DNA from: Actinomycetota bacterium
Lineage (GTDB): Bacteria; Actinomycetota; Acidimicrobiia; Acidimicrobiales; Ilumatobacteraceae
Length of the DNA stretch: 38,478 nucleotides
Direction: 5' to 3'
NCBI GenBank assembly: GCA_030685215.1
Contig: JAUXQB010000184.1
Coordinates: forward strand, 1-38,478
In this document: positions 1 to 38,478 of the stretch, piece by piece
Numbering within the stretch: position 1 is the first letter of the stretch
Layout of the letters: every line of letters begins with the position of its first letter
Position numbers and translations under genes: made by a program
The notes under the pieces: generated by a model
What the model saw: the letters and a program-made list of their open reading frames with translations, nothing else
Told to the model about the DNA's origin: nothing
Databases searched by the model: none

Positions 1-226
1 CACACGCACTTGCAGAACTCGGCGCCACACCCCAACGTTCGACCCGGGCGTTACTTTCCGAAGCGATCGGCTGAGTCCGATCTACCAGCGATCACGACCC
101 GCAGCGACAAAGGGGACGATCGGCAGGGTCGATGACCACGAAGACCGGCCTTCTCAAGGACGTCACTGGTTCGGGCGTGTCGGTGGCCGGAGCTCAGCAA
201 GTACGCTCTTCCGCCGGGCACCGTCC

Positions 227-252
227 AAACAGGTGGGTTTCTCCCACCGTTT
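227..252 (+). terminator. weak hairpin upstream of tRNA-Lys
   Basis: A GGTGGG/CCCACC stem (232-237 with 243-248) with a short T-rich loop extends through AAAC/GTTT arms with one bulged A. It could end a transcript entering from the left edge, but there is no clear T-run after it. The rest of 1-270 shows no convincing gene on either strand: the frames open there have composition unlike the neighbouring proteins and run into the tRNA. Confidence 0.3.
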
Positions 253-270
253 CGTCCGGTCCCGCCCCTC

Positions 271-342
271 GCCCCTCTAGCTCAATGGTAGAGCAGTGGA
301 CTTTTAATCCATTGGTTCAGGGTTCGAGCCCCTGGGGGGGCA
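271..342 (+). tRNA. tRNA-Lys (anticodon TTT)
   Basis: A full cloverleaf can be drawn. The acceptor stem pairs 271-277 with 335-341 (one T-G wobble) and the discriminator is A342. The D stem is GCTC/GAGC (280-283 with 291-294). The anticodon stem pairs 296-300 with 308-312 around the loop CTTTTAA, with anticodon TTT at 303-305. The T arm is CAGGG-TTCGAGC-CCCTG (318-334). No CCA is encoded, so the 3' end must be added by CCA transferase. Confidence 0.97.
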
Positions 343-394
343 CGTACATCTGATGTTGCTTCAGGACGCGAGCAGTGACGTCGATAACCACTCG

Positions 395-1138
395 ATGTCT
401 CAGAACGCTCCCCCCACCCCTGGCGTGCCGTACCTGGCACCGGCCGCTCCTCGAATCAGTCCCCCGGCACCGGCACCGGCACCGGGCTCGGGTCCGACCC
501 GACCGATGCCGCAGTTCACGCCTGGCGGGCAGACCGCGATGGGCGCGCTCGATGAACGGCGTGAAGTGGCGGCCCGCAAGAACCGCCGCAAGCGTCGGAT
601 CGCGGCCGTCGTGGTGTCGCTGCTCGCCGCGGGCGGGGCGTACGGCGGTTGGTCGTGGTGGCAGGCTCAGCAACCGAAGGTCGTGACGTTCGCCGCTGAG
701 GAGCGCTGGGTGATGGAAGCGGCGGGCTACTCGTTCGCGATGCCGACCACACCGGTGGAGGAGAGCTTCTCCGAGAACGTCATGGGCATGCAGATGACCG
801 GCACCGCCTACACGATCAAGTCCGGCGACGACCTCAGGCTCGAGGTGCTCACGATGCAGTTCGAGGTCGTCCTCGGTCCGGCCGCGCAGAACGGCTTCGA
901 CGGCATCATCGACGGCATGGCACAGCGCTCCGGCGGAACCCTCACCTCGAACGAGTCATTCATGCAGGGCGACATCGAACGACGCACCGCCATCATCGAA
1001 CTCGAGGGCGAACGGTTCTTCGTCGACGGATTCGCCAAGGGCAGCGTGGTCATCCTCGTCACCGGTGGCGTGCCGTTCGATGACGACAACCCACCGGACA
1101 CCTACCAGGGCATCGTCGACAGCGTCGTCTTCGTGTAG
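395..1138 (+). CDS. single-pass membrane protein with extracytoplasmic domain, unknown function
   Basis: The 247-residue product has a Pro/Ala-rich cytoplasmic N-terminus (about residues 1-50), a run of basic residues, one membrane segment at about 68-90, and an external domain of about 150 residues with no family I recognise. The gene begins just after tRNA-Lys. An in-frame ATG at 353 would add 14 residues but lies only 10 bases past the tRNA, so the ATG at 395 (protein start MSQNAP) is preferred; neither has a clear Shine-Dalgarno. The same plan (Pro-rich tail, basic stop, one membrane helix, acidic outer domain) recurs in the product of 10742-11755, so both may belong to one loose class of envelope proteins. 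The function cannot be assigned from sequence. Confidence 0.75.
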   Translation: MSQNAPPTPGVPYLAPAAPRISPPAPAPAPGSGPTRPMPQFTPGGQTAMGALDERREVAARKNRRKRRIAAVVVSLLAAGGAYGGWSWWQAQQPKVVTFAAEERWVMEAAGYSFAMPTTPVEESFSENVMGMQMTGTAYTIKSGDDLRLEVLTMQFEVVLGPAAQNGFDGIIDGMAQRSGGTLTSNESFMQGDIERRTAIIELEGERFFVDGFAKGSVVILVTGGVPFDDDNPPDTYQGIVDSVVFV

Positions 1139-1139
1139 G

Positions 1140-1532
1140 TCAGCCGGCGCTGGTGTACATCACCATCGCCTGGCGAGTGTCGAGGTACTCCTCCAGGCGC
1201 GTGATGCGACCGTCGGCGACCCAGAAGCGGATCATCGCCGGCATCTTCAGCGGGCCGTGCTTCGCGTCGCCGACCAGCACGTGTTGCTGCACGAATCCAC
1301 CCGGCGACGGGAAGCGCTGGATCTTCGTGTACTGCAAACCCGTCACGCGGCGGTGCATGTCGTGCAGCGTCGCCAGGTTCTCCTCGACGGTCTGCTCGCG
1401 CTGGTCGAAGTTGTGCCAGATCTTCGCGTCGGGTGAGTAGGCAGCACGGACCACCGTCTCGTCGGCGGCGAGGATGCCCGCCAGCAGTCGGTCGCCCAAC
1501 TCGTTCATCTCCGCTTCGGTCAGTTCGTCCAT
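1140..1532 (-). CDS. NTF2-like / SnoaL-type fold protein
   Basis: The 130-residue product has the length and pattern of the NTF2-like (SnoaL, ketosteroid-isomerase-like) cone fold: an N-terminal helix, an early 'YSPDAKIWHNFD' strand-turn and alternating strands ending 'ITRLEEYLDTRQ'. Members are small-molecule isomerases, hydrolases or binding proteins; the substrate cannot be read here. The ATG at 1532 is chosen because the minus strand carries TACGTT exactly 6 bases before it (1539-1544), placing the transcription start on the ATG, a leaderless arrangement seen repeatedly in this window. Earlier in-frame starts (1559, 1634) would run the protein through the inverted-repeat element. The gene converges with the one ending at 1138 and is divergent from the crotonase at 1667. 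Confidence 0.8.
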   Translation of the reverse strand: MDELTEAEMNELGDRLLAGILAADETVVRAAYSPDAKIWHNFDQREQTVEENLATLHDMHRRVTGLQYTKIQRFPSPGGFVQQHVLVGDAKHGPLKMPAMIRFWVADGRITRLEEYLDTRQAMVMYTSAG

Positions 1533-1538
1533 GCCGGC

Positions 1539-1544
1539 AACGTA
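1539..1544 (-). promoter_or_regulatory. leaderless -10 box of the NTF2-like gene
   Basis: The minus strand reads TACGTT (TANNNT class) and then six bases to the ATG at 1532. The inverted copy of the 1557-1641 element covers the expected -35 region, so the element may influence this promoter. No -35 consensus is visible. Confidence 0.45.
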
Positions 1545-1556
1545 CTGCCGCAGCGG

Positions 1557-1641
1557 CATCCGAGTGCCAGCGGCCCGACGGGGTGCGCGCTGCCCCACGG
1601 ATGGTCGGCTGGCACTCGGATGGTTGGCTGGCACTCGGATG
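1557..1641. repeat. intergenic element: one inverted and two tandem direct copies of a 15-bp unit
   Basis: The unit GCTGGCACTCGGATG occurs at 1608-1622 and 1627-1641 (period 19), and its exact reverse complement lies at 1557-1571. The 15-bp perfect arms can form a large hairpin whose loop contains a further GGGG/CCCC pair. It fills the space between two divergent genes. It could be a two-site operator, a palindromic repeat element, or both. The element at 17816-17889 has the same plan with a different sequence. Confidence 0.7.
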
Positions 1642-1666
1642 GGGTTGGGGGCGCGAGACTGGGGCG

Positions 1667-2443
1667 GTGAGCTACCGACATCTGCTGGTCACCATCGACG
1701 GGGCCGTCGCCACCATCACGCTCGACCGACCGGAGAAGCGCAACGCGCTCGCGCTCGAAGTGATGGAAGAGCTCACCCAGGCACTGCGCGACGTGGCCGG
1801 CAGCGACGCGACCGGCGTGATCCTGGCCGCCAACGGCCCGGTGTTCTCCGCCGGGCACAACTTCGGCGACATGGCCGGCGCCGAGCTGGCCGACATCCGC
1901 CACCTGTTCGACGTGTGCACGGAGATGATGAACACGGTGCAGTCGATCCCGCAGGTGGTGATCGCACGCGTGCACGCGCTCGCCACCGCCGCGGGGTGCC
2001 AGCTCGTCGCCACCTGCGATCTCGCCGTCGCCGCCGAGTCGGCGGGCTTCGCCATCCCCGGCGGCAAGGGCGGGCTGTTCTGCCACACGCCACTGGTCGC
2101 GGTGGCGCGCAACATCGGTCGCAAGCGCGCCTTGGAGATGGCACTCACCGGCGACCCGATCACCGCCGCCACCGCCGCCGAGTGGGGACTCATCAACCAT
2201 GCGGTGCCCGACGCGGAGCTCGAGGCCGCCACCGCCGACCTGCTCGCACGCGCCACCCGCGGCAGCGTCGCGAGCAAGGCGATGGGCAAGCGCACCTTCT
2301 ACGCGCAGGTGGGCCTCGACCAGCCCGATGCCTACGCACTGGCGGTGGAGACGATGTCGCAGGCAGCCACCACGCCCGACGCGCAGGAAGGCATCGCCGC
2401 GTTCCTCGAGAAGCGGAAGCCGAACTTCACGCACCGCGAGTGA
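1667..2443 (+). CDS. enoyl-CoA hydratase/isomerase family protein, ECHDC3-like
   Basis: The 258-residue product is a full-length crotonase-fold protein. It has the N-terminal 'ITLDRPEKRNAL' signature, an 'FSAGHNF' oxyanion-hole segment and the C-terminal 'QEGIAAFLEKRKP' tail. The central stretch reads ATAAGCQLVATCDLAVA, then GFAIPGGKGGLFCHTP, which matches the ECHDC3 branch rather than typical hydratases. At the two places where classical hydratases carry catalytic glutamates (the GGGCE and QPE motifs) this protein has Q and G, so it probably does not hydrate enoyl-CoA by the usual two-Glu mechanism. The GTG at 1667 fits the family N-terminus; upstream in-frame starts would translate the repeat element. 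Assignment to the superfamily is firm; the reaction is unknown. Confidence 0.88.
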   Translation: MSYRHLLVTIDGAVATITLDRPEKRNALALEVMEELTQALRDVAGSDATGVILAANGPVFSAGHNFGDMAGAELADIRHLFDVCTEMMNTVQSIPQVVIARVHALATAAGCQLVATCDLAVAAESAGFAIPGGKGGLFCHTPLVAVARNIGRKRALEMALTGDPITAATAAEWGLINHAVPDAELEAATADLLARATRGSVASKAMGKRTFYAQVGLDQPDAYALAVETMSQAATTPDAQEGIAAFLEKRKPNFTHRE

Positions 2444-2453
2444 GCGACACGAG

Positions 2454-2482
2454 TTGCATCACATACCCCCTAGGGGTACACT
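2454..2482 (+). promoter_or_regulatory. csoR promoter with copper operator
   Basis: A -35 box TTGCAT (2454-2459), a 17-bp spacer and a -10 box TACACT (2477-2482) are visible. The perfect palindrome TACCCCCTAGGGGTA (2464-2478) sits between the boxes, a typical CsoR operator placement that would block RNA polymerase without copper. The predicted transcription start (about 2489) is one base before the GTG start, so the message is essentially leaderless. Confidence 0.85.
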
Positions 2483-2489
2483 GACGCCC

Positions 2490-2783
2490 GTGGCAGCGAC
2501 ACCGGGATACGCAGATCAGAAGCAGCAGGTGCTCACGCGACTCCGTCGCATCGAGGGCCAGGTACGCGGGCTCCAGCGGCTGATCGACGAGGACACCTAC
2601 TGCATCGACGTGCTCACGCAAGTGGCAGCCGTCAGCAAGGCGCTGCAGGGCGTGGGCCTGCACCTGCTCGACGAGCACCTGCAGCACTGTGTCGCCGGCG
2701 CCGCAGCCGGCGGCGACGCCGACCGCACCAACGAGCTCGTCCACGAAGCAACCAAGGCAGTCGAACGACTGCTCCGGGCATGA
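2490..2783 (+). CDS. csoR: CsoR copper-sensing transcriptional repressor
   Basis: The 97-residue all-helical repressor belongs to the CsoR/RcnR (DUF156) family. The Cu(I) ligand set Cys-His-Cys is present as C38, H63 and C67, with the same spacing as C36-H61-C65 of the Mycobacterium tuberculosis protein, and the conserved 'RRIEGQVRGLQRLI' helix is intact. Without copper it should bind the palindrome at 2464-2478; Cu(I) binding releases it and switches on csoR-copZ-copA. The GTG at 2490 is chosen from the family N-terminus and from the -10 box seven bases upstream. Its stop codon overlaps an ATG (2780), but copZ more likely starts at 2810. Confidence 0.95.
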   Translation: MAATPGYADQKQQVLTRLRRIEGQVRGLQRLIDEDTYCIDVLTQVAAVSKALQGVGLHLLDEHLQHCVAGAAAGGDADRTNELVHEATKAVERLLRA

Positions 2784-2809
2784 GCCCGGACGATGAGAGG
2801 AACCAACAC

Positions 2810-3013
2810 ATGAGCGCACTCACCTTCTCCGTACCGGGCATGACCTGCGGCCACTGCGAAGCCGCGGTCAAGGGCGAGGTCGGCAAGGTGGCCGGCGTCG
2901 CCGACGTTGCCGTCGACCTCGACACCAAGCTCGTCACCGTCACCGGCGACCTGCTCGATCACGGCGCCATCGTGGCCGCGATCGACGAAGCCGGCTTCGA
3001 AGTCGCGAGCTGA
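2810..3013 (+). CDS. copZ: CopZ-type copper chaperone (HMA domain)
   Basis: The 67-residue protein is a single heavy-metal-associated domain. GMTCGHC places the Cu(I) ligands at C13 and C16, and the rest shows the beta-alpha-beta-beta-alpha-beta pattern ending 'AIDEAGFEV'. It should carry Cu(I) in the cytosol to CopA. The ATG at 2810 has a good ribosome-binding site (AGAGGA, about 9 bases upstream). The in-frame ATG at 2780, which overlaps the csoR stop, would add ten polar residues and is less likely. It lies between csoR and copA in one transcription unit. Confidence 0.93.
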   Translation: MSALTFSVPGMTCGHCEAAVKGEVGKVAGVADVAVDLDTKLVTVTGDLLDHGAIVAAIDEAGFEVAS

Positions 3014-3016
3014 CCC

Positions 3017-3157
3017 GTGCCGCGCGTCGCCGTCCGTCTCGTGGGGTTCGCGATGGCGCTCGCCGTCGCGTTCGGTGGCGCGTACGCACTCGGCGACCGC
3101 TCGCAGCCGGCCGAACCCCCGGCACACGAGATGACACCCGGCGAGACCATGCCATGA
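3017..3157 (+). CDS. 46-residue membrane peptide of the copper operon
   Basis: A GTG-started ORF of 46 codons lies three bases after the copZ stop. Its TGA overlaps the copA ATG (ATGA), so it is tightly embedded in the operon. The product has an Arg-containing N-terminus, one membrane helix (about residues 8-25, LVGFAMALAVAFGGAYAL), and a short Pro-rich tail with His and three Met residues (AHEMTP, ETMP) that could bind copper at the outer face. It resembles the N-terminal membrane anchor of longer proteins I recall in actinobacterial copper operons, so it may be a shortened relative; this is inference. Translational coupling to copA is likely. Confidence 0.65.
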   Translation: MPRVAVRLVGFAMALAVAFGGAYALGDRSQPAEPPAHEMTPGETMP

Positions 3158-5418
3158 GCGCGACCACCGAGAACACGCTCGAGCACGTCGACCTCGAGCT
3201 CACCGGGATGACGTGCGCGGCCTGCGCCGCCCGTATCGAGAAGAAGCTCAACCGTCTCGACGGCGTGACCGCCACGGTGAACTACGCCACCGAGAAGGCC
3301 AACGTCACGTTCGCGCCCGGCACCGCCACCACCGACGCGCTCATCGCCACCGTGGAGTCCATCGGCTACGGCGCCGCACTGCCGGCGGCACTCGGCGAGG
3401 AGCGCCCCGACGCATCGCTGGCACGTGCCGCCGACCTGCAGCGGCGCCTGATCGTGGCCATCGCGTTCGGCCTGCCGGTGCTGGTGCTGTCGATGGTGCC
3501 GCCGTTCCAGTTCCGCGGCTGGCAGTGGGTGGCACTCGTGCTCGCCACCCCGGTCGCACTCTGGTCGGCATGGCCCTTCCACCTCGCCGCGTGGAGGAAC
3601 CTCCGCCAGGCCGAGGCGAGCATGGACACGCTCGTGTCGGTCGGCGTGACCGCCGCCTACGGCTGGAGCCTGTACGCGCTGCTCGCCACCTCCGCCGGCG
3701 ACCTCGGCGCCACCATGCCGATGTCGCTGGTGCCCTCACGCGGCGACAGTCACCACCTCTACCTCGAAGTGGCCAGCACCACGGTGGCGCTCATCCTCGC
3801 CGGCCGCTGGTTCGAGGTGCGGGCCAAGCGACGCGCCGGTGGCGCGCTGCGCGCGCTGCTCGCGCTCGGTGCCGACACCGCCAGCGTGCTGCAGCCCGAC
3901 GGCAGCGAGCTCCAGGTCGCGGCCGGCGACCTGCGCGTGGGCGACCGCTTCGTGGTGCGCCCCGGCGATCGCATCGCCACCGACGGCATGGTCGAGTCGG
4001 GAACCTCCGCAGTCGACATGAGCCTGGTCACCGGCGAGAGCGTGCCGGTGGAGGTGGCTCCCGGCAGCGCGGTCACGGGCGCCACCATCAACGCCAACGG
4101 TCGACTCGTGGTGCGCGCCACGCGGGTGGGCGCCGACACCGCCCTGTCGCAGATGGCCCGTCTCGTCGAAGCCGCACAGAGCGGCAAGGCACCCGTGCAA
4201 CGCCTGGCCGATCGCGTGGCCGGCGTGTTCGTGCCGGTGGTCATCACGCTGGCTGCGGCCACCCTCGGCTACTGGTTCGCACGCACCGACAGCCTCTCCC
4301 AGGCGATGGCACCGGCGATGGCCGTGCTCATCATCGCCTGCCCGTGCGCGCTCGGCCTCGCCACGCCCACTGCGCTGCTGGTGGGCACCGGCCGCGGCGC
4401 ACAGCTCGGCATCCTCATCAAGGGTCCCGAGATCTTGGAGAGCACCCGCAAGGTCGACACCATCGTGCTCGACAAGACCGGCACCGTCACCACCGGTGTG
4501 ATGGAAGTGGTGCGGCTCGACCCGCTCGGCGACATGTCCGCCACTCGCCTGCTGCAGCTGGCCACCGCGATCGAACGCAACAGCGAGCACCCCATCGCGG
4601 CCGCGATCGTGCGCGCGTCCGCGGCCGACCCGGGCACCGGCTCGATCGACGACGGCACGGTCAGCGACTTCGTCGCCCTCACCGGCGTGGGTGCGCAGGC
4701 GATGGTCGCCGGAGCACTCGTCACCGTCGGCCGCGCGGCTGCGGACGACGTACCCGCCGACGCCGAGGGGCTGACCGTGGTGGCCGTGCACGTCGACGGC
4801 ACGCTGGTGGGCACCATCGCCGTCGCCGACACCGTGAAGCCGTCGAGCGCGGCCGCCATCGCACGCCTGCGGGCGCTCGGCCTGCGGCCGATCCTGCTCA
4901 CCGGCGACAATGCGGCCACCGCCGCCGCGGTCGGCACCGAGGTGGGCATCGCGCCCGCCGACGTCATCGCCGGCGTGCTGCCCGCGCAGAAGGTCACCGA
5001 GGTGCAGCGGCTGCAGGCCGAGGGCCGCGTGGTGGCGATGGTGGGCGACGGCGTCAACGACGCGGCCGCCCTCGCGCAGGCCGATCTCGGCATCGCGATG
5101 GGCACCGGCACCGACGTCGCCATCGAAGCCAGCGACCTCACGCTCGTGCGTGCGGATCTGCACGCGGCCGCCGACGCCATCCGGCTCAGCCGGCGCACGC
5201 TGGCCGTCATCAAGGGCAACCTGTTCTGGGCGTTCGCCTACAACGTCGCCGCCATCCCGCTGGCGATGTCGTGGCGGCTCTCGCCGGTGGTGGCCAGCGC
5301 CGCCATGGCGTTCAGCAGCGTGTTCGTGGTCAGCAACAGCCTGCGCCTGCGGCGCTTCCGCCCCGTGATGGCACACGAGCACGCCGAGGCGCCGGCCATG
5401 GAGAATGCTGGTATTTGA
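3154..5418 (+). CDS. copA: copper-exporting P1B-type ATPase CopA
   Basis: The 754-residue protein carries the full set of Cu(I) P1B-ATPase features: one N-terminal HMA domain with C21-A-A-C24, eight expected membrane helices, CPC at 396-398 in the translocation helix, the phosphorylated Asp440 in DKTGT, the SEHP motif with H479 typical of heavy-metal pumps, TGES in the actuator domain, and GDGVND at 631-636. It pumps Cu(I) out of the cytosol using ATP, loaded by CopZ. Its start overlaps the stop of the small membrane peptide. It is last in the CsoR-controlled unit. Length and motifs are normal for the family. Confidence 0.96.
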   Translation: MSATTENTLEHVDLELTGMTCAACAARIEKKLNRLDGVTATVNYATEKANVTFAPGTATTDALIATVESIGYGAALPAALGEERPDASLARAADLQRRLIVAIAFGLPVLVLSMVPPFQFRGWQWVALVLATPVALWSAWPFHLAAWRNLRQAEASMDTLVSVGVTAAYGWSLYALLATSAGDLGATMPMSLVPSRGDSHHLYLEVASTTVALILAGRWFEVRAKRRAGGALRALLALGADTASVLQPDGSELQVAAGDLRVGDRFVVRPGDRIATDGMVESGTSAVDMSLVTGESVPVEVAPGSAVTGATINANGRLVVRATRVGADTALSQMARLVEAAQSGKAPVQRLADRVAGVFVPVVITLAAATLGYWFARTDSLSQAMAPAMAVLIIACPCALGLATPTALLVGTGRGAQLGILIKGPEILESTRKVDTIVLDKTGTVTTGVMEVVRLDPLGDMSATRLLQLATAIERNSEHPIAAAIVRASAADPGTGSIDDGTVSDFVALTGVGAQAMVAGALVTVGRAAADDVPADAEGLTVVAVHVDGTLVGTIAVADTVKPSSAAAIARLRALGLRPILLTGDNAATAAAVGTEVGIAPADVIAGVLPAQKVTEVQRLQAEGRVVAMVGDGVNDAAALAQADLGIAMGTGTDVAIEASDLTLVRADLHAAADAIRLSRRTLAVIKGNLFWAFAYNVAAIPLAMSWRLSPVVASAAMAFSSVFVVSNSLRLRRFRPVMAHEHAEAPAMENAGI

Positions 5419-5445
5419 CCACCCGGTGTGGTAGTCCGTGCACCC

Positions 5446-6009
5446 ATGGCAGGAATCTCGTCGGGGGGATCGAGCCCACCCGTCACCGTGCTGTTCGTGT
5501 GCCTCGGCAACCACTGCCGCTCTCCTGCCGCGCACGCCGTCGCCGAAGCGATGATGCACGGCACCCCGGCTCGCATCGGTGACGGGCGATTCGACTCCGC
5601 CGGCACCGGTCGCTCGCACGTCGGCGACCCGCCGCACCCGATGGCGATCGCCGAAGGCGCGCACCGCGGCTACCGGGTGGGCCATCGCTCACGCCAGATC
5701 CATCCCGACGACTTTGCCAACTTCGACCTCATCGTCGCGATGGACCGCAACAACGTCGACGACCTCGAGCGGATGCGCGGCGGCGTCGACCTTCGCCACA
5801 GCTGCTACGCGGCGGTCGAGCCGGTGCAGGTGCAGCTGCTGCGCCGCTGGGACCCGTACGCGATGCCCGGCGACGAGGACCTGCCCGACCCGTGGGGCAA
5901 GACCGCCGACGCGTACCGCAGCATGTTCGACGTGATCGAGCGCTGCCTGCCGCCGCTGCTCGACCACCTGGCCTGGTTGCGCAGCGAGCACACCTCGACG
6001 GCCCACTGA
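5446..6009 (+). CDS. low-molecular-weight protein-tyrosine phosphatase family protein
   Basis: The active-site loop CLGNHCRS (C19 to R25, the CX5R signature) follows an N-terminal strand VTVLFV, and the DP-containing acid loop occurs as DLPDPWGK near the C-terminus. At 187 residues it is slightly longer than typical members (about 155-165) because of a Ser/Gly-rich start and a C-terminal tail. Such enzymes dephosphorylate tyrosine on proteins; some relatives reduce arsenate. It lies 27 bp after copA on the same strand and might be read through from the copper operon, but no functional link is evident. The start at 5446 is chosen to leave a short leader before the first strand. Confidence 0.9.
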   Translation: MAGISSGGSSPPVTVLFVCLGNHCRSPAAHAVAEAMMHGTPARIGDGRFDSAGTGRSHVGDPPHPMAIAEGAHRGYRVGHRSRQIHPDDFANFDLIVAMDRNNVDDLERMRGGVDLRHSCYAAVEPVQVQLLRRWDPYAMPGDEDLPDPWGKTADAYRSMFDVIERCLPPLLDHLAWLRSEHTSTAH

Positions 6010-6028
6010 CCAGCTCGGACGCGGGCAC

Positions 6029-6796
6029 TTAGGCAGCGTCGAGCGCGGCCTCGCGCAGTCGGTGCACCACCGCGTTGCGGTGGTTGCGCACGGTGCGCAC
6101 GCTCACCTCCAGCGCCGCCGCCACCTCCACCTGGCTGCAGCCACGGGCGAGCAGTTCCAGCAGCCGCAGGTCGTGCGCGGTGAGCAGACGCGCTCCGGCG
6201 ACCACCTCGGCGAGCTCGACGCTCGGCTCGATCGCCTCGTCGGTCGCGGGTAGCTCCGCCAGGTCGGGCGGCGTCGGATCGAGCGCGAGCATCCGCCGGA
6301 CCGACCGGCCGAACGCTCGGTACTCGCTGTCGCGCAGCAGGTTCGCCGCCAGGTGCTGCGGCCGTCGTTCGACCGGGTACTCGCGGATCACCGTCCAGGC
6401 TGCCGACAGCAGTTCGTCGAATGCGTCGAACGACCCGCCGGCACGATCGGCACCCCACCGGCGGGCGGTGCCGATCAGCCCGGGCAGCATCCGCTGCAGC
6501 ACCACGCGAGCGGCGAGCTCGTCGGCCCGCGCGGCCAGCAGCAGCTTCGCCAGCACGTCGTTCGCAGCAGCCGAACCGGCCGCATCGGCGTCGGTATCCG
6601 AGCCGGCGAGTCGATCGATCCGCCGGGCGCAGAAGCCGGTGGCCGCCACCACCTCGTCGAGACTGCGGAACCCGACCCCGACGCCCCAGTGCTGGGCCCG
6701 ACACACGACCGCCGGGCGATCGGTGATGGCGGCCCACTCACGCTGCAGGCGGGCGAACAGCGAACGGTTGCTGGCATGGGGAAGGAGCTGAGTCAT
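6029..6796 (-). CDS. sigma-70-like / LuxR-type HTH regulatory protein
   Basis: The 255-residue protein ends in a helix-turn-helix of the sigma region 4 / LuxR type (about residues 205-250: 'LTAHDLRLLELLARGCSQVEVAAALEVSVRTVRNH'). A middle helical region (about 95-175) resembles sigma region 2 in layout (AFDELLSAAW then AANLLRDSEYRAF), but I cannot identify a clear core-polymerase-binding motif. It may be an ECF-like sigma factor or a DNA-binding regulator derived from one. It is divergent from the large FtsK-like ATPase gene (122-bp gap), whose expression it could control; that is inference from position. It converges with the phosphatase gene, 19 bp apart. Confidence 0.7.
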   Translation of the reverse strand: MTQLLPHASNRSLFARLQREWAAITDRPAVVCRAQHWGVGVGFRSLDEVVAATGFCARRIDRLAGSDTDADAAGSAAANDVLAKLLLAARADELAARVVLQRMLPGLIGTARRWGADRAGGSFDAFDELLSAAWTVIREYPVERRPQHLAANLLRDSEYRAFGRSVRRMLALDPTPPDLAELPATDEAIEPSVELAEVVAGARLLTAHDLRLLELLARGCSQVEVAAALEVSVRTVRNHRNAVVHRLREAALDAA

Positions 6797-6918
6797 GCCG
6801 GTGATGATCCGCGCGCACCCTCACCGCTCGACTCACAGGCCGCCTCACCGCAGGCCTCACTGCAGCCATCGGATTCGACTTTCTTGCCGGTTCGGCCCCT
6901 TCGGCGTGCCCAGTAGCG

Positions 6919-9900
6919 GTGATGGAGCTCGACGACCGACCGGTCACCGCCAGCTGGGTGTGCACCTGGACGACCGGCCCCGATGCGGGTGCCTCGCACG
7001 ACCTGCGCGTCGGGCGACACCTGATGGGTCGCGCCCACACCGCCACCGTGCGGTGCGACGATCCCGGTCTGCAGCCGCACCACGCACTCCTCGAGGTCGG
7101 GCACGACGGCACGCTCACCCTCACGCAGCTCAGCGGCCGGACGCCGATCGTGCTGAGCCCGCCGTGCACCGGGGCGACGCGTGCCGGCGAGATGGTGTCG
7201 ATCGTCGACGGCACGGTGGTGGAGATCGGTGGCAGCACTGCCGTGTTCTCCCGCTCGATGTCGCCGGCCGTCTCTCACGGCGCGGAGGCTCACGTGCACG
7301 ACGGTGCGCTCGTCCGCCGTCCACGCGCCGTGCCACGGTGGGTCGCGCCGACGCTCGAGGCCCCTGCTGCACCGGCGACGCCGGACTCGGGTGGCGGCAG
7401 CCTGGTGCCCGCCGCCCTGGGACTGGCGGGAACCGGGACGATGGCGCTGATCCTGCAGCAGCCGATGTTCCTGCTGTTCGGGGTGCTCGGTGGCGTGGTC
7501 GCCGTGGGCAGTTGGGTCGCCCAACGGCTGACGGCCCGACGTCGACGCCGGCGCGAGCACGCGGCGTTCGCACAGCTGGCCGCGGCGCACGCGGCTGCCC
7601 TCGAACGGGCGCTCGCCGGCCATCGCGAGTACTGGCGGATGTCGGTCCCGACCATCGCGACCGCGCACCGCACGTCGGTCGCCCGCTCCGCCGCGTTGTG
7701 GGAGCGCCGCAGCGACCATCCCGACGCGCACACGGTGAGCATCGGCACCGGCGACCTCGCGCTGCCGGAGCCGTTCACCAGCGACATCACCGACACCGTC
7801 AACCACGACCACGGCCCGGTGGCCACACATCTCGGCCCGGGCGCGCGCATCGCCGTGTGCGGCCCGCACGCCGCGGCAGTGGCGCGGGCGTTGCTGGTGC
7901 AGGCGGCCACGTCGTGTGGGCCTGCCGACCTGCGCATCGTGGTGGTCACCGACCGGCCGGCCGCGTGGGACTGCGTGCGCGCCCTCCCGCACCTGCAGAC
8001 GCCCGGCGACGCGGCAGTGGTCACCGAGCCGGAGTTGCACGACGTGCTCACCGAGCTCGCCGGCCACGACACCCCCGTCGTGCTGGTCACCGACCAGAGC
8101 ACCGCGCTCAGCACCCGCACCGGGCCGCTGCGCCGCGCGATCGCCGATCCGCAGCGGCACGCGTTGCTGGTGGTGCTCGCGGACGAGGGCCCGGTGCCGC
8201 ATCTCTGCACCAGCGTGCTCACCACCACCCGCGGCCCACTCGCACGATGGGTGCCCGACGCGCGCTCCACGCTGCTTCCGGTGTCGGTGCGGTTCGCGGG
8301 TCTCGGCGAACGAGCAGCGTTCGCGTGCGCCGCCGCGCAGCGCGGCCTCGTCGATCCCGAGGACCCGCTCGCTGCCGCGAGTGCGGTGCCGCGCGACGTC
8401 GCGCTGACCACGCTGCTGGCCGGCGATCATGGCGACGGGGTGAGTGCCGCCGGCATCGTCGCCCGCTGGGCCGCAGCCGGGTGCGACCCCGCCCCACGGA
8501 GCCCGATCGGCGTGGCGGCGGACGGCGTGGTCGACATCGACCTCGTGCGCGACGGCCCACACGGTTTGATCGCGGGCACCACCGGCGCCGGCAAGAGCGA
8601 GTTGCTGCGCAGCCTGGTGGCGGGCATGGCCGCCACCACCAGCCCGGCGCAGCTGAGCTTCGTGCTGGTGGACTACAAGGGCGGCGCAACCTTCGACGCG
8701 TGTGCAGCGCTCCCGCACGTGGTGGGTGTGATCACCGACCTCGACGACCGACTGGCCGACCGCGCGTTGCGGAGCCTCCACGCCGAGCTGCGCCGAAGGG
8801 AGGCACTGCTGCGCGACCACGGAGTGGCCGACCTGGCCGACCTGCGCGCGGCGGCTCCACACGTGGTGCTGCCGCGGCTGGTCGTGGTGATCGACGAGTT
8901 CGCAGCGCTGGTGGCCGAGCAGCCCGCGTTCCTGCACGCGCTGGTGGGAGTCGCCCAACGTGGGCGCAGCCTGGGCGTGCACCTGCTGCTGGCCACCCAG
9001 CGACCGAACGGCGTGATCAGCGACGACATCCGCGCCAACACCAATCTGCGCCTGGCACTGCGCCTGCACGACACCGCCGACGCGCTCGACGTGGTGGGCA
9101 TCGCCGCGCCGGCGCAGCTGTCGCGCACGCTGCCCGGTCGAGCGGTGATGCGGCTCGGCGCCGACGACCACGTGACGTTCCAGACCGCGCGGTGCACCGG
9201 CGGCGACGACCTGGCCGCCTTGGTTCGTGCCGTGGTCGAGGCCGCCGCACTGACCGGCGCACCACGTCCGCCGGCACCCTGGATGCCCGCGCTGCCGGCG
9301 GTGCTCGAGGCCGACCAGATCGCTGGCGGCTCCGTCGGACTGCTCGATGACCCCGACCACCAGCGGCGCACTGATCTGTGCTGGCACGCCACCGACGGTC
9401 ACCTGCTGGTGGTCGGCAGCCCGGGCTCGGGCGCCACCTCGACGGTGTGCACGCTGGCGGCACACGTGATGGACGTGGAGCACGCGCACGTCTACGTACT
9501 CGACGGTCGCGGGGGTCACCAACTCGACTCGCTCGGCACGCACCCTCGGTGCGGCGCGGTGGTCCGCCTCCACGAACGCGAGCGCGTGATGCGTTTGCTG
9601 CATCGACTCGCGAGGAGCGGCGGGCAGTCGACCGACGCGTCGCCGGTGGTGCTGTTCATCGACGGACTCGACGCGGTGCGACGCGCCCTCGACGACGTCG
9701 ACACGGCCGACGAGTTCGACATGCTCGACGACGTGCTGGCCAACGGCTCGGCCCGCGGCGTCACCGTGGTCGCGACCGTGGAGCACGCCTCGGCGGTGCC
9801 GGCCGCGTGGATGGTGCGCTGCCCGCACCGCTGGGTGCTGCACCTCCACGAGGCACACGACGCCGGCCTGGTCGGGGTGCCAGCTGCACGCGTGCCGGGC

Positions 9901-10731
9901 GGCGGCACGCCCGGGCGCATCGTCGACGCCGCCACCGGCCTGGAAGGGCAGTTGGTGCGGCCCGTGCACCCCGCGTTGCTCGCGTCCACGGACGATGCCG
10001 AGCACGCCGCGCCGCTGATCGCGGCACTGCCGCCGCTGGTGACCGCGACGACGTTGCCGAGGGGCAGCCGGCGAGACGGGTCGACTGCGGTGCCGGTTGG
10101 TCTCGACTTCGTCACCGGCGACCCGGCGTCGCTGCTGCTGCCCGATGGCGAGCACCTCGTGGTCGTCGGCGGCGCGCGCACCGGACGCAGCAGCGCGCTC
10201 GCCCGCGTGGCCAACGGGTGGGCCGAGGCGCACCCCGGCGGCTGGATCGGTGCCGTACTGCCTCGACGTTCGAGCACCATCGGCCGGCGCGTCAGGCCTG
10301 CGACGTGCATCGACGGTTCCGCGGTGGGGCAACTGCTCGACGAGCTGCCGGTCGCCGGCGCCGCCCTGTTGCTGATCGACGATGCCGACACCGTCGACGA
10401 CCCGGACGGCCGGCTCGCTGTCATTGCTGCCGGCGGTCGGCCGGGCACTTCGCTGGTGATCGCCGGACGCCCCGATGCGCTGCGCCAGCTCTACGGCCAC
10501 TGGACCGGCGTGGTGCGGAGAAGCCGGATGGGTGTGGTGCTCACCGGCGGCAGCGAGCTCGACGGCGACCTGCTGAGCGCGGTGGTTCCTCGCCGCACAC
10601 CGGTGCCGGCCCGGCCGGGGTTGGCGTGGCTGGTCGACAACGGGACGGTGCGCCTGGTGCAACTGGCCGTCGACGACGAGCGGGCTTCACGCGACACCGA
10701 CCGACTGCCGCCGAACGAGGCGGCCCACTAG
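6919..10731 (+). CDS. FHA-domain FtsK/SpoIIIE ATPase, EssC/EccC-like
   Basis: The 1270-residue protein has an N-terminal FHA-like domain (about 20-105, 'VGRHLMGRAHTATVRC'), a membrane region of one or two helices (about 165-205), then three FtsK/SpoIIIE-type ATPase modules. The first has an intact Walker A GTTGAGKS (553-560, K559) and Walker B VVVIDE (D659, E660). The second P-loop reads GSPGSGATS (from 833) with Ala for Lys; the third reads GGARTGRSS (from 1084) with Arg1090 for Lys. Active D1 with degenerate D2 and D3, plus FHA, is the plan of the type VII secretion motor EssC. No WXG100 substrate or other ESX component is in the window. The start is GTG 6919 or ATG 6922. A Type VII-like translocase role is inferred. 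Confidence 0.88.
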   Translation: MMELDDRPVTASWVCTWTTGPDAGASHDLRVGRHLMGRAHTATVRCDDPGLQPHHALLEVGHDGTLTLTQLSGRTPIVLSPPCTGATRAGEMVSIVDGTVVEIGGSTAVFSRSMSPAVSHGAEAHVHDGALVRRPRAVPRWVAPTLEAPAAPATPDSGGGSLVPAALGLAGTGTMALILQQPMFLLFGVLGGVVAVGSWVAQRLTARRRRRREHAAFAQLAAAHAAALERALAGHREYWRMSVPTIATAHRTSVARSAALWERRSDHPDAHTVSIGTGDLALPEPFTSDITDTVNHDHGPVATHLGPGARIAVCGPHAAAVARALLVQAATSCGPADLRIVVVTDRPAAWDCVRALPHLQTPGDAAVVTEPELHDVLTELAGHDTPVVLVTDQSTALSTRTGPLRRAIADPQRHALLVVLADEGPVPHLCTSVLTTTRGPLARWVPDARSTLLPVSVRFAGLGERAAFACAAAQRGLVDPEDPLAAASAVPRDVALTTLLAGDHGDGVSAAGIVARWAAAGCDPAPRSPIGVAADGVVDIDLVRDGPHGLIAGTTGAGKSELLRSLVAGMAATTSPAQLSFVLVDYKGGATFDACAALPHVVGVITDLDDRLADRALRSLHAELRRREALLRDHGVADLADLRAAAPHVVLPRLVVVIDEFAALVAEQPAFLHALVGVAQRGRSLGVHLLLATQRPNGVISDDIRANTNLRLALRLHDTADALDVVGIAAPAQLSRTLPGRAVMRLGADDHVTFQTARCTGGDDLAALVRAVVEAAALTGAPRPPAPWMPALPAVLEADQIAGGSVGLLDDPDHQRRTDLCWHATDGHLLVVGSPGSGATSTVCTLAAHVMDVEHAHVYVLDGRGGHQLDSLGTHPRCGAVVRLHERERVMRLLHRLARSGGQSTDASPVVLFIDGLDAVRRALDDVDTADEFDMLDDVLANGSARGVTVVATVEHASAVPAAWMVRCPHRWVLHLHEAHDAGLVGVPAARVPGGGTPGRIVDAATGLEGQLVRPVHPALLASTDDAEHAAPLIAALPPLVTATTLPRGSRRDGSTAVPVGLDFVTGDPASLLLPDGEHLVVVGGARTGRSSALARVANGWAEAHPGGWIGAVLPRRSSTIGRRVRPATCIDGSAVGQLLDELPVAGAALLLIDDADTVDDPDGRLAVIAAGGRPGTSLVIAGRPDALRQLYGHWTGVVRRSRMGVVLTGGSELDGDLLSAVVPRRTPVPARPGLAWLVDNGTVRLVQLAVDDERASRDTDRLPPNEAAH

Positions 10732-10734
10732 CGT
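10729..10734 (+). promoter_or_regulatory. leaderless -10 box formed from the upstream stop codon
   Basis: TAGCGT is followed by seven bases and the ATG at 10742. Its TAG is the stop codon of the FtsK-like gene. This supports the ATG at 10742 over the GTG at 10733, which lies inside the box. No -35 consensus is evident. Confidence 0.45.
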
Positions 10735-10741
10735 GACCGCG

Positions 10742-11755
10742 ATGGACGGACATCCCGAACTCCCCGACGCCGACGCACCGCTCGACCCGCCCGCGCTCGT
10801 TCCCCCCGCTGCATTCGACGCACCACCCGCGTTCCTGCCGCCCACCACCGAGCCGCCCAGCACGTTCGAGCAGCCCGCCGCGTTCGAGGCACCGACGGCC
10901 CAGTTCGACGGGTTCGCGCCGCCGGCAGCGGCCGACGCGCCCATCTCGGTGGTCATCCACGACGAGCCGAAGCCGCGCCGCACCGGGCTATTGGTCGGCC
11001 TCGGCGCGTTGGTGGTGGCCGCGGTCGGCGTCGGCGGCTTCCTGCTGCTGAGCAGCGACGAAGCCGAAGCCACGTTCTCGATCGACAAGGCTGCCGCGGC
11101 TGCCGCGGAGCAACGGTCGATGTCGTTCACGTTGACCGTCGACGCAATGGGCGAAGAGAGCGTCATCGAAGCCGAGATCGACAACGAGAGCGGACTCGCC
11201 CGCATGACTCTGCAGCTCGGTGCGATGTTCGACGACGGGGTGGAGATGATCGTCGACACGAAGAACGAGGTCGTGTACGTGTCGAGCGACCTGTTCGACA
11301 GCATCGGGCTCGACGTGGAGACCGACTGGATCAAGATGGACGAGGAGTTCCTGGCCGACAGCGGCGAGGACTCGATGTTCAGCACGGCCACCTCCAACGA
11401 TGCGATGCAGGCGTCGGTCCTGCTCGAGAACGCCACATCGGTCGAAGAGGTCGGCATCGAGGAGATCGACGGCGAACAGCTCAAGCACTACCGGGTCACG
11501 GTGTCGGGCGAGGAGGCCCTGCAGCAGTCACCGCAGGTGGCCGAGCAGTTCGAGTCCGTCGGCGGCGAGATGCCCGACGAGGTCACCTACGACATGTGGG
11601 TGTCGGAGGACAACGAGTTGCGGCGCATCGGCGTCGATCTCGACATCGGTCCGGCTGTCATCACGACGTTGCTGGTCATCACCGGCATCGACCAACCGCT
11701 CGACATCGAGCTCCCCGACGACGACGACACCACCGACGCATCCGAACTGATGTAG
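10742..11755 (+). CDS. single-pass membrane protein, possible LppX/LprG-like outer domain
   Basis: The 337-residue product has an N-terminal Pro/Ala-rich cytoplasmic tail (about 1-75), one membrane helix (about 81-104), and a long acidic external region. Its strand-rich segments ('SMSFTLTVDAM', 'ARMTLQLGAMFDDGVEMIVDTKNEVVYVSSD', 'DEVTYDMWVSEDNELRRIGVDLDIG') resemble the LppX/LprG/LolA-type half-barrel used by actinobacterial lipid-handling proteins. That resemblance is only pattern-level. It follows the FtsK-like ATPase with 10 bp between and precedes a binding lipoprotein, so it may belong to the same envelope system. The C-terminal end is strongly acidic (PDDDDTTDASE). Confidence 0.75.
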   Translation: MDGHPELPDADAPLDPPALVPPAAFDAPPAFLPPTTEPPSTFEQPAAFEAPTAQFDGFAPPAAADAPISVVIHDEPKPRRTGLLVGLGALVVAAVGVGGFLLLSSDEAEATFSIDKAAAAAAEQRSMSFTLTVDAMGEESVIEAEIDNESGLARMTLQLGAMFDDGVEMIVDTKNEVVYVSSDLFDSIGLDVETDWIKMDEEFLADSGEDSMFSTATSNDAMQASVLLENATSVEEVGIEEIDGEQLKHYRVTVSGEEALQQSPQVAEQFESVGGEMPDEVTYDMWVSEDNELRRIGVDLDIGPAVITTLLVITGIDQPLDIELPDDDDTTDASELM

Positions 11756-11801
11756 CCGCGCTCGGCCAGGTGGCGACGGCCGTTGCACCCCTGCACACCA
11801 C

Positions 11802-11807
11802 TAGGCT
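11802..11807 (+). promoter_or_regulatory. near-leaderless -10 box of the OpuAC-like gene
   Basis: TAGGCT lies nine bases before the ATG at 11817, giving a predicted leader of about three bases. A TTGCAC further upstream is too close (13 bp) to act as its -35 box. Confidence 0.4.
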
Positions 11808-11816
11808 CGCACCCCG

Positions 11817-13025
11817 ATGAAGCGGACCACCAGCACTGCACGATTGTTCACCCGTTGCCTCGGCCCGGCGAGCCTGGCCATCCTGGCGATGGGGGCATGC
11901 AGCGACGACGACACGACCACCACCTCGACGGTGCAGTTGCCGCCGCGCATCGTGGTCACGTCCGTGAAGGGTGACCCGCAGAGCGAGTTGCTCGCAGCCA
12001 TCTTCGCTCGCGTGCTGGAGGACGGCGGCTTCCGCGTGGGTCGCCGCGACGCGGTCGACCTCGATCGTGCCGGCTACTACCAGGCCATGCAGGACGGCTC
12101 GTTCCAGCTGATCCCCGAGCTCACCGGCGACCTGCTCGCGTTCGTCTACAGCCAGCCCGGCGCCGAGCCCGCCCCCACCACGGTGGTGCCCACCGGCCCG
12201 GCCACCACGCAGGCGCCGGTCACCATCCCCACCACCACCACGGTGCCGCCCGAGACCACCACCGGTGACACGACCGCGGACACCACCGCGGACACCACTG
12301 GCGACACGACCGCCGACACGACTGCGGACACGACTGGCAACACCAGCACGACGGCCGACACCAGCACCACCGTCGCCGACACCACCACCACGGCCGACCC
12401 GGCCAGCACCACCTCCACCACCGTCGCGCCGGTCACCAACGGCCGCTCGCTCGCCGAGCAGATCGTGGCCATCAACGCCGGCCTGCCCGACGCCCTCGTC
12501 GTCACCAACGGCGTCTCGGCCGAGGACAAGCAGATCATCGCCTGCACTGCCACCGCGATGGCAGCCAACGCCGAGATCGAGCTGACCACGCTCACCAACC
12601 TCGCCTCGATCGCCCCCGACATCCGCCTCGGCGCACCGCAGTCGTTCTTCGACGACGAGGTCGCCGGGCTCCCCGCATGGGAGCGCCACTACGGCGGCGA
12701 ATTCGACGACACGGTCACGGTGGACGACGACGCCCTGGAAGCGGCGATCACCGACGACACCGCCGACTGCTTCGTGATGAACTCGCTGAACTCGCTCATC
12801 ACCACCGAGGATCTCACCATCCTCGAGGACGATCAGTTGATGGTGCCCACCAACGCCGTCATCGCGCTGATGGCCAGCACGGTGGCCACACCCGAGGCCA
12901 TCTTCACCATCGACAACCTGGTCAGTTCGCTCACCACCGAGCGCCTCAACCAGATGCTGAACCAGATCGTCAACAACGGCGCCGACCCCGTCGTGGTGGC
13001 CAACGCTTTCGTCGACACGCTGTGA
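11817..13025 (+). CDS. OpuAC-type substrate-binding lipoprotein with a Thr-rich insert
   Basis: The 402-residue protein begins with a signal peptide whose lipobox-like end MGAC gives a lipidated Cys28 (the -3 Met is not ideal). The mature part matches the glycine-betaine/osmoprotectant binding family (PF04069): 'ELLAAIFARVLEDGGFRV' and 'IPELTGDLLAFVY' before about residue 113, then 'APDIRLGAPQSFF' and a C-terminal 'LNQMLNQIVNN' helix. Between them, residues about 114-207 are a Thr/Pro/Asp-rich insert with DTTA/DTTG repeats. No OpuA/OpuB permease or ATPase is nearby; the ABC genes downstream are of the exporter type. A role as a solitary binding or scaffold protein is possible; the ligand is unknown. 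Confidence 0.85.
   Translation: MKRTTSTARLFTRCLGPASLAILAMGACSDDDTTTTSTVQLPPRIVVTSVKGDPQSELLAAIFARVLEDGGFRVGRRDAVDLDRAGYYQAMQDGSFQLIPELTGDLLAFVYSQPGAEPAPTTVVPTGPATTQAPVTIPTTTTVPPETTTGDTTADTTADTTGDTTADTTADTTGNTSTTADTSTTVADTTTTADPASTTSTTVAPVTNGRSLAEQIVAINAGLPDALVVTNGVSAEDKQIIACTATAMAANAEIELTTLTNLASIAPDIRLGAPQSFFDDEVAGLPAWERHYGGEFDDTVTVDDDALEAAITDDTADCFVMNSLNSLITTEDLTILEDDQLMVPTNAVIALMASTVATPEAIFTIDNLVSSLTTERLNQMLNQIVNNGADPVVVANAFVDTL
12267..12341 (+). repeat. 12-bp coding tandem repeat (DTT[A/G])
   Basis: Six units of about 12 bp (gac acn acn gcn/ggc) encode repeated Asp-Thr-Thr-Ala/Gly within the OpuAC-like gene. Third positions vary between units, so it is an older or selected repeat and not a fresh slippage product. 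The Thr-rich context on both sides suggests a flexible, possibly O-glycosylated spacer. Confidence 0.8.
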
Positions 13026-13032
13026 CCCGACC

Positions 13033-13953
13033 GTGATCACGGTCACCGACCTGTCCAAGCGGTTCGGTTCGAAGGTCGCCGTCGACCACCTCGGCTTCGA
13101 GGTGCGGCCCGGTGTCGTCACCGGCTTCCTCGGCCCCAACGGTTCCGGCAAGAGCACCACGATGCGCTGCATGCTCGGCCTCGACCGAGCCGACGGCGGC
13201 CAGACGCTGTTCGACGGCCAGCACTACCAGTCGCTCCACCAGCCGCTGCACCAGGTGGGCTCGCTGCTCGACGCCGGGTACGTGCACCCCGGTCGCAGTG
13301 GACGCAACCACCTGCGCTGGCTCGCAGCCAGCAACGGCATCGGCAAGCGCCGCATCGACGAGACGCTCGAGATGGTGGGCCTCACCGCCGTCGCCGGTGA
13401 ACGCCTGCGTGGCTACTCGCTCGGCATGCGCCAGCGTCTCGGCCTCGCGGCGGTGCTGCTGGGCGATCCGCACACCATCATCCTCGACGAGCCCGCCAAC
13501 GGGCTCGACCCCGAGGGCATCCGCTGGATCCGCGACGTGCTCGTGCACTTGGCCGGGCAAGGTCGCACGGTGCTGGTGAGCAGTCACCAGCTGTCGGAGA
13601 TGGCGTTGATGGCGCAGGACCTGGTGGTCATCGGTCAGGGCCGCCTCATCGAGCAGAGCACGGTCACCGACTTCGTGGAACGCCACGCCGACCGGTGGGT
13701 GCGAGTGAAGAGCCCCGCGGTCGAGTCGCTCCGTCAGTCGCTGGAGCAGCGCGGCGGCGAGGTGGAGCCCGTCGACGAGCACACGCTGCACGTGCGCGGC
13801 ATCGACTGCGCCACCGTTGGCGAGCTCGCTGCGAACCAGCAGCTGGTGCTGCACGAGCTGTCGCCGCAGACCGGATCCCTGGAAGACGCCTTCCTGAAGG
13901 CCACCGCCGCTGCGCAGGAGTACCGCAGCGGCGAGGTCGGAGGCCGATCGTGA
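13033..13953 (+). CDS. ABC transporter ATP-binding protein (ABC-2/CcmA type)
   Basis: The 306-residue ATPase has Walker A GPNGSGKST (34-42), the signature YSLGMRQ (from Y128), Walker B TIILDEP (D152, E153) and an 'SSHQLSEM' H-loop. The C-terminal extension of about 90 residues is typical of exporter-type ATPases paired with ABC-2 permeases. It starts with GTG seven bases after the OpuAC-like gene stops and its stop overlaps the permease GTG (GTGA), so the three genes are likely co-transcribed. The exported substrate is not evident. Pairing with the permease at 13950 is strongly supported. Confidence 0.93.
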   Translation: MITVTDLSKRFGSKVAVDHLGFEVRPGVVTGFLGPNGSGKSTTMRCMLGLDRADGGQTLFDGQHYQSLHQPLHQVGSLLDAGYVHPGRSGRNHLRWLAASNGIGKRRIDETLEMVGLTAVAGERLRGYSLGMRQRLGLAAVLLGDPHTIILDEPANGLDPEGIRWIRDVLVHLAGQGRTVLVSSHQLSEMALMAQDLVVIGQGRLIEQSTVTDFVERHADRWVRVKSPAVESLRQSLEQRGGEVEPVDEHTLHVRGIDCATVGELAANQQLVLHELSPQTGSLEDAFLKATAAAQEYRSGEVGGRS

Positions 13954-14720
13954 TCAACCTGTTGCGGTCCGAGTGGATCAAGCTGCGCACCGTCACCATG
14001 AACTGGGTGCTGGGCATCATCGCGGTCGCGTTCCCGCTGCTGATCACGCTGCTCACCGCCTTCTTCGCCAGCGGCAACGACGGCGACGGCGAGGGCCTCG
14101 ACACCGAGGGCCTGATCAGCGTGCTCACCGGCACCACGGTGGTGGCCGCGCTGCTGTGCGGTGTCATCGCGGCCGCGTCCATCACCAGCGAGTTCGGTTT
14201 CGGCACCATCCGTCCCACCTTCGCGGCCACCCCCCGCCGGCTCCGCGTCATCGTCGCCAAGGGAGCCGTGGTCGTCGCGGCCACCACAGCCCTGGCCGTG
14301 GTCGTGCAGCTCATCGGCTGGTTCGTCGGCGGCGCCGTCGCCGACAGCCAGGGAGCGTCGATCGACCTCGCCCTCGTTCCCACCGGGGTGCCGGCGATGA
14401 TCGGCGCCGTGGTGCTCACCGCGCTGATGTCACTGGCCGGCTACGCGCTCGGACTGCTCACGCGCAGCACTCCCGTCGCGGTGTCGATCCTCATCGTGTG
14501 GCCGCTGATCGCCGAAGGACTGATCGCACAGCTGCTGGTGCTCGTCGCCGGCAACGACTCCATCCCGAACTGGATGCCGTTCCAGTCCGGCATTCGGCTG
14601 GTGGTGGTGGGCTCCGTCGACCTCGGCCCGTCGCGGCCCTTCGCGGGCATCTACTTCGGCCTGTTCGCGCTCGCGCTCGCTGCGCTCGGTGCGTGGGCGG
14701 TCGACCGCCGCGACGCCTGA
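13950..14720 (+). CDS. ABC-2 type transporter permease
   Basis: The 256-residue membrane protein begins with the 'LLRSEWIKLRT' motif common to ABC-2 permeases and has about six hydrophobic helices. An Asp/Gly-rich external loop follows the first helix, and 'TSEFGFGTIRPTFAATPRR' is a typical cytoplasmic coupling segment. The GTG start overlaps the ATPase stop. It should form a homodimer that works with the ATPase at 13033. The gene converges with the Crp-like regulator only 15 bp away, with no hairpin between. Confidence 0.9.
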   Translation: MINLLRSEWIKLRTVTMNWVLGIIAVAFPLLITLLTAFFASGNDGDGEGLDTEGLISVLTGTTVVAALLCGVIAAASITSEFGFGTIRPTFAATPRRLRVIVAKGAVVVAATTALAVVVQLIGWFVGGAVADSQGASIDLALVPTGVPAMIGAVVLTALMSLAGYALGLLTRSTPVAVSILIVWPLIAEGLIAQLLVLVAGNDSIPNWMPFQSGIRLVVVGSVDLGPSRPFAGIYFGLFALALAALGAWAVDRRDA

Positions 14721-14735
14721 CGGCGGCGCTCGACG

Positions 14736-15398
14736 TCAGCGAGCGCGCAGCTCGAGCGAGTCGCGCTTGAGGATGACGTAGCGCCGCTCGTGCTGGTCGA
14801 TCCAGCCGAGACGGATGAAGCTGGCGATGGCCTTGTTGACGCGCTCGCGAGAGGCGCCGACCATGCCCGCCAGTTCTTCCTGCGTGATGGGCAACGTGAA
14901 CTCGTCGGCGCCCGCGGAGAGCTCGAGCAGGCGCTTGGCGGTGCGACCGGTGACATCGAGGAACACGCTGTCGGCCAGCGCTTCGTCCATGACCCGCAGG
15001 CGCTGGGCGAGCAACCGAGTGACGCCCCACAGCACCGCGGGGTCGCTGCGGAAGGCCTTCACCACCGGGTCGAACGGGATGGCGAACACGGTGGAGGGCT
15101 CGAGCGCACGAGCGAGTGCGGAGCGAGGGCCGTCGTCGAGCATGCTCATCTCGCCGAACAGGTCGCCGCCGTCCATGAGGGCCACCACGGTCTCGCGGTG
15201 ATCGATGGGGTTGGCGATGGCAATGGCGATGCGGCCGCTGACCACCAGGTAGAGCGAATCGGCGACGTCGCCTTCGCGGAACAGGACATCGCCGCGGATG
15301 AGATGCATCTCGCTGCCGATGGTGGCAAGGTCGCGCACGAGCGCAGGCGGCGCATCGGCGAAGAAATCGGTTCGGGCGAGCAGTTCTTCGTGAGCCAT
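14736..15398 (-). CDS. Crp/Fnr family transcriptional regulator, GlxR/Crp-like
   Basis: The 220-residue protein has an N-terminal cyclic-nucleotide domain with 'GDVLFREGDVADSLYLVVSGR' and the phosphate-binding cassette 'FGEMSMLDDGPRSA', keeping the Glu, Arg and Ser expected for cAMP binding. A dimer helix follows, then a winged HTH with recognition helix 'TQEELAGMVGASRERVNKAI'. The arrangement matches Mycobacterium Crp and Corynebacterium GlxR, so it is probably a global cAMP-responsive regulator. There are no Fnr-type cysteines. The ATG at 15398 fits the family N-terminus. It is divergent from ispDF with only 30 bp between, so the two promoters must overlap. Confidence 0.93.
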   Translation of the reverse strand: MAHEELLARTDFFADAPPALVRDLATIGSEMHLIRGDVLFREGDVADSLYLVVSGRIAIAIANPIDHRETVVALMDGGDLFGEMSMLDDGPRSALARALEPSTVFAIPFDPVVKAFRSDPAVLWGVTRLLAQRLRVMDEALADSVFLDVTGRTAKRLLELSAGADEFTLPITQEELAGMVGASRERVNKAIASFIRLGWIDQHERRYVILKRDSLELRAR

Positions 15399-15428
15399 GG
15401 TCGACCGAACGGTACTACCCTCGCCCGG

Positions 15429-16682
15429 GTGTCGCTGCAACAGCCAGAACTGAACCGCGATCAGTCCTCGGCAGCAGCGCCCGCATCCTCCGCGGAGGTG
15501 GTGTGGACCATCGTCGTCGCCGGTGGCTCCGGGCAACGTTTCGGCGGCCCGAAGCAGTACGAGATGCTCGGATCGCAACGGGTGCTCGACTGGTGCGTGG
15601 CCGCGGCGCGAGCTGCCAGCGCCGGTGTGGTGGTGGTCGTGCCGGAGCCCGACGCCGACCGTGAAGGTGGGGTGGCGGGCGGCATCACCCGCAGTGAGTC
15701 CGTGCGCGCTGGCCTGGCACACGTGCCGCCGGAGGCGACGGTGGTGTGCGTGCACGACGGCGCGCGACCGTTCGCCGATGCGGCGCTGTTCGAGCGCGTC
15801 GTGGCCGCCGTCGCGGCCGGTGCCGACGGAGCAATCCCCGGCGTGCCGGTCACCGACACCATCAAGCAGGTCGGCGCCGATGGCACGGTGGTCGCGACAC
15901 CGGCGCGAGCGGATCTGATGGCCGTGCAGACACCGCAGGCCTTCCGGGCCGCGAACCTCGTCGCCGCCCACGCCCAACCCGGTCCGCTGCGCGCTACGGC
16001 CACCGACGACGCCGCGCTGGTCGAGGCCGCCGGCGGCCGAGTGGTGGTCGTGGCCGGCGACGTGCGCAACCGCAAGATCACCACCCCCGACGACCTGCGC
16101 TGGGCGCGCCAGGCCATCGGGTCCGACACTGTCGTGAGTGCCGAAGGAGCCGCCGTGTCAGTTCCGCCCATCCGAGTCGGCCAGGGGTTCGACATCCACC
16201 GTTTCAGCGACGACCCTGCCCGCGTGCTGGTGCTGGGTGGCGTGGTGTTCGAAGGCGAGCGCGGCCTGCACGGCCACAGCGACGCCGACGCGGTGGCGCA
16301 CGCGGCCACTGATGCACTGCTCGGCGCGGCCGGTCTCGGCGATATCGGCGAGCACTTTCCCGACACGGATCGGCAGTGGAAAGGGGCCGATTCGCTGCAG
16401 TTGCTGCGCCGCGCCGCGCAGCTCGTGCGCGAAGCGGGCTTCGAGATCGGTAACGTCGACTGCTCGGTGGTGTGCGAAACCCCGAAGTTGGCACCTCACA
16501 AGGCCACCATGCAGCGTCGCCTCAGCGACGCGGCCGGTGCGCCGGTCACCGTGAAGGGTCGGCGAGCCGAAGGGCTCGGAGCCCTCGGGCGGCAGGAAGG
16601 CATCGCCGTGTGGGCCAACGCAGTCATCATCGCCACGGGCAGCAACGCCGCCGGTGCACCGGATCAGGAGAACGTCGAATGA
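15429..16682 (+). CDS. ispDF: bifunctional MEP-pathway enzyme IspDF
   Basis: The 417-residue fusion joins two steps of isoprenoid precursor synthesis. The N-terminal IspD domain (about 25-235) has 'GGSGQRFGGPKQYEML', 'VHDGARP' and 'TDTIK' and makes CDP-methylerythritol. The C-terminal IspF domain (from about 245) has the metal ligands of 'GFDIHRF' (D255, H257) and 'GHSDADAVAHAATDALLGA' and makes the cyclic diphosphate. The GTG at 15429 is the only start giving a short leader before the IspD nucleotide loop; longer versions would be antisense to the Crp-like gene. Its stop overlaps the rlmB ATG (ATGA). A similar fusion is known in several bacterial groups. Confidence 0.96.
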   Translation: MSLQQPELNRDQSSAAAPASSAEVVWTIVVAGGSGQRFGGPKQYEMLGSQRVLDWCVAAARAASAGVVVVVPEPDADREGGVAGGITRSESVRAGLAHVPPEATVVCVHDGARPFADAALFERVVAAVAAGADGAIPGVPVTDTIKQVGADGTVVATPARADLMAVQTPQAFRAANLVAAHAQPGPLRATATDDAALVEAAGGRVVVVAGDVRNRKITTPDDLRWARQAIGSDTVVSAEGAAVSVPPIRVGQGFDIHRFSDDPARVLVLGGVVFEGERGLHGHSDADAVAHAATDALLGAAGLGDIGEHFPDTDRQWKGADSLQLLRRAAQLVREAGFEIGNVDCSVVCETPKLAPHKATMQRRLSDAAGAPVTVKGRRAEGLGALGRQEGIAVWANAVIIATGSNAAGAPDQENVE

Positions 16683-17791
16683 AGCCACGCAAACCAGCAG
16701 CGTCGGGCGGGCCGCGCGGTCAGCGCACCTCCGGCACCGGCAAGGCGAAGGGCGGCGCGGCCAAGGGCGGTGCCGCGGGTGGTGCCCGCAGCGGTGGTAC
16801 TCGCGGCGCGGGCGCACCCGGCGGTGCGCCGGGCGAGGTCGGCGGCGTCGGTGGCGGTTCCCGACCTGCGGGCGGCAAGTCCGGCGGCACTCGCTCCACC
16901 GGCGCACGGTCGGGCACCTCGCGCACGGCCAGCAACCGTGGCGTCACCGGCGCGCGCCAGTACGCGTCGCGCGGTGCCGGGCGCACCGGCAAGATCGGCG
17001 GCCCCGAGGAGCGCAACCGTCCCGTCGACAAGCCGCTCGGCGGCGAGCAGGTGGAAGGCCGCCAGGCGGTACGCGAGCTGCTCATCGCCGGCAAGCGCCG
17101 CGTGCACGAGGTGTGGGTGTCGGTCGAGCTCGATGCCGAGGGCAACACCAACGAGATCATCGGCGACATCATCGAGATCGCCAAGACGATGCGCGTCACC
17201 GTCACGCAGGTGGCTCGCCGCCGCCTCGACGACCAGGCCCGCAGCGAGGCGCCGCAGGGCGTGCTCGCGTTCGCCGCGCCGCTGCAGGAGACCGAGCTCG
17301 CCACGCTGCTCGTGCGCAAGGGCACCAAGCAGCCGTTCCTGGTGGCGGTCGACGGCGTCACCGATCCGGGCAACCTCGGTGCGCTGCTCCGTTGTTGCGA
17401 CGGCGCCGGTGTGCAGGGCGTGGTGCTGCCGCGTCACCGCGCAGTGCACGTCACGCCCACGGTGGCGAAGGCTGCCGCCGGCGCGGTGGAGCACGTGCCG
17501 ATGGCCATCGTCGGTGGCCTGCCGGCGGCGCTCACACGCATCAAGGAAGCGGGCATCTGGGTGGTCGGCCTCGACGACTCCGCCGACCGCAGCCTGTTCG
17601 AGCTCGGCGACCTGGCCGCCGACGCCATCTGCCTCGTGCTCGGCGCCGAGGGTGCCGGCCTGTCGCGCCTGGTGCGCGAGCGTTGCGACATGATCGTCAG
17701 CATCCCCATGTTGGGCCGGCTGAGCTCTCTCAACGTCAGCACCGCCGCCGCGCTGGCCACCTACGAGATCGCCCGCCACCGAGTCGGCTGA
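16679..17791 (+). CDS. rlmB: TrmH/SpoU-family rRNA 2'-O-methyltransferase (RlmB-like) with basic N-terminal tail
   Basis: The C-terminal 250 residues form a standard SPOUT enzyme: a substrate-binding domain starting 'VEGRQAVRELL', motif 1 with N232 ('DPGNLGALLRCCDGAG'), motif 2 with E324 ('LGAEGAGLS') and motif 3 'IPMLGRLSSLNVSTAAALATYE'. The family methylates G2251 of 23S rRNA (RlmB) or similar sites. Residues 1-122 are an unusual Gly/Ala/Ser/Thr-rich tail with many Arg and Lys, likely unfolded and RNA-binding. The start overlaps the ispDF stop. Many actinobacteria have cysS between ispF and this gene; it is absent here. The exact target nucleotide is inferred. Confidence 0.9.
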   Translation: MKPRKPAASGGPRGQRTSGTGKAKGGAAKGGAAGGARSGGTRGAGAPGGAPGEVGGVGGGSRPAGGKSGGTRSTGARSGTSRTASNRGVTGARQYASRGAGRTGKIGGPEERNRPVDKPLGGEQVEGRQAVRELLIAGKRRVHEVWVSVELDAEGNTNEIIGDIIEIAKTMRVTVTQVARRRLDDQARSEAPQGVLAFAAPLQETELATLLVRKGTKQPFLVAVDGVTDPGNLGALLRCCDGAGVQGVVLPRHRAVHVTPTVAKAAAGAVEHVPMAIVGGLPAALTRIKEAGIWVVGLDDSADRSLFELGDLAADAICLVLGAEGAGLSRLVRERCDMIVSIPMLGRLSSLNVSTAAALATYEIARHRVG

Positions 17792-17815
17792 CAGCTCCTC
17801 CTCACGTCGTCGGTT

Positions 17816-17889
17816 TCTGGACAGGAATCGTTCCACGCAGGCATCTGGACAGGATTCGTTCCGCCTTCCGGGACGAGGCCTGTCCAGAT
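17816..17889. repeat. two direct copies plus one inverted copy; long hairpin at a convergent junction
   Basis: A 19-bp unit occurs at 17816-17834 and 17844-17862 (18 of 19 identical, period 28), and the reverse complement of its first part lies at 17879-17889. The second copy and the inverted copy form a stem of about 19 bp with one mismatch: ATCTGGACAGG (17843-17853) with CCTGTCCAGAT, then TTC/GAG, then GTTCC/GGGAC. It lies between rlmB and the converging gene ending at 17898 and may act as a two-way terminator despite lacking a T-run, or be a palindromic repeat element. Confidence 0.7.
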
Positions 17890-17897
17890 CCGGACCG

Positions 17898-18611
17898 TCA
17901 GGCGCCGTCTTCGCCTTCGCCGGGGTCGGGCGGGAGCGTGGGCGCGGTGGGGTCGAGCGGCAGCAGCGTGGTGGTGGGCAACACGGTGGACGAGGTGGTG
18001 GTGCCCAGCGGCGCCCGCGGGCAGGTGACCTTGACGATCTGCTGCTGCTCGAAGTTCCAGGTGGCGCGAGCGGTGTCGCCGAACAGCTCGATGAAGTCGG
18101 TGAGCGATGCGGTGTCGTCGGGGCACGAGCGGTCGACCACCGGGGCGTGTGCGACGACCCACCCGTTGGCGAGCCTGACCCATCCGCCGTCGAGCAGCTC
18201 GGTGACCGCGGGCAGCTCGGTGGTGGGGCCGGGGACGCCGGGCACGATGCTGAACCACAGCACGCCGTCGCCCAGCAGGTCGGCGGCGACGGTGCACTGC
18301 GCCAGCTCGATGAGCCGCTCACACGTCACCTCGCCCTGCGTGCCGGCCTTCACGATCATCGTGCGGGTGCCGTCGAGCACCAGCGCGAGATCGGTGGTGG
18401 TGCGTCCGTCGACGATGTCGAACCCGGGCGGTGGCTGCACGGCATAGACCCACGACACCAGATCGATGGTGCGTTCACTGCTGGCGGCACCCGGCTCGAC
18501 GGCGGGCTCGGCGTCGCTCTCGCGCGTTCGTGCGAACGCGGCGACGCCCACCGCGAGACCCACCAGTGCCAGCAGGGTGAGCCAGAAACGCAGGGTGAAG
18601 AACTGGCGCAC
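17898..18611 (-). CDS. membrane-anchored protein, unknown function
   Basis: The 237-residue product has an N-terminal membrane helix (about residues 6-27, 'FWLTLLALVGLAVGVAAF') preceded by RQ and FTLRF, then an external domain with four or five Cys and no recognised family. The C-terminal 45 residues are Thr/Pro/Leu-rich (TTTSSTVLPTTTLLPLDPTAP) and end acidic. It lies 15 bp downstream of hemL on the same strand, so it may be the last gene of the hemB-hemL unit; a role in heme handling is only suggested by position. Confidence 0.75.
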   Translation of the reverse strand: MRQFFTLRFWLTLLALVGLAVGVAAFARTRESDAEPAVEPGAASSERTIDLVSWVYAVQPPPGFDIVDGRTTTDLALVLDGTRTMIVKAGTQGEVTCERLIELAQCTVAADLLGDGVLWFSIVPGVPGPTTELPAVTELLDGGWVRLANGWVVAHAPVVDRSCPDDTASLTDFIELFGDTARATWNFEQQQIVKVTCPRAPLGTTTSSTVLPTTTLLPLDPTAPTLPPDPGEGEDGA

Positions 18612-18626
18612 GAGGGTGAGCGTAGG

Positions 18627-19955
18627 TCAGCCGGCGGCGTGAGTGGCCGCAGCCGCCGACGACACGACGGCGAGTGCGGCCCGTGCTGCGGCGGCGCCGA
18701 TGGCGTCGATTACGTCGTCGGTGTGGCCGAGGCCGACGAACAACGCCTCGTACGCACCGGGTGCGAGGGCCACGCCCTCGGCGAGCATCGCGTGGAAGAA
18801 GCTGCGATAGACGGCCTCGTCGGTGGTCTTCGCCTCGGCGAAGTTGGTGGGCGCCACGCCGTCGCCGAGCGCGGCGCCGAAGTACATGCCCACCAGCGTG
18901 CCCACGACCGGGAAGTTGGCCGGCAACCCCGCCGCGGCGCAGGCCTCGGTCAACACCGCGGACAGCCGCCCTGCTCGCCCGCGCAGCAGTTCGTAGGCCG
19001 CAGGCGTCAGTTCGCCCAGGGCCGCGCGACCGGCGGCCGTGGCCAGCGGGTTGCCGGCGAGCGTGCCCGCGTGGAAGACGGGACCCAGCGGCGACAGCGT
19101 CTCCATGATGTCGCGGCGACCACCCACGCAACCGATGGGCAGGCCACCGCCGATGACCTTGCCGAAGGTGGTGAGGTCGGCGCTGACGCCGCACATCTCC
19201 TGCGCCCCACCGGTGCCGAGACGGAAGCCAGTGATGACCTCGTCGAACACCAGCAGCGCGCCGACCCGGTCGCACTCGGCGCGCAGGCCCTCGAGGAAAC
19301 CGGGCGCCGGCGCCACCACGCCCATGTTGGCGGCCACCGGCTCGACGAACACGGCCGCGACCTGCTCGTCGAGCTGCGGCACCACGTTGTACGGCACCAC
19401 CATCGTGCTTGCGACGGCGCTGGCGGGCACGCCGGCGGTGCCGGGCAGGCCGAGCGTGGCGACCCCGCTGCCGCCCGCGGCGAGCAGGGCGTCGGTGGCG
19501 CCGTGGAAGTTGCCGTGGAAGATGACGATGCGGTCGCGACCGGTGAAGCCACGGGCGAGGCGCACCGCGGTGCTGGTGGCCTCGGTGCCGGAGTTCATCA
19601 GGCGGACGCGTTCGCAGCTGGGCACGCGCGACGAGATCTCCTCGGCCAGCAACAGTTCGCCGGGCGTGGGCGCACCGTACGACGTGCCGCCGGCTGCAGC
19701 TGTGGTGATGGCGGCGGTGACCACCGGGTGTGCGTGGCCGAGGATGATGGCGCCGTAGCTCTGCACCAGGTCGATGTAGCGAGTGCCTTCGACGTCGAAC
19801 ACGTACGGCCCCTCCGCGCGCTCGACGATGTAGGGCGTGCCACCGACGGCCTTGAAGGCCCGGATGCTGCTGTTGACGCCGCCGGGGATGACGGCGCACG
19901 ACCTGGCGAAGAGCTCGGCGTTCGAGCGGGGCAGGTCGTGCGGCAACGGATGCAT
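18627..19955 (-). CDS. hemL: glutamate-1-semialdehyde 2,1-aminomutase
   Basis: The 442-residue class III PLP enzyme converts glutamate-1-semialdehyde, the HemA product, to 5-aminolevulinate. It starts with the typical 'SNAELFARSCAVIPGGVNSSIRAF' and has the PLP Lys266 in TTFGKVIGGG, 'DEVITGFR' for the cofactor ring contact, and 'NSGTEAT' for phosphate binding. The ATG at 19955 overlaps the hemB stop (TGATG), indicating translational coupling. Length is normal. The pathway partner hemA lies 10 kb away in the rex operon on the same strand. Confidence 0.96.
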   Translation of the reverse strand: MHPLPHDLPRSNAELFARSCAVIPGGVNSSIRAFKAVGGTPYIVERAEGPYVFDVEGTRYIDLVQSYGAIILGHAHPVVTAAITTAAAGGTSYGAPTPGELLLAEEISSRVPSCERVRLMNSGTEATSTAVRLARGFTGRDRIVIFHGNFHGATDALLAAGGSGVATLGLPGTAGVPASAVASTMVVPYNVVPQLDEQVAAVFVEPVAANMGVVAPAPGFLEGLRAECDRVGALLVFDEVITGFRLGTGGAQEMCGVSADLTTFGKVIGGGLPIGCVGGRRDIMETLSPLGPVFHAGTLAGNPLATAAGRAALGELTPAAYELLRGRAGRLSAVLTEACAAAGLPANFPVVGTLVGMYFGAALGDGVAPTNFAEAKTTDEAVYRSFFHAMLAEGVALAPGAYEALFVGLGHTDDVIDAIGAAAARAALAVVSSAAAATHAAG

Positions 19956-20971
19956 CAGGTGGACTTTCCCGCGGCCACCGATTCGGCGAACCAGCGCGTG
20001 AAGTAGGTGAGGATGAGGTCGGCGCCGGCGCGGCGGATGGCCGTGAGCTGCTCGGTGGCGACGGCGTCGTGGTCGATCCAGCCGTTCGCGGCAGCGGCCT
20101 TGATCATCGCGTACTCGCCGCTGACGTGGTACGCCGCGACCGGCACGTCGACCCTGGCCTTCACCGCGGCGATGATGTCGAGGTAGCTGAGCGCGGGCTT
20201 CACCATCACCATGTCGGCCCCCTGCGCGAGGTCGGCCTCCACCTCCACCATGGCCTCGCGCGCGTTGCGCCAGTCCTGCTGGTAGGCCTTGCGATCGCCC
20301 TCGCCGACGATGGAGCAGTCGACCGCATCGCGGAACGGGCCGTAGAGGCCGCTCGCGTACTTCGCCGAGTAGGCCAGGATGGCGACCTGCTGGTGGCCGG
20401 CCGCGTCGAGCGCAGCGCGGATGACGCCGACCTGGCCGTCCATCATGCCGCTGGGTGCCACCACGTGCGCACCGGCGTCGGCCTGTGCCACGGCGATGCG
20501 CGCGTACACGTCGAGCGTGGCGTCGTTGTCGACCGATGTGTCGGGGTGCCCTGCGGGCCCGTCGAGCACGCCGCAGTGGCCGTGATCGGTGTACTCGTCG
20601 ACGCACAGGTCGGCCATCAGCACGACGCGATCCCCCACGTCGGCGGCCAGATCGCGCAGCGCAACCTGAACAATTCCCTCAGGATCGAAGGCTCCGGAGC
20701 CGATGGAATCTTTGATGCACGGCACCCCGAACAGAATGACGGCGCGCACGCCGAGATCGGCGAGCTGCCGGACTTCTTCGCGCAGGCTGTCGCGCGTGTG
20801 CTGCACCACACCGGGCAGCGACTCGATCGGTTGCGGTTCCGAGATGCCCTCGCGCACGAACAGCGGGGCGACCAGATGGCGCACGTCGAGTTGGGTCTCG
20901 GCGACGAGATCGCGCATGGCCGCCGAGCTGCGCAACCGTCGAGGCCGTGAGGCGGGAAAGGTGCCGGTCAC
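19955..20971 (-). CDS. hemB: delta-aminolevulinic acid dehydratase (porphobilinogen synthase)
   Basis: The 338-residue enzyme joins two 5-aminolevulinate molecules into porphobilinogen. The two Schiff-base lysines are K204 ('AYSAKYASG') and K258 ('MVMVKPALSYLD'). The metal region reads DLCVDEYTDHGHCG (C123, D125, C133), a mixed pattern between all-Cys zinc enzymes and Asp-rich magnesium enzymes, common in actinobacteria. The GTG at 20971 is chosen because the family's 'RPRRLR' arm precedes the first Met (residue 19) and because TACGAT (20980-20985, minus strand) gives a near-leaderless start. It is first in the hemB-hemL unit. Confidence 0.95.
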   Translation of the reverse strand: MTGTFPASRPRRLRSSAAMRDLVAETQLDVRHLVAPLFVREGISEPQPIESLPGVVQHTRDSLREEVRQLADLGVRAVILFGVPCIKDSIGSGAFDPEGIVQVALRDLAADVGDRVVLMADLCVDEYTDHGHCGVLDGPAGHPDTSVDNDATLDVYARIAVAQADAGAHVVAPSGMMDGQVGVIRAALDAAGHQQVAILAYSAKYASGLYGPFRDAVDCSIVGEGDRKAYQQDWRNAREAMVEVEADLAQGADMVMVKPALSYLDIIAAVKARVDVPVAAYHVSGEYAMIKAAAANGWIDHDAVATEQLTAIRRAGADLILTYFTRWFAESVAAGKST

Positions 20972-20979
20972 GGTCCCGC

Positions 20980-20985
20980 ATCGTA
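20980..20985 (-). promoter_or_regulatory. near-leaderless -10 box of hemB
   Basis: The minus strand reads TACGAT and then eight bases to the GTG at 20971. The divergent GGDEF gene starts at 21010, so this box sits within a 38-bp shared promoter space. Confidence 0.45.
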
Positions 20986-21009
20986 TTCGTTGCACAGAAG
21001 GAATCCCCT

Positions 21010-22584
21010 GTGAGTGAGACCCTGCCCACCAGTTCTCCGGCAGTCGTGCCGGCGGCACTCCCCACCCAGGGCGCCGTCGACGGCGCGTCGGTGATCGAGC
21101 AGCGCGCGATCGAGGCACGCCAAGCAGGCGACTTCCACCGCGGTGCGCTGCTCTTCGCCCAGGCCGCCGAGCACACCGACGAACTGCAGAGCCAGGTGAA
21201 CCTGCAGATCCGTCAAGCATGCTGCCTGCTCGCGGCGGAGCGGCACGACGAGTCGGCCGCCCTCGCCACGGTGGTGGCCGGTCGCGCCCGGTCCGAAGGT
21301 TTCCTGCCGGAACTGGCCGATGCGTTGGGTCTGGTCGTCGATCACCACAGCCGGGCCGGTCGGCTCGCCGAAGCTGCGCACATGCTGTCCGAGGCGGTGT
21401 ACATCCTCGACCGGCTGTCGAATGAGCCCGAGCACTACCAGGTGGTGCACAACATGGCGGTCACGTTCACGAACTGCGGGTTCGTGGAGGCGGCGCTCGA
21501 GCTGTACGACCGTGCGCTCCGGCTCGCCGAGAACGACAACGACCGCCAGTTCGCATACGCCAGCATGTCGGCCGCGTACCACTACGCCGCGCAGCGCGAG
21601 CCCGACCCCGGCGAGCGGAGCAGGTTGGTGCACGACGGCCTCTACGCCGCGACCGCAGCGCTCGACCCGGAGGGTGGCACCGAGGTGATGGCGATGGGCC
21701 AGGCCCTCGCCCACCGTTCGATGATGCTCGCCGAGATCGGCCACTACCACGCGGCCCTCGACGACGCGCACAACGCTCGTCGCATGGCTGCCGAGCACGG
21801 CATGCGCGAGGAGCAGGTGCTGGGCATGGCCGGCGAGGCGATGGCGCTGTGGGGTTCCAGCCAGAACACCGACGTCGTCGAACTGATCGGCGAGACCATC
21901 GCGCTCGGCACCGAGATCCACTTCACCGAGTTCCTCGAGCCGCTGCTGGCGGTGGAGATCGACGTGCTGTGGAAGATGGGACGCGTCGACGACGCGCGAG
22001 CGGCGCTGGAGCGCAACGTGCGCGCCGCGAACCGTCGCCTCTACGACGAGCGTGCGGCACGCTGGGAGCACGTGCGACTGGGTGTCGAGCACCTGAAGGT
22101 GGAGGCGATCAGCGAGAGCGATCCGCTCACCGGGCTGCCCAACCGTCGCCACCTCGCGCACCTGTTGCCGGAGGTGCTGGAAGACCACCCGCCGGTGTGC
22201 GTGGGCGTCATCGACCTCGACGGGTTCAAGCAGGTGAACGACGAGTACGGGTACCTGCAGGGTGACGGCGTGCTGCAGGAGGTGGCCGGAGTGCTCGAAC
22301 GAGTGTGCCGGCGTGGCGACAGCGTGGTGCGCCTCGGCGGCGACGAGTTCGTGATGGTGCTGCGCGAGACATCGCCGGGCGACGCCAAGTACGTGTTCGA
22401 GCGCGTGCGCCAGCTCATCGCCAACCGCACGTGGCACGGGGTGCCCAACACCGTGCACATCACCGCGTCGGTCGGCGTTGCCGTCGGCAGCGGATCCTTC
22501 GACGCCGGCCGTGTGCTCGCCGACGCAGCCACCGCGCTGCAGCAGGCCAAGAAGGCCGGCCGCGACCGCATCTCGTTCCGATGA
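21010..22584 (+). CDS. TPR-repeat diguanylate cyclase (GGDEF)
   Basis: The 524-residue protein has about 350 residues of paired helices of TPR type ('AAHMLSEAVYILDRL', 'FVEAALELYDRALRLAENDNDRQFAYA') followed by a complete GGDEF domain (about 365-524). The active loop is GGDEF at 443-447, metal-binding 'DLDGFKQVND' is intact, and the inhibitory site RRGD is at 434-437, so it should make cyclic di-GMP and be feedback-inhibited. There is no membrane segment, so it is cytosolic with the TPR part as a protein-interaction sensor. The GTG at 21010 has a good ribosome-binding site (AGAAGGA). It is divergent from hemB. Confidence 0.93.
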   Translation: MSETLPTSSPAVVPAALPTQGAVDGASVIEQRAIEARQAGDFHRGALLFAQAAEHTDELQSQVNLQIRQACCLLAAERHDESAALATVVAGRARSEGFLPELADALGLVVDHHSRAGRLAEAAHMLSEAVYILDRLSNEPEHYQVVHNMAVTFTNCGFVEAALELYDRALRLAENDNDRQFAYASMSAAYHYAAQREPDPGERSRLVHDGLYAATAALDPEGGTEVMAMGQALAHRSMMLAEIGHYHAALDDAHNARRMAAEHGMREEQVLGMAGEAMALWGSSQNTDVVELIGETIALGTEIHFTEFLEPLLAVEIDVLWKMGRVDDARAALERNVRAANRRLYDERAARWEHVRLGVEHLKVEAISESDPLTGLPNRRHLAHLLPEVLEDHPPVCVGVIDLDGFKQVNDEYGYLQGDGVLQEVAGVLERVCRRGDSVVRLGGDEFVMVLRETSPGDAKYVFERVRQLIANRTWHGVPNTVHITASVGVAVGSGSFDAGRVLADAATALQQAKKAGRDRISFR

Positions 22585-22625
22585 CCAGCGCTGCGACGTG
22601 CCACCGTCGACCGCGGTCCGACCGA

Positions 22626-22631
22626 TAGCGT
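22626..22631 (+). promoter_or_regulatory. near-leaderless -10 box of the 22640 gene
   Basis: TAGCGT is followed by eight bases and the ATG at 22640, giving a leader of about two bases. It supports this start. Confidence 0.45.
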
Positions 22632-22639
22632 CACGGACG

Positions 22640-23848
22640 ATGGCAGCCCAAGCATGGTTCTCTCGCGGCGACGTCGACGTGGCCCCCGGCACCGTCGCGG
22701 TCCTGCAGCTCACGGTGGTCAACCTGGGCGACACCACCGACACGTTCGTGCTCACCCCGTCGGGCATGGCCGCGGCCTGGACCACCATCAACCCGGCCAC
22801 CATCACGCTGTTCGGCGGCACGCAGCAAGAGGTGAGCATCGAGGTGTTCGCGCCCCTGCTGCCCAGCACCACCGCCGGCCCCACCTCGCTCTCCATCCGC
22901 ATCGTGCCGCAGAGCGACCCCGACGACGTGCGCAGCGCGGAGACCACGCTCAACATCGCGGGCAGCTTCGACCGCCGGCTCGACGTGCTGCAGCCCGCGC
23001 AGCGCGGCCGCCGCGGGGCCACCTACGAGATGATGCTGGAGAACCGCGGTAACACGCTGGCCAGCTGTCGCCTGCACCTCGTCGACCCGTCGGGCCGCGT
23101 CGAGGCCGACTTCGATCCGCCCGCCGCGGGCGTCGAGCCGGGTGCCAGCACGCTCGTGCGCATGAAGTTGCGCACCAAGGGCCTGCAGTGGGAGCGCCGC
23201 CCGCGCACCGTGCCGTTCCGCATCGATGCCGACCAGCCGGGCAGCCCCACCGCCACGGCCACCGCCACGTTCGTGCAGAGTCCGGTCATCCCCGAGCGGG
23301 TGCTCGGTCGCCTGCTCGGTCTCGCCGCCCTCGTCGCCCTCGCCATCGTGGGCTGGGTGGGTGTGGTGAAGCCCGCCATCCGCGACGCCGCCGACGAGGC
23401 GGTGCGCGAAGCCACGCCGGCCACCACCACCACGCTCGCGAGCACCACCGATCCCGTCACCGGGTCCACGGTGGTGGCCACCACGTTGCCCGACGAGCCG
23501 GAGGGTGTCATCGTCAACATCCCGCTGCCCGTCGCCGTGGGTGTCGGCCAGACCGACGCCAACCGCTACACGGTGCCGGCCGGTCAGCGGCTGCAGGTCA
23601 CCGACATCATCGTGCAGAACCCCAACATCGACCAGGGTTCGCTGCTCATCCTGCGCGATGCGGTCACGCTCTACACGTTCAACCTGGCCAACATCTTCGG
23701 CGACACGAGCGCACCCCTCATCACGCCCATCGAGTTCCTTCCGGGCGAACAACTGGTCGTGCAGGTCACCTGCGCCGGCCTCACCGACTCGACGCTCACC
23801 ACCTGCTCGCAGAACGTGTTCGTCAGCGGCCTGCTGCTGCCTGCATAG
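22640..23848 (+). CDS. membrane protein with paired Ig-like domains
   Basis: The 402-residue product starts with about 215 residues of beta-sandwich pattern. Two repeated units (about 10-115 and 116-215) resemble CARDB/DUF11-type Ig-like domains ('VAVLQLTVVNLGDTTDTFVL', then 'ATYEMMLENRGNTLASCRLHL'). One membrane helix follows (about 224-243), then a Thr-rich linker (TPATTTTLASTTDP) and a C-terminal beta-rich domain with two Cys. There is no N-terminal signal peptide, so either the Ig-like part is cytosolic or the single helix inserts with the N-terminus outside. Related proteins occur in other actinobacteria without a firm function. It converges with the MFS gene. Confidence 0.75.
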   Translation: MAAQAWFSRGDVDVAPGTVAVLQLTVVNLGDTTDTFVLTPSGMAAAWTTINPATITLFGGTQQEVSIEVFAPLLPSTTAGPTSLSIRIVPQSDPDDVRSAETTLNIAGSFDRRLDVLQPAQRGRRGATYEMMLENRGNTLASCRLHLVDPSGRVEADFDPPAAGVEPGASTLVRMKLRTKGLQWERRPRTVPFRIDADQPGSPTATATATFVQSPVIPERVLGRLLGLAALVALAIVGWVGVVKPAIRDAADEAVREATPATTTTLASTTDPVTGSTVVATTLPDEPEGVIVNIPLPVAVGVGQTDANRYTVPAGQRLQVTDIIVQNPNIDQGSLLILRDAVTLYTFNLANIFGDTSAPLITPIEFLPGEQLVVQVTCAGLTDSTLTTCSQNVFVSGLLLPA

Positions 23849-23870
23849 TCGTCGGCACTCGTCCTGAGCT

Positions 23871-23909
23871 TTGGCGTTGAGACGCCCAAGATGGGCGTCT
23901 GATCGCCAA
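23871..23909. terminator. bidirectional hairpin between convergent genes
   Basis: Two nested perfect stems are visible: TTGGCG (23871-23876) with CGCCAA (23904-23909), and AGACGCCC (23880-23887) with GGGCGTCT (23893-23900), separated by 3x3 internal loops and closed by the loop AAGAT. It lies in the 87-bp gap between converging genes. There is no T-run, as is common for GC-rich actinobacterial terminators. Confidence 0.6.
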
Positions 23910-23935
23910 TGCTGCGCGTGCGTGCTGCTGCCGGC

Positions 23936-25231
23936 CTAACGCACGTCGTAGGCGGCCACCTCGACGGCGGCCACCTCCGTCGGCCGTCGGTTGGTGCGCC
24001 AGAGCATCAGGTTCTGGCTGCGGGCGAACACGGCCGTGGCCACGAGCGTGCCGAGGATGGTGAGGGTGCCGCCGCCCACCAGGGTCCAGCGCGCGCCGTA
24101 CTGCTCCGCGATCCAGCCCAGGAGCGGCGCACCGATGGGTGTGCCGCCCATGAAGATCGCGAGGTACAGCGCCATCACGCGACCGCGCACGGCGCCGTCG
24201 GTCGACATCTGCACCAGTGCGTTGGCGGTGGTGATGAGCGTGAGCGCAGTGATGCCGCAGATCGGCAGCATCACCGCGAACAGCAGGTAGCTGGGCATCA
24301 GTCCGGCGATGACGACCGCCACGCCGAACGCCAGCGCGGCGCCGATGACGAGGCGCTGCCGCGACACCTCCCGGCGGGCGGCGAGCAGCGAACCGGCGAG
24401 CGATCCGATGGCGAGGATGGAGCCGAGCAGGCCGTACTCTCCGGCGCCCTTGTCGAACACCTCGGTGGCCATCAGCGCGGTGGTCATCTGGAAGTTGAGG
24501 CCGAACGTGCCGGCGGAGAACACGATGGCCATCACCAGCATGATGTCGGGCCGGCCACGCACGTAGCGGAGCCCGTCGCGGATCTGGCCCTTGCCGCGCC
24601 CGAGCCGGTCGATCGGCGACAGCTCGCTGCTGCGCATGCGGCTCAGCGACACGAGCACGGCCGCATAGGTGGCGGCGTTGATGAGGATGACCCACCCGGT
24701 GGCTCCGACGCCTGAGCCCATCGCCGCGATGAGCATGCCGGCCGCCGCCGGGCCGATCATGCGGGCGAGGTTGAACGACGCGGAGTTGAGTCCGACGGCA
24801 TTCGGCAGTTGGCTGCGGGGCACCATCTCGTTCACGAACGCCTGCCGTGCGGGCGTGTCGAACGCGGCGCCGATGCCGAACACGAAGGCGATGACGTAGA
24901 CGTGCCACGTGGCCACCCACCCGGCGATGGCGAGCACACCGAGCAGCGCCGCTGTGACGCCGAGCACCACCTGCGAGACCGCGATGACCGTGCGCTTCGA
25001 GTAGCGGTCGGCGAACACGCCGGCGATGGGCGAGAACACGACCATCGGCAGGAACTGCAGACCGGTGGTGATGCCGAGCGCCTTGCCGCTGCCGGTGAGC
25101 TCGAGCACGAGCCAGTCCTGCGCGACGCGCTGCATCCATGTGCCCACGTTGGAGATGAGCGCGCCCGCGGCGAACAGGCGGTAGTTGCGGATGCTGAGAG
25201 CGGAGAACGTGGATCTCAACGATGGGCTCAT
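23936..25231 (-). CDS. major facilitator superfamily exporter (MFS_3/EntS-like)
   Basis: The 431-residue membrane protein has about 10-12 hydrophobic helices and the N-terminal 'LSIRNYRLFAAGALISNVGTWMQRVAQDWLVLELTGS' segment typical of the MFS_3 exporter family. A motif-A-like loop 'GVFADRYSKR' lies between helices 2 and 3, and 'FDTPARQAFV' is conserved in the family. It probably exports a small hydrophobic compound or drug by proton antiport. Its ATG overlaps the marR stop (ATGA), so regulator and pump are one unit. The longer in-frame start would run into the MarR gene and is rejected. Confidence 0.93.
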   Translation of the reverse strand: MSPSLRSTFSALSIRNYRLFAAGALISNVGTWMQRVAQDWLVLELTGSGKALGITTGLQFLPMVVFSPIAGVFADRYSKRTVIAVSQVVLGVTAALLGVLAIAGWVATWHVYVIAFVFGIGAAFDTPARQAFVNEMVPRSQLPNAVGLNSASFNLARMIGPAAAGMLIAAMGSGVGATGWVILINAATYAAVLVSLSRMRSSELSPIDRLGRGKGQIRDGLRYVRGRPDIMLVMAIVFSAGTFGLNFQMTTALMATEVFDKGAGEYGLLGSILAIGSLAGSLLAARREVSRQRLVIGAALAFGVAVVIAGLMPSYLLFAVMLPICGITALTLITTANALVQMSTDGAVRGRVMALYLAIFMGGTPIGAPLLGWIAEQYGARWTLVGGGTLTILGTLVATAVFARSQNLMLWRTNRRPTEVAAVEVAAYDVR

Positions 25232-25656
25232 GAGCACGCCAACCGGTCGAGCAAGGGTGCGACCCGGCGCAGCAACTCGCGCTCGTCGTCGGTGAGCTCT
25301 GCGAGACGCAGCGCCAGCCACGCGTTGCGCCGGCGACGGTCTTCCTCGAGCACGTCACGCGCCTCGTCGGTGAGGTCGACGATGACCTGGCGACCGTCGA
25401 CCTCGTGCGGCCGGCGCACGACGAGCCCGGCCTCGACCAGGCTGTTGACGATGCGGGTCATCGACGGCGGCTTCACACGCTCGAGGTGGGCGAGCTCGCC
25501 GACCGTCGCCTCGCCGTGCCGGTCGAGCGTGCCGAGCACCGCCAGCTGGCTGAGCGTGAGGTCGTCGGAGCCACGTTCCAGACGCAACCGGCGGGCGAGA
25601 CGCATGCTGCCCAGCCGCAGCTCACCTGCCAGATCGGATTCGGGAGCTCGGGCCAT
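25228..25656 (-). CDS. MarR family transcriptional regulator
   Basis: The 142-residue protein has the MarR layout: an N-terminal dimer helix, winged HTH 'LTLSQLAVLGTLDRHGEATVGELAHLERVKPPSMTRIVNSLVEAGLV', the wing 'RRPHEVDGRQVIVDLTDEA', and a C-terminal dimer helix pair. It is encoded just before the MFS exporter with overlapping stop/start, the classical arrangement for a ligand-released repressor of a pump. The 9-bp direct repeat just upstream is its likely binding site. No redox Cys pair is apparent. Confidence 0.94.
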   Translation of the reverse strand: MARAPESDLAGELRLGSMRLARRLRLERGSDDLTLSQLAVLGTLDRHGEATVGELAHLERVKPPSMTRIVNSLVEAGLVVRRPHEVDGRQVIVDLTDEARDVLEEDRRRRNAWLALRLAELTDDERELLRRVAPLLDRLACS

Positions 25657-25657
25657 G

Positions 25658-25679
25658 TCGTTAGCCTAGCTCGTTAGCC
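25658..25679 (-). promoter_or_regulatory. marR promoter and candidate operator
   Basis: TCGTTAGCC (plus strand) occurs at 25658-25666 and again at 25671-25679, a 13-bp period. On the minus strand TAGGCT (25663-25668) lies six bases before the ATG at 25656 and can serve as a leaderless -10 box. The repeat overlaps it, as expected for an autorepressor site. MarR sites are usually inverted, so the direct form is unusual. Confidence 0.5.
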
Positions 25680-25697
25680 ATGCGAACGATCTACGGA

Positions 25698-25723
25698 GCG
25701 CGGTGGTGCAGGACACACCGCGC
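25698..25723 (-). terminator. hairpin after the beta-propeller gene
   Basis: GCGCGGTG (25698-25705) and CACCGCGC (25716-25723) form an 8-bp perfect stem with a 10-base loop. It lies between the stop of the secreted protein gene and the marR promoter on the same strand, a fitting place for a terminator. There is no T-run. Confidence 0.4.
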
Positions 25724-25734
25724 GTGGCCGCTGG

Positions 25735-28122
25735 TTACGAGGTGGGCCAGTTGGGCGAGCCGGGTCCGGCGCGCTTGCTGGGGGCGACGACCTGCACGTC
25801 CGCGCCCGCAACCTGGCCGTCGGTGGTCTGTGCCACCAGCACTCGCTGGCCCGGCCGATCGGTGGGGCGCACCACCAGCGTGGAGACGAACGAGCCGAAC
25901 GCGTCGGTGTTCACGGTCATCGAACGACCGTTGCCGTCGGCCCAGCTGATGGTGACGACGGTGAACGGCGAGAACCCGGCACCGACCACGGTGGCGCGGC
26001 TACCGGCCATGATGGAGGTGTTGCTGACGGCCAGCTTCGGCTCGTAACGACCGTCGCCGCTCACCAGGATGGTGGCGTAGACGCCGTCGGTGGTGACCGC
26101 GACGATGTTGGCGGTGCGGCGACCCGCACCACGCGGGCTGAAGATGACCTGCAACTCGCAGGCGGTGGCGGCCTCGATGGTGCGGCCCGAGCACTCGTCG
26201 AAGTTGACGACGAAGTCTTCCGGGTGCGAACCCTCGATGCGCAGCGCGCGGATGGTGACCGGGTTGAAGGCCACGTTGTAGAGCGAGAACGGGACCGGCT
26301 CGCCACGGGTACCGACCACGAGCGAGCCACCGAACGCACCGCCGGGAGTGGGCGCCAACGCGGGATCGCCGCCATACCCGACCAGATCCGAGCTGACCGA
26401 CACTGCGTTGAACCCGGCCTCGCTGACCGTGAGCGTGCTGGTGCGGAAGCCACCGACGCTGGGCATGAGCATCAGGTGCACCGTGCACGTGCCACCGGGC
26501 GGCACCGGCGTGCCGGTCTGGTCGTTGCAGCTGCCGCCGCTGATGAGGAAGTCGGGGTTGGACACTTCGACCACCGAGGGCACGAACGACGACGGACCCT
26601 GGTTGGTGAGCACCAGGAACCACTCGGGACCGGGGTAGCCGACGGCGACCGTGCCGACGTCGAGGTCGGCGAGCTGCAGCAACGGCGGGTGGTCGACGAT
26701 GCCGACCTGGCGGCCGTCGACGGCCGGGTTGCCGTACGCCGCACCGGCGAGCGTGTCGAAGACGACGACGCGACCGGTGGCCGACAACTTCGGGTGCGAG
26801 TTGGCGGCCGGGGCCGGCGAGATGCCGTCGGCCAGCACCGAGACGCGCTCGACGGCGCCGGTGGAGGGCACGTAGAGGACGATGTCGCCGTCGTCGTGGC
26901 CGCCCGCCGAACTGCTGCGAGTGGCGAACAGGTTGGTGGCACGCGACACGTAGAGCAGTTCGTCGCCGTCGTGGTTCAGCGCCGGCTGGTTGGCGCCCAT
27001 GTCGGCAGCGATGGGCGCAGAGGCCGGGTCGCCGGCGACGCGGCTGGCGAGCGACAGCGAGCCGTCGGTGCGGTCGAAGAGGTACACCTGCTCGGTGCAC
27101 TCGAGGTCGCACGGGGGCAGGGTGACGCCGGCGACGAGGCTGGTGGAGGTGGAGACGAAGGCGACGAAGTTGCCGCTGCCGGACACGACCGGGCTGTAGG
27201 AACTGCCGTTGTCGCCACCCAGCGGGGCGGAGAGCCGGCGCACGTTGGTGTTGCGGTCGAGGTTGCTGCGGTCCCACACGTAGACGTTGGAGACGGCGAA
27301 CTCTCCGGGTGCGGCGCCGGTTCCCCACTCGGCGATCATCGCGGCAGAGCTGGCGTCGGAGGTGAACGCGACGGTGAGCCCGTCGGCGCTGATGGACGGT
27401 TCGCGCAGGCCGACGTAGCGGAACGTGCTGTCGGGTGCGGCGGCGGGCGTGCCGGCGACCGGCGTGGAGCGACCGGGCTCGCCCACGGCCACGGACAGGT
27501 CGACGAGCGTGACGCCCAGCAGGTCTGGAGCGACCACGCTGAACTGGTGGGTGTAGGCCACCTCGCTGCCTTCGCCCGACACGGCCGGCGGGTACAGCGG
27601 GCTGACGTCGTCGCCGGCCGACGCTTCGAAGCCGGCGCCGCGCGACGCGGAGACGAGCTCCCAGTCGCCGGGCGCACCGCCGCAGTGCGGCAGCAGCAGG
27701 CGGTAGACGTCCCAGCGGGTGCCACCGTCGTCGTCGCGGAACAGGTCGTAGGCGAGCTGGGTGACCACCGTGACGGTGCAGCCGTCGGCGCTGACCACCG
27801 GCCACACGGAGTCGCCGGCGCGGATGTCGGGCGACTGCGTGGTGAGCTCGACCACCGAGCCGTCGGCGCGGTCCTTCAACCAGACCGTGCTGGTGCGCGG
27901 GTCGTCGGGCACGATGGATGCGCCCGCGTAGGCGACGAAGCGCCCGTCGGCAGAGACGGTGGGTGTCTGCGATTCCACGTTCTCCACCGCGGCGGCGGGG
28001 AGTGCGGGACGCTGTGCCGGCACGCGCCGCTCTGCGGCCACCTGGGTGACCCCAAGAACCGTGAGCAACGCTGCTGCGCTCCCGAGGAGAGCCCAACGCG
28101 GTGTGGCCGACGTGCCGTGCAT
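25735..28122 (-). CDS. large secreted protein with WD40-like beta-propeller and Ig-like repeats
   Basis: The 795-residue product starts with a signal-peptide-like helix ('RWALLGSAAALLTVLGVTQVAA') after the ATG at 28122. The first 470 residues contain repeated PD40/TolB-type blades ('PTVSADGRFVAYAG', 'PVVSADGCTVTVV', 'PSISADGLTVAFTSD', 'PVVSGSGNFVAFVS', 'PKLSATGRVVVFDT'). Two choice-of-anchor/ASPM-SPD-2-type sandwich domains follow ('GGTCTVHLMLMPSVGGFRTSTLTVS', 'ACELQVIFSPRGAGRRTANI') and a final IPT-like domain. No LPXTG or membrane anchor is seen, so it is probably exported and free or wall-associated. It lies 46 bp after hemD on the same strand. The function is unknown; binding or scaffolding is likely. 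Confidence 0.87.
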   Translation of the reverse strand: MHGTSATPRWALLGSAAALLTVLGVTQVAAERRVPAQRPALPAAAVENVESQTPTVSADGRFVAYAGASIVPDDPRTSTVWLKDRADGSVVELTTQSPDIRAGDSVWPVVSADGCTVTVVTQLAYDLFRDDDGGTRWDVYRLLLPHCGGAPGDWELVSASRGAGFEASAGDDVSPLYPPAVSGEGSEVAYTHQFSVVAPDLLGVTLVDLSVAVGEPGRSTPVAGTPAAAPDSTFRYVGLREPSISADGLTVAFTSDASSAAMIAEWGTGAAPGEFAVSNVYVWDRSNLDRNTNVRRLSAPLGGDNGSSYSPVVSGSGNFVAFVSTSTSLVAGVTLPPCDLECTEQVYLFDRTDGSLSLASRVAGDPASAPIAADMGANQPALNHDGDELLYVSRATNLFATRSSSAGGHDDGDIVLYVPSTGAVERVSVLADGISPAPAANSHPKLSATGRVVVFDTLAGAAYGNPAVDGRQVGIVDHPPLLQLADLDVGTVAVGYPGPEWFLVLTNQGPSSFVPSVVEVSNPDFLISGGSCNDQTGTPVPPGGTCTVHLMLMPSVGGFRTSTLTVSEAGFNAVSVSSDLVGYGGDPALAPTPGGAFGGSLVVGTRGEPVPFSLYNVAFNPVTIRALRIEGSHPEDFVVNFDECSGRTIEAATACELQVIFSPRGAGRRTANIVAVTTDGVYATILVSGDGRYEPKLAVSNTSIMAGSRATVVGAGFSPFTVVTISWADGNGRSMTVNTDAFGSFVSTLVVRPTDRPGQRVLVAQTTDGQVAGADVQVVAPSKRAGPGSPNWPTS

Positions 28123-28168
28123 GATCTGGTGTGGAACCGCGCCCGTTCTGTTCGAACTTCCTTGAATT

Positions 28169-28888
28169 CTAGTCGCTCCCGGCGAGATGGCGCTCCAGCG
28201 CTGCCACCACACCCGGCAAAGAATGATCGGTCGCGACGACGTCGACCTTGAGTCCCGCGTTGGTGGCTGCGACCGCGGTGCGTGGCCCGATGGCGACCAC
28301 TACCGGCGGCGTGGTCGGACCGAACACGGCCACCCACGCGTGGGCGGCGGAACCACTCGTGAACAGCACTGCGTCGGCGGAGAGCGCGGCCAGATGCTCG
28401 CCCGCCGTCGGCCGCGACGGCACGCTGCGATAGGGGGCGACGACCGTGACGTGCCAGCCGATCTCGGCCAGTCCGGCACTCAGCGTGGCCTCGGCGGTGG
28501 CCGCCTGCACCAGCAGCACGCGTCCGCGTCCCGCGGGGAACTCGGCGAGCAGCCCGGTGGCACGCTGCTCCGCGGGCACGAGGGTGGCGTGCAGCCCTCC
28601 GGCGGCCAGCGTTGCGGCCGTGGCGGTGCCGACGGCTGCCACCTGTGTGGGCGCCGAACGGTGGGCATCGAGGTAGTGACGGGCGCCGTTGGGCGAGGTG
28701 ACCACCAGCCACTCGAACGTCGACGGATCGAGCTCGGCCAGGCGCGTGCACTCAGGCTGGTCGGTGACGATGGTGATGAGGGGCGTCACCACCGGCACCG
28801 CGCCTGCCGCGGCGAGCAGCGCGGCGAGCTCGTCGGCCTGGTCGGCAGCACGGGTGACGACCACTCGGCGCCCGGCGAGCACGCTCAT
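28169..28888 (-). CDS. hemD: uroporphyrinogen-III synthase
   Basis: The 239-residue protein fits HemD, which closes hydroxymethylbilane and inverts ring D. Family marks are 'GRRVVVTRAADQADELAALL' at the start, 'FEWLVVTSPNGARHYLD', 'VAAVGTATAATLAAGG' and 'DAVLFTSGSAAHAWV'. HemD is poorly conserved, but the position directly after hemC with a TGATG stop/start overlap settles it. In many actinobacteria HemD is fused to the methyltransferase CobA; here it stands alone. Confidence 0.92.
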   Translation of the reverse strand: MSVLAGRRVVVTRAADQADELAALLAAAGAVPVVTPLITIVTDQPECTRLAELDPSTFEWLVVTSPNGARHYLDAHRSAPTQVAAVGTATAATLAAGGLHATLVPAEQRATGLLAEFPAGRGRVLLVQAATAEATLSAGLAEIGWHVTVVAPYRSVPSRPTAGEHLAALSADAVLFTSGSAAHAWVAVFGPTTPPVVVAIGPRTAVAATNAGLKVDVVATDHSLPGVVAALERHLAGSD

Positions 28889-29808
28889 CAGCGCTCGTCG
28901 TGACGGGAGATGCGATCGTGCAGCCGGCGAGCGAGCGACGCCGCCTGCTGCAGGCGCTCGTCGTCGCTGCCGCGCACGACGACGGATTCCGTCACGTGGA
29001 GGTTCGGCGAGTCGCCGCCGGTCACGGTGTCGGCGAGGAAGCCGGTGAGCCGGTCGTCCACCGCGTGCGCCGCCACCGGCAACGAGCAACCAGTGCCCAG
29101 CTCGGCCAGGAACGCGCGCTCGAGTCGCACCGCGGCTCGAGTGGCGGGGTGGTCGACCGCGGCGAGCAACGACGCCACGTCGTGGTCGCCGGCGCGGCAC
29201 TCGAGCGCGACGCACCCCTGGCCGGGTGAGGGCACGAAGCGGTCGACGGGCAGCGCCTCGGCGATGTGCTCGGTGAGCTGCAGGATCTGCAACGCGGCCA
29301 CGGCCATGACCAGCGACCCGCCCTCGGGCAGCTTCGAGAGCCGGGTGTGGATGTTGCCACGGAGCTCGACGAACTGCAGGTCCGGTCGCGCGGCGGTGAG
29401 CTGTGCGCGGCGGCGTACCGAGCCGGTGGCGACGGTGGCGCCCACGGGAAGCCGGTCGAGGTCGAGACCCACCAACGCGTCGCGCGCGTCGCGGCGCTCG
29501 CAGAAGGCGGCCAGCTGCAAACCGTCGGCCTCGGTCGACGGCAGATCCTTCGCGCTGTGCGCCGCGAAGTCGGCCTGGCCGCGCAGCACGGCGTGCTGCA
29601 CTTCCTTGACGAACACGCCCTGGCCGCCGATGGTGTGCAGCGGCACGTCGGTGCGCTGATCGCCCAGGGTCTCGACGAACACCAGCTCGACGGTGAGGCC
29701 GTCGTGCGCGGCCATCAACGCCTGCGCCACCGCTGCTGCCTGGGCCGTCGCCTGCGCGCTGGAACGTGTGGCGAGGCGCAGCGTGCGCGCCGCCTCGGCG
29801 GTGGCCAT
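28888..29808 (-). CDS. hemC: hydroxymethylbilane synthase (porphobilinogen deaminase)
   Basis: The 306-residue enzyme polymerises four porphobilinogens on a dipyrromethane cofactor. The cofactor Cys is C241 in GTGCSLPV (GGGC in most homologues), and 'AHSAKDLP' and the 'ATGSVRRRAQL' arginine motif are intact. The ATG at 29808 gives the family N-terminus 'LRLATRSSAQATAQA'. The gene starts 8 bp after hemA ends and overlaps hemD, so the three are co-transcribed. Length is typical. Confidence 0.96.
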   Translation of the reverse strand: MATAEAARTLRLATRSSAQATAQAAAVAQALMAAHDGLTVELVFVETLGDQRTDVPLHTIGGQGVFVKEVQHAVLRGQADFAAHSAKDLPSTEADGLQLAAFCERRDARDALVGLDLDRLPVGATVATGSVRRRAQLTAARPDLQFVELRGNIHTRLSKLPEGGSLVMAVAALQILQLTEHIAEALPVDRFVPSPGQGCVALECRAGDHDVASLLAAVDHPATRAAVRLERAFLAELGTGCSLPVAAHAVDDRLTGFLADTVTGGDSPNLHVTESVVVRGSDDERLQQAASLARRLHDRISRHDER

Positions 29809-29815
29809 CGTGCGC

Positions 29816-31075
29816 TCAGCCCAGGTCGAAGAGGTCGCGCACGGCGGCGGCGTTGCGCTCGCCCTGCGGAGTCCCTGCGTCGTCCTTCAAGCGCACCGAC
29901 ATCTGGTGCAGCAGCTTGGCGACGATGCCCTTGCTGACAGCCTCGACGGCGTCGCGCTGTGCCTGGTCGAACGAGGCGAGCCGGTTGGAGAAGCGGTCGA
30001 GCTCGGCGAGCCGCACGGCCTCGGCCTTCTCGTGCAACTGCGCCACCAGCGGCGCCGCCTGCCGAGCCGTGGCCTCCATGCCGAAGCGTTCGACTTCCTC
30101 GCCGACGATGGTGCGCACCCGCTGTGCCTCGGCGGCACGGAGTGCCAGGCCGCGAGCAGCCCAGTCGCGCAGGTGGTCGAGGTTGAGCAGGGTGACGTTC
30201 GGCAGGTGCTCGACCTCGGCGGCGACGTCGCGCGGCACCGCGATGTCGACCACCAGCAGCGGGGTGGTGACGTGGGAGCGGGCGGCGGTGAGCAGCTCGG
30301 TGTCGATGATGATGGAGCCGGAGCCGGTGCAGGTGAGCAGCACGTCGGCGTGTGCCAGCGCATCGCCGAGTTCGGTGAACGGCACGATGGTGCCGCCCAC
30401 TCGCTGGGCCAGTTGCGTGGCTCGCAGCTCGGTGCGGTTGGTGACGGTGATGTCGGTGGCCCCGGCCCCGAGCAGTGCGACCGCGACCCCTTCGCCCATG
30501 TCGCCGGCACCCACGACGAGCACTCGCCGGCCGGCGAGGGTGCCGAGCCGCTCGGTGGCCATGTCGACCGCCGCGTGGCTGACCGACGCGGTGTGCTTGC
30601 CGATGGAGGTCTCGGTGCGAGCCCGCTTGCCGGTCTCGATGGCGTGGCGGAACAGCAGGTTGAGGGTGGCCTTCGCGCCGCCCTCGGCCTGCGCGGTCTC
30701 CCACGCGCCACGCACCTGGCCGAGGATCTCGCTCTCGCCGAGCACCGCCGACTCGAGCCCGGCCGCCACTTCGAACAGGTGGGCCACGGCAGCTTCGTCG
30801 TGCTGGCTGTAGAGGTGCGGGTGCAGCTCGTCGGGCAGCATGCCACCGAGCTCGCAGAAGAAGTCGCGGATGTCGGCGTAGGCGCCGTGGAACCGCTCGG
30901 CGACGGCGAACACCTCGGTGCGGTTGCAGGTGCTGAGCACCGCTGCCTCGCGGATGTTGGCGCGGCTGACGAGGCCTGTGATGACCTTGCCCAGCTCGGG
31001 ACCGGCGACGGAGACGCGCTCGAGCAGCTCGATGGGAGCCGTGCGGTGGTTGACACCGATGACGACGATGCTCAT
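29816..31075 (-). CDS. hemA: glutamyl-tRNA reductase
   Basis: The 419-residue enzyme reduces glutamyl-tRNA(Glu) to glutamate-1-semialdehyde, the first committed step of C5 heme synthesis. The catalytic Cys50 sits in STCNRTE. 'GVNHRTAPIELLERV' opens the protein, 'GESEILGQVRGAWE' and the NADPH-binding 'VLVVGAGDMGEGVA' follow, and the C-terminal dimer helices are complete. It lies 30 bp after rex and 8 bp before hemC. A TAGGGT at about 31105 on the minus strand could give it an extra promoter, but read-through from the Rex-controlled promoter is expected. Confidence 0.96.
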   Translation of the reverse strand: MSIVVIGVNHRTAPIELLERVSVAGPELGKVITGLVSRANIREAAVLSTCNRTEVFAVAERFHGAYADIRDFFCELGGMLPDELHPHLYSQHDEAAVAHLFEVAAGLESAVLGESEILGQVRGAWETAQAEGGAKATLNLLFRHAIETGKRARTETSIGKHTASVSHAAVDMATERLGTLAGRRVLVVGAGDMGEGVAVALLGAGATDITVTNRTELRATQLAQRVGGTIVPFTELGDALAHADVLLTCTGSGSIIIDTELLTAARSHVTTPLLVVDIAVPRDVAAEVEHLPNVTLLNLDHLRDWAARGLALRAAEAQRVRTIVGEEVERFGMEATARQAAPLVAQLHEKAEAVRLAELDRFSNRLASFDQAQRDAVEAVSKGIVAKLLHQMSVRLKDDAGTPQGERNAAAVRDLFDLG

Positions 31076-31105
31076 GCCGGGGCCTTGCTCATGACACCGA
31101 CAACC

Positions 31106-31801
31106 CTACGCCGTTGCCGACCGCGAGGTGCCACCGGGCACCGCATGAATGGAGCCACCGGCACGACGCTGCTCGTGGTAGCTGAGGATCTGCAGCTCGA
31201 CGGCCAGATCGACCTTGCGCACTTCGATGGCACGCGGCACCGACAGCACGATCGGTGCGAAGTTGAGGATGCTCGTGACTCCGGCTTTCACCAGCAGGTC
31301 GGCGGCTTCCTGGGCTGCGCTGCCGGGCGTGGCGACCACGCCGATGTTGACCCGCTTGGTCTGCACGATCTGCGGCAACTCGTCGATGTGGCGTACGCGC
31401 ACGCCGCCGAGCACGGTGCCCACCTTCGACTCGTCGACGTCGACGATGCCGGCGACCGGGAAGCCGCGCTCGCCGAACCCGCCGTAGCCGGCGAGTGCCT
31501 GGCCGAGGTTGCCGGCGCCGACGATGACGACCGGCCAGTCGTGCGTGAGCCCGAGCTCGCGGCGGATCTGGTACACGAGGTAGTCGACTTCGTAGCCGAC
31601 GCCGCGAGTGCCATAGCTGCCGAGGTACGACAGGTCCTTGCGCACCTTGGCCGCATTCACCCCACCGAGCTCGGCGAGGCGCTCCGAGGAGATGCTCTCC
31701 ACGCCTTCGGCGCTCTGCTCGCCGAGGATGCGCAGGTACACCGGCAACCGCGACACGGTGGCATCGGGGATGCGTCGGCGGTTGCGATCAGGGGCCATCA
31801 C
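31106..31801 (-). CDS. rex: redox-sensing transcriptional repressor Rex
   Basis: The 231-residue protein has an N-terminal winged helix ('ISSERLAELGGVNAAKVRKDLSYLGSYGTRGVGY') and a Rossmann domain with 'VVIVGAGNLGQALAGYGGF' for NAD(H), ending in the domain-swapped helix region. Rex binds DNA when NADH/NAD+ is low and leaves it when NADH rises. It heads rex-hemA-hemC-hemD, an arrangement known from Streptomyces. The start is GTG 31801, coinciding with the predicted transcription start, or ATG 31798 next to it. It probably represses its own operon through the box at 31819-31836. Confidence 0.96.
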   Translation of the reverse strand: MMAPDRNRRRIPDATVSRLPVYLRILGEQSAEGVESISSERLAELGGVNAAKVRKDLSYLGSYGTRGVGYEVDYLVYQIRRELGLTHDWPVVIVGAGNLGQALAGYGGFGERGFPVAGIVDVDESKVGTVLGGVRVRHIDELPQIVQTKRVNIGVVATPGSAAQEAADLLVKAGVTSILNFAPIVLSVPRAIEVRKVDLAVELQILSYHEQRRAGGSIHAVPGGTSRSATA

Positions 31802-31807
31802 GTCGAC

Positions 31808-31836
31808 ACGTTAGGCACTCGTGCACACGTTCACAA
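31808..31836 (-). promoter_or_regulatory. rex-hemACD promoter with Rex operator
   Basis: On the minus strand, TTGTGA (31831-31836) and TAACGT (31808-31813) are separated by 17 bp, giving a good promoter whose start falls on the rex GTG (leaderless). The stretch 31819-31836 reads TTGTGAACGTGTGCACGA, which matches the Rex consensus TTGTGAA-N4-TTCACAA at 12 of 14 fixed positions. The operator covers the -35 box and spacer. Confidence 0.82.
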
Positions 31837-31881
31837 AGCCAGTGCGGTGAGAGTTCGGTGTGACGTCGGGCATGGATCTCG

Positions 31882-33372
31882 TCAGACGAGGTCCTTGCGC
31901 AGCAACTTGCCACTGACGTTGCGCGGCAACTCGTCGACGAACAGGATCTTCGCCGGGCACTTGTAGCGCGCGAGGTTGTCGAGGCACCAGGAGATGAGCG
32001 TGTCCTCGTGGGCGGTGGCGCCCTGCTTGAGCACGACGAACGCCTTCACGGCCTCACCGGTGTGCGGGTGCGGCACGCCGATGACGCCCACCTCCTCCAC
32101 GTCGGGGTGCTCGAGGAGCACCTCCTCCACCTCGGCCGGGTAGACGTTGAAGCCGCTGACGATGACGAGATCCTTCGCCCGGTCGACGAGGTACAGGTAG
32201 CCGTCGTCGTCGACCACGGCGATGTCGCCGGTGCGCAGCCAGCCGTCGGCGGTGAGCACGCGTGCCGTGGCCTCGGGTTCGTGCAGGTAGCCAAGGAACA
32301 CGTTCGGCCCCTTCACCCAGATCTCGCCGGCATCGCCGGACAGCGCGTCGTCGCCGTGCTCGTCGACCAGCCGCACCTGCACACCGTCGAGCACCTTGCC
32401 GACCGAGCCGGTCTTGGGCACGATGCCCGCCGAGGAGGTGACCACCGGCGACGCCTCGGTGAGCCCGTAGCCCTCGCGCAGCACGACGCCGAAGCGCTCC
32501 TCGAGCCGACGAGTGGCTTCCTCCGGCATCTTGGCGGCGCCGGTGAGCGCGAGGCGCACGCTGGCGAAGCTGTCGGCCGGCGCGTCGTCGAAGTGGCTGA
32601 AGGCCAACCACAGCGGCGGCGCACCGGGGATGACGGTGACGCCGCGGTCGCGGATGGTCTCGAGGGTGGTGAACGGATCGAATCGTTGGATGAGCACCAC
32701 CGTGGCGCCGCGGGCCAGGCTGAGGCCGAGCACCACGTTGAGCCCGAAGATGTGGAACATCGGCAGCACGCCGTAGACCACGTCGGTGGCCACGATGCCG
32801 TCGGCCTGGTGGCCCTGCTCGATGTTGCTGCGCAGGTTGCCGTGGCTGAGCATCGCTGCCCGCGGTGAACCGGCGGTGCCGCTGGTGAAGATGAGGACGG
32901 CCAGGTCGTCGGGTTCGACCTCGACGACGGGCACCTGCTCGGCGCCGAGCAGGTCGTCGAACGCGGAGTCGGCGCCGGGAACGGTGCCGATCTCGGTGGC
33001 CACGACGTGCTCGACCGACGGGAGGCGGCCCCGGTCGACCTGTGCCCACGCATGTGCCGCGAGCGGTTCCACCACCACCACCTTGGCGCCGACGGTGAGC
33101 ACCTCGCGCTCGATCTCGGGGGCGGGGCTGGCTGGGTTGAGCGGCACGGTGACCGCGCCCAGGCCGAGTGCAGCCAGGTACAGGTCGACGAAGTAGCGGC
33201 CGTTGCTGCACAGCAGCGCCACCCGGTCGCCCTTGCCGACGCCCAGCGCGGCGAGGCCACCACGGACGTGCGCGATCTGGTCGCGCAACGCGCCGTAGGT
33301 GGTGGCCCGGCCGCGGCTGATGACCGCGACGTGGTCGGCCGGATGCGGATCGATGATGTGCGCGAGATTCAC
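31882..33372 (-). CDS. acyl-CoA synthetase (AMP-forming, long-chain type)
   Basis: The 496-residue enzyme belongs to the ANL superfamily: P-loop 'FTSGTAGSPRAAMLSHGN', 'GYGLTEASP', 'GWLRTGD', hinge 'VDRAKDLVIVSGFNVYPAEVE' and the catalytic Lys near the C-terminus in 'PRNVSGKLLRK'. It activates a carboxylic acid, probably a fatty acid, to its CoA ester through an acyl-AMP. The GTG at 33372 is preceded by a clear ribosome-binding site (AGAGGGGG about ten bases upstream), one of the few in this window. It lies upstream of rex on the same strand; the Rex promoter sits in between. Substrate chain length cannot be judged. Confidence 0.92.
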   Translation of the reverse strand: MNLAHIIDPHPADHVAVISRGRATTYGALRDQIAHVRGGLAALGVGKGDRVALLCSNGRYFVDLYLAALGLGAVTVPLNPASPAPEIEREVLTVGAKVVVVEPLAAHAWAQVDRGRLPSVEHVVATEIGTVPGADSAFDDLLGAEQVPVVEVEPDDLAVLIFTSGTAGSPRAAMLSHGNLRSNIEQGHQADGIVATDVVYGVLPMFHIFGLNVVLGLSLARGATVVLIQRFDPFTTLETIRDRGVTVIPGAPPLWLAFSHFDDAPADSFASVRLALTGAAKMPEEATRRLEERFGVVLREGYGLTEASPVVTSSAGIVPKTGSVGKVLDGVQVRLVDEHGDDALSGDAGEIWVKGPNVFLGYLHEPEATARVLTADGWLRTGDIAVVDDDGYLYLVDRAKDLVIVSGFNVYPAEVEEVLLEHPDVEEVGVIGVPHPHTGEAVKAFVVLKQGATAHEDTLISWCLDNLARYKCPAKILFVDELPRNVSGKLLRKDLV

Positions 33373-33449
33373 GTGATACCAGCCCCCTCTAGCGGCAGGC
33401 TGGATGTTACTCGCCGGTCACCTCCGCTCGGCGCGGCCGATCGTCCGGC

Positions 33450-33848
33450 TCAGGCGAGTGCGCCGAAGAAGCCGACCACTCGGGCGAGCCGGTGGCCGTC
33501 GGTGGTGAGGTCGGCGACGTCGAGGCCCTGCACCGCGACCGCGCCATCGGCACCCACCAGCTCCCAGCCGTAGCGAGCGACACCGTGGTGGGTGTCGACG
33601 GCGGTCGTGCGCCGGAACGTGTGGCCGGGGAAGTGCGACAGCACGGTGTCGGTGAGGCCGGCGATGGCGTCGTGCCCGGTGCCCTCGAACGGCGGGTCGA
33701 CGAGGATGCCGTCCGGGCTCCAGACGTCGGCGACGAGCTCGGCGCGACGGGTCGCGTCGGGTTCGCAGTAGGCGGCCAGGTGGGTGTCGATCACGTGAGT
33801 GATGTGGGTGATGTCGTCGGTGTTGATGTCGTTGCTCATGTCGCTCAT
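33450..33848 (-). CDS. SnoaL/NTF2-like protein
   Basis: The 132-residue product shows the SnoaL-like fold: 'HITHVIDTHLAAYCEPDATRRAELVADVWSPDGILVDPPFEGTGHDAI' and strands ending 'ADLTTDGHRLARVVGFF'. Members act on or bind small molecules. The starts ATG 33848 and ATG 33839 are both possible; neither has a ribosome-binding site or a well-placed -10 box. It is divergent from the MmyB-like regulator with a palindrome between them, so it is the probable target of that regulator. Confidence 0.88.
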   Translation of the reverse strand: MSDMSNDINTDDITHITHVIDTHLAAYCEPDATRRAELVADVWSPDGILVDPPFEGTGHDAIAGLTDTVLSHFPGHTFRRTTAVDTHHGVARYGWELVGADGAVAVQGLDVADLTTDGHRLARVVGFFGALA

Positions 33849-33875
33849 CGTGCGACCGTCACGTCGTGCGGTCGA

Positions 33876-33890
33876 TGACCCGTGGGGTCA
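33876..33890. promoter_or_regulatory. palindromic operator candidate between divergent genes
   Basis: TGACCC-GTG-GGGTCA is a perfect inverted repeat with a 3-bp spacer, lying about 28 bp upstream of the SnoaL-like gene and about 69 bp upstream of the regulator. The position suits control of both genes by the MmyB-like protein. Confidence 0.45.
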
Positions 33891-33945
33891 CGAGTGCGCC
33901 GAACTCCCTACCTCGGGGGTAATGGTGCGGCCGCGCCGGGCTCCG

Positions 33946-33951
33946 TACAGT
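33946..33951 (+). promoter_or_regulatory. leaderless -10 box of the MmyB-like gene
   Basis: TACAGT is followed by seven bases and the ATG at 33959. The alternative GTG at 33950 overlaps this box, so the ATG is the better start. Confidence 0.5.
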
Positions 33952-33958
33952 GACCGCG

Positions 33959-34786
33959 ATGGCGCGACCAGCTGTTGGCGAACTCATCCGTGACTGGCGT
34001 CTGCGACGCCGGCGCAGCCAGCTCGACCTGTCGATCGAGGTGGGAGTGAGCACCCGCCACCTCTCGTTCGTCGAGACCGGACGGTCGCGTCCGAGCCCGG
34101 AGCTGGTGCTCGCGATCGCACATCACCTGGAGGTGCCGTTGCGCGAGCGCAACTCGCTGCTGCTCGCGGCCGGGTACGCACCGCGCTTCTCCCAGCGATC
34201 GCTCGACGATGCCGAGATGGCGCCGATGCGAGCGTCGGTGCAGCGCCTGCTCGACGCGCATCAGCCGTATCCGGGAGTGGTGATCGACCGGCAGTGGAAC
34301 GTGCTGCTGGCCAACGACGCCGCGGTCGCGCTGCTCACCGGCGTGCCGCCCGAGTTGATGGGGCCGCCGCTCAACGTCTACCGCGCCTCGCTGCACCCCA
34401 ATGGCCTGGCCGCACGCACGCTGAACTTCACCGACTGGGCCGCGTACCTCGTGCAGCAGTTGCGGCGCTCGGCCACCATCACCGGCGACCCGGCGCTCGA
34501 GGCGTTGCTGGCCGAAGTGCTCGCGTACCCCAACGTCGCGCAGATCCGGCCGTTGCTCGACCTCGCTGAGTGGGACGACCCGCCGCTGCTGGTGCCGTTC
34601 CGATTCGCGAGCCCGCTGGGCGAGGTGTCGTTGTTCACCACGCTCACCACCTTCGGCACGCCTCGCGACGTGACGCTCGACGAGTTGGCGATCGAGCTGT
34701 TCTACCCGGCCGACGATCGCTCGGACCGTCTGTTGCGCGACCTGGCCGACGCGAGCCCGAGTGTCAGAGGCGCAGCAACGAGATGA
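33959..34786 (+). CDS. XRE/MmyB-like transcriptional regulator
   Basis: The 275-residue protein has an N-terminal XRE-type HTH ('ELIRDWRLRRRRSQLDLSIEVGVSTRHLSFVETGRSRPSPELVLAIAHHLEV', about residues 5-65). A PAS-like MmyB ligand-binding domain follows ('YPGVVIDRQWNVLLANDAAVALL', 'NVYRASLHPNGLAARTLNFTDWAAYLV', ending in 'VSLFTTLTTFGTPRDVTLDELAIELFYPAD'). The family senses small hydrophobic ligands and often regulates a divergent enzyme gene. Here the divergent neighbour is the SnoaL-like gene. The last 23 bases overlap a tiny minus-strand ORF. Confidence 0.92.
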   Translation: MARPAVGELIRDWRLRRRRSQLDLSIEVGVSTRHLSFVETGRSRPSPELVLAIAHHLEVPLRERNSLLLAAGYAPRFSQRSLDDAEMAPMRASVQRLLDAHQPYPGVVIDRQWNVLLANDAAVALLTGVPPELMGPPLNVYRASLHPNGLAARTLNFTDWAAYLVQQLRRSATITGDPALEALLAEVLAYPNVAQIRPLLDLAEWDDPPLLVPFRFASPLGEVSLFTTLTTFGTPRDVTLDELAIELFYPADDRSDRLLRDLADASPSVRGAATR

Positions 34787-34847
34787 TGCCGGCCGCCAGG
34801 ATGGCGACGAGCAACAGGCCGAGAGTGAGGGTGGTGGCTGGGCGCAT
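34764..34847 (-). CDS. 27-residue hydrophobic peptide
   Basis: The ORF encodes a 27-residue peptide with an Arg near each end around one membrane helix (about residues 6-24, 'TLGLLLVAILAAGIISLL'). Support is that the minus strand has TAGCGT (34855-34860) seven bases before the ATG, the same leaderless arrangement as several longer genes here. Its 3' end overlaps the tail of the MmyB-like gene on the other strand. It lies 23 bp downstream of the SAM-hydrolase-like gene. The function is unknown, and it could be a chance ORF. Confidence 0.45.
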   Translation of the reverse strand: MRPATTLTLGLLLVAILAAGIISLLRL

Positions 34848-34854
34848 GACGGCC

Positions 34855-34860
34855 ACGCTA
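34855..34860 (-). promoter_or_regulatory. leaderless -10 box of the 27-residue peptide
   Basis: The minus strand reads TAGCGT, then seven bases, then the ATG at 34847. The box lies between the SAM-hydrolase-like gene stop and the tiny ORF. Confidence 0.4.
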
Positions 34861-34870
34861 CCGGCGCGGG

Positions 34871-35761
34871 TCAGCGAGGGGCCGGGCGCATGCTGACGGG
34901 CACGCTCATCTGCACGCTCACCGCGGTGCCGCCGTCGCCTTCGGCCAGCGGGCGCAGCGTGACCTGATCGGCGGTGGCCAGTGACAGCTCGTCGGCGGCG
35001 GAGCGACGGTCGAGCACGAGCGCGAGCAGGCCGAACCCGTCGATGGCGAGCCCGATGGAACCCGGGCCGAGCCCGGCGGCATCGTCGACGCGTTGCGCCA
35101 CGCGGGTGACGTCGCCCGCGACCACCTGCAACCGGGTGCCCACCGGCACGCCCCACGGCAGCACGTCGTCGAGCCCGACGTTGAGCTGGCAGTTGCCGAA
35201 GTGGTCGATCCACAGCACTTCCGCGTGCACCCCGACCTCACCGCCATCGAGGTCGCGCGGCAGCGGCACGACGCCGGGCAGCAACTCGTCGGCATCGACC
35301 GGGGAACCGAGCTCGGCGAGATCGACGCCGTTGCACAGGTGCGCGGCCACCGGCGCGAACACGTCGCGGCTGGGCACCACCACGCCGGGTGTGGCGAGGT
35401 GGAACTCGGGGTTGTCGAGCAGCACCGCTCGGCCCGCACCGCCGGCCATGGAGATGGCCGACGCGAGCAGACCGTTGTCGGGACCGAGCACCACACCCTC
35501 GCCGTCGGCGACCTCAATGGCGACGGCGCGGCGCTGGCCGGCGTCGACGCACGCCATCACGACCCCCGACGGCACATAGCCGATGGAGCGAGCCAGTGCG
35601 AGGCTGCCGGCGCGTACGTCGAACGGTGCGATGTGGTGCGTGAGGTCGATGACCCGCGCGTGCGCCGCCAGGTCGCGCACGATCGCGTGCACGACGCCGA
35701 CGTGCTCGTCGACCACACCGAGGTCGCTCAGGAACGAGACGGTGTCGTAGCTGCGGCCCAT
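34871..35761 (-). CDS. SAM hydroxide adenosyltransferase (DUF62/chlorinase) family protein with altered triad
   Basis: The 296-residue product matches the family of SAM-cleaving enzymes (PF01887): 'SFLSDLG' with D13, 'HARVIDLTHHIAPFDVRAGSLALA', 'LGPDNGLL', 'RDVFAPVAAHL' and 'DHFGNCQLNV'. Typical members hydrolyse S-adenosylmethionine to adenosine and methionine using an Asp-Arg-His triad. Here the VDPGVG-type Asp loop is shortened to VDAGQRR (D73), and the FHGRD His is replaced (VPSRD, Pro130), so the normal triad seems incomplete. Activity may be altered or lost. TAGCGT eight bases before the ATG (35770-35775) gives a near-leaderless start just after the terminator of the small RNA. Family membership is firm; function is open. 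Confidence 0.85.
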   Translation of the reverse strand: MGRSYDTVSFLSDLGVVDEHVGVVHAIVRDLAAHARVIDLTHHIAPFDVRAGSLALARSIGYVPSGVVMACVDAGQRRAVAIEVADGEGVVLGPDNGLLASAISMAGGAGRAVLLDNPEFHLATPGVVVPSRDVFAPVAAHLCNGVDLAELGSPVDADELLPGVVPLPRDLDGGEVGVHAEVLWIDHFGNCQLNVGLDDVLPWGVPVGTRLQVVAGDVTRVAQRVDDAAGLGPGSIGLAIDGFGLLALVLDRRSAADELSLATADQVTLRPLAEGDGGTAVSVQMSVPVSMRPAPR

Positions 35762-35769
35762 GGGCGCTC

Positions 35770-35775
35770 ACGCTA
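35770..35775 (-). promoter_or_regulatory. near-leaderless -10 box of the SAM-hydrolase-like gene
   Basis: The minus strand reads TAGCGT, then eight bases, then the ATG at 35761. It lies just downstream of the strong terminator at 35784, so the gene can be transcribed independently of the upstream RNA. Confidence 0.45.
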
Positions 35776-35783
35776 CCTGCGGG

Positions 35784-35834
35784 AAAAAACGTAGAGGGCC
35801 GATGCCAACCCCCCGATGGCACCAGCCCTCTGCG
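35784..35834 (-). terminator. strong intrinsic terminator with G6 loop
   Basis: On the minus strand a stem of about 18 bp (arms 35816-35834 and 35790-35807, one mismatch and two G-U type pairs) closes the loop TCGGGGGGT and is followed by four bases and a run of six T (35784-35789). It is the only clear rho-independent terminator with a T-run in the window. Confidence 0.88.
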
Positions 35835-35894
35835 GCGCAGCCCTTGCGGGGCGCGACACCCGTGTGATGAATCACTCGGCGGTCGTTGTGACCG
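35784..35894 (-). ncRNA. unidentified small RNA or attenuator leader
   Basis: A -10-like TATCCT (35901-35906, minus strand) predicts a transcript from about 35894 to the terminator at 35784, about 110 nt. It can form CGGTC/GACCG, GTGA/TCAC and GCG-CCC-GCAA-GGG-GC hairpins before the terminator. AGGGCTG occurs twice, once in the terminator 5' arm and once about 20 nt earlier, so the 3' arm has an alternative partner, as in attenuators. The next gene has its own start signal, so a free-standing RNA is also possible. I do not recognise a known riboswitch class in it. The 281-bp gap 35762-36042 holds nothing else clear. Confidence 0.55.
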
Positions 35895-36042
35895 ATGCGA
35901 AGGATAGGCACACCCGGGCCGGTGAGAAAAGAGTCACAGCCAAATTTCTTTCGCGCCCGTGAACGGTGCCTGAACAACGTGTGTTCGGCATCGACCAACG
36001 CGGCCGACCTCGCGAGCGCAGCGCGGCTGGCAGAATGAGGCG

Positions 36043-36414
36043 ATGTTGACGGTCGGCACCGTGGTCATGGGCGTGGGCGATCTGCACCGCGCCATCGCGT
36101 TCTGGTGCGACGCGCTGCACTACCGGCCCAAGCGAGCGGTGCGGCCGGACGACGACTTCATGATCCTCGTGCCCGTCGAGGGCAGCGGCGCGCATCTCGC
36201 GCTCGACGTGAGCAACAGCACCGCACCGCTGGAACCGCGCGTGCACCTCGATCTGTTCGCCGGCGACGCGGCCGATCAGGCCGCGGAGGTCGAACGACTG
36301 ATCGGCCTCGGCGCCACGCGCGTCGACTGGCCGCACTACCCGGCCGACCCCGACTTCGTGGTGCTCGCCGACACCGAGGGCAATCGCTTCTGCGTCATCG
36401 ACACCACTCACTGA
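36043..36414 (+). CDS. VOC (glyoxalase-like) superfamily protein
   Basis: The 123-residue product has the paired beta-alpha-beta-beta-beta modules of the vicinal oxygen chelate fold: 'TVVMGVGDLHRAIAFWCDALHY', 'FMILVPVEGSGAHLALDV', 'RVHLDLFAGDAADQAAEVERLIGLGATRVDWP' and 'FVVLADTEGNRFCVID'. The second module keeps the H and E positions that bind metal in active members, but a full metal site cannot be confirmed. The family includes glyoxalases, dioxygenases and resistance proteins. CAGAAT six bases before the ATG could be a leaderless -10 box. It converges with proC. Confidence 0.9.
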   Translation: MLTVGTVVMGVGDLHRAIAFWCDALHYRPKRAVRPDDDFMILVPVEGSGAHLALDVSNSTAPLEPRVHLDLFAGDAADQAAEVERLIGLGATRVDWPHYPADPDFVVLADTEGNRFCVIDTTH

Positions 36415-36442
36415 CGCGCCGAGCGCGACCCGTGACGTTCGA

Positions 36443-37234
36443 TCAGTGGTGGCCGAGCTCGATGCTGCGCTGCGTCGCGGCCATCACCGCTTCCAGGAAC
36501 GCACTGCGCACGGCGTGCTCCTCGAGTTGGCGAACACCCGCGGCGGTGGTGCCACCCGGCGAGGTGACCATTGCGCGCAGCTGCGCGGGGTCGCCGCGCT
36601 GCTGCAGCAGTGCTGCCGAACCGACGAACAGCTGTGCCACCAACGCCTCGCTGTTCGCGCGGCTGAGGCCGGCGAGCACGCCGGCGTCGATGAGCGCCTC
36701 GGCCACGAGGAACAGGTAGGCGGGACCGCTGCCGGCCAGCCCGGTGACGGCATCGAGCTGCACCTCGGGCACGCGCACCACCAGCCCCACCGAGCCGAGG
36801 ATGCTCTCGGCCCATGCCAGGTCGTCGTCGTCGGCAGTGGGGCCGGCGCAGATGGCCGCGGCGCCCTCGCCGACGAGCGCGGGCGTGTTGGGCATCGCGC
36901 GCACCACCGCCACTTCGGGACCGGCCGCGTCTTGCAACGCCGCCGAGCTGATGCCGGCCGCGATGCTGAGCAACCGGGTGGCGCCGGCGCGTGCCGCCGT
37001 GCTGCATGCGGTGGCGACGTCGTAGGGCTTCACCGCGATGAGCGCGGCCTGGCATGCGGGCGTCTCGTCGGTGACGGCGACGCCGGGGAACATCTCGCGC
37101 AGTTGCTCCACACGAGCCGGCTGCACCTCGACGATGGCGATGTCGGCGGTGGCCCACCCGGCCTGCAGCAGCCCACCGACCAGGGCAGCGCCCATGTTGC
37201 CGCCACCGACCACAGCCAACCGATACGTCGTCAT
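36443..37234 (-). CDS. proC: pyrroline-5-carboxylate reductase
   Basis: The 263-residue enzyme makes proline from pyrroline-5-carboxylate using NAD(P)H. It has the N-terminal dinucleotide motif 'VVGGGNMGAALVGGLL', the substrate-domain signature 'TGLAGSGPAYLFLVAEALIDAGVLAGLSR', and 'MVTSPGGTTAAGVRQLEE' near the C-terminus. Length and motifs are standard. TAACCT six bases upstream of the ATG (37241-37246) supports a leaderless start at 37234. Confidence 0.96.
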   Translation of the reverse strand: MTTYRLAVVGGGNMGAALVGGLLQAGWATADIAIVEVQPARVEQLREMFPGVAVTDETPACQAALIAVKPYDVATACSTAARAGATRLLSIAAGISSAALQDAAGPEVAVVRAMPNTPALVGEGAAAICAGPTADDDDLAWAESILGSVGLVVRVPEVQLDAVTGLAGSGPAYLFLVAEALIDAGVLAGLSRANSEALVAQLFVGSAALLQQRGDPAQLRAMVTSPGGTTAAGVRQLEEHAVRSAFLEAVMAATQRSIELGHH

Positions 37235-37240
37235 CGCGCC

Positions 37241-37246
37241 AGGTTA
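37241..37246 (-). promoter_or_regulatory. leaderless -10 box of proC
   Basis: The minus strand reads TAACCT, then six bases, then the ATG at 37234. Confidence 0.45.
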
Positions 37247-37274
37247 GGCCGTGGTGCCGGCGAGTGGTGAGGGC

Positions 37275-37318
37275 ACCGGGCGAGCGGCTCGACTTCCCCG
37301 ACGTGCCGCTCGCCCGGT
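37275..37318 (-). terminator. 14-bp perfect inverted repeat upstream of proC
   Basis: ACCGGGCGAGCGGC (37275-37288) and its exact complement (37305-37318) form a 14-bp stem with a 16-base loop. It lies in the 123-bp gap between the YbjN-like gene and proC on the same strand. Without a T-run it may be a GC-type terminator for the upstream genes or a regulatory site. Confidence 0.5.
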
Positions 37319-37357
37319 ACCTCTACTGGGTACGGGCGGGGCCATCGATCGGCAAAA

Positions 37358-37822
37358 TCAGGTGAACTTGCTGGCGAACGCGAGTCGCAGCAGCGAGGGG
37401 AACGACTGCTCGGTGTAGCTGTACAACGACCCGACGATGCGGTCGAGCTCGGCCTCGTTGAGCGAGGTGAGTGGCAGCTCGCCGCGCAGGAACAGTGCGT
37501 CTTCCACCCCGATCGCGAAGTGGGCGCCCACCAACCGGTCGTTGCGGCGCAGCGCGGCTTCGTAGACCTGGCCGATGTTCTCGGCGGGCGCGGGCAGCAC
37601 GTAGACCTCGTAGCGCAGCGTGCGCTGGCCGAGGGTGAACCAGATGGTGATGTGCTCCTTCTCTTCACCGCGCAGCCGCACGTACCAACGCGGCTCGGCG
37701 TCGCCGGGCTCGCCGCGGTCGACGGCTTCGAACAACTCGTTCTCGGCCGCGAACCCGGTGAGCCAGCCGGTGATGCATGCCTCGTACTCGGCCAGCGTGG
37801 GCGGCGAGTGGTAGTCGGTCAT
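37358..37822 (-). CDS. YbjN / type III secretion chaperone-like fold protein
   Basis: The 154-residue acidic protein has the YbjN-like pattern of helices around a central sheet: 'WYVRLRGEEKEHITIWFTLGQRTLRYEVYVLP', 'IGQVYEAALRRNDRLVGAHFAIGVEDALFLRGELPL' and 'ELDRIVGSLYSYTEQSFPSLLRLAF'. Homologues sit beside mshA in mycobacteria and other actinobacteria, and the same order is seen here, so the pairing is conserved, though the role is unknown (a chaperone or regulator is often supposed). The ATG at 37822 lies 22 bp after the mshA stop on the same strand. Confidence 0.9.
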   Translation of the reverse strand: MTDYHSPPTLAEYEACITGWLTGFAAENELFEAVDRGEPGDAEPRWYVRLRGEEKEHITIWFTLGQRTLRYEVYVLPAPAENIGQVYEAALRRNDRLVGAHFAIGVEDALFLRGELPLTSLNEAELDRIVGSLYSYTEQSFPSLLRLAFASKFT

Positions 37823-37844
37823 CGGTCGTCGTCGATCAGCGCCG

Positions 37845-38478
37845 TCACCCGCAGGCGACCAGTTCGCGAGCACCGAGGTCGTTGTAGAGGCGGCGCAGGC
37901 GAGCGGCGGCGAAGCCCCACGTGTAGCGCTTCGCTCGCTCGGCACCGCGGGCACCGAGTGCAGCGGCGTGCACCGGGTGGTCGATGATCTCGCGGAGGTA
38001 GTGCGCGAACAGCGCGGGGTCGCGCGCAGGAACCAGGTAGCCGGTCTCGCCGTGGTCGACCAAGGTGAGCAGTCCGCCGACCGCGGCGGCCACGACGGGC
38101 ACGCCACAGGCCGAGGCTTCCAGTGCGACGAGGCCGAAGCTCTCGCTGCGGCTGGGCACCACCACCGCGTCGGCAGCGCGGTAGTACGTGCTCAGGATGT
38201 GGTGCGGCTGCGGTGGCACGAAGCGCACCTGGTTGGCGAGCCCGAGCTCGTCGACGAGCGCGAGCAGGTGGGTCATCTCCTGCTGGCCGTCGTGGCCGCT
38301 GGCGCCACCGACGATGAGCAGCAGCGCGTCGGGACGACGCAGCTGGGCGAGTGCCCGCACCGCGAGGTCGGGCGCCTTCAGCGGCTGGATGCGGCCGACG
38401 AACAGCAGCACCGGTGCGTCGAGTGGGAGGCCCAGCGCGTTGCGCGCGCCGCGGCGCTCGCCGGGGGCGAAGAACGCG
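37845..38478 (-). CDS. mshA: MshA-like GT4 glycosyltransferase, C-terminal part (truncated by window edge)
   Basis: The last 211 residues of a GT-B fold, GT4-family transferase are present; the frame stays open to the right edge, so the N-terminal half lies outside. The visible part has 'FFAPGERRGARNALGLPLDAPVLLFVGRIQPLKAPDLAVRA', 'VRFVPPQPHHILSTYYRAADAVVVPSRSESFGLVALEASACGVPVVAAAVGG' with the UDP-sugar-binding EX7E motif, and a C-terminal Trp/Arg helix. This closely resembles D-inositol-3-phosphate glycosyltransferase MshA, first step of mycothiol synthesis, and the adjoining YbjN gene supports that. A GTG at 38411 is internal and not the real start. Confidence 0.88.
   Translation of the reverse strand, partial: AFFAPGERRGARNALGLPLDAPVLLFVGRIQPLKAPDLAVRALAQLRRPDALLLIVGGASGHDGQQEMTHLLALVDELGLANQVRFVPPQPHHILSTYYRAADAVVVPSRSESFGLVALEASACGVPVVAAAVGGLLTLVDHGETGYLVPARDPALFAHYLREIIDHPVHAAALGARGAERAKRYTWGFAAARLRRLYNDLGARELVACG

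Follow-up and report, generated by a model that had tools for sequence, protein, structure and literature searches.

A predicted small RNA with an invariant G6 loop in the bacterial family Ilumatobacteraceae

The window analysed here is a stretch of 38,478 nt from a member of the Ilumatobacteraceae (genome G000). Towards its end it contains, on the minus strand, some 110 nt of intergenic DNA that close with a strong terminator just ahead of a gene for a SAM hydroxide adenosyltransferase (SAM hydrolase). What is this stretch for: does it control the gene behind it, or does it encode an RNA with a role of its own? A preliminary description, made from the window alone, had allowed for both, a ligand-controlled leader and a free small RNA, and the features on which the answer depends are the following.

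34871..35761, minus strand: SAM-hydrolase gene (PF01887, 4e-30; PF20257, 2.5e-8; NCBIfam matches under their cut-offs)
35770..35775, minus strand: leaderless-type -10 box TAGCGT of the SAM-hydrolase gene, 8 nt before the ATG at 35761
35784..35895, minus strand: small RNA of about 110 nt, its start predicted from the -10 box and its end from the T-run
35784..35789, minus strand: T6 run of the terminator
35793..35831, minus strand: terminal hairpin, with 15 uninterrupted, perfect base pairs and a loop of 9 nt
35808..35816, minus strand: loop UCGGGGGGU, invariant, with G6 at 35814-35809
35834..35857, minus strand: hairpin A, G[TA]CGC ... GCGCC, part of the conserved core
35894-35880 and 35879-35860, minus strand: two 5' hairpins, which vary among relatives
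35901..35906, minus strand: -10-like box TATCCT of the small RNA, read from the sequence
35923..35937, minus strand: conserved upstream element GTGACTCTTTTCTCA, consensus GTGnCnCTTTTCnCA
36043-36414, plus strand: glyoxalase-like gene, between proC and the RNA

Structure, strand and terminator

The coordinates, strand and parts originally proposed for the RNA proved right, including the -10-like TATCCT, which lies about 7 nt ahead of the proposed start. Along the minus strand this box is followed by three small hairpins, the 15-bp hairpin and T6, and the predicted folding energy of 35904-35784 is -58.6 kcal/mol, where shuffled sequences average -45.8 (z -3.44) and none of 200 does as well. Among the 11 hairpins listed for both strands of the whole window (stems of at least 12 bp, loops of 3-10 nt), the terminal hairpin is the sole one with a T-run behind it, as had been claimed of its long stem and G6 loop. 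It is also the single match in a terminator scan of positions 30000-38478; shuffled sequences give 1.8 terminators on average, so that the T-run terminator alone is within chance, and it is the conservation of the small RNA, together with its covariation, that exceeds chance.

For the comparisons, 24 duplicates were removed from 154 cores, and three alignments were built: A1, with 28 of 30 loci; A2, with 20 of the 30, which gave the covariance model R1; and A3, with 100 chosen loci. In the 20 aligned sequences of the two-hairpin core, 96.9% of the cells are paired, 10 of the 23 pairs are changed on both sides, and the covariation score was reached by none of 500 shuffles. The 100 matches (90 distinct), in an alignment that was fitted to the structure and hence leans towards it, are paired in 95.7% of the cells and show compensatory changes in 14 of the 23 pairs; again, 0 of 500 shuffles reached the covariation score of the 90-row set, although its number of pair types, one of five covariation measures, was reached by 171 of 500. 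Both hairpins contribute, with 5 of 8 pairs changed on both sides in hairpin A (96.3% of cells paired) and 9 of 15 in the terminal hairpin. When the 12 inner pairs of the terminal stem were counted outward from the loop, without an alignment, in 129 distinct copies, 1547 of 1548 cells were standard. In loci collected with the hairpin pattern, the constancy of the loop and its nearest pairs is by construction, since the pattern fixes them. The loop UCGGGGGGU is nonetheless identical in 34 of the 34 genomes found by a DNA search that did not use the pattern, while the stem varies.

The same stems indicate the strand. They contain 123 G-T pairs and 7 A-C pairs in the 129 copies, and because G-T is standard only on the minus strand, the RNA is read from that strand. 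The longest T-run behind the hairpin is of at least 4 nt in 78 of the 129 copies and of at most 2 nt in 29; since the hairpin is kept in these 29 as well, more than classical termination seems to be selected. Comparison of the copies thus establishes a conserved structure, a strand and a terminator-like end for the predicted RNA, which, with its promoter-like sequence, has the layout of an intrinsically terminated small RNA, although the T-run is weak in those 29 copies.

At about 80 nt, the shortest members consist of the core only and lack the two 5' hairpins. In four loci (L023, L036, L050 and L167) the second 5' hairpin contains ACCCCCC, which is absent from the window's RNA and could pair with the G6U loop of the same molecule. 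As there is one G6 run per molecule, a G-quadruplex would be possible only between molecules.

Distribution of the RNA and its promoter

A DNA search with a 131-nt query found the small RNA in 34 of 61 genomes, G000 included: in 34 of the 37 from Ilumatobacteraceae and in none of the 24 from other families of the order. The three family genomes with no match (G012, G028 and G033) likewise had no match for the SAM-hydrolase gene, so that assembly gaps are likely. This conservation, together with the compensatory changes, is what the preliminary description had asked to see in relatives. A DNA pattern of the hairpin matched at least 119 stretches of a species-level collection and none in viral contigs. 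Named isolates among the matches are Ilumatobacter nonamiensis (L153) and Desertimonas flava (L065), in which the RNA could be tested directly; the remaining matches are mostly actinobacterial bins, and those titled Bifidobacterium breve, Ferrithrix and Acidobacteria probably carry wrong labels. A match in Rhodococcus (L149), with 8 of 14 stem positions as opposed to 12-14 in the rest, was taken as a chance match and left out.

Searches with R1, in which strict filters left 12-19 candidates to be scored per genome, covered 248 genomes of the order, with 11 matching (9 of these Ilumatobacteraceae), and 396 of the phylum, with 14 matching (11 in the family); with so few candidates, a lack of matches beyond the family is less certain than their presence within it. 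Three other families of the phylum gave weak matches of 30-34 bits (G438, G490 and G526).

In Rfam 15 we found no family for the region, with matches up to E 10 all far below cut-off, nor any match above cut-off for five related loci, which agrees with the earlier remark that no known riboswitch class fitted; the whole window has one match above cut-off, a tRNA at 271-342. In the literature on Ilumatobacter and Acidimicrobiia, judged by title or by the start of the abstract, no described small RNA was found. As far as sequence comparison can tell, the small RNA is a real family of the Ilumatobacteraceae, outside Rfam 15 and the literature searched, and adds a conserved structured RNA to the Acidimicrobiia.

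The region ahead of the RNA is promoter-like in many members. The string TG(N)NTANNNT occurs 115-45 nt ahead of the loop in 64 of the 123 copies with enough upstream sequence and in 14 of a shuffled control. Further upstream, the element GTGnCnCTTTTCnCA is present in a looser form in 58 of these 123 copies and in its full form in 42, and in all 58 a TANNNT starts 30-32 nt from its first base; copies without the element differ in their upstream sequence. Of the 11 places where 12 genomes carry the full form, 10 are the promoter of this RNA, while G003 and G034 have no exact full form; because such loci served to define the element, its presence in them is by construction, and the finding is that it is nearly absent elsewhere. 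This 15-nt element suggests a dedicated regulator in part of the family.

The G6 loop and its possible partners

Our best reading, which we hold with moderate confidence, is that the locus is a standalone intergenic small RNA gene whose product probably acts in trans through the G6 loop; trans action through this loop is the likeliest mechanism, if an unproven one. The RNA would be transcribed from its own promoter, starting at about 35895, and transcription would stop at the T-run, with the SAM-hydrolase mRNA starting separately behind it. The rigid terminal hairpin might then present UCGGGGGGU as a seed that would pair in trans with mRNAs at C-rich stretches (complement ACCCCCCGA) and so block or stabilise them, by analogy with other small RNAs whose C-rich loops pair with G-rich stretches.

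Three known RNAs come closest to such a mechanism. 6C RNA (RF01066) is also actinobacterial and short (its model has 75 nt) and has hairpins with a homopolymer loop, from which our RNA differs in having G6, not C6, on the transcribed strand; going by the title of a study, 6C RNA reportedly binds mRNA targets through its C-rich loops. The locus is not a 6C RNA on either strand, as the opposite strand scored 16.7 bits against a gathering cut-off of 47. C-rich loops of 6C RNA are mentioned in a passage of PMC9569102. RepG of Helicobacter pylori, in the part of PMC8295292 that concerns it, uses the terminator-hairpin loop to target a homopolymer run, and shares both of these traits with our proposal; the polarity is reversed, because its loop is C/U-rich and acts on a G-repeat, and the host is another. 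GsrN of Alphaproteobacteria has a conserved loop as its pairing site, a 5' and C-rich one, and a section of PMC5869019 reports homologues with a G-rich 5' loop in Rhizobiaceae. For both RepG and GsrN, sequence was compared by the Rfam scan only. In the literature consulted, small RNAs with homopolymer-like loops have C-rich ones for the most part, a literature search on G-rich seeds found nothing, and the G-run raises the question of a C-rich RNA or a protein as partner. If the loop were to recognise C-rich coding starts, an unlikely reading taken up below, this would be a family-wide small RNA of reversed polarity, the mirror image of those with C-rich loops.

A search for targets gave candidates of limited standing. 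The loop complement AACCCCCCGA occurs at 63 places in 11 family genomes, 11 of them being the RNA itself, and 56 were inspected. Non-self sites number 52 in 11 RNA-bearing and 81 in 11 RNA-lacking genomes, and with reversed-pattern controls of 12 and 27, respectively, these 22 genomes show no clear depletion or avoidance of the loop complement. Pairing of the G-rich loop with C-rich ribosome-binding regions, which the preliminary description had put forward as a possibility, was part of the question; no conserved site turned up among exact 10-mers in 11 genomes and in two genes followed over relatives, a search that G-U pairs and other registers escape.

The longest match lies in G000, where 20 nt perfectly complementary to the loop and the 3' arm fall on codons 4-10 of a gene for a 4Fe-4S protein:

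L169 1117-1530, minus strand: 4Fe-4S protein gene of G000, with the N-terminal motif DANPP

The gene beside it we take to be cytochrome-b-like. It is conceivable, though unlikely, that the invariant G6 loop recognises C-rich coding starts (ACCCCCCGA), with this 4Fe-4S protein of a cytochrome-b-like operon as a possible target in G000 and control of respiration as the outcome; if true, respiration would be controlled in a way specific to this family, from a promoter element nearly unique in each genome examined. As a conserved target the gene was rejected, because DANPP is kept in RNA-lacking families too (50 of the 60 matching genomes were read). At the codon that has to supply C6, 5 of 32 genomes with the RNA have CCC, as do 2 of 17 without it; the three adjoining codons do not separate the two groups (P 0.10-0.70), and duplex energies, computed against one fixed 20-nt segment from G000, are -32.1 and -31.3 (P 0.50). 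Since wobble codons and energies are alike, the pairing carries no sign of selection, and the gene is a candidate in G000 only. Nor does it stand out in G032, where, of 274 gene starts (in 400 kb, 8% of the genome), 3 equal or exceed it in pairing with the loop. A match in rpoZ of G034 was likewise discarded, as AACCCCCCG is found only in that genome among the 15 gene starts recovered from 30 loci. Other candidate sites are katG in G026 and 5' regions in G014, G023, G025 and G035.

These results bear on a second, rather unlikely explanation, in which the RNA is equally standalone but its G6 hairpin, rather than seeking out mRNAs, would serve to bind or titrate a protein or to dock on a second structured RNA. 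A loop invariant to the base in 34 of 34 genomes is stricter than a pairing seed needs, and the limited target search found no conserved mRNA site, both of which would fit such an explanation; however, no candidate partner emerged. The C-rich loops of 6C RNA could pair with G6, but none of 61 genomes gave a match to it, in a weak search whose control detected 6C in 1 of 14 genomes, below cut-off.

Terminator-like hairpins with a T-run and a very similar loop, UCCGGGGGGU, were also seen in another family of the same order, in L040 (1501-1569, minus strand) and L041 (1501-1583, minus strand), behind CO-dehydrogenase-type genes (the L041 protein was scanned); in 1.9 Mb of loci, redundant ones included, they are the only other T-run hairpins whose loop has a run of 5-8 G or C.

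The neighbouring SAM-hydrolase gene

In our favoured reading the RNA acts elsewhere, and we consider it very probable, from the comparisons that follow, that it is a standalone small RNA and not a switch for the neighbouring gene. In 114 of the 129 copies the RNA is followed by the SAM hydrolase within 250 nt, and in 120 it is preceded by proC within 500 nt (in the window, proC and a YbjN gene lie further upstream), and the linkage to the SAM hydrolase counts against a standalone RNA and makes some link possible. Of the 15 exceptions on the downstream side, six (L074, L079, L096, L120, L130 and L151) have at most 151 nt left past the RNA, in L140 the region is masked by N, and in L121 the gene is found at 265 nt. 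In L137, 367 nt past the RNA show no match to the SAM hydrolase.

The RNA is, however, kept when either neighbour changes, which supports the standalone reading. A racemase gene stands between the RNA and the SAM hydrolase in L029, L035, L106, L116 and L162 (PF01177 in the one that was scanned with Pfam), the gene past the RNA in L017 is presumably CoA-transferase-like, proC is inverted in L025, and the window itself has its glyoxalase-like gene. In G036, the genome of L017, the SAM hydrolase is on another contig, with no RNA and behind what we assume to be a dUTPase-like gene, and the single match to the RNA stays behind proC. Conversely, 15 of 19 regions taken from other families, with about 1.2 kb of upstream sequence, have proC ahead of the SAM hydrolase, and the DNA search did not find the RNA in these outgroup genomes; the neighbourhood is therefore wider, and probably older, than the RNA.

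The gene also appears to have a start signal of its own. The preliminary description had noticed a leaderless-type -10 box past the terminator, and TAGCGT is indeed present there; a TANNNT ending 6-11 nt before the start occurs in 73 of 110 SAM-hydrolase genes, compared with 8 of 110 when the upstream strings are reversed (the start was not found in 4 of the 114 linked genes). The interval 4-23 nt ahead of the start has no TANNNT in 34 of the 110, and the distance from the loop motif to the start is 30-33 nt in L093, L101, L111 and L135, which leaves scant room for a promoter. With the RNA present in nearly all family genomes and its core hairpins covarying, the frequency of this box is a further argument for a standalone RNA.

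That the RNA acts in cis on the SAM-hydrolase gene, as a leader or attenuator that may sense SAM or a related compound, thus seems very unlikely, even though the close linkage, the strong terminator ahead of the gene and the genes with no TANNNT near their start would all suit such a role. The repeat AGGGCTG, which is present in the window as described, would suit it too; of the two exclusive pairings of the 3' arm of the terminator that the repeat was thought to allow, however, the alternative one does not covary in relatives, where it is at the level of shuffles (87.1% paired against 86.3%; covariation 0.098 against 0.096). The box past the terminator, the outgroups that keep proC and the SAM hydrolase with no match to the RNA, and the relocated gene of G036 also speak against a leader, and the ligand-controlled option is not supported. 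A free small RNA is what remains of the original proposal, supported at the level of sequence by the promoter-like box, the covarying structure and terminator, the mostly separate -10 of the gene and the loss of linkage in some genomes. The SAM hydrolase is then probably a neighbour, outside the mechanism of the RNA.

Least probable of all is a plain terminator or insulator between proC and the SAM hydrolase, with a loop of no role, which the T-run and strong stem would satisfy but which does not account for a loop identical in 34 of 34 genomes, T-runs of at most 2 nt in over a fifth of the copies, a second conserved and covarying hairpin or a promoter-like box upstream.

Two further observations concern the same neighbourhood. 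Directly behind the SAM-hydrolase gene, at 34764-34847 on the minus strand, an ORF could encode a single-span micro-protein of 27 amino acids (MRPATTLTLGLLLVAILAAGIISLLRL) that has no match in NCBIfam; a pattern found a similar ORF in 100 of 103 loci examined. In 9 of the 19 outgroup regions (L225, L227, L228, L229, L230, L233, L235, L240 and L242), a small HTH gene of the excisionase type lies upstream of the SAM hydrolase, mostly between it and proC, where the Ilumatobacteraceae have the RNA.
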